Source: Xanthostigma xanthostigma
Taxonomy: Eukaryota > Arthropoda > Insecta > Raphidioptera > Raphidiidae
Direction: 5' to 3'
NCBI GenBank assembly: GCA_963575645.1
Contig: OY754470.1
Coordinates: 46,779,201-46,843,200 of the forward strand
Length of the DNA: 64,000 nt
Within the stretch, counting starts at the first letter, position 1; the number at the start of each line of letters is the position of its first letter. Shown here piece after piece: positions 1 through 64,000 of this stretch. Made by a program: the position numbers and the translations under genes. The notes below the pieces were generated by a model. The model ran no database searches, was not told the origin of the DNA, and worked only from the letters and a program-made list of their open reading frames with translations.

Positions 1-364
1 TTAAGTTGAACTCAGAAATAGATGCAATGCGAAAGCCGAAAACACGTGATTTGTTGAACTTGAAAACAAAGCTCTTTTTTGTATAAAATATATTCATTCA
101 TAAATGTAGAATATGGTGCGATAGTTAACCGCGGGTGTTAATTTAAGTTTAATCTCCCAAATCGCGACAAAATTGAAATAAAAAGCTAAGTGGCGGTCGC
201 CGTGTATATTACCTTCATACGTACGTACATACATACGTATCGTGTATGTTGTGTAATGTCCGGTCGACGTGTGGTATCATGCCATACGGCTTATAGAGTA
301 TCGGTACGGATTGGCGTCGCTAAGTCCTTAAATTGTTTCCCAACTCCATCTATGGATATATGTA
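1..364. other. No gene recognised
   Basis: AT-rich DNA with a short ACGT/ACAT repeat near 217-245. An open stretch beginning near 190 has no recognisable family features and runs straight into the transposon at 398, so I do not call it a gene. Confidence 0.4.
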
Positions 365-397
365 CAGTGTGTCCCATAGTAAATCGAGACTATAGAT

Positions 398-920
398 CAG
401 AGGTCCCCAAACTTTTTTGTCTCGTAGACCACTTGCCATATTTTTCGGTTTTGAGTAGACCCCCTGCTTATCTGATATTGATTTTTTGCAAATTCATTAA
501 TTTCAAATGTATTTTTGACAACCGGTATAGTGCTACTCACTTTGAACGATTTAAATTTATAACGGTAGTGAAATGTAGTGTGAAATGTTTAGTTTTATAC
601 ATTTATTAATTAGATTCAAATTAAACGAATCAAATTAAAATTTACTTTCTGTTATATAAAATAACTAAGCAAAAAATAAATGCTTTTAGTGTGAGGGATG
701 AACCTGATGGTTTAATAATAAATTTTCAACATTTGGCATCAATTTAGTTAGATTTAATCTTAAATCTCTTCGGTTAAAGATGTCCAGTTTGTTTCTTTTT
801 TTGTTAGGAGATTCACTATCGTTGACCCCCATTTTCATTTCATGGACCCCCAATTTTTTTCCCCGCTGACATGGACCCCTTGCAAGTTTTCGTCGATATA
901 GACCACTCTGGGAATCACTG
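398..920. mobile_element. Non-autonomous hAT element with 8-base target duplication
   Basis: The termini are CAGAGGTCCCCAAACTT and, inverted, CAGTGATTCCCAGAG. The duplicated target CTATAGAT is exact on both sides (390-397 and 921-928). The 5'-CAG end and 8-base duplication are hAT hallmarks. The interior repeats GACC-rich phrases near both ends (GTAGACCACTTG; ATGGACCCC) and encodes no transposase. Confidence 0.92.
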
Positions 921-949
921 CTATAGATGAACAACATTGATTTTTATCA

Positions 950-1215
950 AATAAAAAAAAAGTTCAAAAACTAAAACCCGACTACTGAAAAGTATGAAAC
1001 AAGAAAATATTCTCATCTGAGGATAACCGTGGTCCTCGCATTCCGGAGATACTAGATTCTAATCCCGGCGGGGGCAGTTGTGGCTGGGACTTTTTCCATG
1101 GTTTCCCTCAATAATTTCAGATAAATATCGAGATGGTTCCTTATTCAAGGCTATAGCCGATTACCTGTCATACTCTTATGCGAAAAATTTGCCTACCTTA
1201 TCCTAATGTCCTAAA
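950..1215. repeat. Fold-back family arm joined to a SINE-like segment
   Basis: Bases 957-1023 (AGTTCAAAAACTAAAACCCG; ATTCTCATCTGAGGATA) match the arms of the fold-back at 36576-36848. From 1024 the text reads like the tail of a tRNA-derived SINE: a weak B-box GATTCTAATCCCG (1055-1067), then TTTCCCTCA and a degenerate tail. I cannot see a complete A-box. Confidence 0.45.
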
Positions 1216-1958
1216 ATTCCTTCATTCGCCCATTGCTATTAATTTGTTGAAGTTGAAAAATGTAGAAAATAACATGCAGTATAATAGATGGAAAATAGTA
1301 ATGGTGCGAATGGCAACATAAAGTCGAGAAACGGACGTTAAACCCAGGACGCAAATGGGGGGGGGGTAAAGGGGGTAATTACTTCTCCCAGGATCATAAT
1401 AATAAAAAAATAAAACTGAAAATAATACGAATTTCTGCCTAAAAAAATAAAATTTAGAAACACTTCTTGAAAAAAAATTTAGTAAAATTGGTTTGGAAAT
1501 TGATATTTTGCTTGGCACCTTCCTTTGTGAGTATATTCTTGTGTGATATTAATAAAAATTAAAAAAATATTGAATTTTTGCTTTACCCCCCCAGAAAAAT
1601 AAAATATCTACGCCCTTGCGTTAAACGCATTGTTATTATTATTATTATTGAGCGACATCATAAGTCAAATATATGATATATCGAAGCTACTTACATTTTT
1701 ATAGGTTATATTGTGCTTTGCAAAATATGAAATGTGTGCGTTTATGGGATACACTGTATACACAGTGCCACATATACATGTTGCCAGCGACTGACTGAAG
1801 AATAATTGTAATTGAAGTTACATTAAGAGGATTTCATAGCGAAAGTCGAAAAAATCTGTATTATAGTCGATCCGCTTTATCACCGTTCAATTGAAATCCT
1901 TTTTCGAAATGCATTAAAGCACTTTTATCCTATGTCCTTTGGAAAACGTGAAAATAAT
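1216..1958. other. Low-complexity DNA with G-runs, no gene
   Basis: A run of ten G near 1357 followed by TAAAGGGGG, and a matching C-run near 1585, suggest inverted remains of one repeat. An (ATT)n run lies at 1630-1650. Confidence 0.4.
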
Positions 1959-2358
1959 TAGTGTCCGACTTAAACTAGTTTTCACAACCGAAACTGAAAT
2001 CGAATTTTTGTTTCAGTTTCGACTGAAATCGAAATTTACTTCGAGGACAATTCTGGTTCATACTTTTTAAGCTTTTGTTAATTTTAGCTGTTGCAAATAA
2101 TGTGTTTATGTTCGTAGAAGTAACTTATTTGATAAATGCAAAACAGCGGATAGTTAGCACGAGCGTGAGGGGAAGCCAACAGTGCCATTGACAATCTCCG
2201 CTGCCGCTCCACTACGCCGATCGCTCCCGAACGCCACACGGAAGCTGCTCACGAACTTAGGTTCGGTTTCGGTAGATTTTCTCTCGATACCGAAACTAAA
2301 CCGAACTTCCAATTTAACGCCGAGACTCACCTAAACCGAAAACTTCGGCCGGGCACTA
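1959..2358. mobile_element. Old hAT-like element, TAGTGYCCG termini
   Basis: It starts TAGTGTCCGACTTAAAC and ends CGGCCGGGCACTA. The flanks AAAATAAT and ATAGTTAT agree at 5 of 8 positions, consistent with a decayed 8-base target duplication. The interior repeats the phrase CCGAAACT in both orientations. There is no transposase. The TAGTG ends resemble the better-preserved hAT at 20606. Confidence 0.65.
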
Positions 2359-3819
2359 ATAGTTATTGGCGTAACTAGTAGTCTAAGTCATTCATCGCGC
2401 TGACAGGTCATGACTTAGCCTACAAGTTGCGCCCATAATTTTATTCAACAATTGCGGGTTATTCATGTTTTAATTATAATGAGATGTAAATATCTATTTA
2501 TTTCTTTATAAAAAAAAAAAACTGTCAATACTAACAGCACCAAACAGCACGATTCAATGTTTTAGTTTGAGGTTAGCCGGTTATGAATAAACTCCATGTC
2601 GAAAACATTCGGCCTCTCAATTTTAGTCTCAATGGGTAACAACGGAGTTGTTGTTACCTACTATTTCGTTACGACTCAGAAAATAGTTACGTTTATTTTC
2701 ATTACTCCACAACGGCCGAGCTAGTAGGAATCTTCATTGAGTTATGACAAGTAATTGTCACCAGTCGGTAAATGGCTATTTAGGGTTCGGTTTTTAGGCA
2801 TGATAAAACATGAATAACGCGCATGAGTTGAATAAAAATAATAATTGCATTATATGAAAAAATATAAAAAAATCTCAGACTTGGTTACTGTGCCTTATAG
2901 AAAAAGTAGAAAAAATAATGTTTTTAAACCGCAACAACATGCTACGCACGTACACAGTAACAGTTCTAATACAAAACAAGCGTCCGCTACGGGTGCGTTT
3001 ATACAGCGCAATATGAGAACTCTCATTTGCAACACGGTACGACACTAGGCTATCAGATATAGCCACGAGGTACAATGCTGTTCAGGAGTTTATCTGAACT
3101 CATTGCAAGTACACGCTTAGTTGGCAAACTGACCGCGACGCTTATCGCTGTATGGGGACAACAGTTTTCCAACGGCTAAGCGGGAAAAATCTTCGAAACT
3201 CAATACCAGTGATGGACGAACTATTTACATACCAACAAAATACGGAACCCTCGGTGCGCGAGTCTGACTCGCACTAGATCAGTTTTTTTTTATTTTAATT
3301 ACGAAGACGTCCAGCCTCTGGCCTATATGCGTCGATGTAAGTCTATTGAGAAAAAATAATTATTATTGATAAAAAAATATTTCGATTACTTCGTATATGA
3401 ATTGGAATGCAAAAGCGGCTAATTTAATATTGTTTAGTATAAAAAAAGAAAGCGGAATCACGCATCAAACGCCGCGCTTACGCAACACAGGTAGATGAAA
3501 TATTTCAACACATCGTAGGGGAAAGTCGGTTATATTGTACTACTTTTTACTTTGACGTCAATATTTCATTTACAAAAAGACGTACACATATGAATGACTT
3601 ATATAGGTCAATATCTTAGCTATCACATATAAAAAAATTGCTGTCTTAGATTGCAGTTAAGGTTGAGATGATCAAATGGGATTTATACACAAAGTTAGGT
3701 TAGAATATATGCTATTTCCGATTATTTTTCGTGAAAATATGCTCCAGGGGGAGCAAGCCAGGTCAATAAAACGGAATGGTCAATGGCGGAAAATATGAAA
3801 TTTTCTTGTAATCAAAAGA
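2359..3819. other. Unassigned DNA with one repeat fragment
   Basis: At about 3240-3290 the phrase CGCGAGTCTGACTCGCAC is an inverted, degraded match to the left end of the element at 23356 (GTGCGAGTGGGACTCGCAC). No genes are recognised in the remainder. Confidence 0.4.
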
Positions 3820-4320
3820 TCATATATATTAATACGCTAAGGTTAAAGATGTTTGCCTCCCTTTTTAGAAAAAACCTCACAGTTTCTCTACATAAATTAT
3901 ATATCATTTTACAGATAATTGCTTGCTCTACTGACATCGACAACTAAAAAATTTATTATTGCTTTTGTTTTTGTAAATTAATTAAAATACAGCAACGATG
4001 AACAACGTCTGCCATCTAACGGCTTTAATTTTTAAACAGCGAGCAACGATGAACAATGTCACAGCAATGCTGCATGATGCCATCTGACGGCTTAGCTCAA
4101 CGCTTTTGCTACTTGCGCCTCTATATGACAATTTTAGTAAAATATTTCTTCGATCTGTCATCTGAGCTTCATATTGTAATACAACAAAAAGAAGAACGTT
4201 ATAAGCAGTGTGCAAAATTAGAAACGAATTGAATACCTGCAATCATATTTAAAAAATAATTTTGTAAAGTGATAATTATTATACTTATTTAGTGCGAATA
4301 ATTCGCACAGGTCACACTAG
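3820..4320 (+). mobile_element. Non-autonomous Helitron, copy 1
   Basis: It starts TCATATATATTAATACGC after an A. It ends with a hairpin GTGCGAATAATTCGCAC (4292-4308) followed nine bases later by CTAG and then a T. A 5' TC, a 3' hairpin plus CTRR and insertion between A and T are the Helitron rules. It shares most of its 501 bases with copy 2 at 5870, which carries about 95 extra bases. It encodes no Rep/helicase. Confidence 0.88.
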
Positions 4321-4324
4321 TATA

Positions 4325-4928
4325 CAGTAAACCCTCGTTAACACGAACACGGTTAACACGAATTTCGGTTTAACGCGAACAAAAATTTGCTCTCGACAAT
4401 GGTCACATAAGCTTTAATGTAATTATGTTCGGTTAACACGAACCCTCGTTAATACGAACTTCGAACAACTTTTTCGTCCCTTCACGGTTAATTATCGGAT
4501 AATGCGAACTACAAAAATTCTCAAATCATATATTTTGATCATTTTGGTCAATGAATATACAATACAACTAAAAGAAAAGATTCGCTTAAGGGATTACAAA
4601 AGTAATTAACTCACATTCTAAAAATAGACAAAGGACTGAGAGATTAAAAATTTACTCGAAATCCTATAAATAGAAACATACCTCAAAATTTTTCCCCTCT
4701 TATTTATTGAAAAGGTTGTAAACTAATTAACAAAGGCAAAGGCTTCTTAACAGTATATGTTATTAGATAATTTATAATAAATAATTATTCAATGTTTACT
4801 TAAAATAAGTCATGATTTGACACTTAAAAAATGACTGTATTTTATGTCATACTCGGTTTACACGACCTCCCACATAACACGAACTTTTTGCCTGATTTTT
4901 ACGAGTTCGTGTTAACGAGGTTTTACTG
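4325..4928. mobile_element. Non-autonomous pogo/Tigger-like element
   Basis: The termini are CAGTAAACCCTCGTTAACAC and, inverted, CAGTAAAACCTCGTTAACAC, with TA on both sides (4323-4324, 4929-4930). Repeated GTTAACACGAAC motifs lie near both ends. This is the usual Tigger terminal style. No transposase frame remains in 604 bases. Confidence 0.9.
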
Positions 4929-5029
4929 TAATATTAAAATTATAACATATTTTTACAATGTATAATATCAGTATTATTTATTATTTGCAATTTCACTACC
5001 AAACAAATCAAAATTCAATAATTACAATA

Positions 5030-5330
5030 AATTAGCAATTTACTTTAAAAATCCTCTTTGGTACACCCAGCATATACATCGACCTCCATTTCTGTTCTGG
5101 TGGTTTTCGGAGGGAGTAACTCCATGGATTGACAATCTGTGACATTTTCTTTTTTTTTGTACCGTTTTCAATGGGGATGCTGCCTGACGCTGCAACTGAC
5201 GCGCATCCATTCACGGACATGCGCATGAGACTCAGAGTATAATAAGTGAGACAGACGGCTGCACTGTAGTGTTTAAGTCTTTCTCCCGATCTTTGCTCGC
5301 AATATAGAGGGTATTAAATATATGAGTTTA
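5030..5330 (-). repeat. Repeat with an inverted relative at 52550-52690
   Basis: The phrases ACGGACATGCG, GAGACTCAGAGTATA, AAGTCTTTCTCCCGATCTTTGCT and ATAGAGGGTAT occur in reverse order and orientation at 52560-52660. The family was not identified. Confidence 0.6.
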
Positions 5331-5869
5331 GAGTTGCCAGCGTTAAAAATATATGTTACGATTTCAGCAACTCTCCCCTATAGCGTAGCGGCGTTCTTTC
5401 TCTGTCTACATTTATAAATTTTAAAATCCCACAGAGTTCGGTTAAATCCATCGGCAAATCCCACCTCTCACACCCTATTTCATCATTTCAAATGTAACGT
5501 GTTTTTGATCGAGCAACTCGCTGCCGTCCCCGCTCTCTCAATCCATGGCACATTATTCTCTGAGACGGCTTTGTGACTTCAACCGGACCGATATTTTTAA
5601 CGTCGGCACGTCGTTAAGGGTACCCGATATTCAGTGTGTTAGACGGAGACAGAGAACGGAATTATTGCCGCCGTACGCAGCTCTCAAAGCTTCTCAGATC
5701 CCGAAGGCTTTATTTTTTCTTGCGCGTGGCCAGTTTCGATTGAATTTGAATGTATAAATGAGCTTCCCAGTTAACTGGTGGTACCGGTCGGTACTGAGAT
5801 TCCCGAGATGCAAACCGACCGAAAATAAAAAAAAAAAACTCGGGTCGCAGTGCGAAACCCCGTCGACAA
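5331..5869. other. Mixed-composition DNA, no gene supported
   Basis: Short overlapping open stretches occur on both strands (for example 5545-5757) without family features. The last ~35 bases (AACTCGGGTCGCAGTG and onward) belong to the repeat invaded by Helitron copy 2; a second copy of that repeat is at 32153. Confidence 0.4.
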
Positions 5870-6464
5870 TCATATATATTAATACGCTAAGGTTAAAGAT
5901 GTTTGCCTCCCTTTTTAGAAAAAACCTCACAATTTCTCCACATAAATTATATATCATTTTACAGATAATTGCTTGCTCTACTGACATCGATAACTAAAAA
6001 ATTTATAATTGCTTTTGTTTTTGTAAATTAATTAAAATACAGCAACGCTGAACAACGTCTGCCATCTGACGGTTTTAATTTTGAAACAACGTCAACACTT
6101 CGATTTGTCATCTGACCTTCATATTGTAATACAACAGACACAATACTGCATACTGCCATCTAACGGCTTTAATTTTGAAACAGCGAGCAACGCTGAACAA
6201 CGTCACAGCAATGCTGCATGATGCCATCTGACGGCTTAGCTCAACGCTTTTGCTACTTGCGCCTCTAGATGACAATTTTAGTAAAATATTTCTTCGATCT
6301 GTCATCTGAGCTTCATATTGTAATACAACAAAAAGAAGAACGTTGTAAGCAGTGTGCAAAATTAGAAACAAATTGAATACCTGCAATCATATTTAAAAAA
6401 TAATTTTGTAAAGTGATAATTATTATACTTATTTAGTGCGAATAATTCGCACAGGTCACTCTAG
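5870..6464 (+). mobile_element. Non-autonomous Helitron, copy 2, with an empty site in the window
   Basis: It has the same TCATATATATTAATACGC start, terminal hairpin (6436-6452) and CTAG end as copy 1. Left and right flanks joined read GACAA/TATAGTGTATTTGC, exactly the sequence at 32167-32185, so the insertion point A/T is confirmed. It contains an internal duplication of the CATCTGACGG phrase region that copy 1 lacks. Confidence 0.93.
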
Positions 6465-6466
6465 TA

Positions 6467-6991
6467 TAGTGTATTTGCTAATATAGGCAGTGTGGCTTTA
6501 TTATGTGAACTCTTTTGTTTTTGAAGAAAATAAAAAATTTAAACCCTTAATACATCCCTTAAAATAATATTTTTTTTTTAATTTCAATATTACTATCAAT
6601 TTACCAAATTAAATTCACCCTTCACTAAGTCAATCCATATCTGCAAACTAATGTTTTCATAAAATTTTTAAGTTCGGTCCTGTCAAGCCGATTTTAAAAA
6701 AATTTTGGCGACATATTTTTATCTTTCTTAGTGGCTTAAATTTCAATTTTGAAACGATTCGGAGAATTTTTTCGGTATTTTTGGGTCCAAAAAATTTTTC
6801 AACCCCTATAGAACCCACTCCTAAAGTGGCCCGATTGGGTCCATTTTAAATAGGCTTCGTGCGGTGATGGATTTCAACATGTGGACCAAATTTCGTATAA
6901 ATCAAATAACTCCTTCGAAAGTTATAATCCGTACACACTCCCGTCATCCCACCGACGCCAATAGTGTAAGTGCCTTATGGCAAATACACTA
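6467..6991. mobile_element. Inverted-repeat element with TAGTGTATTTGC ends
   Basis: TAGTGTATTTGCTAATATAGG at 6467 is mirrored by GGCAAATACACTA ending at 6991. A relative with the same left end lies at 32172. Target duplication and family are unclear. Protein-coding capacity is absent. Confidence 0.65.
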
Positions 6992-7379
6992 ATTAATGAT
7001 GTAGCGGGAACGGCCACTTAAAATATTATTTCATAGTCATTCAAGTATTACGTATCTTTGACTCCTCTCCTCCTGGTCAGCAAAAGTAAGCAAAGCTCTT
7101 ATCTCTCCCTCTCCTACGCTCTCGTAAACATTGGTACCTATATATTTTTAAAATCTGTTCAAGTTTTCTAGTAATTATTGTCGGCGTGAACGCTACTCTT
7201 CGGTTTCATTCGATGCAAAAAACTTAAAAATAAAAATCTTTTTAAAAAAATGTAACCTTCTTCAAAAAAGGGTCACCAAATACGGTAAAATAACAAAGTT
7301 TTGAGGTCGGAACCAATTTATAGGTACATAAAACGTGATACACAAGTTGGGTTGCCATATCATAATCCATTAAATTTTG
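6992..7379. other. AT-rich DNA, no gene
   Basis: Only a short phrase near 7035 (AAGTATTACGTA) recalls the end of the mirrored repeat described next. Nothing else is recognisable. Confidence 0.35.
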
Positions 7380-7605
7380 CTGAAAAATCAGAAATCATAA
7401 ATAAATATTGCTGACGTAATCACCATCTAGACCCCCCCCCCGTTTTCAAAAATAAGCTGAGCAAAGACCCCCTCCCCCTTCGGTGCTTACGTAATACTTG
7501 AATTGCCCCAAACAGAAGCGGAATCGTTTGCGAAAGCAGAAGTTGGTTAAAGTCATTCACTCTCAATTTTGCATCTCTACGCTAGACAACCCTTCTTAAC
7601 GTACA
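7380..7605 (+). repeat. Mirrored repeat, left copy (partner 11570-11800)
   Basis: TTGCATCTCTACGCTAGACA, AGAAGTTGGTTAAAGT and GTGCTTACGTAATACTTGAAT occur inverted at 11570-11690, about 4 kb away. Short C-runs sit in the middle of both copies. Confidence 0.8.
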
Positions 7606-7917
7606 TACATACAACTCGAGTTCTTGTGTTAGCTACTACGGAAATATATGTCTTTTTAAGATTGGTAGATTTTGTTCAATTATTTTTATGTCTGATAGGT
7701 ACCTATTCTTACACGTATTCAAGCACCCAAAGAAAAAATGCTGATATTTATCGCTCGCGGAATATATTAACCTATAATTAAATGTAATGAACTATTAATT
7801 AAATTTACATCTTTATTTATCGTTTATTTGTAATCAGAATGATATACCTACACCGTTTTTTTAATTGACATCAAGAAAATAGGGTTGTCAATTCGAAGTG
7901 TATCTGTTATGAACTAT

Positions 7918-8512
7918 GTGATTAATCAGGGCGTTATGTATAATGCCCGGGCAATATGAATAATGACAAGTCAAATCGGGCCATGTAATAAATAATCATT
8001 AAAACTTCATTATTTATCACAGTGCCCGGTCACTATGAATATTGCTATGTGATTGTTGGGCAATTTGATAATTTAAGTATATTTGGCAAGACGTGGGAAG
8101 CAGGGACAAATATGTGATACTCACTAACCAATCAGAGCACGCAACTCATCCCCTGCTCACAACAGAGCGTATTTTACAATATTTTTTTGTTTTGAGGTCC
8201 CCCGATCCCAAAAAACATTTTTTTAATTTAACACTGATTATCTTAAAAAAAAATAATATTTGCTTTATATTTTGAATTAGTTACTAAGTAGTATTCGTAC
8301 CTTCCTACCATAATTATTTTATAATAATAATGTATGTCAACATTAAAATATTTTAATAAAAATATCTTTTTATTATTCTACCTAATAGGTGATGGGCATT
8401 ATTTATAATGCCCTGTCAATTTAATTATTTCAATAGTTTTTATCACACTGCCCTCTCATATTGGGCATTTTTCAAACTGCCCGGGCATTATGAATAATGC
8501 CCTATTTATCAC
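7918..8512. mobile_element. Inverted-repeat element with GGGCATTATNNATAATGCCC ends
   Basis: Both ends carry about 45 inverted bases: GTGATTAATCAGGGCGTTAT then ATAATGCCCGGGCA on the left, mirrored at 8470-8512 on the right. Each terminal repeat itself contains a palindrome, and further GGGCATT/AATGCCC palindromes lie inside (near 8395-8425). No transposase or clear target duplication was found. Confidence 0.75.
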
Positions 8513-8528
8513 TTGGTCCACAACAATA

Positions 8529-8890
8529 TAGAGTAACCGGTAATTGCTCGTATTCTTCTCGGGAGGAGAAACTATGACTAATTTGGACTGATTTACCTCT
8601 GTCACTTGGGGCTCGGAAATTCATCAGTTTTTTATGATAATGACACGTCTGTGAAGAATTCTTATTTTATTTATTGTAAATTTAAGCACACAACATAAAA
8701 TCTAATAGTAAATTTCGTGCTTTTTAGTTTTAAGAAGGTCGGCCAGTTAAAGTTAGCTATCAGATCATGAACATCATGAACATTTAGAACATTTAATAAG
8801 GGTTCGATGCATTTAAGCTCTGATCCAAAATGATGAAATATAAAATCATTTTGAATGAAATCTGCAGTTAAATGCATTTCGGACATGACA
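8529..8890. repeat. MITE family member, left end CGGTAATTGCTCGTATTC (truncated)
   Basis: The first ~150 bases match the complete copy at 55682-56046 (AACTATGACTAATTTGGA; CACTTGGGGCTCGGAAAT) and the one at 15043. The right part shares the ACACAACATAAAATCTAA...AGTAAATTTC phrase. The mirrored right terminus was not found. Confidence 0.65.
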
Positions 8891-9242
8891 CAATTTATCC
8901 ACTAGTTGATATTCCTTCATATAATTTGAATGCGGCTCGTATTTGTAATTTCGACATATTAATCCGAACGCATTGACCATTGATTAATTGGAATAAATTG
9001 GTTTCGTGACGTGTTTGCAAATGCAACTAAAAATAAATTGATTTTTACTTTTCGATACGTCGTGCATCAGCTATGTATGTTTTTATTTCAAATTAATGAA
9101 AATAAGATTCAATCTATAATTTAAATAGATTAAGTAGGTAACTATAAATATTAATAACTATAGCGATCCGGTCCAGCTTCGCTCGAATTTGTAAATTTCC
9201 ACCGTTTTTTCGTCTACTTACGCTGCAAAATTGGCGTAAAAC
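8891..9242. other. AT-rich DNA, no gene
   Basis: No open frame, repeats or RNA signals that I can support. Confidence 0.3.
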
Positions 9243-9724
9243 GATAAGATAAGATAAGATAGTTTATTAGTGTTAAAACTTAAGTTTACACAAGTCGTAC
9301 AGTTACAAAATTTAAAGTTTAATATTAAAAAACTCTTCAATTGAATAAAAGCTATTCTTAATAAGAAGAGTTTTTATTTGTTTTTTGAATTTATGTTCCG
9401 GCAAATCTCTAACAGACTGTGGAAGGAAGTTAAATAATTTAGGGCCATAATAGTTTATGCCAGTTTTTATTTTATTGATACGATAAAAATTAATATGGAT
9501 GTCCATATTGGACCTGGTATTATATGAATGCAGATTACTGTTATTATTAAATTCAGTTAGGTGTACTTTAACGTACATAAGGCAGTGCAGGATGTAAATG
9601 GACGGCACAGTCAACATTTTAGAGATTGCATAATACTCTTTACAGTCCTGTCTATAAGGTAATGAATTAATTATTCGCAGCGCTTTCCTTTGTAGACCAA
9701 ATACTCTATTTGCATAAGCGATAA
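9243..9724 (-). pseudogene. Jockey/CR1-like LINE 3' end with pentanucleotide tail
   Basis: The minus strand encodes a continuous C-terminal reverse-transcriptase tail: YANRVFGLQRKALRII, SYNTRSNMDIHINFYRINK, INYYGPKLFNFLPQSVRDLP and FKKQIKTLLIKNSFYSIEEFF, then a stop near 9312. This series is typical of jockey/CR1 ORF2 ends. After about 50 bases of 3' UTR the copy ends in an ATCTT-type tail (GATAAGATAAGATAAGATAG on the plus strand, 9241-9261). The catalytic FADD region is absent, so it is 5'-truncated. The absence of frame damage over about 135 residues suggests it is younger than the LINE at 61 kb. Confidence 0.88.
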
Positions 9725-9726
9725 TA

Positions 9727-10237
9727 CAGTAGAACATCTAGTTCAGCCTAGGCTAAACTAGTTTGTTCTATCGAGCTTAGGCCAGACTAGTTTGGCCTAG
9801 GCTATACCGGTTTATCTTATCGCATATAGGCAGAAATAGTTTGGCCTAGGCCAGGGGTCGGCAACCTGCGGCTCTTTTCATGTAAAGTTGCAGCTCTCTA
9901 GTTCCATACGCAAAAAATAATTATTATAAACCCTTAAAAATCATCCAATCGATCCATGATTGAGTACCATGTCTATCTCTCAGCCATTTCCACTCGCGTC
10001 TCAGCCGCACTGCCCCCGTCGCGCGTGTCGTCCAAAGATATATAAGCAAATACTATAATACTGAAACGAAAATGTTTGGTGGCTCTTTAAAAACTGGGAA
10101 ATTTTATAAATTGTATTTTTTGGCTCTTCCGTCTCAAAAGGTTATCGACCCCTGGCCTAGGCAAAACTAGTTTGTCCTGAAATAGGCTTTGGCCGGTAAG
10201 ATATATACAAAAAAACCTGGTGAACCTGCTAGTACTG
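9727..10237. mobile_element. Possible pogo-like element holding a CCTAGG repeat array
   Basis: CAGTAGAACATCTAGTTC after TA on the left faces GAACCTGCTAGTACTG before TA on the right. It separates two LINE fragments of opposite orientation. Inside are imperfect units of the type GTTTGGCCTAGGC...AAACTAGTTT (9738-9851, 10155-10200). The terminal match needs a gap, so the class is tentative. Confidence 0.4.
9852..10154. mobile_element. Non-autonomous hAT element, 8-base target duplication GCCTAGGC
   Basis: It begins CAGGGGTCGGCAACCTGCGG and ends with the inverse TTATCGACCCCTG. The palindromic target GCCTAGGC is intact on both sides (9844-9851, 10155-10162). Subterminal GGCTCTT is present near both ends. 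It is 303 bases and non-coding. It landed in one unit of a CCTAGG-rich array. Confidence 0.93.
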
Positions 10238-10238
10238 T

Positions 10239-10650
10239 AGCTCCTGTAGGGAACTCTTAAAAAAATTCAAAATATTTACTTTAACATCATCTTATCTACA
10301 TTTTTGAATTAGCTTTATATACTTTTACAAATAAAGATAAATATGAACTAGGTTCTGATATTCACAACATCAATACACGCCCAAAAATCACTCTAAGAGT
10401 TCCTTATAGTCGCTTAAATTTGAGCAAAAGATCCCCAGCCCATCTAGAGGTAACTATTTTTAATAAACTGCCTGTGCATATAAAATTAGCTACAGATGTA
10501 AAACATTTCAAAAATTCTCTGAAAATGTATTTGCTGGAAAACGCTTTCTATAATTTAAATGAATATTTACTGTAATGTTCATTCACCTGACATTTTTAAC
10601 ACTGTACTTTACAGTTTCTTAAAATAAAAGCTTATTATTATTATTATTAT
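10239..10650 (+). pseudogene. Jockey/CR1-like LINE 3' end, same family as 60992-61925
   Basis: From AGCTCCTGTAGGGAACTC to the trinucleotide tail TTATTATTATT this matches the LINE at 61 kb almost base for base, in opposite orientation. The encoded end includes TLRVPYSRLNLSKRSPAHLE, then NKLPVHIKLATDVKHFKNSL and LLENAFYNLNEYLL followed by a stop. A short deletion near 10330-10370 breaks the frame. It is heavily 5'-truncated. Confidence 0.85.
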
Positions 10651-11569
10651 ATTGATGCGTAAACATTTTAATGGATCTCTGATAGTAAACGGAAAGTAAA
10701 CTAACATTTATTTCTCAACGCGTTTCGCATTTAACATTATCAGGAGAATAAATAAAATATTATATTAAGTTTAATCTTCTGCGTTTTGATCATGATTAGA
10801 GGAAGATGCTGCAAAAAAAGTGTTGCGTTTAGATGTTTTGTGGTTATATTTTTGCGTTCAGTGTTCTATGCTTATATTTATTCTAAACAGACTTCCAATT
10901 GAAACAATTGAAATAAAAAAAGTGTCTATGTGATGATTGGTTTAGAGTATTTGTTTGTATGTACTATCTTCTTACAATGTTGCCAATAGAATATACTGAA
11001 ATTGACCTGTACGTACAGTATTTACACAGTTTATTTGGATAGCAGCGAGCAATTTCATTGTAGGTATATAATGGATTTTTTTTCTTTTTCGCCACAACAA
11101 AATAAACAAAAACAGGAAACAAAACTAAAATAAAACATCAGTGCTGGAAACAAAGGAAACTTCCTTTATGCGAAAACCACTCACAATCCTTCAGAGCTAC
11201 AAAATATTAGCTTCGCGAGAAAAGCGAAAAAAAAGAGGAGGTCTAACACATATATATAGATATATGTATCGTGTTTACAACCCTTATATGAATACAATTC
11301 TAGTATCGCACTGAAACTGAACAATCCATAGAGATATTAGACTAGAGTACGCGAGTGATCCTAAAAGTGTATGCAATTCAGAGAGAGAAAAGTTCTTATC
11401 TCTATGGTAACTAATGATACAAAACAATTCTGATTTGAGTAAACAAATATCTGGTTTTCTGGGTTTTCTGCAACTCAACTGATGAAATTTTCACTTATGG
11501 CAAGCATACGAAATAGCGAGCTCTAGTTACTTATATCTCTATGGAACAATCCGATAATAAAAAAAAATG
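10651..11569. other. Unassigned DNA, no gene
   Basis: Contains phrases such as CTCAACGCGTTTCGCATTTA without a recognised partner. Short open stretches have no protein features. Confidence 0.3.
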
Positions 11570-11800
11570 AAAGAAGGGTTGTCTAGCGTAGAGATGCAAA
11601 ATTGAGAGTGAAATTCGTGAATCACTTTAACCAACTTCTGCTTTCGCAACCGCTTCCGCTTCTGTTTGGGGCCATTCGAGTATTACGTAAGCACCAAAGG
11701 GGGCGGGGGTCTTTGCTTAGCTTGATTTTGATGACATGGGGAACGGGGAGGTCTAGATTGTAATTACGTCAACAATATTTATTTATGATTTCTGATTTTG
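11570..11800 (-). repeat. Mirrored repeat, right copy (partner 7380-7605)
   Basis: It reads GGTTGTCTAGCGTAGAGATG, CCAACTTCTGCTTTCGCAA and GTATTACGTAAGCACC, the reverse complement of the 7.4 kb copy. A G-run (near 11703) replaces the partner's C-run. Divergence is moderate. Confidence 0.8.
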
Positions 11801-12022
11801 AATGTTTGTTAGTCAGTTGTAAATTTTATATATTATGAGTAAATACATATTATAGTAAAAAAATATTAATGGATTATTTCTTCTCTCCGTTTAACGACAA
11901 CTAACAATAACGCCACAAAGTGCACAGTCCCTTGAGTGTCGCTATATAGAGTTTACACTGTATAACAATAAGAAAAAGTGAAAAATAATTTTAATAATTT
12001 AGAGTGATCCTGTTTAAATGTT

Positions 12023-12305
12023 GGAAGATTAAAGGATGAATCCTGGTAGCATAGGATCGATGAACTAAGCAAATACTGAAGGTTTTTTTAATGCATTTTA
12101 TTGTCTGACGTTTCGGCAAATGACATTTTTTATTTTAATTTATTTTATATATAACAACAATACTGAGAAAACAGACAGCATTGATTCTCCGAAGATGGCA
12201 TAAAGTTTGCCAAAACGTCAAACAATAAAATGCAATAAAAAAAACTTCAGTATTTGCTTAGTTCATCGATCCTATGCCACCAGGATTCATCCTTTAATCT
12301 TCCAA
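12023..12305. repeat. Fold-back element with ~100-base arms
   Basis: The left arm 12020-12115 (TGGAAGATTAAAGGATGAAT; GATCGATGAACTAAGCAA; TTTTATTGTCTGACGTTT) is mirrored by 12192-12306 with few mismatches. The 75-base centre holds the phrase GAAGATGGCATAAAG. It has no coding capacity. Confidence 0.88.
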
Positions 12306-12455
12306 TAAGAAAAAGAAAAAATTCAATCATATTTTTTTTATATTAAGAAAAAATCGCATTATGTGAGCAAAAAAATATTCCATTCATTTATTGTTTGACG
12401 TTCCGTAGGTTGTACAATAAATAAATATACTGCGATATTTTCCTAATATAAAAAA

Positions 12456-12898
12456 CTAGCAGTCCGTCCCGGTTTGACCCGGGTGCAAAAAAACGAAATG
12501 AGGGGGAAACACGAGTACGCCCGTTCATATTAGTTTACCGAGATGAATGCTGTGTCCAAATTTCATGATGATCGCACTTACCGTTCAAAAGTTTTTATCG
12601 ACCGAACATTTTTTTACATCTTGGGTTACATTATTATACAATAAATAAAATTATCGACCAATTTTTCAGACAATGGTCGATAATTTTATTTATTGAAGAG
12701 TTCTAATCAGACGTTTATCAAAGATTTGAATTACATTATTATAGTTTTCGTTAACTTGGTTAAGAATATAGCCTATGTTACTCAGTGATAATGCAGCATT
12801 CTATTAGTGAAAGAATTTTAAAATCGGTACGGTAGTTTTTGAGTTTTTTCATTACAAACAAAAATACAAATCTTTTCTCTTTATAATATTAGTATAGA
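12456..12898 (-). mobile_element. Helitron-like non-autonomous element
   Basis: On the minus strand it starts TCTATACTAATATTATAAAG and ends CCGGGACGGACTGCTAG, with a CCGGG...CCCGG hairpin shortly before the CTAG. Relatives are at 63635, 55500 and 42282. It contains a separate perfect hairpin at 12643-12700. It is non-coding. Confidence 0.75.
12643..12700. repeat. Perfect 22-base-arm hairpin inside the Helitron
   Basis: CAATAAATAAAATTATCGACCA is followed by a 13-base spacer and its exact reverse complement. The phrase AAATTATYRRCCAATTTTTCA also occurs at 14152 and 21780, so the hairpin arm is part of a dispersed repeat. Confidence 0.85.
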
Positions 12899-13560
12899 AG
12901 ATGATTTACGGTCGAATTTCGACCACAGTTTTATTGTTCTACATCGATTCATTCAACGATAGCGTGCGCGTGCAAGTGGGATGAATGTATATATTTGATT
13001 GAGTGTGACAGAGACAGATGATGCAAATAACAGATACTGATAGCACAGTGAGCGTGGATGAAAAAAGAAAGATTTATGATAGGGATTGTAAGTAGAATGA
13101 GAGAAACTTATACATTGGAGTGAGATCGCGAGACGACAGTTCCGGTTGTGTTCTCATCAATCTCACTCCGGTGTTGTGCGCGATGGTGAGACTCCGGGGG
13201 CATTCCGAAGTCTGGTGGAGAGGCGGGTCGTTCAAGCGTACCTACTATAACATAACATGTATGGGGCTACAGAATGAATACTCTATATAATGTTAAATGT
13301 ACTTCAATAGTTACGATCAAATATGTTTTTCCAGAATTTAAAATTTATCGAAAGACACGTTTCAATGGTGTGCCCACAAACACACTTCCTACAACCTGTT
13401 TCAGAGTTTAAACGACGATAATAACTCAAAATTTTCTCAGACTATACAGCGAAGTCAAACAGGGAAGGTTATGATTTTAGCAGTCTGAGTAACATTTTAT
13501 TTTATACACATTTTTTCGCACAACAAATATCCTATAAGCTGTATAATTTTTAGTTTAAAC
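12899..13560. other. Unassigned DNA, locally GC-richer near 13100-13230
   Basis: GAGTGAGATCGCGAGACGAC faces ATCAATCTCACTCCGGTG as a weak inverted pair. I found no coding frame with family features. Confidence 0.3.
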
Positions 13561-13964
13561 CAGTGTTATTCAAACTGTGTTTCACGGAACTCTGCAGTTC
13601 ACAAAATGTCTCAAAGGGTTCTATAAATATACATCAAATATTCTTCAAAATGATGAAAATAATAAAAACAAAGCGATAACGAACAAATAACGCCAATAGT
13701 ATCAGACTTTAAAAGGGCCCCTACACCATCAATATTATTTCGCAATAATTGAAATTGTGTGTCTGATACGTATATTGTGTATACTGCGCAAGTATTGTGT
13801 TTCTAGTGGCAAAACCAGCCGCATGTGCAGCGACCTTAAGTTAACGTTTTTATTTATATGTACTACCTAGATTGTCAATATTCTATTGTCTATGATTCCG
13901 AATTCCGCGAAATAATTTTATGCTCATAAGAATTTCTTAAATTGATTAAGTTTGAAGACCGCTG
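13561..13964. mobile_element. hAT-like non-autonomous element
   Basis: It starts CAGTGTTATTCAAACTGTG and ends with the inverse of CAGCGGTCTTCAAACTTAA, a common hAT terminal style. The flanks GTTTAAAC and GGGTATAT do not match, so the target duplication is lost or the insertion is old. Confidence 0.65.
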
Positions 13965-14140
13965 GGGTATATTCTGTTTAGAATTACATTTTTTTACCTA
14001 AAGTGGTAGAATGATAATTGAAAAACACGACTTTTTTTCCGAGAGGGAGGAGTGTAAAAATCTGTAAGGGGTCGCAAAGTGTCCAAAAAAACAGTCATTT
14101 GGAAATAACTAGAAAACAATTTTAGGACAAGAAAGTTTAT
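13965..14140. other. Short unassigned spacer
   Basis: AT-rich with a purine run (GAGAGGGAGGAG). Nothing recognised. Confidence 0.25.
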
Positions 14141-14290
14141 TGAGAATCTTCAATAACTAAAATTATTGACCAATTTTTCAGACAATATATTAACAAAAAA
14201 TATAAAATTAATACATTAACGTTTCAATCCGGATTTGGACCTTCTTCAAAGCCGATTACATTTCAAACGAAATAACGTATTTAATATGTG
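14141..14290. repeat. Dispersed repeat with GTCCGGATTTGGACC-type phrase (partner 21775-21920)
   Basis: AAAATTATTGACCAATTTTT, ACAATATATT and CCGGATTTGGACCTTCTTCA occur in the same order at 21780-21890. The small palindrome TCCGGATTTGGA is kept in both. Confidence 0.7.
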
Positions 14291-15042
14291 TTTTATAGAA
14301 TTTTAAATTGAAAACATATATTTTCATAAAGTAAAACTCCGCAAATCAAGCTTTTTTTGTAAAATCGTGTGTCGTTCTATCAGTAATTTGTCATAGTAAT
14401 AAGAAAATATCATGGGTACGTCAAATTATTACTTTTATTTGTTAATAAAAGTCAAGGCTAGTTAATTATACGAGCGAAGCGAGTGAGTAAAGTATTAATC
14501 GGTTATAAATTCGAATGAACGAATTAACTAATGGCAGCCGAGCGAACCCGAATGATATTTGTATATTTTAAATACAACGAAATAAACATTGTGTATTGAG
14601 GGCCTCAACTCTAGGTATAGTTAAGCCTTATTGTATTTTTTTATGCATGTGAGACGGGTATATCCCCGATTTAACTATATAAGTAGATAACGACAACATA
14701 ATGTTGATCTGTGAATCGGGCTTCTACATGGTGGACGGACGGGTATTTATGGTGGAAGTGCAGGTGCATAATAGCTATCCGATGACTAAAGAATGTAGTC
14801 TATGTTGACGGTTATACATAATTCTCTGAGGTGGATCAACGAATTGACAGCATTGTTCACTTGCGTTTGAACATTCGATTTCAAAAATATAAATTTAATT
14901 TTTACCTAGAAATTCAAAATAATTGGCAAAACCAAAAATGCACATCTCTTAATGTTTTCATCTGTGTGATAAAATTTGAAAAAATAAAATAAAAAAACTA
15001 TTCAAAAATAATAAGATAAATTAAAATAAAACAATGTATATA
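14291..15042. other. Unassigned AT-rich DNA, no gene
   Basis: Nothing beyond AT-rich spacer; no long frame or repeat boundary could be supported. Confidence 0.3.
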
Positions 15043-15310
15043 CAGGTTGACTGCTAATTGTTCGTATTCCTCTCGTAAGAAGGAACTATGACTAACTTAG
15101 AATGATTTAACTTCTATTACTTGGGGGTCGGAAATGCGTCATTTTGGAGAAAAACTTCGGTTTTCTTTTTACAAAAAATCCGAATTTTGGGAGTTATAAA
15201 ATAAAAAAAATTTTCTTACTATTTGGCCTGAATTTTTCCATGATCTGATAGCTTTAGATCATGGAAAAATTTAGGCCAAAAAGTGAGAATATTTTTTTAA
15301 ATAGTTTTTT
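15043..15310. repeat. MITE family member (GGTATTCCTCTCG type) with an internal hairpin
   Basis: Left part matches 55682-55760 (TTCGTATTCCTCTCG; AACTATGACTAACTTAGAAT; GGAAATGCGTCATTTT). At 15223-15280 there is a hairpin with arms TTGGCCTGAATTTTTCCATG and its inverse. The right terminus is missing. Confidence 0.65.
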
Positions 15311-15319
15311 TATTTTATT

Positions 15320-15597
15320 TTTTCAAATAAGCATTAGTTGTCTGACTCTGAGTAGAATGACGCCATGCTGATTTGTGGGCGTTTGTTCATGTCGCCCACG
15401 TGACAAGATACTGTTTCCTGATTGGTTTTTGCTCAGAGCAAGCAGAGGACCTAGCAAGAAAAATAGTCCCTGTTCTAATTTTAAAATCTTCTGAGCTAGC
15501 AGGCTAGCAGTGACGTCATTTCCAGCCTTATACCTAGCCTGCCGGCCAGCAGAAGTCCAAACAATGTTTCCAGCCTCGTGCGCAGTGGCCTTTAGAC
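15320..15597. repeat. Right half of the CTGCACACGAGG element family
   Basis: AGAATGACGCCATG, TCGCCCACGTGACAAGATAC and the end TTTCCAGCCTCGTGCGCAGT match the element at 62212-62651. The left half is absent. Confidence 0.7.
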
Positions 15598-16260
15598 CCG
15601 CTAAACGAAAAACCACTTCCCCTTACGTTTTTACGGTATCTGATCTTGTTTTGGACCCGATTTTTCCATTTTCTTAGGCCTCTTGTTTACGACAACGGAT
15701 AACGGCCTAATTTTTATGACGGGCGACGGGCCGACGCGCAGTGTTCAATAGGTTAGTGTGGGTGTTTGTTAACGCGACGGGCATGTAACCGTTGCAACAA
15801 AACTCATATACCCGCACGTCGCCTCTCGGCGCGACGGCGATCGGCCCGATGCAGTGGACCACGTCATTTCATAGAAGTCTGTGGACGACGACAGATATGC
15901 GCGCACGTTTTTACCTATACCTACCTACCTATCTTGTGCTGCTCATTGTGAATATGGAGTTTAAAATTGATATTTATATGGATTTATTAATTAGCCTTGT
16001 TCATAATATGCCAGTGTTGGGACAAGACTTTAGAAAATTACAAAAATAAACAAGCAAGACATAACGTACTTGCACTTCTTCGCCCTTCAAGTTTAGAACT
16101 GATATCGATAACAACGGACGCGCTCACGTATATTAGCGGATCGTGTACAAAGGTAACCGTTTCGCGTCGGCCCGTAAGGGTCGTTAACAAGAGACCTTAC
16201 GGAACACGGCGGTCGTTTCGCGCGAATAAAATGGTGAATCGAAAACACACGGTATAAATA
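15598..16260. other. CpG-containing GC-richer island of unknown nature
   Basis: Bases 15710-16250 have many CG dinucleotides and little poly-A/T, unlike their surroundings. Overlapping open stretches occur in two plus frames (15766-15951, 15792-16049, 15997-16257), none with recognisable domains. It could be the promoter or 5' exon of an unrecognised gene, or a younger insertion. I do not call a gene. Confidence 0.35.
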
Positions 16261-16704
16261 TCGTGTAATGCAAAAAGATCGTGAGGATTTTTGTCCGTCA
16301 GTTTAAAATCAATCAAATGTAATGGCAACCAGTTGCCATTTCGACAGCTGATATTGTGTCTGATTTTATTTGTGACCGTGTAGATGTCGTAAGATGGTCT
16401 GTTGAATGAAGTAGTAGTACAGTGATATCATCGGTCACAAGACAAATCGGCTTATGTCTGATTTTTTGCATTTTTATTTACGCCAAATGCTTGTGAATTC
16501 ATATTCAATAATTTTCTACCAAATGCCTAATAAAACATAATTTTTTTACAACGCTAGACTGTGCATAAAATGATTTTTCGCACATCCCTTATAGCAGTTG
16601 TGAAATGACATATTTAACACTAGTGCTGTAAAGTTGCCGCAAGTCAAGTAAACGTACTACCATTCCACAGTGCCTTACGATGGTCAACAAGTATACGCTA
16701 TAGT
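16261..16704. other. Unassigned AT-rich DNA, no gene
   Basis: Nothing recognisable apart from a small inverted pair GGCAACCAGTTGCC near 16323. Confidence 0.3.
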
Positions 16705-16708
16705 TTAA

Positions 16709-17400
16709 GGGGAGATAAGGTTAATTCGATACAAAAAAAGGATATTTTTGATAATTTTTTTTGACGACACAGTTAATATATTTTTATTGCTATAGTTACC
16801 ATATAATAAAGTAACATTTGAGGAATATACTGTGAAATTGTCATTAATTTTCATGAAGAAATGAGCCATTGACAGCGAATCTCCGCGGACGTTTAAAAAA
16901 AAAGTTTTATTGCGGTGCCCCTTATACCTAACTCATCATTGGATCATCGGAAATCAAAAAACCAAAACTATTTTATTAATTAATAAGAAAGGCTCTGCAG
17001 GAGCTTTTTTCTGATTGATTTTTCAATTTTTTGCAGCACTTAGAAGTCAAGATGCCAATTTTTCCTGAAAAAAATCAAAAAGTTGTTATTTTAAAATACG
17101 TTAAAATTAAAAAAAAGAACTGAACATCATTTATGTAAAGAAAAAGTCTGCAAAATTTCAAAAGGATCAGTGCAGTAGATTTTGAGCTATAGTGGGCACC
17201 GACTCAAAGTTGACAAATTTTTTGAAAAACGCTTTTTGAAGACGTATAGAAAACCGGCCTGGATCTACGGGCGCTCAAATGCTCATAACTCCGCGTTAAT
17301 TTTGCTGCGATCGACTTAAAATTTTGACACAATATTCCTGAGATGTAACACATTCATTTAAAAAAATGCCAAAAAGACGTTAAAAACTTTACCCCTTCCC
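16709..17400. mobile_element. TTAA-flanked non-autonomous element (piggyBac/Kolobok-like)
   Basis: TTAA is present on both sides (16705-16708 and 17401-17404). Inside it, GGGGAGATAAGGTTAA on the left faces the inverse of GGGAAGGGGTAAAGTTTTTAA on the right. TTAA targets are used by piggyBac and Kolobok elements. No transposase was found in 692 bases. Confidence 0.65.
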
Positions 17401-17467
17401 TTAATACTTCTTAAGCTTTAGTGTTAGTGTTGTCCGGAGTCGCATATGAATGTATAACTTGAAATAG

Positions 17468-17795
17468 TTTATCAAACTTTCGGCTAGTGTGATGTATACT
17501 ATTTTTCTTCATACCTCGGTCGTAAGTGTAAGCTTATTAAATACATTAATTAATTAATTACTTATTAATTACATAAAAACACACATAAATTTAAAGCAAG
17601 CAGCTCTGAGGTTATACGTAAAAACACGAATGAGAGCTAAAATGCAATAGGTTGCTATGAAAACGACAGCTAGACAACAATTGATAGGTTATTTATCTTA
17701 CTGCCACCCGAACGCACGTACTTCCTGCATCAGTGCGTGTAATCCCACTACAGCGTAAATGTGATATGCCGAAAGTATGTAATTTACTTATAGGA
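17468..17795 (+). repeat. Direct repeat, copy 1 (partner 22463-22820)
   Basis: GTGATGTATACTATTT, AGGTTATACGTAAAAACACG, ACCCGAACGCACGTACTTCC and GCATCAGTGCGTGTAATCCC recur in order at 22463-22760. The two differ by point changes and short indels. Confidence 0.85.
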
Positions 17796-18239
17796 AAGCT
17801 ATTTTAAAAAAATCGTCATACACCACTTTGTTGTGTGGCACTAGATATTCCACCTGGCGCTAAACTGGAGAGCATAAGTGCGACAAAGATATGCTTGTGT
17901 CAAGACAATGTTGTAAGACAAAGATAAAAATACGGAATTCACAGAATAAGTCAAACTAAGCCAGTGGACTTTAGCTGTGAGTCATTTGATCCGGTTAAGA
18001 AAATTTGTGCCAAGCGCGCAAGGATGTTTAGAGGATTTCAGCTGAGGTGTACGGTGATGCGTGAGGCGAGATCCATGCGCCTAGACCCGTACCTACTTGT
18101 GCTCAGCTCTCTACTCTCTATTATAGCTTCTCCGCATGCTTGTTTATACATAATAAATAATAATACGTATTACGGAACTTTTTATTTCGCCTGTCGTCGG
18201 CATCACAGTTCTTAGTGGATAAATTTTACTTTGCTAATA
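17796..18239. other. Unassigned DNA, no gene supported
   Basis: An open stretch at 17964-18215 has no protein-family features. No other signals. Confidence 0.3.
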
Positions 18240-18491
18240 ATTTTTACCGATTTACTTTCAAAGCCGTATTATCATCAACAAAGCTTAGTGCTTGTAATAA
18301 CGCTTTAAACACTTATACCGCCTAAGGCACTTTGCTTAAACTTTAAAGCATTTAAGTAAAGCTTGATTCTTAGAGCACTTGCATCAAGACTTGCTAAAGC
18401 ATTATAAATTCCTTAAACATTTAGCAAGCTTATTAAGCATTAGGAATGCTTAATAAACACTTTCAAAGTTTATTAAAACATATTTCGTCTA
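18240..18491. repeat. Low-complexity AAGCTTA/GCTTAATAAGC repeat zone
   Basis: Many degenerate AAAGC, GCTTAATAA and AGCAAGCTTATTA phrases. A homologous segment is at 25890-25975, and in both places a Helitron-like 5' end follows directly. Confidence 0.55.
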
Positions 18492-18913
18492 TCTATTTAT
18501 ATAAATAAAATTCCCGTATCACAATTTTGACCGCGTTCATCTCTGAAACCACTGAACAGATTTTAATGAAATTTTGTAAATGTGTCTTGCTTGGTGCAAC
18601 TTACGTTAAAGGATAGTTTTTATTAAATATTTTGTACAAAATTACGGTATTTTCTCAAAAAAAAAACGGTTTTAGTAACATGTGGCGACATCTGATAGAA
18701 TTTACTCAAAGCTATTAGTTCAGAAGCAAACAAAAAAACTGTTTAGTACCAAGTAGCGACATCTGTTAGAATTCGCTTAAAGCTATTAGTTCAGAAGCAA
18801 ATCTGGTAGAATTTGCGCAAAGCTATAAGTTCAGACACCGGGCCGCAAACGAACTGCATTTTGCAGAAATGAATTATCTATCGCACCCGAATGAAACCGG
18901 GACGGGCCGCTAG
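18492..18913 (+). mobile_element. Helitron-like non-autonomous element
   Basis: It starts TCTATTTATATAAATAAAAT after an A and ends GAAACCGGGACGGGCCGCTAG before a T, read as two overlapping phrases. Inside, the phrase AAGTAGCGACATCTGTTAGA is repeated with a partner near 18685. The copy at 44841-45168 shares the phrase AAAACCACTGAACMGATTTT. It is non-coding. Confidence 0.72.
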
Positions 18914-19534
18914 TACTAATATGTAAAGAGGTAAAGTTTGTAAGTTTGGAAAATGTTCATAGAATATTCATTTATATTTCCTCAAAATTTTATCAAAATC
19001 TGTTTGTCAATTACAACGTAATAAATGATAGAGTGCTTCAAAATCACAGATTCCCATAAGACTCCATGTTAAAGTGCAGCGAAATAAAATTATCAATATC
19101 TTTTTTCAAAGTCAACCAAAGATCACAAAAATTTAACTGAGTCATTTTTGAAAAGTTTTCGACATAATATCAGCAAATTTTTGTAATTTTCTGTTTGTTA
19201 ATTTATTTATCGAGGGTACTTCCTTAAGCGCGTGTATTTTTCTATCATGGTCTGCCTGTATATGCGCGGATAGTAACGCGATGTTCTGTCTATAACTTTG
19301 GTATTATATTGTCATATCGACAGAACTGTCGGTTTTAACATTGGAATATTGAGACAGTCGGACATACACCGCTCAATTTTATAATAAATAAATATCAATG
19401 GATTAATGGAAAGACAGTCAGTTTTTAACGGACGTTGACCTTGATGAAGAAACATGATCTGACGTTTTAAAATTTGTATTTTCGCGATTACACCATCTGC
19501 ACAGTTTTATTTGTAACTATAAAACTAAAAACAA
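18914..19534. other. Remnant repeat start and unassigned DNA
   Basis: ACTAATATGTAAAGAGGTAAAG (two overlapping phrases) at 18916 resembles the 5' end seen at 25987. The rest is unassigned and has no gene. Confidence 0.35.
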
Positions 19535-19740
19535 ATTCACAAGAGCAAATTGTAGATATATTATTCTATTATTGCGGCGGCAATTACTATTTTATCAGGC
19601 GAATAAATATTTATACCCTCGATGTAAGACAGAATAGATTTATACTTGCAGTAAATATAATTATTGTTGGTGAATTGAATATTCGCTATTTATTCGGTGG
19701 AATAGTTACCTGAAGAACAAATGAACCGAATAAATAAGTG
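19535..19740 (+). repeat. Dispersed repeat (GGCGAATAAATAT family), copy 1
   Basis: CACAAGAGCAAATTGTAGAT, TTTTATCAGGCGAATAAATA, GTAAGACAGAATAGATTTAT and AATGAACCGAATAAATAA also occur at 33920-34460; the first half also occurs at 29010-29110. The family was not identified. Confidence 0.75.
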
Positions 19741-20450
19741 TACTTACGTTCGGTGAATATTGTCATTAGTTTGACAAAAAAGGTCACTAAGCGCCTTTCA
19801 TTTTAAAAATATATTATTTTTTTATGGATGCAAAGTTTTAGTTCCTATTATTAGTCAAAAAAACATACATTTCCTGTACATGTACGTCATTCGGTGGACT
19901 TAACTTTACGACTAGATTTAGCTATAAAACTTTTATACTCTCGAATTAAAGTTGTGAGAAAAAAACTACAAAATTACTCCTGGAAAAGCAATTAAAGTTC
20001 GTTTTATGTCTCGTCGCGGACACCCAAACACTCTCCCATTATACGAGACTGAAAATTCCATTTAAACTCTTAATTGAATTTGATATATTAATTAGATATG
20101 TCAACCGGAAGTTTCAATTTTATGTTTTTTCACCAACTAAGTACCTTAGACTTTAATATTTATATTTGGGAAAATTGCATTAAAAAATTCTAGCCAATTG
20201 GGCGACGGGATCATTCCAACTTAAAAAATGCTGACATTTGATTATAATAAAAAAAATAAAATTTCTGATATCGTGTGATGTGACGCGGGTAATGGCTAGT
20301 ATATGATATTTGCTATTCGTTTCCATGGTTACCTACATAATATGTTCCACGTCATGTAAAAATTAATCAAAGCATGCCGAACTAGTTTCTGACAGATCCA
20401 TAACACAAAATACCGGCTGATTTTTTTATTTTCAAAATATTTCCGAAACT
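19741..20450. other. Unassigned DNA, no gene
   Basis: AT-rich with no convincing frames or repeat boundaries. Confidence 0.3.
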
Positions 20451-20539
20451 ATAAAGCTTAGAAAACAAAATTTTTAACGAAACTTTCGTGAAAAAATAAA
20501 TAGAATAATAGAATATTACCTAACAACTTAAAAATTGAA

Positions 20540-21238
20540 AAAATCCTATAAAGTTTAATAAAGAGCTAAAGGAATATTTAATATATAAGGAACCTTACTC
20601 CTTACTAGTGATGTGCCGGATATACGTATCCGTATCCGTATCCGCGGATATCCGAGGGAGAAGAAAGATCCATATCCGTATCCGTTAGTTTTTGGCGGAT
20701 CTTTTACGGATCTTTTACCTTATAAATTTTCAATTTAGATGAAATTTTATATATATAGGTATGATTAGGTAATAATGAAAAACTGTTAAATTCCATTCAG
20801 ATTATTTTTTATTTTTTAAAATCGTATTTGGTACTTTTATATTGCAAACATTTATCGTAGTGAGTACCATACCAATAGTACATAACTCAAAGGTACTAAA
20901 AAACTATCTTTATAATGAGACATTGCACATCGATCTTTGGAAACAGACAATCTGTTATGAGAGTTAACTCTTAAAGAAGTCAATAACTTTTTCCCATAAC
21001 AGATAGTCTTTTTCCAAAGGTTGATGTACAATATTTACCGCCGCGTACTCTAAGAAAGTTAAGATCTGTATCCGTATCCGTATCCGCGGAACTTGAAACC
21101 AAATATCCGTATTCAGATTCGTATCCGCTACGTATCCGGCACATCACTACTCCTTACATGAATGTTGTAACTAATTTTTTTTCTTCTCTTGTATCTCAAA
21201 ATAGGCTCGGCAATAAATGTTTATTCTATTCTATTCTA
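20540..21238 (+). pseudogene. LINE ORF2 3' end and ATTCT tail, split by a hAT element
   Basis: Just left of the hAT the frame reads KELKEYLIYKEPYSL. Just right of it the frame resumes HECCN and stops. Together this is the charged C-terminal tail typical of jockey/CR1 reverse transcriptases, joined across the hAT once one target copy is removed. A short 3' UTR (GGCTCGGCAATAAATG) and a tail of ATTCT units (21224-21238) follow. Only the last few dozen codons remain. Confidence 0.7.
20606..21149. mobile_element. Non-autonomous hAT element with exact 8-base target duplication
   Basis: The termini are TAGTGATGTGCCGGATA and its inverse. The target CTCCTTAC is duplicated exactly at 20598-20605 and 21150-21157. 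Both subterminal zones carry short tandem runs of ATCCGT. An internal inverted pair (CTTTGG...AGACAATCTGTTATG and its mirror) lies at 20930-21020. It is 544 bases and non-coding. Confidence 0.93.
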
Positions 21239-21774
21239 TACTATTTTCAATATTAGCGTAGTAATCACAATATTTAGTGGTCAATAGCAATAGTATTCGC
21301 TTGTACCGTTATTAAATTCTGCATAATAATATCTCTAGACTCTTTGAGAGTGGTGCAGAGTCAATGACAGTGGCGGGTGACTCTGGTGGTAGCGGTAGAG
21401 GTAATATCATCTCATCTAATCATCGTTACGCCAAGCCATTTCAACGAACAAAAGACTTCTTATTTTATTGTACGTCGTTTGCCTATTTTTATATCTGTTT
21501 CATTCGAGGTTTTATGTGTCTCCTTATTTATCCACCCTCACTCGTTTCTTGTGGAAGCCGGTCCCACTGTAACACCGTTGAAATAATATAATAAGGAGAC
21601 ACCATTTTACACGTCTATTGTAAAACCCCCAGCTCTTAGACCTAGAATCTGAGAAGTAAAAGACGTGTCAAATTGGAATTTCAATTTATTATTGACTATA
21701 GCAAGCCGCTTCGGCTTCATCCAGATTTGTAGCTGAACTCCGCCTCTAATAAAGGCTATAATTATTATTCAATA
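21239..21774. other. Unassigned DNA, no gene supported
   Basis: Two overlapping plus-strand open stretches near 21364-21591 have no family features. No repeats recognised. Confidence 0.3.
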
Positions 21775-21920
21775 ATAAATAAAATTATCAGCCAATTTTT
21801 TCATACTGTATATTGACAAAACAATATAAAATTATTATTAAATATCTCAATAAATGACGTTCCGGTCCGGATTTGGACCTTCTTCAGAAATATGTATTCT
21901 AAAAAATATATAAATGAATT
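21775..21920. repeat. Dispersed repeat with GGTCCGGATTTGGACC phrase (partner 14141-14290)
   Basis: It keeps a fuller version of the palindrome (GGTCCGGATTTGGACC) than its partner and the same AAATTATCAGCCAATTTTTT lead. Confidence 0.7.
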
Positions 21921-22014
21921 AGTATCTACTTATTTTTTAACAAACATCAAAACAATGTATTTTGATAGTTCTGCTGTGTAGAGGGGAAGGTTAATATAAT
22001 ATTTCTAGAACAGT

Positions 22015-22055
22015 GTTGCACCCGAGTGAAACCGGGTCGGGCCACTAGTATTATA
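22015..22055 (+). mobile_element. Isolated Helitron-like 3' end
   Basis: GTTGCACCCGAGTGAAACCG, then GGTCGGGCCACTAG followed by T, equals the 3' style of the element ending at 18913. The matching 5' end was not located. Confidence 0.5.
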
Positions 22056-22462
22056 TAATGAAAAAAGTTCGCATTTATTGAAGAGATATCCGCATAAGAT
22101 TTATGTACTCCTGAAGATGGACTGATTGTCCTAAACGATCGTCGAGAGAGAAAATATTATGTAGAATTTGCACGTGTTTTTAATATTTGTTAATAACAAA
22201 AATAATAGGATCTTTCTGTAAACATTCTGAACAAAATGGCGTTGAATTTTTTCAAATCGGTCAACACCTCGAGATGTTATGGCTGACCAAACATAAAAAA
22301 ATGTAAAACATTCATGTCGAATTGATAATAACCTCTTTTTCTGATGTCTGTTAGTAATAGGTGATTTTATACCAATAAAACATGAACTTATTTAATACTG
22401 ATAGTATATTACACCACAAGGACCGAAAGTTTGATATTCTTGCACTGCGCGCCTTGATACCC
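22056..22462. other. Unassigned DNA, no gene
   Basis: Nothing recognisable apart from the phrase CCTGAAGATGGACTGATTGT near 22112, which resembles repeat language seen elsewhere. Confidence 0.25.
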
Positions 22463-22820
22463 GAGGCGAGTTAGTGTGGTGTATACTATTTGTCTTCATA
22501 CCTTGGTCGTAAGTACGCTTAATAAATACATGAATTAATTAATTACATAAAAACACAGATAAATTCCAAGCAAGCAGCTTTGAGGTTATACGTAAAAACA
22601 CGAATGACAGCTGTTTGCGACTATTAAGCTAAAATGTAATAGGGTTGCTATGGAAACGACATCTAAACAACAGTAGATAGGTTATTTTTACTTTACTGCC
22701 TCCCGAACGTACGTATTTCCCGCATCAGTGCGTGTAATCCCACCAATGCGTAAATGTTAGACTTACAATTGAAGCCGAAAGTATGTACTTTCAATCGAGG
22801 TATGAAGAAAAATTGTTTAT
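22463..22820 (+). repeat. Direct repeat, copy 2, with short terminal inverted repeats
   Basis: It matches 17468-17795. Here TTTGTCTTCATACCTTGGTC near 22487 is mirrored by GAGGTATGAAGAAAAATTG near 22797, so the unit probably is a miniature inverted-repeat element. Confidence 0.7.
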
Positions 22821-22899
22821 TTGTATCCATATTAACGCTTAAACAAATAAATATTTTTTTATTTGTTAACTGGTACAAAGTTGGTTTGTTGCTGCAGCT

Positions 22900-23355
22900 A
22901 CTTCCATATTTTATTCATTCAACATTGGCAGTACTGATGTTGGTGTGTAGTGGTAGTTCTGTCGACGGTGGCCATATTGTCGTCTGCCCCCGCCTGTCTC
23001 CTGTGTGTGTGTGCGTGTTTGTGTGTATGGTGGGTTAGGTACACTGTTAGGTTGGTATATATGTATATATACGGTGTATGGTATAGAGCGACGGCGCACC
23101 CAACGCCACGGGGGAAGTGCAGTGGGAGGAAGCGACGACTGGTGCACCGACCAACCCGACTGAACGCCGCGCCGCGCCGGCACAATGAACGTCACATCTC
23201 ACTATTTTACAATCTAATCATAGGCAACGCACTCGCCTAATCCCGTGTTATTTCTCAGTCTCTCTTTACTGCTGAACAAACAAGTAGCGCACTTGAAGTC
23301 TTTCTGACAATGAATCGGTATGATAACTTCGTCAAAACTTGCGTCGGAATATTAA
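22900..23355. other. GC-richer segment with TG repeat, no gene called
   Basis: A short TG-rich microsatellite (TGTGTGTGTGCGTGTTTGTG) sits at about 23001-23020. Four overlapping open stretches on both strands mutually exclude each other and lack domains. Confidence 0.35.
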
Positions 23356-24289
23356 AAACCGGTCAAGTGCGAGTGGGACTCGCACACGAAAGATTCCGTT
23401 CCATCGTACAAGATTTTTTTTCTTTCATTTTCGTATATTGTTAATAGGAGCGAACATGCATGCGTAATATCAACTTAAACGGAGTTTTTTTGTAACTTGC
23501 ATGGCGGCCATTTTGAAATTCGCCATCTTTCTTTCTTTCATTGTCGTATATTGTTAATAAAACCGAACACGCATGCTCAATATTGGCTTAATCGGAGTTT
23601 TCTTTTCTAATTTGCATGGCGGCCATTTTGAAATTCGCCATCTTTCTTTCTTTCAATGTCGTATATTGTTAATAGGACCGAACACGCATGTTCAATATCG
23701 GCTTAATCGGAGTTTTTTTTTCTAATTTGCATGGCGGCCATTTTGAAATTCGCCATCTTTCTTTCTTTCATTGTCGTATATTGTTAATAGGACCGAACAC
23801 GCATGCTCAATATTGGCTTAATCGGAGTTTTCTTTTCTAATTTGCATGGCGGCCATTTTGAAATTCGCCATCTTTTTTTCTTTCATTGTCGTATATTGTT
23901 AATAGGACCGAACACGCGTTCTTAATATCAGCTTAATCGGAGATTCTTTCTAATTTGCATGGCGGCCATTTTGAAATTCGCCATCTTTCTTTCTTTCATT
24001 GTCGTATATTGTTAATAGGACCGAACACGCATGCTCAATATCGGCTTAATCGGAGTTTCCTTTTCTAATTTGCATGGCGGCCATTTTGAAATTCGCCATC
24101 TTGGTTTTTCATTATTTTTGTTGTAGCAACAATAGAAATACACACTCTCTACCTATTACGATTCATGAGATAGAGCCCGCTGACAGACAGACGGACAGCG
24201 GATGCTTAGTAATAGAGTCCCCGTTGGGCATTCTTCGGCAAATTATTGTTTATCTCTTTGTCAGTAATTACTAAGATATTAATAACAGT
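23356..24289 (+). mobile_element. Dispersed element with six 115-base tandem units
   Basis: It starts ACCGGTCAAGTGCGAGTGGG and ends near GATTCATGAGATAGAGCCCG, with CAGACAGACGGACAGCGGAT and TTAGTAATAGAGTCCCCGTT after it, typical boundaries of a widespread insect repeat. Its middle is a minisatellite (23431-24112). A degraded inverted left end is at 3240. No protein-coding frame spans it. Confidence 0.6.
23431..24112 (+). repeat. Minisatellite, six units of 113-115 bases
   Basis: TCGTATATTGTTAATAG begins units at 23431, 23544, 23659, 23774, 23889 and 24002. Each unit includes AATTTGCATGGCGGCCATTT and GAAATTCGCCATCTT. Units differ by a few substitutions. Confidence 0.95.
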
Positions 24290-24355
24290 CTTAGCTGCAA
24301 TTTAAATATTTATTCGCACAGAACTTGACCCGAGCGAAGCAGGGTTCGCAGCTAG
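24290..24355 (+). mobile_element. Helitron-like 3' end fragment
   Basis: ACTTGACCCGAGCGAAGCAG, then GGTTCGCAGCTAG followed by T. It directly precedes the next Helitron-like element, which starts two bases later. Confidence 0.5.
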
Positions 24356-24357
24356 TA

Positions 24358-24824
24358 TCCCTACATATTATAAAACAAAGTCTCCCCGCCGCCGTATGTC
24401 TGTCTGTCTGGACGCAATAAACTCAAAAACAACCGAACGGATTTTCATATGGTTTTCACCAATGGACGGAGTGATTCAAGAGAAAGATTTATGTGTATAA
24501 TTCATTAATGTTTTTTGTATAAATTGGTTGATATGATATGATGACGATTGTTGAAGATGTCGGAAAAAATCAAGCCGACTGGGAACTTTCATCGAAAACG
24601 CTGCCTAATCCCTTTGAGATATAACAAAATAATGTATGGTGGAATTGTTCCTCTTTTATAGATCTACAGAGAAGTTCGCGATGGCATATGTTTATTTTTT
24701 AAGAATAGCTTACTATATCCATTTTAATGTTAAGCGCTTTTTGTGGAGACCAATTGTGCAACGCAAGTCGACGAAAAAACGGTGGAAATCTACAAATTCG
24801 AGCGAAGCCGAACCGGGCCGCTAG
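24358..24824 (+). mobile_element. Helitron-like non-autonomous element
   Basis: It starts TCCCTACATATTATAAAACA after an A and ends AGCCGAACCGGGCCGCTAG before T. The usual lead CCGAACGGATTTTCATATGG follows the 5' end. It shares its 3' phrase GGAGACCAATTGTGCAACGC with the fragment at 26120. It is 467 bases and non-coding. Confidence 0.78.
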
Positions 24825-24831
24825 TTATATA

Positions 24832-25383
24832 CAGCAGAATCTGGCTAAGTTAAAATTCAAGGGAAACGTTGAAAAATTTAAGTTATATTTAAGTTTTTTA
24901 CTTGTAGAGAGTTGAAGTTAGAGAGGTTTTGGAAGTTCAATTTTTAACTTAACGAGGTTCAACAGCTGTTCTAATAAATTGCTAATAAATGCTGTATCTA
25001 TTTATTTATTCAATTGTATTCAATTATTTATTAAATCTAAACGAAAAAGTCAGTAGTTTTTCCCTGTTTCCATGCACTTCTTATTTTCTACATCAATTAT
25101 CTTTTCTATATTAAATAAAAAAGAGAAAATATCGTCATCAACATCATCGCAACGCTCGATAAAAGCGCGTAAATCGTTCACAGCCTTCCTCGCTTAAACC
25201 ATATATAAACAAACACTGCTCTAAATCCAAAATATTATTTTTTTAAGTTATCGAGGGCCCACACTCAAAATATTTGTTACCGAGGTTTTGTGCTTTACCT
25301 AATGGAGGTTTAAGGCTTTGAGGGGAAGGGAATTCAAACAATTTTTAAGTTACAGAGGTTTTTAACTTATCGAAGTTCTACTG
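24832..25383. mobile_element. Pogo/Tigger-like element with TA target
   Basis: The termini CAGCAGAATCTGGCTAAGTT and, inverted, CAGTAGAACTTCGATAAGTT are flanked by TA (24830-24831, 25384-25385). Repeated AGTTA and CGAGG phrases near the ends are typical. There may be faint transposase remains in the middle on the minus strand, but I could not establish a frame. Confidence 0.85.
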
Positions 25384-25411
25384 TATAAACTACTATTGTG
25401 ACATAAATAAT

Positions 25412-25860
25412 CAGTAGAATCCGATATATCGAAGACATTGCAGATTACCGAAATAAACTTTTGAGTTTATTGAACAGAATTCGAGTTTCAAACACGTCGA
25501 GTATTTGTCTGATCGATTGTTTTTCGTCGACGGCGCACTGCTTTCTCTCAGCGCCCTTTCCAAAACATTCGTATATATCGGAATATAAAATAAACTAACA
25601 CACAAACTACACGTGCAGCTACTCTCCTATGCTCTGTCTACTCGCTTTTCTGATTGTGATGCTTGCAATGTTTAGTTTAATGTTTCTGTGTCTATTTCTA
25701 TTAAATTTTATTACATTTCGTTACAAATTCATTCAATATGCAGTGAAGAAACAAAATAAAAAAAATTACTTAAGTTTAATTAGCTTATTGCAACCAGACT
25801 GTCGCCTCCACCATATATACCCGCTCTTCCGCCATATTCAAGACGAGACATAACTAGTCA
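25412..25860. other. Possible pogo-like left end and unassigned DNA
   Basis: CAGTAGAATCCGATATATCG at 25412 resembles a Tigger terminus; no right end was found. An open stretch at 25629-25853 has a hydrophobic start but no family features. Confidence 0.3.
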
Positions 25861-26222
25861 AATCTAAGCATTATTTTTAATAATACACGTTCAGCAAGCT
25901 TATTACATATTAAGAATGTTTAATAAGCACTTTCAATACTTAATATGTGCTTTCGAAGTTTAATAAAACATATTTGGATCTATCTATACTAATATATAAA
26001 GAGGTAAAGTTTGGATGTAGGAGGTAATCTCCGAAACTAAAATTTTTCTCACCAATATTTAGAATGGACCTTTTAGATGGACATAAGTTATATATTATCG
26101 CGTTAAAATAAAAGCGTTTTTCGTGGAGACCAATTTTGCAACGCAAGTCGACGAAAAAACGGTGGCATAATCTACAAATTTCAAATCTTCTTAGTTTCCG
26201 GGCTTGTAGGCCGTGGTTCATT
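25861..26222 (+). repeat. AAGCTTA repeat followed by a Helitron-like fragment
   Basis: The zone 25890-25975 matches 18430-18490. TCTATACTAATATATAAAGA at 25985 is a Helitron-like 5' start, and GGAGACCAATTTTGCAACGC at 26127 matches the 3' part of the element ending at 24824. The CTAG terminus is missing. Confidence 0.55.
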
Positions 26223-26513
26223 TGTATTTATACCTGACGTTTCATCTACAACTATTTTATTATTTAGAACTATTAGTTTTGTTTCTGTTACTGTTATTAT
26301 TACTGTTTGTTAAAGAAGTACGCTTTCGTTGTGTGTTTAAATGTTTTGTTAAACGTTTATTATTGTAAAGAAAGAAGTTCCACCACGGACTAGAACAGTT
26401 TTGTTACAATATAAAGGTGAATTTGCCATTCTCGTCTTTTTTGACATTATCCAAATAAAAAGTTTGAGTGGTTCGTATCCTACTAATACGCGAATAAAAC
26501 CGTATCGGACAGT
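26223..26513. other. Short unassigned spacer before the LINE
   Basis: AT-rich; may include remains of the minus-strand LINE continued at 27562, but I could not align it. Confidence 0.25.
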
Positions 26514-27561
26514 AACGTGGAATCATCTATCATTTTTGCGGATGATCTAAAAATTTTCCGCTCAATAAAAACTTATTCCGACTGTCATTCTTTACAGATT
26601 GATCTGAATAATATAAACAACTGGTGTGAAAATAATATGCTACATTTAAATATTCAAAAATGTCATTTTGTCCGTTTCACAAGAAATTTAACTAAAGTTT
26701 CATATGACTACCATTTATACAATAACCTTCTGTCAGAGCAAAATATTATTAAAGATTTGGGAATACTTATCGACAATCAGTTGGAATTTGGAAATCATAT
26801 AAATAAAATAGTGTCCAAAGCGAATCAGATGTTGGGTTTCATTATGAGAATAGCTAAACCATTCCACAGTATACCCGTAATGAAAACATTATATTGCTCA
26901 CTGGTAAGATCACAGCTTAAATACGCGTCTGTTGTATGGAGCCCATATTATTTTAACAAAATAAGTCGCATTGATTATATCCAAAAAAGATTTCTAAGAA
27001 CTGTCAATTGGAAATTCAATTTACAATTAACATACGAAAGTAGACTATCTTTAATGAAACTACAAACTCTTGAAGTTAGAAGGAAAATTTCTGATATGTG
27101 TTGTCTACATAAAATTATAAACGGTACAATTAATTCACCCGACTTACTAGCGAAATTTTATTTATCTGCTTCAATCTACCACACTAGGAATAGAGATCTA
27201 TTTTATTTGTCCTCAGTCACGACCAATTATGCCTTTAACTCTCCGCTTTTCAGAATGGCGTACATTTTCAACGATATCAACAATAGAACGGATATTGATA
27301 TTTTTGGGGATACTCTAAAAAATTTTATAAGACAAATTTCTGTTTTTTTGAAGTGAAAATTATATCTTTTCGATTCTCTAAGTTCTATATTATTCAATTA
27401 TGTTTCTTATTTTATTGCTTTTTTTTCTTTCTTTTATATATATAGTTTGTAACAGTGCTGCAAATGTATAATAATTATTGTATAATATTGAGAGCAGGCT
27501 TGTTACTGGACATTGTCTGTTAGCCTGCCAGATTTACAAATAAAATAAAATAAAATAAAAT
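26514..27561 (+). CDS. 5'-truncated jockey-like LINE: reverse transcriptase from the active-site motif onward
   Basis: An intact 279-codon frame begins inside the reverse transcriptase with IIFADDLKIFRSIKTYSDC; FADD is the catalytic motif (YxDD box). It continues NNWCENNMLHLNIQKCHFVR and KDLGILIDNQLEFGNHINK, then QMLGFIMRIAKPF, SLVRSQLKYASVVWSPYY, RIDYIQKRFLRTVNW and a C-terminal FRMAYIFNDINNRTDIDIFG. This order is standard for jockey-clade ORF2. The TGA stop near 27354 is followed by about 180 bases of 3' UTR and an (AAAAT)n tail at 27539-27560. The endonuclease, fingers and first catalytic aspartate are absent, so it cannot function. There are no internal stops, so it is a recent insertion. 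The first ATG is not a real start, as the frame enters from the truncation. Confidence 0.9.
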
Positions 27562-27720
27562 ATTATGTAGGACTTTACATAAATATAAAATAGAATTATC
27601 ATTACGTCGGTTAGCTAGAGATCTGTAATTTAATTCATCTAATAGCATACTATGATCATAGCCATGCTTTCTAAAATACAAATATTTTAAAAGTCTTAAA
27701 AGTCCTAGGTTGTCAATTCT
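27562..27720 (-). pseudogene. Fragment of an opposite-strand LINE reverse transcriptase
   Basis: The minus strand reads LLRLLKYLYFRKHGYDHSML, then DELNYRSLANRRNDNSILYL and CKVLHN. FLRFLYFRKHGY...ELNFRSLESRR...LYKVLHN is the usual C-terminal reverse-transcriptase region of CR1/jockey LINEs. It abuts the tail of the plus-strand LINE, which probably inserted into it. Confidence 0.7.
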
Positions 27721-27809
27721 TGTGGGTTAGGCGAATTTATAAAATGTCATGCGTCAAATTCAAGACCCTAGCGTGTGAAAATATGAAAGCAACAACACGT
27801 TATATTATA

Positions 27810-28371
27810 CAGTATGTAAACACGTAAGGTGCACATAGGGAAAAAATACTTGGATCAGAGTTAGCCATGACTGCATTAATTGTTATTTCTATTGAATTAT
27901 CGTGGTAGTCTTAAGGATTTCTATTTTATTTTGATTTATTTTGATATTACTTGGCTTTTTTAATAATAAAAATCTCTTATAAATCATTATTTTAATTTTT
28001 TTGTACAAAAATAAAACAAAAAAACAACTCCATCTGTTTGGAAACATTTCATTCAAAAATTGTCTGACTGCTATGACGCATGCGCGTTGGTAAATCAGTG
28101 ACCCAATGTCTTTAGGTTCAACACGAATAGGCGGAGATATTTGATCTCGCACCATATTTAAGTATTTTTGGGAATTTAATGTCCCATTAATAAAAAAGTC
28201 CTATTATGTTGTAATCATTTGAATATTTTCTTCGGTAGTATACACATTCATTTTGCAAAAGCATATTATCTCTCAAATGGAAAAACAAGATTTCAAGGCT
28301 CACTCTGATCCAGTCATTTTTTCCCAATATTAATTTCCCTATGTGCACCTTAGGTACGTGTTTACATACTG
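27810..28371 (-). pseudogene. Mariner/Tc1-like element with a decayed transposase fragment
   Basis: The termini CAGTATGTAAACACGTAAGG and the matching inverse (with a 4-base insertion) are flanked by TA (27808-27809, 28372-28373). The minus strand encodes FFINGTLNSQKYLNMVRDQI, then VRQFLNEMFPNRW. This matches the C-terminal catalytic region of mariner-type transposases (NG..YL..L, then the QQDGA box and FL...FPNRW). The expected QQDGA aspartate box is replaced by IYQRAC, so a catalytic residue is lost. After FPNRW the frame runs into AT-rich non-homologous text. It is an internally deleted, dead copy. Confidence 0.8.
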
Positions 28372-28379
28372 TATAGGGT

Positions 28380-28924
28380 ACATAGTTATAGTAAAGAGTA
28401 GACAGACATCACAAATGACAGTGTAAGTAGAGTGTATAAACTTGAAATTAAAATCACTTCCGAATTCAGATCACGGAGGCGCTGGTTCGTGGTGCGACGC
28501 CGGAAGCCTGCGTGCATTAATTGCCTCCATGCAGCGTTCTTTACATAATACATGTACCACTCACACACACACACATTCCATGCACACACATGCGCACACC
28601 AGTATGCATACATTAATATACACTTTCCAATGTATATTAGTACGTATGCTGCCTTTCGTCATTTCGAACTCGGAATTGGTAAGAAATGTTACTCCGATGG
28701 CCATATTCACTGTACACTATTAAAGATAGAAGTTACTAATCTTGGAACAAATTTATTTGTTAGAATAAAATTTACTTTCAATTCACGAGGCAAAATATCA
28801 GGTAGAAAAGTTAGTTAAAGAATAAATATACACTGCACTACACTCCTTGCTCTATTTGTTGAATATTTTTACGTTCACCCAAAAATCCGACCGATGGCGT
28901 TAGTGTAAACGTCAGAAAAAAGTT
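28380..28924. other. Unassigned DNA with CA microsatellite
   Basis: ACTCACACACACACACATTC at 28559 and neighbouring ACAC runs. Overlapping open stretches on both strands derive from this low-complexity text. Confidence 0.35.
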
Positions 28925-29115
28925 TCACCAAATAATTATGTTTTATTCTATTTTAATTGCACACAAAACATCCACTATAACTTTAATGTTTTACAACTAT
29001 ATAAATAAATTTACAAGAGCAACTGTAGATATAAAACACTCCACGTTTATAGGTTAGAGATTACGATCTATGTGGCGGCCATTATTATTTTATCAGGCGA
29101 ATAAATATGTGTGAG
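28925..29115 (+). repeat. GGCGAATAAATAT repeat family, copy 2 (empty site)
   Basis: ACAAGAGCAACTGTAGATAT runs straight into AAAACACTCCACGTTTATAG here. In the 33.9 kb copy a 326-base element sits at this point, so this is the uninterrupted form. Confidence 0.75.
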
Positions 29116-30139
29116 TACAATCTATTGTTTTAAATGACAGGAACTTACACAGCGATAATATACTGCTCTTGATGAATGGAAACTGTAAAAATATGATAAC
29201 TTTCTAAGGTCATTTTTGACAATCCTTTCCCAGCATTAGTAAAGAATTTTTTTAAAGGTCAGACTAGAGCTAGTCTGATAAGCAAGGTTTTTGACATTCT
29301 TAAAAAAAACAAACAAAATTTAATCCTTCAAGCGGCTTTAATAAGTTACCTGAAACTCTTAAAAAAACCGTAATAAGGTTTCTTTAATCCAACAAATGAC
29401 TCAATCAAAGTTTCTAACAACCCTAAGTATCAAATATTTTAGAGAACTTACGAAAAGCACAAAATTTCATCCGTTTTACAAATAATTGTATTATTTTCGA
29501 GGGCTCAATGGTGATGAAGTAAAATTGCGTCGCAATATCCGTTCCAGTTCTGTAACATTGTTGCTACAAAAGCACGGTTCTGGAGTATTGGCATGAGTAC
29601 GCATAACAATGTAAAATATGACATGTGCTTCAACTATCAAATGCATCTTTAAGTTTAAGATTCCGTTTAAGAGCTTAAAAGTACAAGAGTGTCCATCCTG
29701 CACACGGGTGCGTCCACGGTGGAACAAGTGTCCATACGTGTCCACCGTTAATTTAAGGCAATTTAAACATAGTCTAGTAATATTAAAAATAATTTTTAAT
29801 AAACACACACAAATATTGCATGAATCGATTTCGGGCACTAATATATATTTTTTTAATTTGTAATTGACGCTTTAAATAATAATTAAACAATGGAGTTATA
29901 AAAGCTTGTGTATAACAAATGCATTAGCACATTGGGACTGGTGGATCTATCATCGTATGCCACTTCCACAGAGGGTTCCATTCGCGTTGAGTACACTACG
30001 TCCAAACCAAATTATTTCTCACAGAATGATTAAAAAATGTATGCTTTTATCAGTGATGCGAATATGTCTTCAAAAATAAAGGACATAGAGCGCGAGACAG
30101 TCTATTTCTGTTTTTTTTTCCTATAATTTCCGAAAGAGG
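29116..30139. other. Unassigned DNA, no gene supported
   Basis: Open stretches at 29491-29838 (minus) and 29618-29863 (plus) overlap on opposite strands and lack domains. No repeat boundaries recognised. Confidence 0.3.
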
Positions 30140-30935
30140 CTGAATTTATCGCTAAATTCCTTGCTAGACTTGACTACTAGTTTTCTAGCGCTGGCTTTTT
30201 TGATTGCTTTTATGTGCTCGCTTCACACGAGACGTCTTTTCAAGGTTGTTTTGCAGGTAGGTTCAGTGCGCGCGCAGTGATAGAGCGGTAACAAAAGTGG
30301 ATGTTTATTGGCTCTGAACAGAACACACATTATGGCACAGTGTTTGTCTGTGGGCGTTTGTTGATGTCGCCCACGTGACAAGATACTGTCTCTTGATTGG
30401 TTCTTGCTCAGAGCAAGCAGAGGACCTAAAAAATACATCTTGTGAGCTAGCAAGCGAGTCCGCAGTGACGTCAATTCAAGTCTCGTAGCCAGCCTGTCGG
30501 CCAGTATAACAGAGGCGGATCTAGGTTTTTCGGGGGCTAGGGCTTATTGAAGTCTGATGGGACCCCATTTTTTGTTAGATTATGAATCTTTAAACTGGGG
30601 TTTAAAAGTAATTTTTAATATATCAAAATCAGAGTTGAAATTGGTAAATTGGTCACCTGAACTCAAAAAATTATCAAATATTACCCCAAAAAATTCCAAA
30701 ATTCATCCAAAAAACTATCAAAATTCACTCAAAACATTGGAAGAATTCACTCAAAATGTAATCGAAATTCTCCTAAATTGTCAAAACTCACTAAAAAAAT
30801 TATCAAAATTTAAGTATCCAAAAAACTGTCAAAATTTATACACAAAATTTAATAAATTCACCTAAAAACTATCAACACTCACCCATGATTGTGATTAATA
30901 TTAAGTATGTTTCTAGCCTCGTGTGCAGTGGCCTT
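30140..30935. mobile_element. CTGCACACGAGG-family element with an internal insertion
   Basis: Left part (CTAGTTTTCTAGCGCTGGC; TTCACACGAGAC) and the right end (TTTCTAGCCTCGTGTGCAGT ending about 30930) match the 62.2 kb copy. A foreign segment at about 30505-30905 separates them. Confidence 0.65.
30505..30905 (+). repeat. Inserted segment with degenerate CAAAATTCACTCAAAAA tandem units
   Basis: It begins near CAGAGGCGGATCTAGG. It then carries many imperfect ~30-base units of the form AAAACTATCAAAATTCACTC, giving an Asn/Lys/Gln-rich open stretch that I regard as repeat-derived, not a gene. Confidence 0.6.
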
Positions 30936-31260
30936 TGAATCTACTAGCCTTGTCTGCCATCAATGTTTTTCGACTTGGAGAGACTATAGTACATAATTTG
31001 TATGTATAGCACTGTATAATAGCTATGTTTCTATCTTTCTGTCTCACTTCCACCCACAATCCATCTTTCCCCCTGCTTGAACGCCGTTCGAATTTGCATA
31101 TTACCAGCGGTATAGTTGACTAATCGCTCTAATGTGAATGTTTGCATTTATAATTTTATTCTCTGATGCGATTAAATTGTGTACAGTGCTAAAATAAAGG
31201 CTAATAACGTCACATCAGATTGCATCGTCCGATTATAAAATATCTATGCATAGAAGTGAT
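30936..31260. other. Unassigned DNA, no gene
   Basis: Nothing recognisable. Confidence 0.25.
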
Positions 31261-31585
31261 GTGCGAAATTGTTACTTTTCGACAACAGCTGTTATATAAT
31301 CAACCTTCGACAGTTCAATGTTGAACGCCGAGGGCCAATTCCAGATCGAAACAAGATAGTCCAATGGGTTGAAGCATTTCGAACTACCGGATCCGTCATG
31401 AAGAGGAAACCACCTGGCCTCCCCAGTACCGTTCGGACACCAGACAATATTGAATCAGTGAGAAGAGCGGTCCTTGATAGTCTCCTCAACGGTCCACTAG
31501 AAGCCGAGCTCCAGCACTGCGTATGTCCCGTCGATCGCTACAACGCATTCTGCATGACGATTTGCTATTTCATCCATACAAGATA
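31261..31585 (+). pseudogene. N-terminal fragment of a mariner/IS630-type transposase, frameshifted
   Basis: The frame reads VERRGPIPDRNKIVQWVEAF, RTTGSVMKRKPPG and TVRTPDNIESVRRAVLDS: the paired helix-turn-helix start of a mariner-like transposase. After about 31490 the match continues in another frame as MSRRSLQRILHDDLLFHPYK, so a one-base shift has occurred between. The gene is then cut off exactly where the fold-back element begins (about 31586). DNA-binding helices remain but the DDE catalytic domain is absent. The original start is not identifiable. A C-terminal relic of a mariner-type transposase lies at 27.8-28.4 kb; whether it is the same family is uncertain. Confidence 0.8.
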
Positions 31586-32153
31586 AAAATATAGTTTAAA
31601 AAAACTAAAAAACACGCTTTATATCGAACTAAAAAGTAAAAAATATTTTTTTTAAATAAGCTTAAAACAATAATGAATAAAAAAATACTAGTATTATTGT
31701 GAAAAAAGCGTGGGGCGCTTTGTTTCACATTTTCGTACATCGAGCGCCCCACGCTTTTTTCACAATAATACTAGTATTTTTTATTCATTATTGTTTTAAG
31801 CTTATTTTAAAAAAAAAATATTTTTTACTTTTTAGTTCGATATAAAGCGTGTTTTTTAGTTTTTTTAAACTATATTTATTTTTCACTTTTGAGTTCGATT
31901 TATTGTCAAAAATTTGCCGAAAAAAACAATTTTTTTATTTCGGCGTGGACGGGATTAGAACCCACGACCGGTGAATCCGAGAGTTGACGTCAGCGAAGAC
32001 TAGCGCCTTAGACCGCTCGGTCAACGATTGCTCTTACAGTAGTGGCATAACATACTAACAGTAATAAACCACTTGCTGTAGTCCAAACGAGGTTACAAAC
32101 AAACATACATACATACAAACTTACAAGTGAAACTAATATAAAGCGTGTAAAAA
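31586..32153 (-). mobile_element. Fold-back family copy 1: terminal hairpin plus tRNA-like module
   Basis: In element order (minus strand) it begins TTTTTACACGCTTTATATTA (32153), holds a tRNA-like module (31944-32033), a linker, and ends in a hairpin with ~132-base arms (31588-31719, 31743-31877) and a ~23-base loop. The arms contain AAACACGCTTTATATCGAAC, an inverted form of the outer end. Sister copies are at 43086 and 54110. No protein is encoded. Confidence 0.88.
31944..32033 (-). repeat. tRNA-like module (class II, Leu-like) in fold-back copy 1
   Basis: On the minus strand GTTGACCGAGCGGTCTAAGG fits an A-box/D-arm and GTGGGTTCTAATCCCG fits a B-box/T-arm; about 40 bases separate the arms, with an extra stem region as in class II tRNAs. 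The 3' end CCACGCCG has no pairing partner on the 5' side, so this is tRNA-derived and not a working tRNA gene. Confidence 0.65.
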
Positions 32154-32680
32154 CTCGGGTCGCAGTGACAATATAGTGTATTTGCTATTACAGACAGTGT
32201 GGCTTCGCTATGTGAACTAGACTTTGTTTTTGACCAATATAAAAAAAATAACCCTTTGATACACATCTTAAAATAATACGTTTTTTTCATAATTGCAATA
32301 TTATTGTCAATCCAACATCTGCACCAAATTATATGCACGTCTTTATATAATTCTTAGTGAATGTAAATCTTTTAAATATTCTGTTATTTTAATATTGTTG
32401 ACAATTCTTATCTCTAAATATAGGTACAGCTTGAAAGAGGAAAACTATACTATACTATACTACGAGTCCTTCAGTCAGAAAAAATATTATTTTATATACG
32501 CAAGCTAGTGTTTTCTTAAAAGTCCGGTTCTCTCAAACCGATTTTGTTTAAATTGTAACAAGCAGATTTTTATCTATACTAAAGGGTTAAAATTCAAATT
32601 TGAAGCGATTCTGAGAATTTCCCACAGTAATCATCTCAATCACTCCAGTCTTTCAGTTTTAAAGCGTTTTATTTTTTTAA
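32154..32680. repeat. TAGTGTATTTGC family copy, containing the Helitron empty site
   Basis: AACTCGGGTCGCAGTGACAA then TATAGTGTATTTGC matches both flanks of the Helitron at 5870. The following 60 bases (CAGTGTGGCTTCGCTATGTG) match 6488-6510. The right terminus is lost. Confidence 0.75.
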
Positions 32681-33004
32681 AGTAAGAACTTATTTTAGTG
32701 CTTACTCAGATGTTGTTATTAAAAAAAATAATCTCAACCTTGAATTAATAATAACAGCTTTTTACTAAATGCATATGAAGGGTACACGGGAAGAAGGCGG
32801 TTTGTCAAAAAGTGTAAATTGTGCAGGAGAGCATTTTGAAGTGTTTAAGATCGTACCATTTACTTGCTAATGCATTTCTTTCAACGCTTATAACTTTTGA
32901 CCTAGCGTATTCTTGTCTAAAATGAATACACTAACAGAAAGGTACGACTTTTGGCTACAAGATGGCATAAAAAAATTAATTTCGAATTTTTACTGACAAA
33001 TCGC
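32681..33004. other. Unassigned DNA, no gene
   Basis: Nothing recognisable. Confidence 0.25.
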
Positions 33005-33560
33005 CTTTTTCCTGTGTACACTTCATATGAAAGTATAATATACGGTATTTATAACAACAAAAAACAGTTTTTTAAAGTTTTTGTCTGTCTGTCTGTTTGT
33101 TCCGGCTAATCTCCGAAACAACTGGACCGATTTTGACGAGATTTTCACTGGCAGATAGCTGATTTTATAACGAGTTATATAACTTACGTTACTTTTATTT
33201 TGCACTAGCTGTTCCCCGCGGCTCCGTACACAATTTTGATGAAACACGGTAACAACAGTTAGCGGAGCCTTCGCCTAAATATAATTTTTTTGAATAATAA
33301 TAATTATTTATTCCCCCAAAAAAATGTCCATATACAATTTACTTATTAAGTTACATTATGGAATTAACCTATCCAATATAAAATAAAAGTAGCCGAAGTT
33401 ATTCCTTATAACATCAACTTTCTGCCAGTGATAGTCTCGTCAAAATCGCTCCAGTCGTTTCGGAGATATAATAATATATAGCCAATGGCTCCACTACTAT
33501 TGTCGCTATACCGTGTTTCATCACAATCGTGTGCAGAGCCGCGGGGAGCAGCTAGTTCTT
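33005..33560. repeat. Two Helitron-like elements in mirror orientation
   Basis: CTAGCTGTTCCCCGCGGCTC at 33206 (a minus-strand terminus) mirrors GAGCCGCGGGGAGCAGCTAG ending near 33554. The interiors also mirror (TCTCCGAAACAACTGGACCG and CGCTCCAGTCGTTTCGGAGA). Confidence 0.7.
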
Positions 33561-33914
33561 TTATATAAGGGAATATATTTGCATATGAATATTGAATAGA
33601 GTATAATGTTAATGCCTCAATGCGAATTTTTTTAAATTTTCACTAAAAAATAATACAAGCTGATTTTAATAATAGAAAAAATAGATAACAAGTACCTATA
33701 CAGTGCATAATATGTAGAAACTGAAACAATTTTCTTTTATCACTATTGTGACCTCAGAAAATGTAACTTTAAAACTTTCGACTTCGTTTCTGCAAATCTC
33801 TATTCTTGTTAGTATACCATCACGAGGTCATCTTCTGTGATGTCAAACATGACCCGAGAAAAAAAATGTTTATTAACATGTCATGTTAATAAAAGGTTGA
33901 TAAACAATACATAA
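33561..33914. other. Unassigned DNA, no gene
   Basis: Nothing recognisable. Confidence 0.25.
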
Positions 33915-34465
33915 ATACATTCACAAGAGCAACTGTAGATATACTATAATACGCGCCACGGATCTAAAAAGTTCGGAAGTTAGTTACAAACAGCATTACA
34001 AAGGCACATTTTAGAGCCGTTGAGATCCCCAACATCTCCCAGCTACCTGCACGGAACGCGCGCTCGTTGGTGATTGGCCGTGATCGCTCCTTGCCTTTGT
34101 CACTTGTCGCTTTCCTGCTTTAAAGTACAGTCGAGTACGCTATTGTCAAGTTGTTATTGTTATTTTAGTTGTGTTGAGTTGCGAGTTTGTAGTTTTACAC
34201 AGACTGTACAAGCGCAAGCCCGCATTCACATACAACTTCCGAGCCTTTTAGATTCTTGGCGCGTATTATACTCTACGTTTATATAGGTTAGGTATTATGA
34301 TCTATGTGGCGGCCACTATTATTTTATCAGGCGAATAAATATTTATACCCTCGAAGTAAGACAGAATAGATTTATACCAACATAATTATATTTGGTGAAT
34401 TTAATTATCGCTATTTATTTGGAGGAATAGCTATCTGAATAACAAATGAACCGAATAAATAACTA
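33915..34465 (+). repeat. GGCGAATAAATAT repeat family, copy 3 (interrupted)
   Basis: The left part ends GCAACTGTAGATATAC and the right part resumes CTCTACGTTTATATAGG. The same text is continuous at 29010-29060. The right end equals that of copy 1 at 19740. Confidence 0.8.
33945..34270. mobile_element. Inverted-repeat insertion with TATAATACGCGCC ends
   Basis: TATAATACGCGCCACGGATC at the left faces the inverse TAGATTCTTGGCGCGTATTATA at the right (read as two overlapping phrases). The interior is GC-richer than its surroundings. An open stretch inside (34074-34286) has no family features. The boundaries are supported by the uninterrupted repeat at 29.0 kb. Confidence 0.75.
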
Positions 34466-34757
34466 CTTATACAGTTCTACCAAGATCAGAATTGTGCCGG
34501 TGTAAAATTGCGTCACCCATCCATGTGTATGCACGTTTGTTCGAAGTGAATGAGATTTCCCAACGGAATAAAAACACACCCCTCATGGGCGTTTTGTAAT
34601 CACATATTTCTGTCACCAGTTCAGTATAACAAAATAAATGTACTTTGCCGCCTGCGCCGCTACTAGCTTTTCGATAGCATATTGTGGTTACATTCGTATA
34701 CTGCGATCCCATCGTGACCGCAAAACAAAACGGTTCAAGTCGAATTTATAATATATT
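34466..34757. other. Unassigned DNA, open stretch on minus strand not recognised
   Basis: A minus-strand open stretch of about 80 codons (34467-34712) has no known domain; I do not call it a gene. Confidence 0.3.
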
Positions 34758-34786
34758 GCACATACCGCTAAACTAGCGGTATGTGC
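34758..34786. repeat. Perfect 13-base-arm hairpin
   Basis: GCACATACCGCTA, loop AAC, TAGCGGTATGTGC. No T-run follows, so it does not look like a terminator; no neighbouring gene is recognised. Confidence 0.85.
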
Positions 34787-35275
34787 TTTATTATCGCTTT
34801 GCGCGTCAGAGCTGACTTTCGTTCATATAAGAAGTTATATCTAAGTTAATTTCACACGAAATCCATTCAAATTGAAGCTTTTTGAAAAGAGGAGATTCTA
34901 ATCTATAAAACAGAACCATTTTTAAATCAATTCGAGTTCATAAATACTATTAAAATTGTAATTGAAAATCACAAACAGCAGTTGGTCTGTACGTATGTAC
35001 GTACGTATGTACGTACATATGTACGTACGTCACGACTCTACAGATCGCAATTTTGGTCGGATTGCCTTGGGTTATATTTTATTCACTTTGTTTACTATCA
35101 GACCAGAACCCTATTTAAATTCACTAAAATGTGTTCAGTAGTTTAATTTTTATAAACAGTTTTATTTTATTATTTTTGACAAACAATATAATAATTGCTG
35201 TGTAATTAATATAGTGTAATCCATAAAACAAGTGCTACACTTCTATACCGTGATAACACCACCACACGTAGTAGG
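34787..35275. other. AT-rich DNA with ACGT-repeat palindrome
   Basis: GTATGTACGTACGTATGTAC and continuing ACGT/ACAT steps at 34990-35032. No gene. Confidence 0.45.
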
Positions 35276-35345
35276 GCGCCGTGGCGTAATGGTTATGCCG
35301 TTGGATCCCCAAGGGCAAGGTCCTGGGTTCGATTCCTTACGAAAT
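35276..35345 (+). repeat. tRNA-derived SINE head or tRNA pseudogene
   Basis: GGCGCCGTGGCGTAATGG supplies an A-box-like D-arm and GGTCCTGGGTTCGATTCC a B-box/T-arm, about 35 bases apart as in a tRNA. The acceptor 5' GGGCGCC does not pair with the 3' ACGAAATCA, so it is not a functional tRNA gene. T-runs follow at once (35354-35370), possibly a Pol III stop or a SINE tail. Confidence 0.6.
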
Positions 35346-36009
35346 CATTGAGTTTTTTCTTTTTTTTTTCTTTTTATTTTGTTTTATTTTATTCCACTTG
35401 ATATTAATTATATATTATATTATGTATAGTTCTTAATTTTTTTTATTTTTGCAAACTTAAAAAAAATATTTTTTCAATTTTTAATTATTTATTTCTTTAA
35501 ATTTTTAAATCTTTTTAAATTTATTAAAAATATTTTTTAATTGTTATTTTTTTATCATACACTGGAAAACTTGCGGGATGTGCACTTTTGGTTTTGCCAA
35601 CTATTTTTTTCTTCATGTCTATGACAGTTCAAGAATCTTGTGAAAAGGCGGTTGATTAAGGCTCTCCATTACAAAATAAAAGATTTATATTTACATTTAT
35701 AAGTTTCATTACGCATCGTTAAAGCATAAAAAATAAGTAAAAAACTAAAACAAGACTATAGAAAAGTATGTAACAAGAAAATAGACTGTTCGCTTTCGGC
35801 ATCAACAAGCGTTTAGATGAAACCCGATTCGGACATAAGCTGTTTTGCTTTGTGAGCGCATTTATTTATGTATGTATTATACTGTATACATACCGATATA
35901 TATGTCATATATTATTTTATAATATGGAATACAATACAGGGGACCAACGTTAAAATCGTAAATGTCAATGCACTGCTGAGGAACTGCCAAAACTTTTAGT
36001 TGATTATGT
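35346..36009. other. AT-rich DNA, no gene
   Basis: Long T-rich text to about 35570, then unassigned DNA. The phrase AAAACTAAAACAAGACTATAG near 35741 recalls the fold-back arms at 36585. Confidence 0.35.
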
Positions 36010-36285
36010 TGGTATTAAAGCGTGTTCATTTTTGACGTGATAACGTCTTATAAATTGATGAAACACCGGCTGCACGCACGAAAAAGTGTCACGTTCCGCC
36101 TGAGCCTGAGCGTGCAAGCGAGAGCGCGGTATAAGCGATAGAGAGGCACGATCGGCCCAAGCGTCGGCTTGTACGCATTTCTCTCTCTTCTCGCGTGACG
36201 TCAGAGAGTTCATCAATGTTTCTTTATGACGTTATCACGTAAAACTATCGTCCGTAAACCGACTTTACAGACAACCAATTGTTTT
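36010..36285 (-). mobile_element. MITE with ACGTGATAACGTC terminal repeats, copy 1
   Basis: TTTTTGACGTGATAACGTCT near 36030 faces ATGACGTTATCACGTAAAAC near 36227. The interior (CACCGGCTGCACGCACGAAA; GCCTGAGCGTGCAAGCGAGA) is mirrored by the copy at 44510-44758. Shared sequence continues outside the repeat as CGTAAACCGACTTTACAGAC. Confidence 0.82.
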
Positions 36286-36355
36286 ATCTTAAATAAATTC
36301 TGAAAACATAAAGATATATCGAATGAAGAAATAAAATAATAAATACAAGTTCTTA

Positions 36356-36848
36356 CCTTTTACCCGACTGCGGCGAAGCCAAAAGGAAGGGTTATGAGTT
36401 TAGCAATCTATGTATGTTTGTATTTACGGATGTTCCACCGTAGCGCCTAAACTATTAATCCGATTTTGATAAATAAAGTGTCAATCGATTCATTATTATG
36501 GCCCGGGTAATATAGGCAACATTTATTTTTGAATTTTGATACCAGAGAGGAGCAAATTGAAAACAAATAAAAAATAAGTTCAAAAACTAAAACCTGACAA
36601 CTGAAAAGTATGAAACAAGCAAATATTCTCATCTGAGGATAGCCGTGGTCGTATGCCATCTCATATAAATGAGGCACCTCTAGATATATAGCGAGATGCA
36701 CTTTGCCCTAGAGCTTATGATCGCTTACTACTGTTAAAATGTAATGTTTTGTTAGGGTAGATGGCATATGACCACAGGTATCCTCAGATGAGAATATTTT
36801 CTTGTTTCATACTTTTCAGTAGTCGAGTTTTAGTTTTTGAACTTTTTT
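36356..36848 (+). repeat. Dispersed repeat plus fold-back; holds the Harbinger empty site
   Basis: 36356-36575 (TTTTACCCGACTGCGGCGAA; ACGGATGTTCCACCGTAGCG) is mirrored at 40650-40855. The fold-back proper has arms 36576-36661 and 36760-36848. In its centre, CTACTACTGTTAAAATGTAA (36726-36745) is the uninterrupted form of the site occupied by Harbinger at 37330. Confidence 0.85.
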
Positions 36849-37211
36849 TTTCACCTTTATAATTCTTACCTTCAAATAATGATTAACGATGCTATTTATT
36901 TTGTAACACTATTAAAATAAAAAGTTAAAAAAAAAAAATATTGACACTGGTAAGTTATTAATTGTCACTTGATAATTAGAATATTTATACGTTTTGCACA
37001 AATAGATAAAAAGTACTTCACAAACCACAAAACTGGGAATATAGAGGATCGCGAATAATATCGTTACTTGCCTTTAAAAGATGTAATTTATGACTAAATT
37101 TTTCTTCTATAACAAAAATAAAATATGAACGAATTGCATAATCGTTAATTGTCATTGAATAAATTAATGTAGGTACTTTACGTAGTTAGTAATTTATTAA
37201 CGAATTTTTTG
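36849..37211. other. AT-rich DNA, no gene
   Basis: Nothing recognisable. Confidence 0.25.
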
Positions 37212-37676
37212 TATGAAACAAGAAAATATTGTCATCTGGTCGAATGCCATCTCATATATATGAGGCCCCTCTAGATGTATACCGTGATGCACTTTGCCCT
37301 AGAGCTTATGATCGCTTACTATACTGTTAAGCGGCCTATACACTAGCAATATTATTGCGCAATATTTTAGATTGCACAATATTATTGACAGTCTGTGAAT
37401 GATATTGAAACATTGTGCAATATATTGAGTATATAAAAATCGGTTTGATATTTATTGTGCAATCTAAAATAAGTTACAGTCTGTGGTTAATATTGCACAA
37501 TAAAAATTATTACAATATTATTGCACAATAATATTGTTCAAACACTGAGTTTTAAGTGTTTTAACCTAGATTGTCAATATTATTGCGCAATAATATTGCG
37601 CAAAAATTGGAATTTGCCCTATACAGCAGAATTAAATTGCACAATATTTATCTCTGAAAAGTCCTGATCAGTGAAC

Positions 37677-37979
37677 ATGCTAAGTGATGTTGAAACAAGT
37701 TGTGTTGCCATCGCACTGGCTTTATGCTTGCGAAAAAACACCAAGAAAAAGCGTAAATGGATGAAAGAGTGGTATAAAAAAAGAGATAGGTACACTCACG
37801 AAAATTTGCTAAGGGACCTGAAAATAAGCGAACCAAAGGATTTTTGCAACTTTCTGCGAATGGACGCTTCTACATTTTATGAACTTTTAAAAATGGTAAC
37901 CCTCGCTATTGAGAAAAAGAACACCCATCTGCGAGCCGACATTCTTCCAATCCAGCGTTTGTCAATTACAACTGGTTAA
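37677..37979 (+). pseudogene. HARBI1-like transposase, N-terminal exon only (outer element)
   Basis: The 100-residue frame reads MLSDVETSCVAIALALCLRK, then KKKRKWMKEWYKKRDRYTHE, LLRDLKISEPKDFCNFLRMD, FYELLKMVTLAI and RLSITTG. KW...W...R..Y.H..LL.EL..EDP.DF.NFLRM...F.ELL..V...I...DT is the N-terminal pattern of Harbinger nucleases (HARBI1-like). The DDE catalytic domain is missing. The stop codon TAA (37977-37979) is formed at the junction with the inner Harbinger: two of its bases are the target TTA and one is the first base of the inner element. The ATG at 37677 follows the subterminal repeats. The element must rely on a transposase from elsewhere. Confidence 0.85.
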
Positions 37980-38620
37980 GCAGCCCCCCTAGACGATCAA
38001 TATATTGCACAATATATTGCACAATAATCGATATTGTACAATAATATTGAACGTCTGTAGATCATATTGAAAGATTGCGCAATATATTGAGTCAATCAAA
38101 AAGAGTTTGATTTTTATTGTGCAATCTAGTAAATATTGCATCGTCTGCGGGCAATATTGTGCAATACTGGTTCAGTTGTGTGTTAACAGTGATAAAGGTA
38201 ACATCTATAATGGCTACAAAGGGAAAAGATCTCGCATTATAGTATCTCTTTTTTGAATTTCAAGCGTAACCATTCTCAAGAGTTCATCAAATAATGTACT
38301 ATCTAGTCGCAAAAAGTTTTGAAAATCACTTGGTTCACTAATTCTCAGTTCACTTAACAGATTTTCATGAGTGTACTTATTTCTTTCTTTAAACATCCAC
38401 CTACGCTTCCTTTTCTCTCTTTTTTTTTTGCAGCTATAACTAATGCAATGGCCACACAACTTGCTGTCTTCTTATTATTCCACATGTTGACTGCACAAGT
38501 ATCAGCCGTGAACTAATTTATTGTGCAATAATATTGCATCGTGTGGGTTGGCCAACTTATTCTATTGCACAAAATATTGTACAATATATTGACGTAAATA
38601 TTGATCGTCTAGGGGCACCT
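37979..38620 (-). mobile_element. Inner PIF/Harbinger element inserted in the outer one
   Basis: Termini AGCAGCCCCCCTAGACGATC and, inverted, AGGTGCCCCTAGACGATCAA; TTA on both sides (37976-37978, 38621-38623). The length is 642 bases. Its interior has the same ATTGCACAAT palindromes as the outer element and a related transposase fragment on the opposite strand. It is therefore a second, related lineage that jumped into its relative. Confidence 0.9.
38214..38485 (-). pseudogene. HARBI1-like transposase, N-terminal exon of the inner element, frameshifted
   Basis: The best start is the ATG at 38485-38483: MWNNKKTASCVAIALVIAAK matches the outer copy's SCVAIALALCLRK. A run of about ten A (T on plus, 38420-38429) then shifts the frame. 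The downstream part reads RKRRWMFKERNKYTHENLLS, ELRISEPSDFQNFLRL, LFDELLRMVTLEI and RDTIMRDLFPL, then a stop. Over the shared part it is roughly two-thirds identical to the outer copy. The run of A is a place where a sequencing or replication slip is likely. The catalytic domain is absent. Confidence 0.82.
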
Positions 38621-38696
38621 TTATTATTGTGCAATATTAACCACAGACTGTACTTTTTTATATTGCACAATAAATATCAAACCGATTTTGATATGT

Positions 38697-38915
38697 TCAA
38701 TATATTGTACAATGCTTCCAATATCATTCATAGACTGTCAATAATATTGCACAATATAAAATATTGCGCAATATTATTGACAGTCTAGGGGCTGTTTTTT
38801 TATATTCTCAATATATTGTACAATATTTCAATATCATTCACAGACTGTCAATAATATTGTACAATATAAAATATTGCGCAATATTATTGTCAGTCTAGGA
38901 GCCGCACAGAAATTT
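38697..38915. repeat. Two ~110-base subterminal units in the outer Harbinger
   Basis: TCAATATATTGTACAAT starts units near 38697 and 38808. Both continue ATAGACTGTCAATAATATTG-like text and TATTGCGCAATATTATTG, then a CAGTCTAGG end. It is a local tandem duplication of subterminal repeats. Confidence 0.8.
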
Positions 38916-39056
38916 TCAATTTTTTGTGCAATATTATTGCACAATAATATTGACAGTCTAGTGATGTTTCAATTTTTTGTGCAATATTATTGCGCAATAA
39001 TATTGCCAGTGTATAGGCCGCTTTAAAATGTAATATTTTGTTAGGGTAGGTGGCAT

Positions 39057-39114
39057 ATGAAACAAGAAAATATTCTCATCTGAGGATTCAGATGAGAATA
39101 TTTTCTTGTTTCAT
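39057..39114. repeat. Near-perfect hairpin made of the fold-back arm
   Basis: ATGAAACAAGAAAATATTCT and on to CTGA (27 bases), loop GGAT, then the exact reverse complement. The sister copy at 36760-36810 lacks this local palindrome, so it arose here. Confidence 0.92.
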
Positions 39115-39160
39115 ACTTTTCAAGAGTCGGGTCTTAGTTTTTGAACTTATTTTGTATTTA

Positions 39161-39856
39161 ATAATATGTAGCGATAGACTTTCCCTGCAGCTTCGCTGCC
39201 GTAAAGTGATACTTTTACCTGTAGATTTGCTACATGCACCAAATTTCACTGACATCAGATTTAATTACGTTATGGCGAAGCAGACACATAGATACTTTCC
39301 CATGACCTCAACTGTTCAGCGTCTATAATCTACAAATCTTTGATTAACGTCTGCTTAGGACTCTTATAATCTATAATCTCTCCCTTTCTCCCTCTTATAT
39401 TTTTTTCATTGCAGTTTATTAGGATCTATATAGCTGCATGAGTAGGTATAGAATAGCTGCGGCGAAAGATGAAGCCACCGCGTCATAGTCACGTGAACGT
39501 ATTGCGCCTACCTTCTAGCTTGCTATTGGCTGTTTCGGAGATCCATGTGGAGTGTTTATTTTTATTCTACCGCTTTAAATGGATATGTCGAATTTATTCG
39601 ACACGCCACTATCTGCGGGCAAGTAGGCGTTTACTTATTGATGACGTGTCTGGCTTCAACTCTCACCGCATATTGCAGAAGGTTTCTTTTTGGATACGTC
39701 ACCCTAACCGATGCCAGTGTGGTAGGTATAACATAATGCAATGTTGTGATTTTATTGCATCCAGTAATCTCCTGTCATAACGACTGATCAGCATAATAAT
39801 GGTCTAAACGCTATGTTTTAGGGAGTACATATCCACATGGTACAACTATGTACCTA
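39161..39856. other. Unassigned DNA, no gene supported
   Basis: The phrase AGCGTCTATAATCTACAAA near 39318 recurs in variants near 49798. Overlapping open stretches at 39469-39780 lack family features. Confidence 0.3.
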
Positions 39857-40463
39857 TACAGAGTGTCCCATTAAGAACAACCGCAGATTCTCCAATTCAA
39901 AATAAAACGATTAAGCGAAATATGCTTAGATAAAATGTTACTCGCTCTACCAGTGGCGTACGGCAGGAGTAAGTAATGCTTGTACCCCTTCTAAATGTTA
40001 CGCTGCTGTCTAAATTTTAATTTTGACTATAATTTTAATTTTTTTGATATTTTCTAAGTCAATAATGTACACTTGTTAGTTTGTTGTAAAGTCATTGGTT
40101 TTCGAGATATTCGCAGTTTTTTTAAGACAAAATTGTAAAAATGAATATTATTAATAATAATACAAATAAAAAGTACATGTCTATCTATCTTTAACTGCGA
40201 ATATCTCGAAAACCAATGACTTTACAACAAACTAACAAGTGTACATTATTGACTTAGAAAATATCAAAAAAATTAAAATTATAGTCAAAATTAAAATTTA
40301 GACAGCAGCGTAACATTTAGAAGGGGTACAAGCATTACTTACTCCTGCCGTACGCCACTGGTAGAGCGAGTAACATTTTATCTAAGCATATTTCGCTTAA
40401 TCGTTTTATTTTGAATTGGAGAATCTGTGGTTGTTCTATGTCCCATTCTTAATGGGACACCCT
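39857..40463. repeat. Long palindromic element, ~255-base arms, GTGTCCCATTAAGAA ends
   Basis: Arms 39858-40112 and about 40192-40460 are near-exact inverses (CGATTAAGCGAAATATGCTT; CAGTGGCGTACGGCAGGAGT; TTACAACAAACTAACAAGTG). The centre is ~80 AT-rich bases. Outer ends TACAGAGTGTCCCATTAAG and TACAGGGTGTCCCATTAAG. If transcribed it would form a very stable double-stranded RNA. Confidence 0.93.
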
Positions 40464-40855
40464 GTATTACCATGCGTTGTGTTATTTTTAGTCTCGAAGC
40501 GAAATCGCTTAGGTCATTTTTAGGGTTTCGTACCTTAAAAGGAAAGAGGGATTTCAAATATATGAGATGGCATACGACCAAGGCTATAATCAGAATATTT
40601 TTTTGTTTCATACTTTTCAGTAGCCGGGTTTTAGTTTTTAAACTTATTTTTTATTTGCTTTAAGTTTGCTCCCCTCTGGGACCAAAATTCAAAAATAAAA
40701 GTAGCCATAATAGCAAATTGATTGACACCTTATTTATCAATATTGGGTGAATAGTTTAGGCGCTACGGTGGAACATCCGTAAATACAAACATAACATACA
40801 TTGATTGCTAAACTCATAACCCTTCATTTTGGCTTCGTCGCAATCGGGTAAAAAG
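40464..40855 (-). repeat. Mirror copy of the 36.4 kb dispersed repeat
   Basis: 40544-40645 equals the fold-back arm (CATACGACC; TGTTTCATACTTTTCAGTAG) and 40655-40855 mirrors 36356-36560 (CTACGGTGGAACATCCGTAA; TTGGCTTCGTCGCAATCGGG). Confidence 0.82.
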
Positions 40856-41125
40856 GAACCCTTATAGGATCACTGTGTTGTCCGTCTATCTGTCCGTCTG
40901 TCAAGACTCTTGAGAATCATAACCTATAGGGTACTTCCCGTTGACCTAGAATCATGAAATTTAGCAAGAAGCAATGTCTTACAGCACAAGTAAAAGGAAA
41001 AATCAGAAAACCGTAAGTTTGTGATACAGGTTAAACGGATGAGCTGATTGAAACCAAATTTTGGAAGGATGTTTGAGATGCAAATATGAAGAGCCCTATT
41101 GTTCTTGATGAAAATCAGCGCATGC
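40856..41125 (+). repeat. Fragment of a dispersed element (CTTATAGGATCACTGTGTTG)
   Basis: AACCCTTATAGGATCACTGT followed by a TCTGTCCGTCTGTC run is a recurring repeat start in insect genomes. Downstream text is degraded. No frame. Confidence 0.45.
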
Positions 41126-41731
41126 ACAGAAGAGATATATGCTATAATGTTGTATTTATATAATATTCGATATACTTTTCATAACAATTTATTATTCTAT
41201 ATTTATTTTTACAAGAAAGTTTTGTAAAACATATTTTCTAAACTTTATATTTTCGAAAATATTAAATAAGCTGTTCTTTTATTCTGTAGATCTGTCAAAA
41301 ATAAATTAGTTATGTAGCTGTGTAGCTGACAAGCATGCTTCGGTTAATTTTTACATGGTGTGATATAATACTAGTCGTAGCCCGCATCACCGAATTTTTT
41401 ATCTTTATTATAATATGTCAAATGTCAATTTTTTTAAAGTAGTAGAGGTCCCGTCGTTCAATTGGCTGGACTTTTTTGACTGCTTTAAGAATGTAAGCGT
41501 GTCTATATAGTATTTGCAATAAGAGAAACAAACATTATATTTGTTATTAAATTCAAATATACATATCTACTATATTAAGAAAGTAATAGAAATTAATGAC
41601 GATAGATTCAAATTTTATGTAAAACAGGTTCGCCTACCTTTCAAAGCCTCACGCTACACACGATTAGTTCACCCCCCGTTTAAAACAACCATTGCCGAGA
41701 TACGGTCTCGATTTCGCATTATTACGTCCCT
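41126..41731. other. AT-rich DNA, no gene
   Basis: Nothing recognisable. Confidence 0.25.
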
Positions 41732-42177
41732 ATATACTGGGTGTCCCAGAAGTCACGCACTTCCTCGTAGGGATCGAAAGAGAAAATTATTCTGAGACGA
41801 AAAGTCCTTAGCCATTTTTTAATCAGACGCATAGATAATTAATTATTAATTAATGAAAGTGACCAATCAGGAGCGATTTGATTTGTTTTCCGATTTTATT
41901 TGTTTTTCTCCCGACAGTCACTGGATGCTTTTTAATTAATTTTAATTAATTATTCAGAGACGACTGACAACGGAAGACAGTTATCCAAGATACGGGAGAA
42001 AAACAAATAAAATCGGAAAACAAATCAAATCGCTCCTGATTGGTCACTTTCATTAATTAATAATTAATTATCTATGCGTCTGATTAAAAAATGGCTAAGG
42101 ACTTTTCGTCTCAGAATAATTTTCTCTTTCGATCCCTACGAGGAAGTGCGTGACTTCTGGGACACCCTGTATATATA
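41732..42177. repeat. Long palindromic element, ~185-base arms, TACTGGGTGTCCCAGAAGTC ends
   Basis: Arms 41737-41920 and 41993-42170 mirror each other almost exactly (CACGCACTTCCTCGTAGGGA; GACCAATCAGGAGCGATTTG). The flanks are TATATA on both sides. The GGGTGTCCCA ends are shared with 39857 and 52916. Confidence 0.93.
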
Positions 42178-42281
42178 GTTTCACATTTAAATTGACCTGT
42201 TTAGAGGCGACCTCAGCATAGTTGAAGCGCTTATATGCACTTGCTTGGTCTGTGAGTGTTTATCTATACACCTACATATAA

Positions 42282-42600
42282 CTAGCGGTCCGTCACGGGT
42301 TCGCCCGGGTGCAAATGAGTTTACCGAGATGAATGTTGTGTCCAAATTTCATGATGATCGGAGAAACCGTTCAAAAGATTTTGTCCGATGTACAAATTTT
42401 GAGTTACATTTTGCAACATTTTTCATTGCTGCTCCGCTCCTATTGGTCGTAGCGTGATATTATATAGCCTATGCCTTCCGCGATAAATCGACTATCCAAC
42501 AATTTTTTTTCAATTCGAACCAGTAGTTCCTGAGATTAACGCGTTCAACCAACCATTCAAACAAACAAACGAACTCTTCAGCTTTATATATTAGTGTAGA
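42282..42600 (-). mobile_element. Helitron-like non-autonomous element
   Basis: On the minus strand it starts TCTACACTAATATATAAAGC and ends CGTGACGGACCGCTAG, with a GGGC...GCCC hairpin before the CTAG. The phrase CCAAATTTCATGATGATCGG is shared with 12456. Confidence 0.75.
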
Positions 42601-42752
42601 TATATATGTCGCCGGGATATTGTCAAACCCGTGGTATTATAATTTCACTTAGTGAAATTATAATATCATGAATCTTTGTCAATCGTGATATTGTAATTTC
42701 ACTAGTGAAATTACAAAATCACGGATTTGACAATATCCCGGCGACATATATA
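42601..42752. repeat. Three-hairpin (cloverleaf-like) palindrome
   Basis: Outer arms TATATATGTCGCCGGGATAT and ATATCCCGGCGACATATATA enclose two further hairpins built on AATTTCAC...GTGAAATT (42633-42666 and 42687-42720). It starts exactly where the Helitron at 42282-42600 stops. Confidence 0.93.
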
Positions 42753-43085
42753 TACCATTTATTCATCACGATATCTCCAAAACTATACACCCGATTGACT
42801 TGAAATTTGGCATAGTTACTCCTTTCTCGATGCATACACCACTAAGATCGGATTTTATTCAAATCCTATCCAAAACGAATTTTTCACCTACCATTTAAGG
42901 ATGTGAGTTGTTAAGTGGGTGGGTGTGTTTGGTTAATAATTTTTGATAGCTTTCAATCAAGTCTGCTCTACCCTTCAACAAAATTATTAATATAGATATA
43001 CTCTAGTTTAAAGGGTTTCTTTAAAGAAAGTATTCAGATAGTAAAATATCTTTCATTTCTAGACACTTTAATCTCTTATTGACTG
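42753..43085. other. Repeat-like fragment, no gene
   Basis: CCCGATTGACTTGAAATTTG near 42791 is the usual phrase of degraded non-coding elements. Nothing else. Confidence 0.35.
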
Positions 43086-43660
43086 TTTTTTTTACACGCT
43101 TTATATTAACTTCACTTGTAAGTTTGTATGTATGTATGTTTGTTTGTAATTTTCGTTTGGACTACAGCAAGTGGTTTATTACTGTTAGTATGTTATGCCA
43201 CTAATGTAAGAGCAATCGTTGACCGAGCGTTCTAAGGCGCGGGTGTTCTCTGACCTCAACTCTCGGATTCACCGGTCGTGGGTTCTTATCCCGTCCACGC
43301 CGAAATGAAAGAATTGTTTTTTTCGGCAAATTTTTGACAATAAATCGAACTAAAAAGTGGAAAATAAAAATAGTTTAAAAAAAACTAAAAAACACGCTTT
43401 ATATCGAACTAAAAAGTAAAAAATATTTTTTTTAAATAAGCTTAAAACAATAATGAATAAAAAGTACAAGTATTATTGTGAAAAAAGCATGGGGCGCTTT
43501 GTTCCACATTTTCGTGCATCGAGCGCCCCACGCTTTTTTCACAATAATACTTGTATTTTTTATTCATTATTGTTTTAAGCTTATTTTAAAAAAAAATATT
43601 TTTTACTTTTTAGTTCGATATAAAGCGTGTTTTTTAGTTTTTTTTAAACTATATTTATTT
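43086..43660 (+). mobile_element. Fold-back family copy 2: tRNA-like module plus terminal hairpin
   Basis: It starts TTTTTTTTACACGCTTTATA, followed by a GTATGTATGTATG run, the tRNA-like module (43215-43303), and a hairpin with ~130-base arms (43369-43498, 43522-43656). The loop GTTCCACATTTTCGTGCATC has the opposite orientation, relative to the element, from copies 1 and 3. No protein. Confidence 0.88.
43215..43303 (+). repeat. tRNA-like module in fold-back copy 2
   Basis: GTTGACCGAGCGTTCTAAGG, then TCGTGGGTTCTTATCCCG. Compared with copy 1 it has changes in the D-arm (GCGTTC for GCGGTC) and the T-loop, so it is decaying. Confidence 0.65.
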
Positions 43661-44340
43661 ATATCGAGATACTTTTATAAAAATATTCTGCAGGCCTGCC
43701 AACAGTTTTAACATTATTACTTTGCGACAAGTGCAATTGTTATAATTGATATAGAAACATCTCAGAACATAATCTCCTCGAAGGTTTTTAATTTCCTATT
43801 AGGGGTGATTTCGAGTCATTCATCTGACAGCGCCACGAACTAAAAGAATAACAGCAGTTGAAAAACTGAATCACCCCGCTGCACCAAGTTAGGTGCAGCG
43901 CGGTGGCAGCGCAGTGGCGGTGTGATTGATGCGATGAATTCATTGCTTTAAATTGCATGTGGCCAGAACGATCTGCGATCATAATAAAGCGCTTATAGAA
44001 GCCTGATGGCCAATTCACAACAGTGGCTGAGCTACCGGCCATACGTACACGATGCAAGAACAGGGCCGCTTCAAGGAATATTCAAGTCGTGATGCAAGTT
44101 TTGCTAAGTCAATGTTCTTGGGATACTCCTGTAGCACTTTTTACAGAATCAGTCAACTGCAGCTAACGATCCATGCCATCAGTTGCAGTTATCCCTGTGA
44201 CTACGAGTCTAGTGCGGTACCAATGTGCTGGCCTTACTTGTATAAAATGTTTGATATTACTATAAAGTATAAACCAGTTTGACATGTATTTAAAAGTTTA
44301 AAAATACAATTATATCTATTGATCGCACTGGAATTTTTTT
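43661..44340. other. Unassigned DNA, no gene supported
   Basis: A small hairpin GCTGCACCAAGTTAGGTGCAGC is at 43879-43900. Open stretches at 43788-44057 (minus) and 44052-44282 (plus) lack domains. Confidence 0.3.
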
Positions 44341-44840
44341 AATTCTGTTTCACTCAATCGTGTGCGAAGCTGCGGGTAGCCGCTAGTCTAATATATAAAA
44401 ACGTCTGTCTGCTCATCTGTTCGGGACCTAGCGTTTCATTTATCCGATTGCGATAAAATTTTAGTGAGTTGTGCACGTACCCGCAAAGGTTTCTGGCAAA
44501 AAAAATGGTTGTCTGTAAAGTCGGTTTACGGACGATAGTTTTACGTGATAACGTCATAAAGAAACATTGATGAACTCTCTGACGTCACGCGAGAAGAGAG
44601 AGAAATGCGTATAAGCCGACGCTTGGGCCGATCGTGCCTCTCTATCGCTTATAATGCGCTCTCGCTTGCACGCTCAGGCTCAGACGAAACGTGACACTTT
44701 TTCGTGCGTGCAGCCGGTGTTTCATCAATTTATAAGACGTTATCACGTCAAAAACGTTTTAAAGTGATATTTCAATACGGTGGAGCTGAAGGCTTCACTA
44801 CTGTTGTCGCTGTCGTGTCTCATCTCAATCGCATGCATAT
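44341..44840 (+). mobile_element. Helitron-like ends with a nested MITE
   Basis: A 3' end (GTGCGAAGCTGCGGGTAGCC, then GCTAG, T) finishes at 44385. The next element begins TCTAATATATAAAAACGTCT and runs to about 44840 (CATCTCAATCGCATGC) without its CTAG. The MITE at 44510-44758 sits inside it. Confidence 0.6.
44510..44758 (+). mobile_element. MITE with ACGTGATAACGTC terminal repeats, copy 2
   Basis: It is the mirror image of 36025-36285: TTTTACGTGATAACGTCATA left and GACGTTATCACGTCAAAAAC right. Lead TGTAAAGTCGGTTTACGGAC is shared outside the repeat. Interior differs by a few bases. Confidence 0.85.
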
Positions 44841-45168
44841 ATAAAATAAAAAATCTCGTATCACGCGCTAATCTCTAAAACCACTGAACCGATTTTAATG
44901 AAATTTTGTAAGTGTGTCTTGCTTGGTCCAACTTACACTATATGACAGTTTTTAATTCTTTTATTGTAAGAAACAGAGAGAGAGAGAGGACTGTATCTTT
45001 ATATATCACGATAGAATTTGGCAAACAAAAAAAAATGGTTTTAGTACCAAGTAGCGACATCTGATAGACTTCGCTCAAAGCTATCAGTTCAGACGCCGGG
45101 CCGCAAACGAAATACATTTAGCAGAATTATATCTATCGCAGCCGGGTGAAACCGGGCCAGGGCGCTAG
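44841..45168 (+). mobile_element. Helitron-like element, same family as 18492-18913
   Basis: AACCACTGAACCGATTTTAA, AGTGTGTCTTGCTTGGTCCA and CAAGTAGCGACATCTGATAG match the 18.5 kb copy. The end is GGGCCAGGGCGCTAG before T. An AG microsatellite at about 44983 is extra. Confidence 0.7.
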
Positions 45169-45650
45169 TATATTATAAAATTTAAAAACATTTGGCATCG
45201 CATTGATCGGTCGAAGAGCATTCCATAAAAGAAAAGTAAGAATTAATTTTAATAATGTCGGTTTTGCACCAACCTAAATTATCACCCTGAATCTGCGCGG
45301 CCCTGGTACAGAATAATTTGCATTACAATACCGTCCGCCCCCGATCAACTTTATATGCTCCCCATACTGCATTATCCATACAATGTACGTATGCTACGTG
45401 AATACTGAATATACTATTAACTTTATTAAATCATTCGCCGAAATAATGACAAAAATATTACACCCCGTGTGTACTATAATTGTTACTACCCGAATTAATC
45501 AATATGTAAATTTGACCTAACAATATATAATTAAAATGATCGAAGAACGTACCGCAATTTTCGACAAAGAAATCTTGGTAACGTACCCAATGTCGCACTA
45601 ATTCAAACATAATAAGTTAAGAAACTATAACACCAATTAGATATTAAAAC
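45169..45650. other. Unassigned DNA, no gene
   Basis: Nothing recognisable. Confidence 0.25.
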
Positions 45651-46140
45651 TGCAACTAGTATACATTCGAATATACCAACATACAAACATAAATTCCACG
45701 CGGACGAAGTCGCGGGTAACAGCTAGTTTAAGTATAAAATTATCATGTAGCTGGGCGCCTGATACATTTGTGTTTATATCATATTATTTGACTGACGAAT
45801 TTTTAAAGATTGCGTAATGTCGAACATGCAGTACTAAATCATGAGGACATGTCTGTAAATTTAAAGTTTTGAAATGTTTAGACTTGAAAAGCTACAACAT
45901 TAAATACTCTTTTGTTTCCTTATCAAGCTTATTATGCATAATATCTATGTAAATTATATAGATTTAACACTGAAGTGATTCTTTTGATGTTTTTATCTTA
46001 ACTTAAAATTTTTAATGTCTACAAAAATACAATTCAAAAACTGTTTTGGTACCAAATTAATTAATTATTATTATACCTGCTTGTTTGTATTTTGTCAAAG
46101 ACGAAATTTAAGACTATTATGCAATATTGCAATACTGCGG

Positions 46141-46483
46141 CAGGGCTGGATTATTGTATAAACAATTAATGAGACAAATGTCTAGGGCCCGGTTTTTAGA
46201 AGGACCCGGTCAAACTGTTTATTTGGAAAAGATTTGTAAACAAGATAGTTTACTTTTCTGTTGGACAACTGTGTACAGTAAACAAATAAACAAAAATGTA
46301 TTGCTTGTTATATGGTTATTCTAAAATCTAAAGAACATGACGTGTTCTCTTATGTTTCATCTTATTAAAAACTATTTTTTCTGATATTGTAGAATTGTTT
46401 TATACACTCAAAAAAAGACATACCTATTTGAATTTACTATTTTTCAGATTTCAAAAAGGCCAGAGTGGGTTAGTCCGGCCCTG
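46141..46483. mobile_element. hAT-like element in duplication copy 1
   Basis: CAGGGCTGGATTATTG and the inverse of CAGGGCCGGACTAACCC. Flanks ACTGCGG and ACTGTGG agree at 6 of 7 positions. Non-coding, 343 bases. Confidence 0.78.
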
Positions 46484-46639
46484 ACTGTGGAATGGGTTAA
46501 AATTTAGAAATATAATTTATTAGATAACAGGCTGTCCTGTTGTTTTATTTGCTATAACTACCTCTTAGTTCTTTCTGGATGCCGGATAGCAAATTTCTGA
46601 TATTTACGTTTTGGGAAATATTTCAATGTTACAATTTTT

Positions 46640-49600
46640 ACTTTTTCTTAATACCCTCTAAAAAGGCTGACAAACAACGCACAGCCTAAATCGGGATGTC
46701 TAGAGCCACGAAATTTTGTACACATGTTCCTTATATAGCGTGGATGTATACTAAAAAAGGATTTTTGAAAATTCATCCCCTAAGGGGGTTAATCTGCTAA
46801 GTTTAAACTCTAATATTGACTGACCGTGAAACGCACAGTCTAAACCGGTGGGTCTAGAAGCATGCAATTTTGCACAGAAGTCTCCTATATCAAGGGTGTC
46901 AGCCTGACTTTTCTAAAGGGTCGTTTATAAGATTTAGGGTATGTTAGCGGACTAGACTCTAAATTAAAAACTAAAACACTAATTTGAAATCTTTATTTAT
47001 TTAGTTTAAATCAATTTTCATTTAAAAGTAATAAAAGGGTAAATTATCTGCGGAGTTTGAGGATCCAGACACCTGAGGTCTCTTGTTTTTGATAAGCTCA
47101 TTGATGTCAGGTGTCATATTTGGGGTAATTCGTTATTTTCAGAATAGATCCTGGTCGCAGACCGTATTTAACCTATTGGAGAACCTGGGCACATTAAGAT
47201 AATGTTCCTATGATTTTGACAGAGCACTTTTTTTAATTATTATAGCGAAAAAAATTGTGCTTCAATCTTGAGATTATTGACAGGTTTTTGGGACAATTCT
47301 GCTAAACAAAACAAAAATATTTTAAGCTTAAAAGTTCTAACTGCAAATAGTATACATTCAAATATACCAATATACAAACATAAATTTCCACGCGGAAGAC
47401 GTCGCGGGAAACAGCTAGTTTATGTATATAATTTTTTTTAGCTGTTCGCCTGATACTTTTGTGTTTACATTATTGACTGATGAATTTTTACAGATTGCGT
47501 AATGTCGAATACTGCGAATACCGCAGTCCTAAATCAGAGGTAATGTCTGTAATTTTACAGTTTTGAAATATTTAGACTTAAAAAGCTGCTACATTAATTA
47601 CTCTTTTGTTTCCTTATCAAGCTTATTATGCACGCATAATATCTATATAAATTATATAGATTTAACACTGAGGTGATATATTTTGATATTTTAACGTCTA
47701 TAAAAATACAAAATAAAACTGTTTGGGTACCAAATTATTTATTATTATACCGGCTTGTTTATATTTTGTCAAAGTCGAATTTTAAAACTATTATGCAATA
47801 GGTAATAATATTGCATTACAATACTGTGGGCAGGGCCGGGATTATTGTGTAGACAAATGAAACAAATGTCTAGTGCCCGGTTTTTTAAAAGACCCGGTCA
47901 AACTGTCTATTTTGTAAAGATTTGTAAACAAGATAGTTTACTTTTCTGTTGGATAACTGTGTATAATAAACAAATAAACAAAAATGTATTACTGGCTATA
48001 TGGTTATTCTAAAATCTAAAGAAATTGTGTTTTTATGTTTCTTTTTATTAAAAACTAATTTTTCTGATAATGTAGAATTGTTTTATACACTCAAAAAAAG
48101 ACATATTTGAATTTACTATTTTTCAACTATTTTTCAGATTTCAAAAAGACCAGAGTGAGTTAGTCCGGCCCTGACTGTGGAATGGGTTAAAATTTAGAAA
48201 TATAATTTATTAGATAACAGGCTGTCGCGTTGTTTTATTTTCTATAAATACCTCTTAACTGTTTCTGGGTGCCGGATAGCAAATTTTTTATATTTACGTT
48301 TTATCGATTTTTACACATTTTTTCACTATAAAAAAAGTCTCTCTAAAGGCTGACAGTCAACGCACAGCCTAAACCGGGAGGTCTAGAGCTATGAAATTTT
48401 GCACATGAGTTCCTTATATCAATGTTCCTTAATGTAAAAGAAGGATTTTTGAAAATTCATCCCCTAAGGGGGTTAATCTACTTAGTTAAAATTCTACATT
48501 GACTGACCGTACAACGAACAGCCAAAACCGGTAGGTCTTGAAGCATGAAATTTTGCACAGGATCTCTTTATATAACGTAAGTAAGCACTAAGAAAGGATT
48601 TTTGAAAATTCATCTCCTAAGGGGGTTAATCTAATTAGTTAAACTGTAACATTGACTGACTGTTCAACACACAGCCTAAACCGGTGGACCCGGTCAAACT
48701 GTCTATTTTGAACTGATTTGTAAACAATATACTTTACTTTGCTGTTGGACAATTACTGTGTATAATAAACAAATAAATAAAATGTTGCTTTTTATATGGT
48801 TATTCTAAAATCTAAAGAAAATGTGTTGTTATGTTTCACTTTATTAAAAACAAATTTTTCCGGTTATTTAGAATTCTTTTTATACACTCAAAAAAAATAA
48901 ATATTTGAATTTACTTTTTTTCAACTATTTTTCAGATTTCAAAAAGAGCAAAATGGATTAGCCCGGCCCTGACTCTGGAAGGGGTTAAAATTTTAAAAAT
49001 ATAATTCATTAGATAACAAGTCTGTCGTCTTGCTTTATTCGCTATTTATTTTGGTGTGAGTATAAAAACTATTATGCAGTTATGTTTTGTTTTATTCTAT
49101 TCGTTATAAAAATACCTCTTAACGTTTCTGGGAGCTGGATAGCAAATTTCTGATATTTACGTTTCTGTATAGGAAATTTGCAATGTTCCTTTTTCCACTT
49201 TTTCTTAATAAACCGTCTAGGCTGACACAGACAACGCACTGCCGAAACCAATAGGTCTAAATGCATGAAATTTTACACAGGGGTTCTTTATTTAACGTAG
49301 CTGTGTACTGGAAATGATTTTTGAAAATTCATCCCCTAAGGGGGTTAATCTACTTGGTTAAAATTTTCACATTAACTGACCGTACAACGCACAATCTAAA
49401 CCGATGGGTCTAGAAGCATGCAATTTTGCACAGAAGTCCCCTATATGTCGTAAGTGAGCACTAAAAAAGGATTTTTGAAAATCCATCCCCTAAGGGGGTT
49501 AATCTAATTAGTTAAACTGTTACTTTGACTGACTGTTCAAAACACAGCCTAAACCGGTGGATCTAGAAGCATAAAATTTAGCACAGGAGTTCCTTGTTTT

Positions 49601-49660
49601 ACGTAGGCGAGCATTAGAAAGGATTTTTGAAAATTCATCCCCTAAGCGGACCCAAAAAAA
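46640..49660 (+). repeat. Dispersed satellite units of ~130-150 bases
   Basis: Units contain CAACGCACAGCCTAAACCGG, GAAATTTTGCACAGG and AAATTCATCCCCTAAGGGGG. They start near 46670, 46815, 48352, 48495, 48648, 49222, 49375 and 49520. Runs of two or three are separated by the larger duplicated blocks. Confidence 0.85.
47831..48173. mobile_element. hAT-like element in duplication copy 2
   Basis: CAGGGCCGGGATTATTG and the inverse of CAGGGCCGGACTAACTC, flanks ACTGTGG(G) and ACTGTGG(A). The length, 343, equals that of the copy at 46141, so the insertion is older than the duplication. Confidence 0.8.
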
Positions 49661-49735
49661 GCATCCAAGTTGTTTAAAAGTGGTACTGCAATACGGTTTC
49701 GTCGCTGTCCTGTTTCATCTCAATCGCGTGTGGCT
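49661..49735 (+). mobile_element. Helitron-like 3' end closing the satellite block
   Basis: TTTCATCTCAATCGCGTGTG then GCTAG and T, similar to the ends near 44840 and 33554. Confidence 0.45.
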
Positions 49736-50990
49736 AGTTAGAGATAAAACTATTTTTACGAAGTAACTTCTTTTCGATAATGACCTAAACTTTCAAGCGT
49801 CTATAATCTGTCCACTTTTATATCACTGATTTGCAATATGCATATTTTGGTTATTAATATTATGTTATCATATTTATTATCCATTAATTTGTTATTGCTG
49901 CAGACTACTACAGACGTTAATAATTTAAGTTGTCGAGCGTTTGTAATCTACAGAGTATCTTAATACATTTATTTATTTATTTATAAATGATAGAATATAA
50001 AATATATATTTCAAAGACAATATATACTTACCCTCTTACTCATCTGATGAACCTCTATAACCTACAATTGATCTATCTATATATCTACTAGACATAGAGG
50101 ATAGATTATAGACGCTCGATAGCTGACGTCATTCCAGACAAGCACTTCGAACGGGTCTATATTCGAAACGGTGAGTGGGGCGAAGCAACGGAGGGACTTG
50201 GTGACTAAACGTGTCGTTTTCTATAAGCCTGCCGAATTTGAATCGGATCCGAGAGATTGTTCAAAATTGTAAAAAAAAACACTAAAGCTATGCGAAAAAT
50301 CTCGTTTTTAGTCTATTTTCGCCATTTTCCAAAAACTCGCTTTTATGGTCCACATGGCCTATACTTATAGGAGAAGAAACTCTAAATAAAAAATAAGCTC
50401 AGCTTTTGGCTTTTGGTTAACAACTTAACAGGCAGCAGTTACATCTCTTTCATTTGTAATCATTTGAAGTGGGCGTCTATAAAATAAAAAGGATTTGTTG
50501 AGAGTTCCGTTACCTTAAAAGTTCAGGAATCGCTGTTCTAAATAAGGAATATATAAAACACTATCAAGCATTGATTGATTATTTTTTATTGTGACTAGAG
50601 GATTGAAAATAATTATTGATTACAAACGATATGCACGAATTAATTTTATAATTATTGTAAATATATTATGTATGTATATGTATAATTAATTAGCAATTTA
50701 TATATTGTTTATTACAGTATTTATGTAAGTAGGTACGCTCAGAGAAGATTTAGAAAAATGGATCAATTCTCAATTTTAAATGATTTTATAAAATCAATGC
50801 AATATTTGCATTGTTGTTAGTATTTCTTAGTTGTATATTAATTGTGTAAATTTATTTTGATTATTAATAGAGAAATCTTGGCAGAAGGGCAGAAAATTGG
50901 TGGTTGCGAGCAAGGGTGGTTGTGAAGTCAGAGATCTAGAAGAGGGAAACGAGGAGAGGCGAGGAGGGCGTGGTTAGAACGTGTATATAT
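49736..50990. other. Unassigned AT-rich DNA, no gene
   Basis: Phrases around 50095-50230 (GGATAGATTATAGACGCTCG) look repeat-derived. No coding frame. Confidence 0.3.
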
Positions 50991-51211
50991 TCGGAACCCA
51001 AAGGAATGGTAAGACCTCTGGTGAGAAATGCGCCGAACTGTCCTAAGGTGGGTTTTTGGCAGGTGATCTATGGAAAAACATGATGGAGGCTAGGTTATCC
51101 TCCATCATGCTTTTCTAAATCGATGTTTACCTGTCAAAAAAAAACCCTTAGGACAGTTCGGCGCATTTCTCACCAAAGGTCTCACCATTCCTTTGGGTTC
51201 CGAATAGATTC
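50991..51211. repeat. Fold-back element with ~105-base arms
   Basis: TTCGGAACCCAAAGGAATGG, GAAATGCGCCGAACTGTCCT and CATGATGGAGG are mirrored across a centre near 51101. A few substitutions separate the arms. Confidence 0.92.
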
Positions 51212-52549
51212 TGTTTAATTAAATAATAGGAAGTGTTTAATTGGATCTACTAGTATTTTTGGGAACTGATAACTATAAGGACCCGACACAGTGGTATTTG
51301 ATCATCACAGAGTAGCAAAGGCGATAATTAATCAACCAAGTCGTAATCGCCTATTTTCTGCCTTTGTCACACACAATGTAAAAGAATAACATTGAAAACA
51401 CATCGTAAATGGATATTTTAGGTTAGGCTAACTGTTAGTTTACAATTATCGCGTAGGATGGCCCACTTTTGCTTACTTTCGACTTAAAAAGAAAGGAACC
51501 AAAACATTTTACTTTTAAACTGCGCCTGCGAGAGTTATTTCAATACGTCGTTGTAGTGAAAAATCCAACTTTCGTTTTCGAAAACAAATAAAAATAATGA
51601 TGCAAAAAATACGCTTATCTTCCAATAAATTTTTAAATTTTGGACATAGAGGTCATTTTGTAAGCAAATCGATTTTTTACTAATAAACTATAGTTTTTTG
51701 AACAGATAAAATTGTTTATTTAAAATGATCCAACAGACGCTGCGACCTCGTATAATCTGCAATTAAAATGATCCATTTTGAAAATCATCTGAACTTTTTT
51801 TAAGACCTGAACACTATTACAAATAAATTTTATATTCACTAATTTACTATTTTACATTTTACCTTGTAAATATACTTTCATACATTAAACATAACGTACC
51901 CAATTTTATTTTTTACAAAAATTACACATTTTTATTTCATAAATACAATAGAATTGTTCAATAAATGACACGTAAAATAATTTTTCAAAAGCAGAAAAAA
52001 TGCAGAAGTTTTAAAAATTGTTATAACAGAAATGTACACTAAAAACGCAATGCAAAATTAAACGTGAGTCTAGATTTATTTTTATGAAAACAAAAACCTG
52101 CTGACCGCCCATTTTATTTCGACAAAATATTACCAAAATTTTCGAGTACCATTAATTTAAAAACTCTGGTGTCGACAAGCTATTTTTACAAGCTTTTCTT
52201 TCACCTGTCCTGGTGTCTGAAATCAAATCTTGCAAGTTAAATTTGATCCACTTCCCGTTATCCGATTGAGATGAAATTTTGCATACGTATGTAGTTCCGA
52301 TAACAATACAATATTATAATAATTAACTGACTGCTTGACAAGTGTGCGCGGTCTTTAAACGGTGCATTCGAAGCTTCTCAGAACATTTTTGATGATTCGC
52401 GAAATGAAGCGATCAATATTGTTTTGTTCTTTTGGCACCGATCAAAAAGAATGTACACTTTATAAAGATCTATCTGATAGATTGAAAAGTCAGTAAGTAA
52501 TTACTGATTAGTGATGCTTATCCGAGAGAGAAATGATCACAAAATATAT
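51212..52549. other. Unassigned AT-rich DNA, no gene
   Basis: CGTTATCCGATTGAGATGAA near 52257 is a fragment of a dispersed element. Nothing else recognised. Confidence 0.3.
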
Positions 52550-52690
52550 GTTTTTGACATATATTTTATACCCTCTATATTGCTAGCAAAGATCGGGAGA
52601 AAGACTTACACTCTACGGTATACTCTGAGTCTCATACGCATGTCCGTGAATGGAGCATGCGCGTCAGTTGCAGCGTCAGTTTGCATAGGG
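52550..52690 (+). repeat. Mirror relative of the 5030-5330 repeat
   Basis: TACCCTCTATATTGCTAGCA, AAGATCGGGAGAAAGACTTA and ACTCTGAGTCTCATACGCAT are the inverse of 5225-5320. Confidence 0.6.
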
Positions 52691-52915
52691 AACTAGGCTG
52701 TGAAAAGGAGGTGGCTTGCTCTATTCCATTTACTAATTGCCCCACTAGAGACGCGACAATTGCGCACAACGGGTCAAGTAAAAAGAAAGAGATATAGAAA
52801 ACAGGCATTTGCTGTTTCACTTCATGGGCCACGCTTCTACCTACGTCCACTAGCAATATAGAAGTTATTATATATATGGTTTTTGATAGTCCGAAGTTCA
52901 CCGCACATAGCTGTA
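52691..52915. other. Short unassigned spacer
   Basis: Nothing recognisable. Confidence 0.25.
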
Positions 52916-53420
52916 TATACTGGGTGTCCCATTTTAAACGGTCCGTCCTTATATCTCAATTTTGCAGGCGTGGGAGACAAAGTTCTGAATCTTGCTTTAT
53001 CGAGGAATGCAACAATTGAGACAGCAATCACGACTTTGTTTTTTTTTTATGGAAAACCATATTTTTATTGGTTCTTTGGAAAGAGGAGAGGAAATGCTGT
53101 CAATAACGTCCGGACTATTTTTTGCTCGAACCTATTTTTTTCAGTAATGGTAATTCTTTATATTGTTTACAATGTTCGAACAATTTCTCCAGAGTCAAAT
53201 ACGGGTTAAAAAATGACATTAATGAAAAAATGAGCCGGAGCAACGAAGGTCCGAACGTTATTGATAACATTTTCTCTCCTCTTTCTAATGAGCCGGTAAA
53301 ATATAGAACACACTACATTGCCCTTTCGATAGTAAGCAACTTTTATTCAGAACTTATTGCCCACGTCAGCAAAATTTGGAGTATTGCGGATGGCGTCTTT
53401 AAAATGGGACACCATTATAT
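52916..53420. mobile_element. Inverted-repeat element with TACTGGGTGTCCCATTTTAAA-type ends
   Basis: ACTGGGTGTCCCATTTTAAA at 52919 faces TTTAAAATGGGACACCATTA ending near 53417. The interior also mirrors imperfectly (TTTTGCAGGCGTGGGAGACA and CCCACGTCAGCAAAATTTGG). Open stretches inside (52883-53209, 53122-53460) have no transposase motifs. Confidence 0.75.
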
Positions 53421-53968
53421 AAAGTCAAAGCAGTCAGTTATTTATTTCGCAGTTAAATGATCTTAAAACAAAAGCACTCAGTTACAAATGGCTGTATAAA
53501 CTTTTACAAAATTAAATATCTACAAGTTTTTTCGGAGATTATCAACAATATTAAATATAATGACGTAATATTACATTATATAATTAATAACTAAAAAAAG
53601 AATAACAGTACCTTAAGAAATTTTAATAACAGTTTTGAGCAAAATTTAAAAACAAATCACATCATTCTCTGAAGATTTATTGTTTTCATGTTTATAGATA
53701 CTGCCGTTAAAATTAATTTAAAAATTCTATTTGATATAGTTTTACTTATAAATTCAATATTGCTTGACACATTACAAATTCAATTTAAATTACAATTTTT
53801 TATTTACAGTTTTTTTAATAGACTAAGGAAAAGTCATTTTTAAGGAGTATTAACACTTTAACAAATTCTTTACTGTTGGATTTGACATTGAAATATTTTA
53901 ACACGCAAACCTCGTAATTTTTAATAAACCCGTTTGCTTTAGGAGTTTGTTTCAGGACTACCATATAT
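53421..53968. other. AT-rich DNA, no gene
   Basis: Nothing recognisable. Confidence 0.25.
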
Positions 53969-54075
53969 GCAAAGTCCGCTGCACACGAGGCTGGATTTGC
54001 CGCTAGGTTCCTTGCTAGATTTCACTACTAGTTTTCTATCGCTGGTTTTCTTAATTGCCATGGATGAAAAATAGC
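53969..54075 (+). repeat. Left-end fragment of the CTGCACACGAGG family
   Basis: CTGCACACGAGGCTGGATTT and CTAGTTTTCTATCGCTGGTT match 62216-62275; the remainder is missing. Confidence 0.6.
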
Positions 54076-54109
54076 TCACCAAATATAATTTCCTAAAGCT
54101 TGGCACCAC

Positions 54110-54846
54110 TTTTTATACGCTTTATATTAGTTTGGGTTGTAAATATGTATGTATGTATGTAACTAACTCCGTAACGGAATCTTTGAGCATAATTTTCACC
54201 AATTTCCCGAAGTCTGATTAATTTGAAACTTTGCATACGTATCAAGGACCGATGACAATGCAATAATTTGATAACAGTTTCCCATTATCCTTATTAGGAC
54301 CCCCAGGATTAATAAATTCTTTTATAGATCCTCTGTAGTAAACGCTTTATTTTCACCAATTTCCCGAAGTCTGATTAATTTGAAACTTTGCATACGTATC
54401 AAGGACCGATGACAATGCAATAATTTGATAACAGTTTCCCATTATCCTTATTAGGACCCCCAGGATTAATAAATTCTTTTATAGATCCTCAGATTAATTT
54501 GAAACTTTGCATACGTATCAAGGACCGATGACAATGCAATAATTTGATAACAGTTTCCCATTATCCTTATTAGGACCCCCAGGATTAATAAATTCTTTTA
54601 TAGATCCTCAAACTAAAAAGTGAAAAATAAAATATAGTTTAAAAAAAACTAAAAAACACGCTTTATATCGCACTAAAAAGTAAAAAATAATTGTTTTAAA
54701 ATAAGCTTAAAAAGCGTTGGGCGCTCGATGTACGAAAATGTGGAACAAAGCGCCCCACGCTTTTTAAGCTTATTTTAAAACAATTATTTTTTACTTTTTA
54801 GTGCGATATAAAGCGTGTTTTTTAGTTTTTTTTAAACTATATTTTT
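54110..54846 (+). mobile_element. Fold-back family copy 3: triplicated module plus terminal hairpin
   Basis: It starts TTTTTATACGCTTTATATTA and a GTATGTATGTATG run like copy 2, but instead of the tRNA-like module it carries three tandem units (54192-54608). It ends in the family hairpin (arms 54630-54725, 54749-54845; ~95 bases), which lacks the central TACTAGTATTATTGTG part of copies 1 and 2. Confidence 0.87.
54192..54608 (+). repeat. Three tandem units (157, 119 and 119 bases)
   Basis: GATTAATTTGAAACTTTGCA begins units at 54216, 54373 and 54492. Each continues TACGTATCAAGGACCGATGA, then GGACCCCCAGGATTAATAAA. The units are essentially identical; the first spacing has 38 extra bases (TGTAGTAAACGC...CCCGAAGTC). 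Confidence 0.93.
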
Positions 54847-54954
54847 TTTCATTTATTTTGAATAATAAACTGAAAAGCCAATTGATTACGTCACCAAGAT
54901 AGAATCCGAGGGGCGAGGGCTGTAGGTTTGTAGTAGACTGAAACACCGATGTTC

Positions 54955-55480
54955 TAATAGTCCAAGTTCCCATGACAGAAAAAGTTACCCCTACGAACAC
55001 CTCAAAATTATAAAGTGTAAATGGCTGAAAAACATGTAAGAAACATGTTACGCCCGCCAGACTAGTAAAAATTTGTTAATTGTTATTAACAAAAATTGTC
55101 AGCCAGACAAGTTGTATTAGATAGAAGAGATCTTAAACTTTAAAAAAATTCAAGGAGGCGTTCTGAAATGTATTTTCATAAAAAAAAATAATTTATAACA
55201 AATGAAGTCTGACAAATTTATTAACAAAAATTGTCAGCCAGACAAATTTTTTCAAAAATGGTACATTATTTACTACAAATTGTATAAATTTCAAGCAGGT
55301 GTTTTGGAAAAAAATCATGTTTTTTTTTAAATTCAAAAATTCATAAAAAATAACAATTAACAAATTTTTACTAGTCTGGCGGGCGTAACACGTCTCTTAC
55401 ATGTTTTTCAGCCATTTTCACTTTATAATTTTGAGATGTTCGTAGGGGTAACTTTTTCTGTCATGGGAGCTTGGACTATA
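54955..55480. repeat. Long inverted-repeat element, ~130-base arms
   Basis: GTCCAAGTTCCCATGACAG, AAAGTTACCCCTACGAACA and GTTACGCCCGCCAGACTAGT on the left are mirrored at 55362-55480. The centre contains repeated ATTGTCAGCCAGACAA phrases (55096, 55230). Confidence 0.9.
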
Positions 55481-55499
55481 TTGACCTCAACTACTAACG

Positions 55500-55668
55500 A
55501 GGTCCGTCCCGGTTTCACTCGGGTGCAACAGAACGGATGTGGGGGTTGGAACATGAGTACGAACATTCATCTTAATTTACCAAGATGAATGTTGTGTCCA
55601 AATTTCATGGTGATCGAAGTTACCGTTCAAGAGTTTTTGTCAGACAGACAAATTTTGGTTTTGAGTTT
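55500..55668 (-). mobile_element. Partial Helitron-like element (GTCCGTCCCGG family)
   Basis: GGTCCGTCCCGGTTTCACTC, then CAAATTTCATGGTGATCGAA and TTACCGTTCAAGAGTTTTTG as in 12456 and 63635. Truncated at the minus-strand 5' side. Confidence 0.55.
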
Positions 55669-55681
55669 TATATATATGAGA

Positions 55682-56046
55682 TCGGTAATTACTGGTATTC
55701 CTCTCGGGAGAAGTAACTATGACTAATTTGGAATGATCTAACCTCTATCATTTGCAGGTCGAAAATGCGTCATTTTTTACGATAATGACAAATCTGAGAA
55801 GAATGTTTATTTTAATACACAACATAAAATCTAACAGTAAATTTCTTTGTTTTTAGCTTTAGGAAGGTTCGCCAAAAATTGAGAAAATTTTTAACTCCTA
55901 AAATTCAGATTTTTATCAATAGAAAACCGAAGTAGATTCTCTCGAAAATGACGCATTTCGGAGCCCCAAGTAATAGACATTAAATCATTTCAAATTAGCC
56001 ATAGTTTCTTCTCCCGAAAGGAATACGAGCAATTACTGGTCACCTT
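55682..56046. mobile_element. Complete MITE, GGTAATTACTGGTATTCC termini
   Basis: Arms of ~110 bases: ACTGGTATTCCTCTCGGGAG and ATGACTAATTTGGAATGAT left; the mirrored GGAATACGAGCAATTACTGG right. Truncated relatives lie at 8529 and 15043. It sits just past the Pitx 3' end. Confidence 0.82.
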
Positions 56047-56513
56047 GATATAGATAAATAATAGTTTAGTAATTAACTGGACATTTCATGATATGTCTAG
56101 ATTTTCATGCTGTAGCTTGATATCACTAGATTTTAATATTACTCTCAAGCTCCTTCAAGTTTATAAATGCTCAACAATGTCTTTACCAATTAATGTGCTT
56201 GTTAATTCGAAATGACTTTTCTCTAATCAATATTTACGCATATTCAAAGTATAAAGTAACTATTTTTTTATTGCACGTAAGTACATTATAATCATAATCG
56301 TCCAAACAACAGAAAACAGTTGAATCATTTGTCTTGAGCGTCCAGCTCACGCAATACCAACTTAAAACATTTACACTTCAAACACACACACATAATGACT
56401 GCTGTATAGATTGAGGTTGGTAATAAAGGGTTAAACTACACAGATTCATCTTCAAACCTTGGTATTTACGTGTCGAGTTCTGATTGGTCGCCCTCCTGGG
56501 CAGTATCGTCATC
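56047..56513 (-). other. Probable Pitx 3' untranslated region and gene end
   Basis: This interval has no coding signal. It includes the candidate poly(A) signal and a short CA-rich stretch near 56383. It separates the Pitx stop from an inverted-repeat element ending at about 56046. Confidence 0.5.
56267..56272 (-). promoter_or_regulatory. Candidate polyadenylation signal AATAAA for the Pitx gene
   Basis: The plus strand reads tttatt, so the minus strand carries AATAAA about 240 bases beyond the Pitx stop codon. It is the first clear canonical hexamer after the stop. AT-rich DNA makes chance matches common, so this is a candidate only. Confidence 0.4.
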
Positions 56514-57131
56514 TCAGCCAGGTCTTTCCGAGCCCACCGTAGTCGTTGCTCCCGCATATTGACACGCCGACAATCCGGCCGACCCGGAGCGCACCGGACT
56601 AACAGCACTCGAATAGGACGTCACAAAACCGGACGAGTGTTGTTTGGCCTTGAGACGCAACGAGGCTATGCTAGAACTCATGGCCGTGCACGGTTCGGCC
56701 GCCGCGCGGTGATGATACATGCTGTACGGATTGGCGGGTGTCGTATACGGACACGGTTGGCCCGGAACGACAGATCCGGGCGCCGCGGTCAAACCGGCCG
56801 TGCCCATGGCACCGCTCAACATCGAACCGGCCGCGGTCGACATGCCGGCTACCGATGTCGCCGCGTTGAAACAGTTGACCGGATTCTGGTGATGGTTAGT
56901 CGGCACCACAGGCCAAGGAAAGCTCTTCGTGCCGAGCGGACTCGGAACTTTGCTCGCCCAGTTGTTGTAAGACGAGTAAGATGAATAGAGCGTGTCTGGA
57001 TCGGTGAACGGTTGCATGAGACCGTTGAATTGGCTGCCGAAACCGTTTTTGAAATCGGCGGCCGCAGCGGCTGCGTTCATAGCGTTGCGTTCGCGCTTGC
57101 GCCATTTGGCACGTCGGTTCTTGAACCATAC
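56514..57131 (-). CDS. Ptx1: Last coding exon of a Pitx/Ptx1-type paired-like homeodomain transcription factor (5' exons not in window)
   Basis: The exon encodes 205 residues and a TGA stop (56514-56516). It opens in homeodomain helix 3 with VWFKNRRAKWRKRERN, homeodomain positions 47-60 plus flank. Lysine at position 50 marks the bicoid/Pitx/Otx/Gsc class, which binds TAATCC-type sites. Then come an alanine run, the block NNWASKVPSPLGTKSFPWPV (about residues 55-75), an Ala/Gly/Ser-rich stretch, and an OAR-like motif SSIASLRLKAKQHSSGF (about 153-169) followed by GLSACQY near the C-terminus. K50 plus OAR plus the SPLGTKSFPWP block is the Pitx pattern; Otx and Gsc lack this arrangement. The start is a splice acceptor (cag/GTATGG at 57132/57131), placing the intron between homeodomain residues 46 and 47, the usual paired-like position. 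The exon is much more GC-rich than its surroundings, as expected for a conserved coding exon in AT-rich repeats. The protein should act in the nucleus. The N-terminal part and most of the homeodomain lie upstream on the minus strand, above 57131 and probably outside the window. Confidence 0.93.
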   Translation of the reverse strand, partial: VWFKNRRAKWRKRERNAMNAAAAAADFKNGFGSQFNGLMQPFTDPDTLYSSYSSYNNWASKVPSPLGTKSFPWPVVPTNHHQNPVNCFNAATSVAGMSTAAGSMLSGAMGTAGLTAAPGSVVPGQPCPYTTPANPYSMYHHRAAAEPCTAMSSSIASLRLKAKQHSSGFVTSYSSAVSPVRSGSAGLSACQYAGATTTVGSERPG

Positions 57132-57150
57132 CTGAAACAAAACAATGGCT
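57132..57150 (-). promoter_or_regulatory. Splice acceptor and polypyrimidine tract of the Pitx last exon
   Basis: On the minus strand the sequence reads gccattgttttgtttcag directly before the exon. It has a T-rich tract and an AG at 57133-57132. The reading frame enters the exon in phase 0 at Val47 of the homeodomain, which agrees with the conserved intron site in paired-like homeobox genes. Confidence 0.85.
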
Positions 57151-57189
57151 GTTAATACTTATTATATTCAACCAAAGTTACAGATGATA

Positions 57190-57645
57190 TTGAAGCTTTA
57201 TTTAGTTGAGGAACGAGTTTGAAATAAGCTTCACCAGAGTATCGCTTGTGGCCAACGTTTTGAAAAATATATTTTCATCATCAGGGCCCAATGAACATGT
57301 ATAATAATCGTTACATTTAATATCATTTTTAAATTTAAAAAACTGTCGAAATTCATAATTGTGAAAATAATTTTAATATACGTGATCAATTTGATCACGT
57401 ATATTAAAATTATTTTCACAATTTACCATCTTAACTTGCATTGAGGTATGTAATAATGTATATAGTTTAATCTGATCTATAATGTATATACTGTAATTTA
57501 AAAATCGAAATAATATTAAATGTAACGATTATTATACATGTTCATAGGCCCTGATGATGAAAATATATTTTTCGAAACGTTGGCCACAAGCGATACTCTG
57601 GTAAAGCTTATTTCTCTATGTTCGTCAACTAAATAAATCTCCTTC
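57190..57645. repeat. Fold-back element in the Pitx intron with a perfect central palindrome
   Basis: The ends are inverted copies: 57195-57335 (TTATTTAGTTGA, then CCAGAGTATCGCTTGTGGCC, then CATCAGGGCC) matches 57520-57640 read on the other strand. The middle contains a palindrome with 33-base arms (57357-57389 and 57391-57423) around a single T. The arms differ by a few substitutions and one insertion, so the element is fairly old. It has no coding capacity and lies about 60 bases upstream of the last Pitx exon. Confidence 0.85.
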
Positions 57646-57768
57646 AATACATATTTTTGGAACAAAACTTCTACTAACAATTACAGATGATAGTTGAAAG
57701 AGTATTTACATACAAGACACCAAACAGTTTGCAGCCTAAAAAGCTAAAATATACTTTTTATGAAATTA

Positions 57769-58161
57769 CAGGGCTGGATTTACTCTGTCGCCCTGGGGAA
57801 CCGTAAAAAATACCGGCCCATTACCTAAACCCTACATAAAATGGAAAACGGTACGGTATACAATTTTCATATAAATAAAATGATACATTTATAGTCAAAA
57901 ATCTTTTTATTACAAATGGAATAAATTAGACAAAAACATTAAAAATCATAAATTGTTAAAAAAACGATTGCTCGTCAATTGCAAACGCGTCTGATTGAAA
58001 AAAACGTATTTATCGATGTTTTCAATACGGACACACTTTTCGGAGAATTTTTTGTAACGCGAAAAAAATGTTTTGTCCCACGTTCAAAATTTTGCTAACC
58101 CTGGAAATTTTGACGCCCTTTGACGCCCTGGGCACTAGCCCCTAGTGTCAATCCAGCGCTG
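57769..58161. mobile_element. hAT-like non-autonomous element in the Pitx intron
   Basis: It begins CAGGGCTGGATTTACTC and ends with the inverted GTCAATCCAGCGCTG, a typical hAT-like CAG...CTG pair. The first 13 bases equal those of the elements at 46141 and 47831. No clean 8-base target duplication is visible, so it is old or the flanks have changed. There is no transposase reading frame. Confidence 0.6.
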
Positions 58162-60116
58162 TCTCTCAATAAAAGACATTATTTTTTATATTAAATACCG
58201 TGTTCATCGTGATAACAATATTTAGAAAAATCGCAGGTATGTGTGAACAAAAAAATATTAGATTTCGTCTATGAATTTAGACTAAAAATATAGAGGACCG
58301 TGGTACTTATAAATAAATCTAATATTTTTTTTGTCCAAATGAAACAAATTTGCATTTTTTATGTCTTTCAATAAAAAAATAAACAAATTGCAAAGCAATA
58401 TTGTGTAATTACAAAATGGAGAATTGTTAAAATAAAAGATACAAAGGTAATTAAATATAAATATTGTAATTTTGCATATTTAATGGCCACTGTAAATAAA
58501 TATCGTCTATTTCTGTTTCTGTGCAATGAATATAAATATTATATATTCCAATTAATCAATAAAAATATATTTAATAGTGTTGTATGTACGCCGTGTTCAA
58601 CAATGTTTTGATAAAATCTAAAAAAATAACAATTTCAAACTCTTGAAAAATATCGAAAAGTTTATAATTAAAAGTACACAGATCAAAATCCTAACAAAAG
58701 CCGGACACTTGGCAACCATATGTGGGGTCATTTGTTTGTAAAAAAAACGAGTGTGCTTTAGACCACACGACTCAAGTAAAACTTCTTCCTGCCATTTGTT
58801 ATTATTCACCCGAAAACTCACAAAATATGAACTTTAAAATGATTTTACAATTTTATTCACTTTAAACGTAGAATATTTAATGTATTGAATAAAATATTAA
58901 TTTATAAAATTGTTCAAGAACGAAATGAACAGTCTAATGTAAGAAGAAAGAAATATAAACATATAGATAATGAAGACAAAAGTAATACATTGCAATTACT
59001 TAGCTCTCGTTGGATTTTAAGCGTAAATCTTTATGAAATATTATTTAGCTCTGCAAGTTAAGTAGGTTTACAAAACTTTTTTCTGTCACCCGATAGCGCC
59101 ACTGGCAATTAAAGTATGTGTCATTCTATTGTTAGTACTGCTTATATTTTCGGCCACCTGACGGCGCCACTAGCCAATGAAGTATTTGTCATCCGCTTTC
59201 TAACTTCACTAACTTATATCTCCCTCTCAACTTCCGTTCGCCTCGCCCGATCACACTTCCGTAAATCTCTCGTCAGGAGGCATTCACCAGCTTACTCCCC
59301 AAGTCAAGCGTACGTAAAGAAGTTTTACTTCAAAAATCGATAAATTTTAAATAACCCTTATGGATTTTGTGCAGGTTCTCCGTTGATTAAATAGATTGTA
59401 TAACATAAAGCATTCGTGGCCACAGTGTAGGTACTATAATATATAATACGTGTTATGTAATAATGATGATGATGTCAGATAGGTAGCGGAGCCCTTGTCA
59501 GTATCGTCATTTACAGACAGTGCACAGCCTGTCATATCGCATTTTACGTTTCGTTCGTTACACAAACTTGCGAACCGTACAAAACGCCCGCCTGCCAGCT
59601 ACTGATACAGCCACATTGTAATACAGGCAAACCTCGTTCAACTCGGCGGTCGCGGATACTGACATCATTAATGTTTTACGCAGTTAATTTAGTAAATGTC
59701 TATGTTACGGTCTGAACCCGAATTCGGTCAATAACTGAAATAAATGCGCAAAACTAGTTTTGACCAACGAATATTACCCAAACCCGAAATCTTACATTTA
59801 AACGGGTTTTGAGTGTTATAAAATGAGCAAAACTAGTTTTGTCTACAAACCTGCGATTTTTCTCATTAATTATTATCGGGGAATTATTAAACGGTCGAAT
59901 AAAATAAAATTGGTGACTGATGATGAGATACTGTTTTAATAACTTGAGATATTAAAATAATAGTTGGGCGACTAAATTACTAAGTGAGCGACTAGAATTC
60001 CTTCGGTAATTTTGAAGCAGATATTTTAAACTTTTTATTTTTTTTTTCACTTTGAGACTACAACTTAAAACTCACATTTTCATGAAGATTGAAAACCGTA
60101 GCTTTTTTTGATAAAG
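58162..60116. other. Intronic or upstream DNA with no recognisable gene
   Basis: The stretch is AT-rich with poly-A/T runs. Near 59090-59200 two similar phrases occur (CGATAGCGCCACTGGC and GACGGCGCCACTAGCC), suggesting a small duplicated repeat. I see no homeobox exon and no other coding signal. Confidence 0.4.
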
Positions 60117-60342
60117 GGGTATGCGAATTGTCTCGCAGTGAAACGCGATGGGGCAAAGGTGGAGTTTTTAAAAAAATAATTCCGGGGTGAACGATAAACG
60201 GATATGGGAATTGTAATTCCGGGGTGAATGATATAAAGGGGTATGCGAATTGTCTTGCAGTGAAACGGGAAGGGGCAAATGTGGAGTTTTTAAAAAAACA
60301 ATTCCGGGGTGAACGATAACGGGGTATGCGAATTAAATAGTT
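60117..60342. repeat. Two tandem ~120-base units
   Basis: The phrase GGGGTATGCGAATTGTCT starts near 60117 and again near 60238. Both copies continue GCAGTGAAACG, then GGGGCAAA, then TGGAGTTTTTAAAAAAA and ATTCCGGGGTGAACGATAA. A third start, GGGGTATGCGAATT, is cut off by the palindrome that follows. Confidence 0.8.
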
Positions 60343-60449
60343 AATTGTTTGAATAGAACTGCGTTTTCTAAAAAATGTATATTTAATTGACAGTCAATTA
60401 AATATATATTTTTTAGAGAACGCAGTTCTATTCAAACAGTTAATTATTA
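60343..60449. repeat. Long hairpin with ~50-base arms
   Basis: The left arm (TTAATTGTTTGAATAGAACT to TTAATTGAC) is nearly the exact reverse complement of the right arm (GTCAATTAAATAT to CAGTTAATTA), with a minimal loop near 60393. It directly abuts the tandem units before it. Confidence 0.85.
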
Positions 60450-60991
60450 ACAAAATGCCGTTCAGAATAAATAAATCATTTGCCAAATTTTGAAAAAAAT
60501 GCAGGATGTAACGTTGATACTCAAACAAATATAAGGTGGCTCAAATATTATGATGTTTCCCATTTTGTATTTTAAGTAACTCAAATGGATGTTTGTAAGT
60601 TGCTGTTCTGTTGATTTCTCGTCACGCGCAGTCAGTCGCTCACTTAGTAATACAGTAACTCAAATTGATTATTTTTGTCATCCAAAATTGTAATTTACAG
60701 TCACTCGTTTAAATACTACCCATTATTATCCATGGACACGATATCTAATATATATTTGTAATAAATGTTAGGTTCCTCCTGTCCTAACAGCCTCTCAGGC
60801 CGGGGGCCCGTGGTATTTTACCCGTTCTGCCACCTTACTGTTACGCCACTGATCATATTAAAATGTAAAATTTTTGTATTTGCTATTTATTGCTGAAATT
60901 CAAAAAAATAAGCTTATAACACAAAATACTAGTTTATACTAGTACCTATCTAAGTTGTAATGAAGGTACTTTAGGTGAGCCGAATCAACAT
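60450..60991. other. Repeat fragment and unassigned intronic DNA
   Basis: At about 60763-60852 there is a phrase ending in TACGCCACTG (the inverse of CAGTGGCGTA), with CCTCTCAGGCC and GGGCCC before it. This looks like one terminus of a repeat; the matching left end was not found. The rest is AT-rich with no coding signal. Confidence 0.35.
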
Positions 60992-61015
60992 ACTACTACT
61001 ACTACTACTACCTAC

Positions 61016-61048
<33 letters not shown>

Positions 61049-61925
61049 GCTTTTATTTTAAAAAACTGTAAAGTACAGTGTTAAAAATGTCAGGTGAATG
61101 AACATTACAGTAAATATTCATTTAAATTATTAAAAGCGTTTTCCAGCAAATACATTTTCAGAGAATTTTTGAAATGTTTTACATCTGTAGCTAATTTTAT
61201 ATTTGCAAATACATTTTCAGAGAATTTTTGAAATGTTTTACATCTGTAGCTAATTTTATATTTACAGGCAGTTTATTAAAAATAGTTACCCCTAGATGGG
61301 CTGGGAATCTTTTGATTAAATTTAAGCGACTATAAGGAACTCTTAGAGTGCTTTTTTGGCGTGTATTGATGTTGTGAATATCAGAAACTAGTTCATATTT
61401 ATCTTTATTTGTAAAAGTATATAAAGCTAATTCAAAAATGTAAGATGATGTTAAAGTAAATATTTTGAATTTTTTGAAGAGTTCCCTACAGGAGCTAGTC
61501 TGTGTCACCCCGCCAATACATCTAACAATCCTCTTCTGTGAAATAAAAACATTGGAAGCTGAAATCGAAAAGCCCCAGAAACAGACTCCGTAGTTCAGCC
61601 TCGAATGTACCTGCGCATAATACAGGCAAATCAATTGCTGCTGATCCAAGATATCTCTCAGATTCCTAAACAGATAATATTATATAGAATTCAATCTACC
61701 AGTCAAAGTTTCACAATGAAACTTTCAATTTAGGTTTGCATCAATATGCAAACCTAAAAACTTAGTATATTGAACTCTAGATATATATCATTATTATTAG
61801 TCTTTAGAGAGATATTTAGATCAGACCTGTTCTGATGGCTGTGAAAACGTATAAAATTTGTTTTCGTGTCATTCAAGATCAGATATTTGTGCAAAACTAA
61901 ACTTTGGAATCACTCTTGTGACTCA
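60992..61925 (-). pseudogene. Jockey/CR1-like LINE, decayed reverse-transcriptase C-terminal part with 3' microsatellite tail
   Basis: Read on the minus strand, the DNA encodes the region after the reverse-transcriptase active site. A TKFLGLHIDANL-like block lies near 61750, interrupted by stops. An open stretch at 61649-61197 then carries YAQVHSRLNYGVCFWG, QKRIVRCIGG and SCRELFKKFKIFTL. These are the usual landmarks of the jockey/CR1 C-terminal end. The element ends in a trinucleotide tail (AAT and ACT repeats on the plus strand, 60992-61048). A 59-base tandem duplication at 61146-61263 shifts the frame and gives a premature stop. It is 5'-truncated, as most LINE copies are. The same family appears in plus orientation at 10239-10650. 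It lies in the Pitx intron or upstream region. Confidence 0.85.
61146..61263. repeat. Perfect 59-base tandem duplication in the LINE
   Basis: The unit 61146-61204 is repeated exactly at 61205-61263. Because 59 is not a multiple of three, the LINE frame ends early in MYLQI instead of continuing MYLLENAF as in the sister copy near 10530. Confidence 0.9.
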
Positions 61926-62211
61926 CGTTGCCATTGGAGGGTTAATTAAATGCAAGTTCGGTCATACGTGTGCTCATTGTACGAAAGACGGCAAATAGGT
62001 GGCAGTGAAGACGGTTTTGTAGACTTATTTCCGGTACATAAAAGCCCTGATGATCAGTCGATCGTTCTACCATGGTAACTCCTTCAGACGTTTCTACCAC
62101 AGCGTCCACAGCAGTACGTATAACTTATCAAATCGGAGTTCGAATTCTTGAAAATTCGCTTCCACACCGTTAGGTTCCTTGCTAGATTTCTAGCGCTGCT
62201 TTTCTTAAGGT
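61926..62211. other. Unassigned DNA, no gene recognised
   Basis: A mixed-composition stretch with no long open frame, no clear repeats and no homeobox exon. It lies between the LINE and the next inverted-repeat element. Confidence 0.3.
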
Positions 62212-62651
62212 CGCTGCACACGAGGCTAGAAACGCTGCTAGATTTGCCTATACTAGTTTTCTAGCGCTGGTTTTCTTGATTGCTGTTATGTGCTCGCTTC
62301 ACACGAGACTACTTTTCAAGCTTGTTTTGTGGATAGATCTGGTGCGCGCGCAGTGACAGTTCGAATATAAACACAGAGCAAAACGTGTCTGTTGTCTGAC
62401 TCTAAGCAGAATGACGCCATGTTAATTTGTGAGCGTTTGTTCAAGTCGCCCACGTGACAAGATACTGCTTCCTGATTGGTTCTTGCTCATACTTAAAAGC
62501 GGACCTAACAAGACAAATAGCCCCTGTTTTAATTTTAAAAAATATCTTGTGAGCTAGTAGGTGAGCCCGCGGTGACGTTATTTTCAGCTTCGTACCCAGC
62601 CTACCGGCCAGAAGAAGTCCAAGCAGTGTTTCTAGCCTCATGTGCAGTGGC
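62212..62651. mobile_element. Inverted-repeat element, family ending CTGCACACGAGGCTAGAAAC
   Basis: The left end GTCGCTGCACACGAGGCTAG and the right end TAGCCTCATGTGCAGTGGC are inverted. The inside has GCCCACGTGACAAGATACTG and TGATTGGTTCTTGCTCA. Relatives in this window are at 15320-15597 (right half), 30140-30935 (interrupted) and 53969-54075 (left end). No transposase is encoded. Confidence 0.7.
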
Positions 62652-63634
62652 TATAATATTATAAATAGGAAAATTTGGATGTAATCTCCGAAACTATTCA
62701 TCCGATTTCAAATTTTTTTTGTGCAGGGAGGCGGAGTTACAAATTTTTCGATGCGAGCGTTTGTGGTGAGCACTAGGGGAAACTTCAAGCTCAAATTTTC
62801 CGTTTGTCAGTGAGCAAATAGTTATAATTTTATAAAGTTTTTTAATCACAAAGAAAACATAGGAAAACTAAGAGATCTGGAAATGCTTGTTGTGCTCCGG
62901 GCTGTTGCGCTGATGGCGATTTAAGTAAAATAAAGACTATTGGCGCCCTAATTTGACGTTCCGCTGTCAGTGTAAACAAATTAACATCAGTTTTCCTTAT
63001 TACATTTTTTTTGACACATCATTACCAACTAAAGTTTTTGACTTAGCACCTTAGAAACACTCGCGATTTCCATAAAAAGTGAGTTCAATAATTCTCTATT
63101 ACCCACTAGCGGCGCTAGTAGGCTTCGTGCACACAGCCTGTAGAAACGATCGTGTTCAAGAATAGAAGGCCTGGTAATGTATAAGTTGCGGAAGACAGGC
63201 ATCAAGGGTGCGATGACTGAAACCGAGTGCGAGAGGGAAAGTTGACAACTGACTGGCGTTAGAGCGAGAGAGATCGAAATATTATGTACATACATAGACA
63301 TTACGTAATGTTTGGGTGGCCAACGATCCGTCTAATTGTGATCGTTCAATGAAGACAAACGAGCGTTGTGATTGGCCGAGACGTAAACATCAACATCCGC
63401 TCATTCACTTGTTCGTTTTAAGTTGAACTTTATACAAGATAAGAGAACTTTTTTAATCAGTGAATATGTTAGTTTCTTTTTCAAGTACTTAATGTCATTT
63501 CTCTATGTAACCTGAACTAAATACAATGATTTATTCTATATTTATTATATTCAAATTCAAGATATAGTACCTATAAGAGCACACTACAAGGCAATGGCGA
63601 CGATTTAATTTCAGGACGTTATTCCAAACTAAAA
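62652..63634. other. Mostly unassigned; short repeat start near 62655
   Basis: At about 62655-62710 the phrase GGATGTAATCTCCGAAACTA resembles the 5' parts of elements at 26010 and 33105. The remainder has no gene I recognise. A minus-strand open stretch at 63029-63301 has no family features. Confidence 0.35.
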
Positions 63635-63976
63635 GTCCGTCCCGGTTTCACCCGGGTGCAAAAAAACGACTGGAGATGAATGCTGTCTCCAAATTTCGTG
63701 ATGATCGGAGTTACCGTTTAAAAGTTTTTGTCGAACGAAACGAACAAATTTTAAGTTTTCTATTATATATATATTTTTTACACCTTGGGTTACATTATTG
63801 GAGTTTTCGTAGGGATTCCTAATTTATTTCGATTAACAATATAGCCTATGTTACTCAGTGATAATGTAGAATTCTATTAGTGAAAGAATTCTCAAAATTG
63901 GTTCAGTAGTTTTTGAGGTTATTCGTTACAAACAAAAATACAAATCTTTTCTCTTTATAATATATACTAAATCCAA
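63635..63976 (-). mobile_element. Helitron-like non-autonomous element (GTCCGTCCCGG end), partial terminus
   Basis: On the plus strand it starts AGTCCGTCCCGGTTTCACCC and ends in CTTTTCTCTTTATAATATATAC, which is the reverse of the usual layout. The body matches the copy at 12456-12898 (GTGATGATCGGAGTTACCG; CCTATGTTACTCAGTGATAATG). The CTAG terminus kept by that copy is changed here. Confidence 0.6.
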
Positions 63977-64000
63977 TAGATAGCCCACAAATAATACTGT

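Follow-up and report, generated by a model that had tools for sequence, protein, structure and literature searches.

A gene-less, Helentron-like element family in Xanthostigma xanthostigma with a long terminal hairpin found in two loop orientations

Results and discussion

Three copies of one element

The DNA analysed here, hereafter the window, is a 64-kb stretch of the Xanthostigma xanthostigma genome; whole-genome counts were taken over 623 Mb in 28 contigs. The window carries three copies of one repeated element: copy 1 (L029) at 31587..32153 on the minus strand, copy 2 (L001) at 43089..43656 on the plus strand and copy 3 at 54110..54845, also on the plus strand. A first-pass annotation had treated the three as one mobile family with conserved ends, and this was confirmed, all three being present with the left end TTTTTAYACGCTTTATATTA in 3/3. 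The elements are built in the same order: a T-rich border, the left repeat ACACGCTTTATAT, a GTATG run common to all three copies, an exchangeable body, an inverted right end, a loop, and the right end. The last consists of ATATAAAGCGTG, a small palindrome (TAGTTT...AAACTA) and TATATTT, and the ends of the family can be summarized by the pattern T-run/ACACGCTTTATAT ... AAACTATATTT.

Both ends carry a subterminal repeat with the core ACGCTTTATAT. On the left it lies at 32136-32146 (minus) in copy 1, at 43096-43106 (plus) in copy 2 and at 54117..54127 (plus) in copy 3, where the left repeat is a variant that begins ATACG; in the ACACG subfamily the repeat is 13 nt long. Near the right end it is inverted, at 43618-43628 in copy 2 and at 54806..54816 (minus) in copy 3, while the hairpin of copy 1 holds two copies, starting at 31614 (plus) and 31850 (minus).

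The terminal hairpin had also been recognized before, as a repetition of the outer end in inverted form, and ungapped inverted arms were indeed found in every copy. In copy 1 (hairpin at 31587..31877, minus) the arms pair in successive stretches of 67 nt at 100%, 47 nt at 91% and 40 nt at 100% identity; in copy 2 (43366..43656, plus) in stretches of 75 nt at 97% and 81 nt at 94%; and in copy 3 (54628..54845, plus) in a single stretch of 101 nt at 98%, with a T/C stem mismatch adjoining the loop. Folded as DNA, the copy 3 hairpin reaches -108.2 kcal/mol (z -24.5 against 200 shuffles). The two long arms that form the right end enclose a loop of 23 nt. Two features had been missed by the earlier annotation. 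The first is that copy 2 has its loop the other way round from copies 1 and 3; we call the orientation in copy 2 flip and that in copies 1 and 3 flop. The second is the body of copy 3 (54187..54609, plus), which consists of three direct copies of a 147-nt stretch (100, 99 and 87% identical to the first). Copy 3 belongs to a young subfamily with such tandem-repeat bodies, and copies 1 and 2 have a body with a B-box-like motif.

Several other features were seen in the rest of the window. An open frame at 56514-57158 on the minus strand includes an OAR motif (OAR frame 56517-57158) and, by eye, the end of a homeodomain (WFKNRRAKWRKRER); it reads as part of a paired-type homeobox gene, probably Pitx. 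Another fold-back repeat, at 50987-51207, matches the locus L111 (about 129-378) in both orientations at 78-79%, and the L111 repeat adjoins a shortened copy of the hairpin family. Tandem arrays are present at 23415-24102 (period 115 nt, 6 copies) and at 48350-48685 and 49312-49646 (period 153 nt, 2.2 copies each). Frames at 26487-27356 (plus), 9312-9737 (minus) and 61197-61679 (minus) resemble retroelement reverse-transcriptase tails by eye, with no Pfam match at E 0.001.

Family size and subfamilies

The exact left end TTTTTAYACGCTTTATATTA has 2,467 matches in the genome (1,220 + 1,247) and its reversed control has 0, so the match is not due to chance. Chance or repeat noise was ruled out as a source of the family by such genome counts, with 0 reversed-control matches, together with the fold score of the hairpin. 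Viral carriage was rejected after two exact pattern scans of viral contigs, which gave 0 matches.

Among the first 40 exact left ends on one contig (C1), 31 are followed by the B-box-like body and 4 by the copy 3 kind, another 2 bear a hairpin, and 3 are fragments without one. The B-box-like subfamily is the larger and older of the two, its arms differing by ~4-5% between copies. In contrast, members of the copy 3 subfamily can be identical. A 531-nt query from copy 3 returned 1,507 candidates, of which 40 were scored: 27 places are 100% identical over the full length, copy 3 included, one is 100% identical over 530 nt, and 12 have one mismatch. A 133-nt stretch reaching from body to loop has 496 exact genome matches for one arm variant and orientation alone. 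The family is abundant and recently active.

Each arm consists of a unit of about 59 nt, present once or twice in tandem. When 99 copies were described by the number of left units, loops and right units, 54 were 1-1-1, 16 were 2-1-1, 2 were 1-1-2 and 2 were 2-1-2; the remaining 25 were incomplete or odd. Two copies carry two loops. L095 has a flop followed directly by a flip, and L028 has the loop and right arm repeated in the same orientation. These double loops are possible by-products of terminal copying.

Two orientations of the loop

The clearest view of the loop comes from the 40 young copies whose bodies are identical or one letter apart over 531 nt. Thirty are flop and 10 are flip. The 21 copies read with their flanks divide into 17 flop and 4 flip (including L141, which has no normal right tip and whose orientation was taken from the printed letters), and the other 19 into 13 flop and 6 flip. 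In 38/40, the T/C stem mismatch beside the loop is inverted together with the loop; in L133 and L153 the mismatch has been erased, in opposite directions. Across the genome, the young subfamily gives 875 flop and 550 flip matches when up to 3 mismatches are allowed, with 0 for the reversed controls. Two hairpin orientations among otherwise identical copies are what a parvovirus-like terminus would be expected to leave.

The older subfamily shows the same two states. When the loop was left out of the query, 40 copies divided into 27 flop and 13 flip, with three of the flop calls uncertain; the calls for L065, L079 and L080 rest on 3-4 mismatches in a 13-mer. L009 had no anchor, such that 59/60 copies entered the loop scoring. 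In the C1 left-end sample, 34/40 had a readable loop, 23 of them flop and 11 flip. No stem variant in the older subfamily clearly tracks orientation: over about 50 columns, the lowest Fisher p was 0.018, from 8 informative copies, and column 153 was unusable, being within a homopolymer run.

One explanation would be that the family descends from very few source copies, a single master of each orientation, or a handful of masters, having been amplified and flips being rare, old events. The ratio of 30:10 in the young set does differ from 50:50, and identical copies of one orientation may have a single parent. However, the left-arm variants CGCACT and CGGACT are each found in both loop orientations. 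Reading the left arm only, we counted 496 exact matches genome-wide for CGG-flop and 44 exact for CGC-flip, with at least 56 CGG-flip and about 100 exact CGC-flop among the matches listed. The four combinations of arm and orientation could also have arisen by arm-to-arm exchange; in L124, for example, the left-arm variant is present on one arm only. Among older copies, the tree also speaks against a few masters: on the left parts of 81 of the 99 copies (those with the B-box-like motif and exactly one loop), orientation takes 26 changes against 27.2 when shuffled, with 188/500 shuffles as low, although this tree is weakly resolved (2/78 inner branches starred) and its set, drawn partly with a flip-bearing query, is biased to flip. 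We therefore regard descent from a few masters as quite unlikely.

Co-variation of the hairpin arms

The two arms of the hairpin were compared with each other in 84 older copies of the 99; the set omits L028, L095, four copies of the young subfamily, and any copy whose loop could not be read or whose arms were incomplete. Non-consensus letters common to both arms numbered 66, against 26.5 under shuffled pairing, and 0/1000 shuffles were as high. At one stem site, the two arms read A/A in 29 copies and T/T in 42, with A/T mixed in 6 and a gap or other letter in 7. Single copies give further examples: L088 has a complementary change on both arms, and in L122 the two outer units share a private change. 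In L016 and L020, only the right arm bears the outer-unit variant (ATATCAAACT, inverted), the arrangement expected if a 2-1 end were inverted to 1-2.

The exchange does not seem to be continuous. Of the 731 arm changes in the 84 older copies, 665 are on one arm only, a figure inflated by misalignment in homopolymers, and in 31 copies the arm distance is 0.042 within a copy and 0.047 between copies. Most changes are one-armed, and the arms of one copy are scarcely more alike than arms from different copies, which makes frequent conversion after insertion unlikely. The arms share changes, yet seem not to exchange steadily after insertion, which suggests that they are copied from each other at some particular step and favours one at transposition.

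These data bear on a second alternative, in which the element is the same Helentron-like element discussed below but the loop is inverted in the chromosome after insertion, by recombination or replication slippage between the arms, with no hairpin priming at all. Long palindromes are recombinogenic, and both the two orientations and the arm co-variation would also follow from such events. To account for the young set, though, inversion in place would have to far outpace substitution, as the 10 flipped copies of the 40 carry 0 or 1 changes in their 531-nt bodies. The excess of one-arm over two-arm changes (665 to 66) and the similar arm distances suggest that conversion in place is rare, and the stem mismatch has been kept in all but two of the 40 copies. 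We consider inversion after insertion somewhat unlikely.

Motifs resembling Pol III boxes

The first-pass annotation had proposed that two of the copies contain a class II tRNA-like segment with A- and B-box-like motifs, and that a Pol III transcript running into the hairpin would form a natural double-stranded RNA. The motifs are there, in copies 1 and 2 only: the stretch from A-box-like to B-box-like motif, read by motif, lies at about 31951-32025 (minus) in copy 1 and at 43219..43292 (plus) in copy 2. The tRNA-like segment was not borne out. ARAGORN found 0 tRNAs in the window, in the consensus and in 30/30 copies; the Rfam matches for copy 1 at E up to 10 include no tRNA; and the module folds no better than shuffled sequences (z 0.14). 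Of the tRNA-like claim, only the A- and B-box-like motifs remain. These are absent from the copy 3 subfamily, and no tRNA-derived SINE head was found in the family.

A run of 5 or more T is the usual Pol III stop signal. Such a run lies between the B-box-like motif and the hairpin in 90/90 copies with the motif, for example the T7 runs at 31920-31926 (minus) in copy 1 and 43317..43323 (plus) in copy 2. A Pol III transcript would therefore be expected to stop before the hairpin, contrary to the proposed read-through. The annotation had also named independent occurrence of hairpin and module at unrelated sites as evidence against its reading. This agrees in part with the youngest subfamily, where the hairpin occurs without the module. 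From the side of the module, a search with the module only gave 1,008 candidates, of which 40 were scored (39 over 1-131 and one over 6-131), and about 16 of the 40 lie in known copies or beside known left ends. We give almost no credence to a Pol III-transcribed, SINE-like element whose transcript forms double-stranded RNA, even though the motifs are carried by the larger, older subfamily and the B-box-like motif follows 31/40 of the C1 left ends; the tRNA searches, the T runs, the module-free young copies and the lack of target duplication described below all count against it.

Insertion sites and classification

In the 52 copies where both ends were found, the five letters to the left of ACACGC are TTWTT, the sixth is near background, and the right flank is T-rich. 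We screened 83 joined junctions for empty sites among all the sequences gathered for this study and obtained six spanning matches. Four pairs (L008/L089, L014/L024, L095/L026 and L099/L098) show insertion into a T-rich site with no duplication beyond the Ts, at sites that are paralogous and diverged. The other two are an ambiguous empty site (L076/L005) and a match between L102 and the window that is too weak. Target duplications, which the first-pass annotation had advised looking for, were absent from the four usable empty sites, all of them diverged paralogous loci.

The same annotation had judged that the layout fits neither a standard SINE or MITE nor a Helitron. The former judgement holds: both long arms are at one end, and there is neither target duplication at the usable empty sites nor a tRNA head. 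The latter is right for canonical Helitrons, which have 5'-TC and 3'-CTRR ends and insert between A and T, since the ends and borders of this family differ. It does not extend to the Helentron branch and its non-autonomous HINE/DINE-1 elements, several published hallmarks of which were found. The best classification is a non-autonomous, gene-less Helentron-like element of the HINE/DINE-1 kind, on the basis of the subterminal inverted repeat ACACGCTTTATAT, the GTATG run, the palindrome at the right tip, the T-rich, duplication-free sites and the exchangeable bodies.

In the available part of the HINE description (PMC4067079), these elements have a subterminal inverted repeat, a small palindrome near the 3' end, microsatellite or tandem bodies, and T-rich targets without target modification and with a variable number of Ts. 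In our family, a repeat within the expected range (~12-15 bp, at both ends) is present on the left and inverted near the right in 3/3 copies, the right tip carries its small 3' palindrome, and the target is T-rich without duplication, as judged from the 52 copies and the four usable paralogous, diverged empty sites. The repeat positions fit less well. On the left, the repeat is about 5 nt from the end if the T run is included; on the right, the distance is about 26-28 nt. For mite HINEs, the same text gives 2-4 nt at the 5' end and 38-60 bp at the 3' end, a wider spacing than the one on our right; this mismatch counts against a HINE fit and weakens the assignment, but as the values come from mite families it does not exclude it. 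A larger difference is that HINEs, as described there, have a short 3' palindrome, whereas our family repeats its entire right end as an inverted copy, with a flipping loop in between. Another relative in layout is the Hel-2 group of lepidopteran Helitrons, gene-less elements which, from the accessible text of PMC4344730, have a 5' subterminal inverted repeat followed by a microsatellite, and a 3' hairpin. However, Hel-2 has TC...CTAG ends and A/T flanks, whereas our family lacks such ends and is bordered by T-rich sequence.

An autonomous partner was sought among the Helitron-type proteins of the genome, where a profile search gave 89 Helitron_like_N matches. The family ends were absent at 20/20 Helitron loci, each covering only about 1.5 kb on either side of the domain. 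One region of 20 kb (L051/L052, C1:60098000-60117999) contains a Helentron with an intact frame of 2405 aa bearing DUF6570, Helitron_like_N, PIF1 and UCH domains and a sub-threshold Exo_endo_phos_2 match. The family ends are absent from this region as well, and the Helentron's own ends differ. A tandem array of ~265-nt units follows the frame. In all, no autonomous element with the family ends was present in the 20 short loci and the one 20-kb region, out of 89 places.

That no Rep/helicase element with the same ends was identified in these loci, and that the inverted arms are long, would also suit a cut-and-paste DNA transposon that resembles a Foldback or MITE but has an unusual end. A Foldback element has one arm at each of its ends and duplicates its target on insertion. 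Our family resembles them in having long inverted repeats able to fold back, but both of its arms are at one end, where a Foldback or MITE would have one at each, and there is no duplication at the usable empty sites. The ends, the T-rich target and the tandem bodies match the HINE pattern as far as it is set out in the available part of PMC4067079. We find a cut-and-paste origin very unlikely, and retain the Helentron-like classification.

A possible copying cycle

The reading we prefer is that of a gene-less, Helentron-like rolling-circle family whose right terminus is a complete, near-perfect palindrome and which is copied in a hairpin-primed cycle; we see this as about evenly poised between right and wrong. 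In such a cycle, a Rep/helicase supplied from elsewhere would start at the T-rich left end and peel off one strand as far as the right end. This strand would then fold its 3' end into the hairpin and prime a second strand. At the base of the left arm, the inverted right end would serve like a terminal resolution site: a nick there, followed by copying of the unfolded hairpin, would invert the loop and copy one arm from the other. The product would insert into a T-rich site. We infer every enzymatic step of this cycle. The young orientation ratio of 30:10 is not 50:50, so either flipping is not complete in each round or there was a founder effect.

The comparison is with parvoviruses. In the portion of PMC1131931 available, the terminal palindrome of AAV is found in flip and flop configurations, and the inverted right end of our family, whose position matches that of the parvovirus terminal resolution site, would likewise provide a nicking site at the base of the stem. 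On this likeness, we infer that hairpin-primed copying may be tied to transposition in a way comparable to parvovirus flip/flop. The differences from AAV, on the same partial source, are that our family is a transposon without genes, integrated in the genome, that it has no known Rep and bears a hairpin at just one of its ends, and that its hairpin priming is a proposal; the family may work like a parvovirus terminus but is not a member of that group. A bolder form of the reading, which we put forward tentatively and hold to be less than evenly probable, is that a rolling-circle lineage evolved parvovirus-like hairpin copying at one end, the peeled strand priming its own second strand and hairpin resolution inverting the loop at transposition. 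The well over a thousand flip/flop copies would, with the same tentativeness, be the genomic record of this process.

The kind of element is known, as HINEs, and a flip/flop terminal hairpin is not described in the part of the HINE paper at hand. A search of the literature, with subscription papers and Repbase outside its scope, found no Helentron-like element with such a terminus. Among eukaryotic transposons, the copying mechanism stands a fair chance of being new. The way in which Helitron- and Helentron-type elements make new duplex copies from a single peeled strand is poorly understood. Near-identical recent insertions with two orientations, a traceable stem mismatch and co-varying arms make this strand-to-duplex step testable from genome data. 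Should the loop flip at transposition, a mechanism would be common to the rolling-circle transposons of eukaryotes and to hairpin replication of the parvovirus type.
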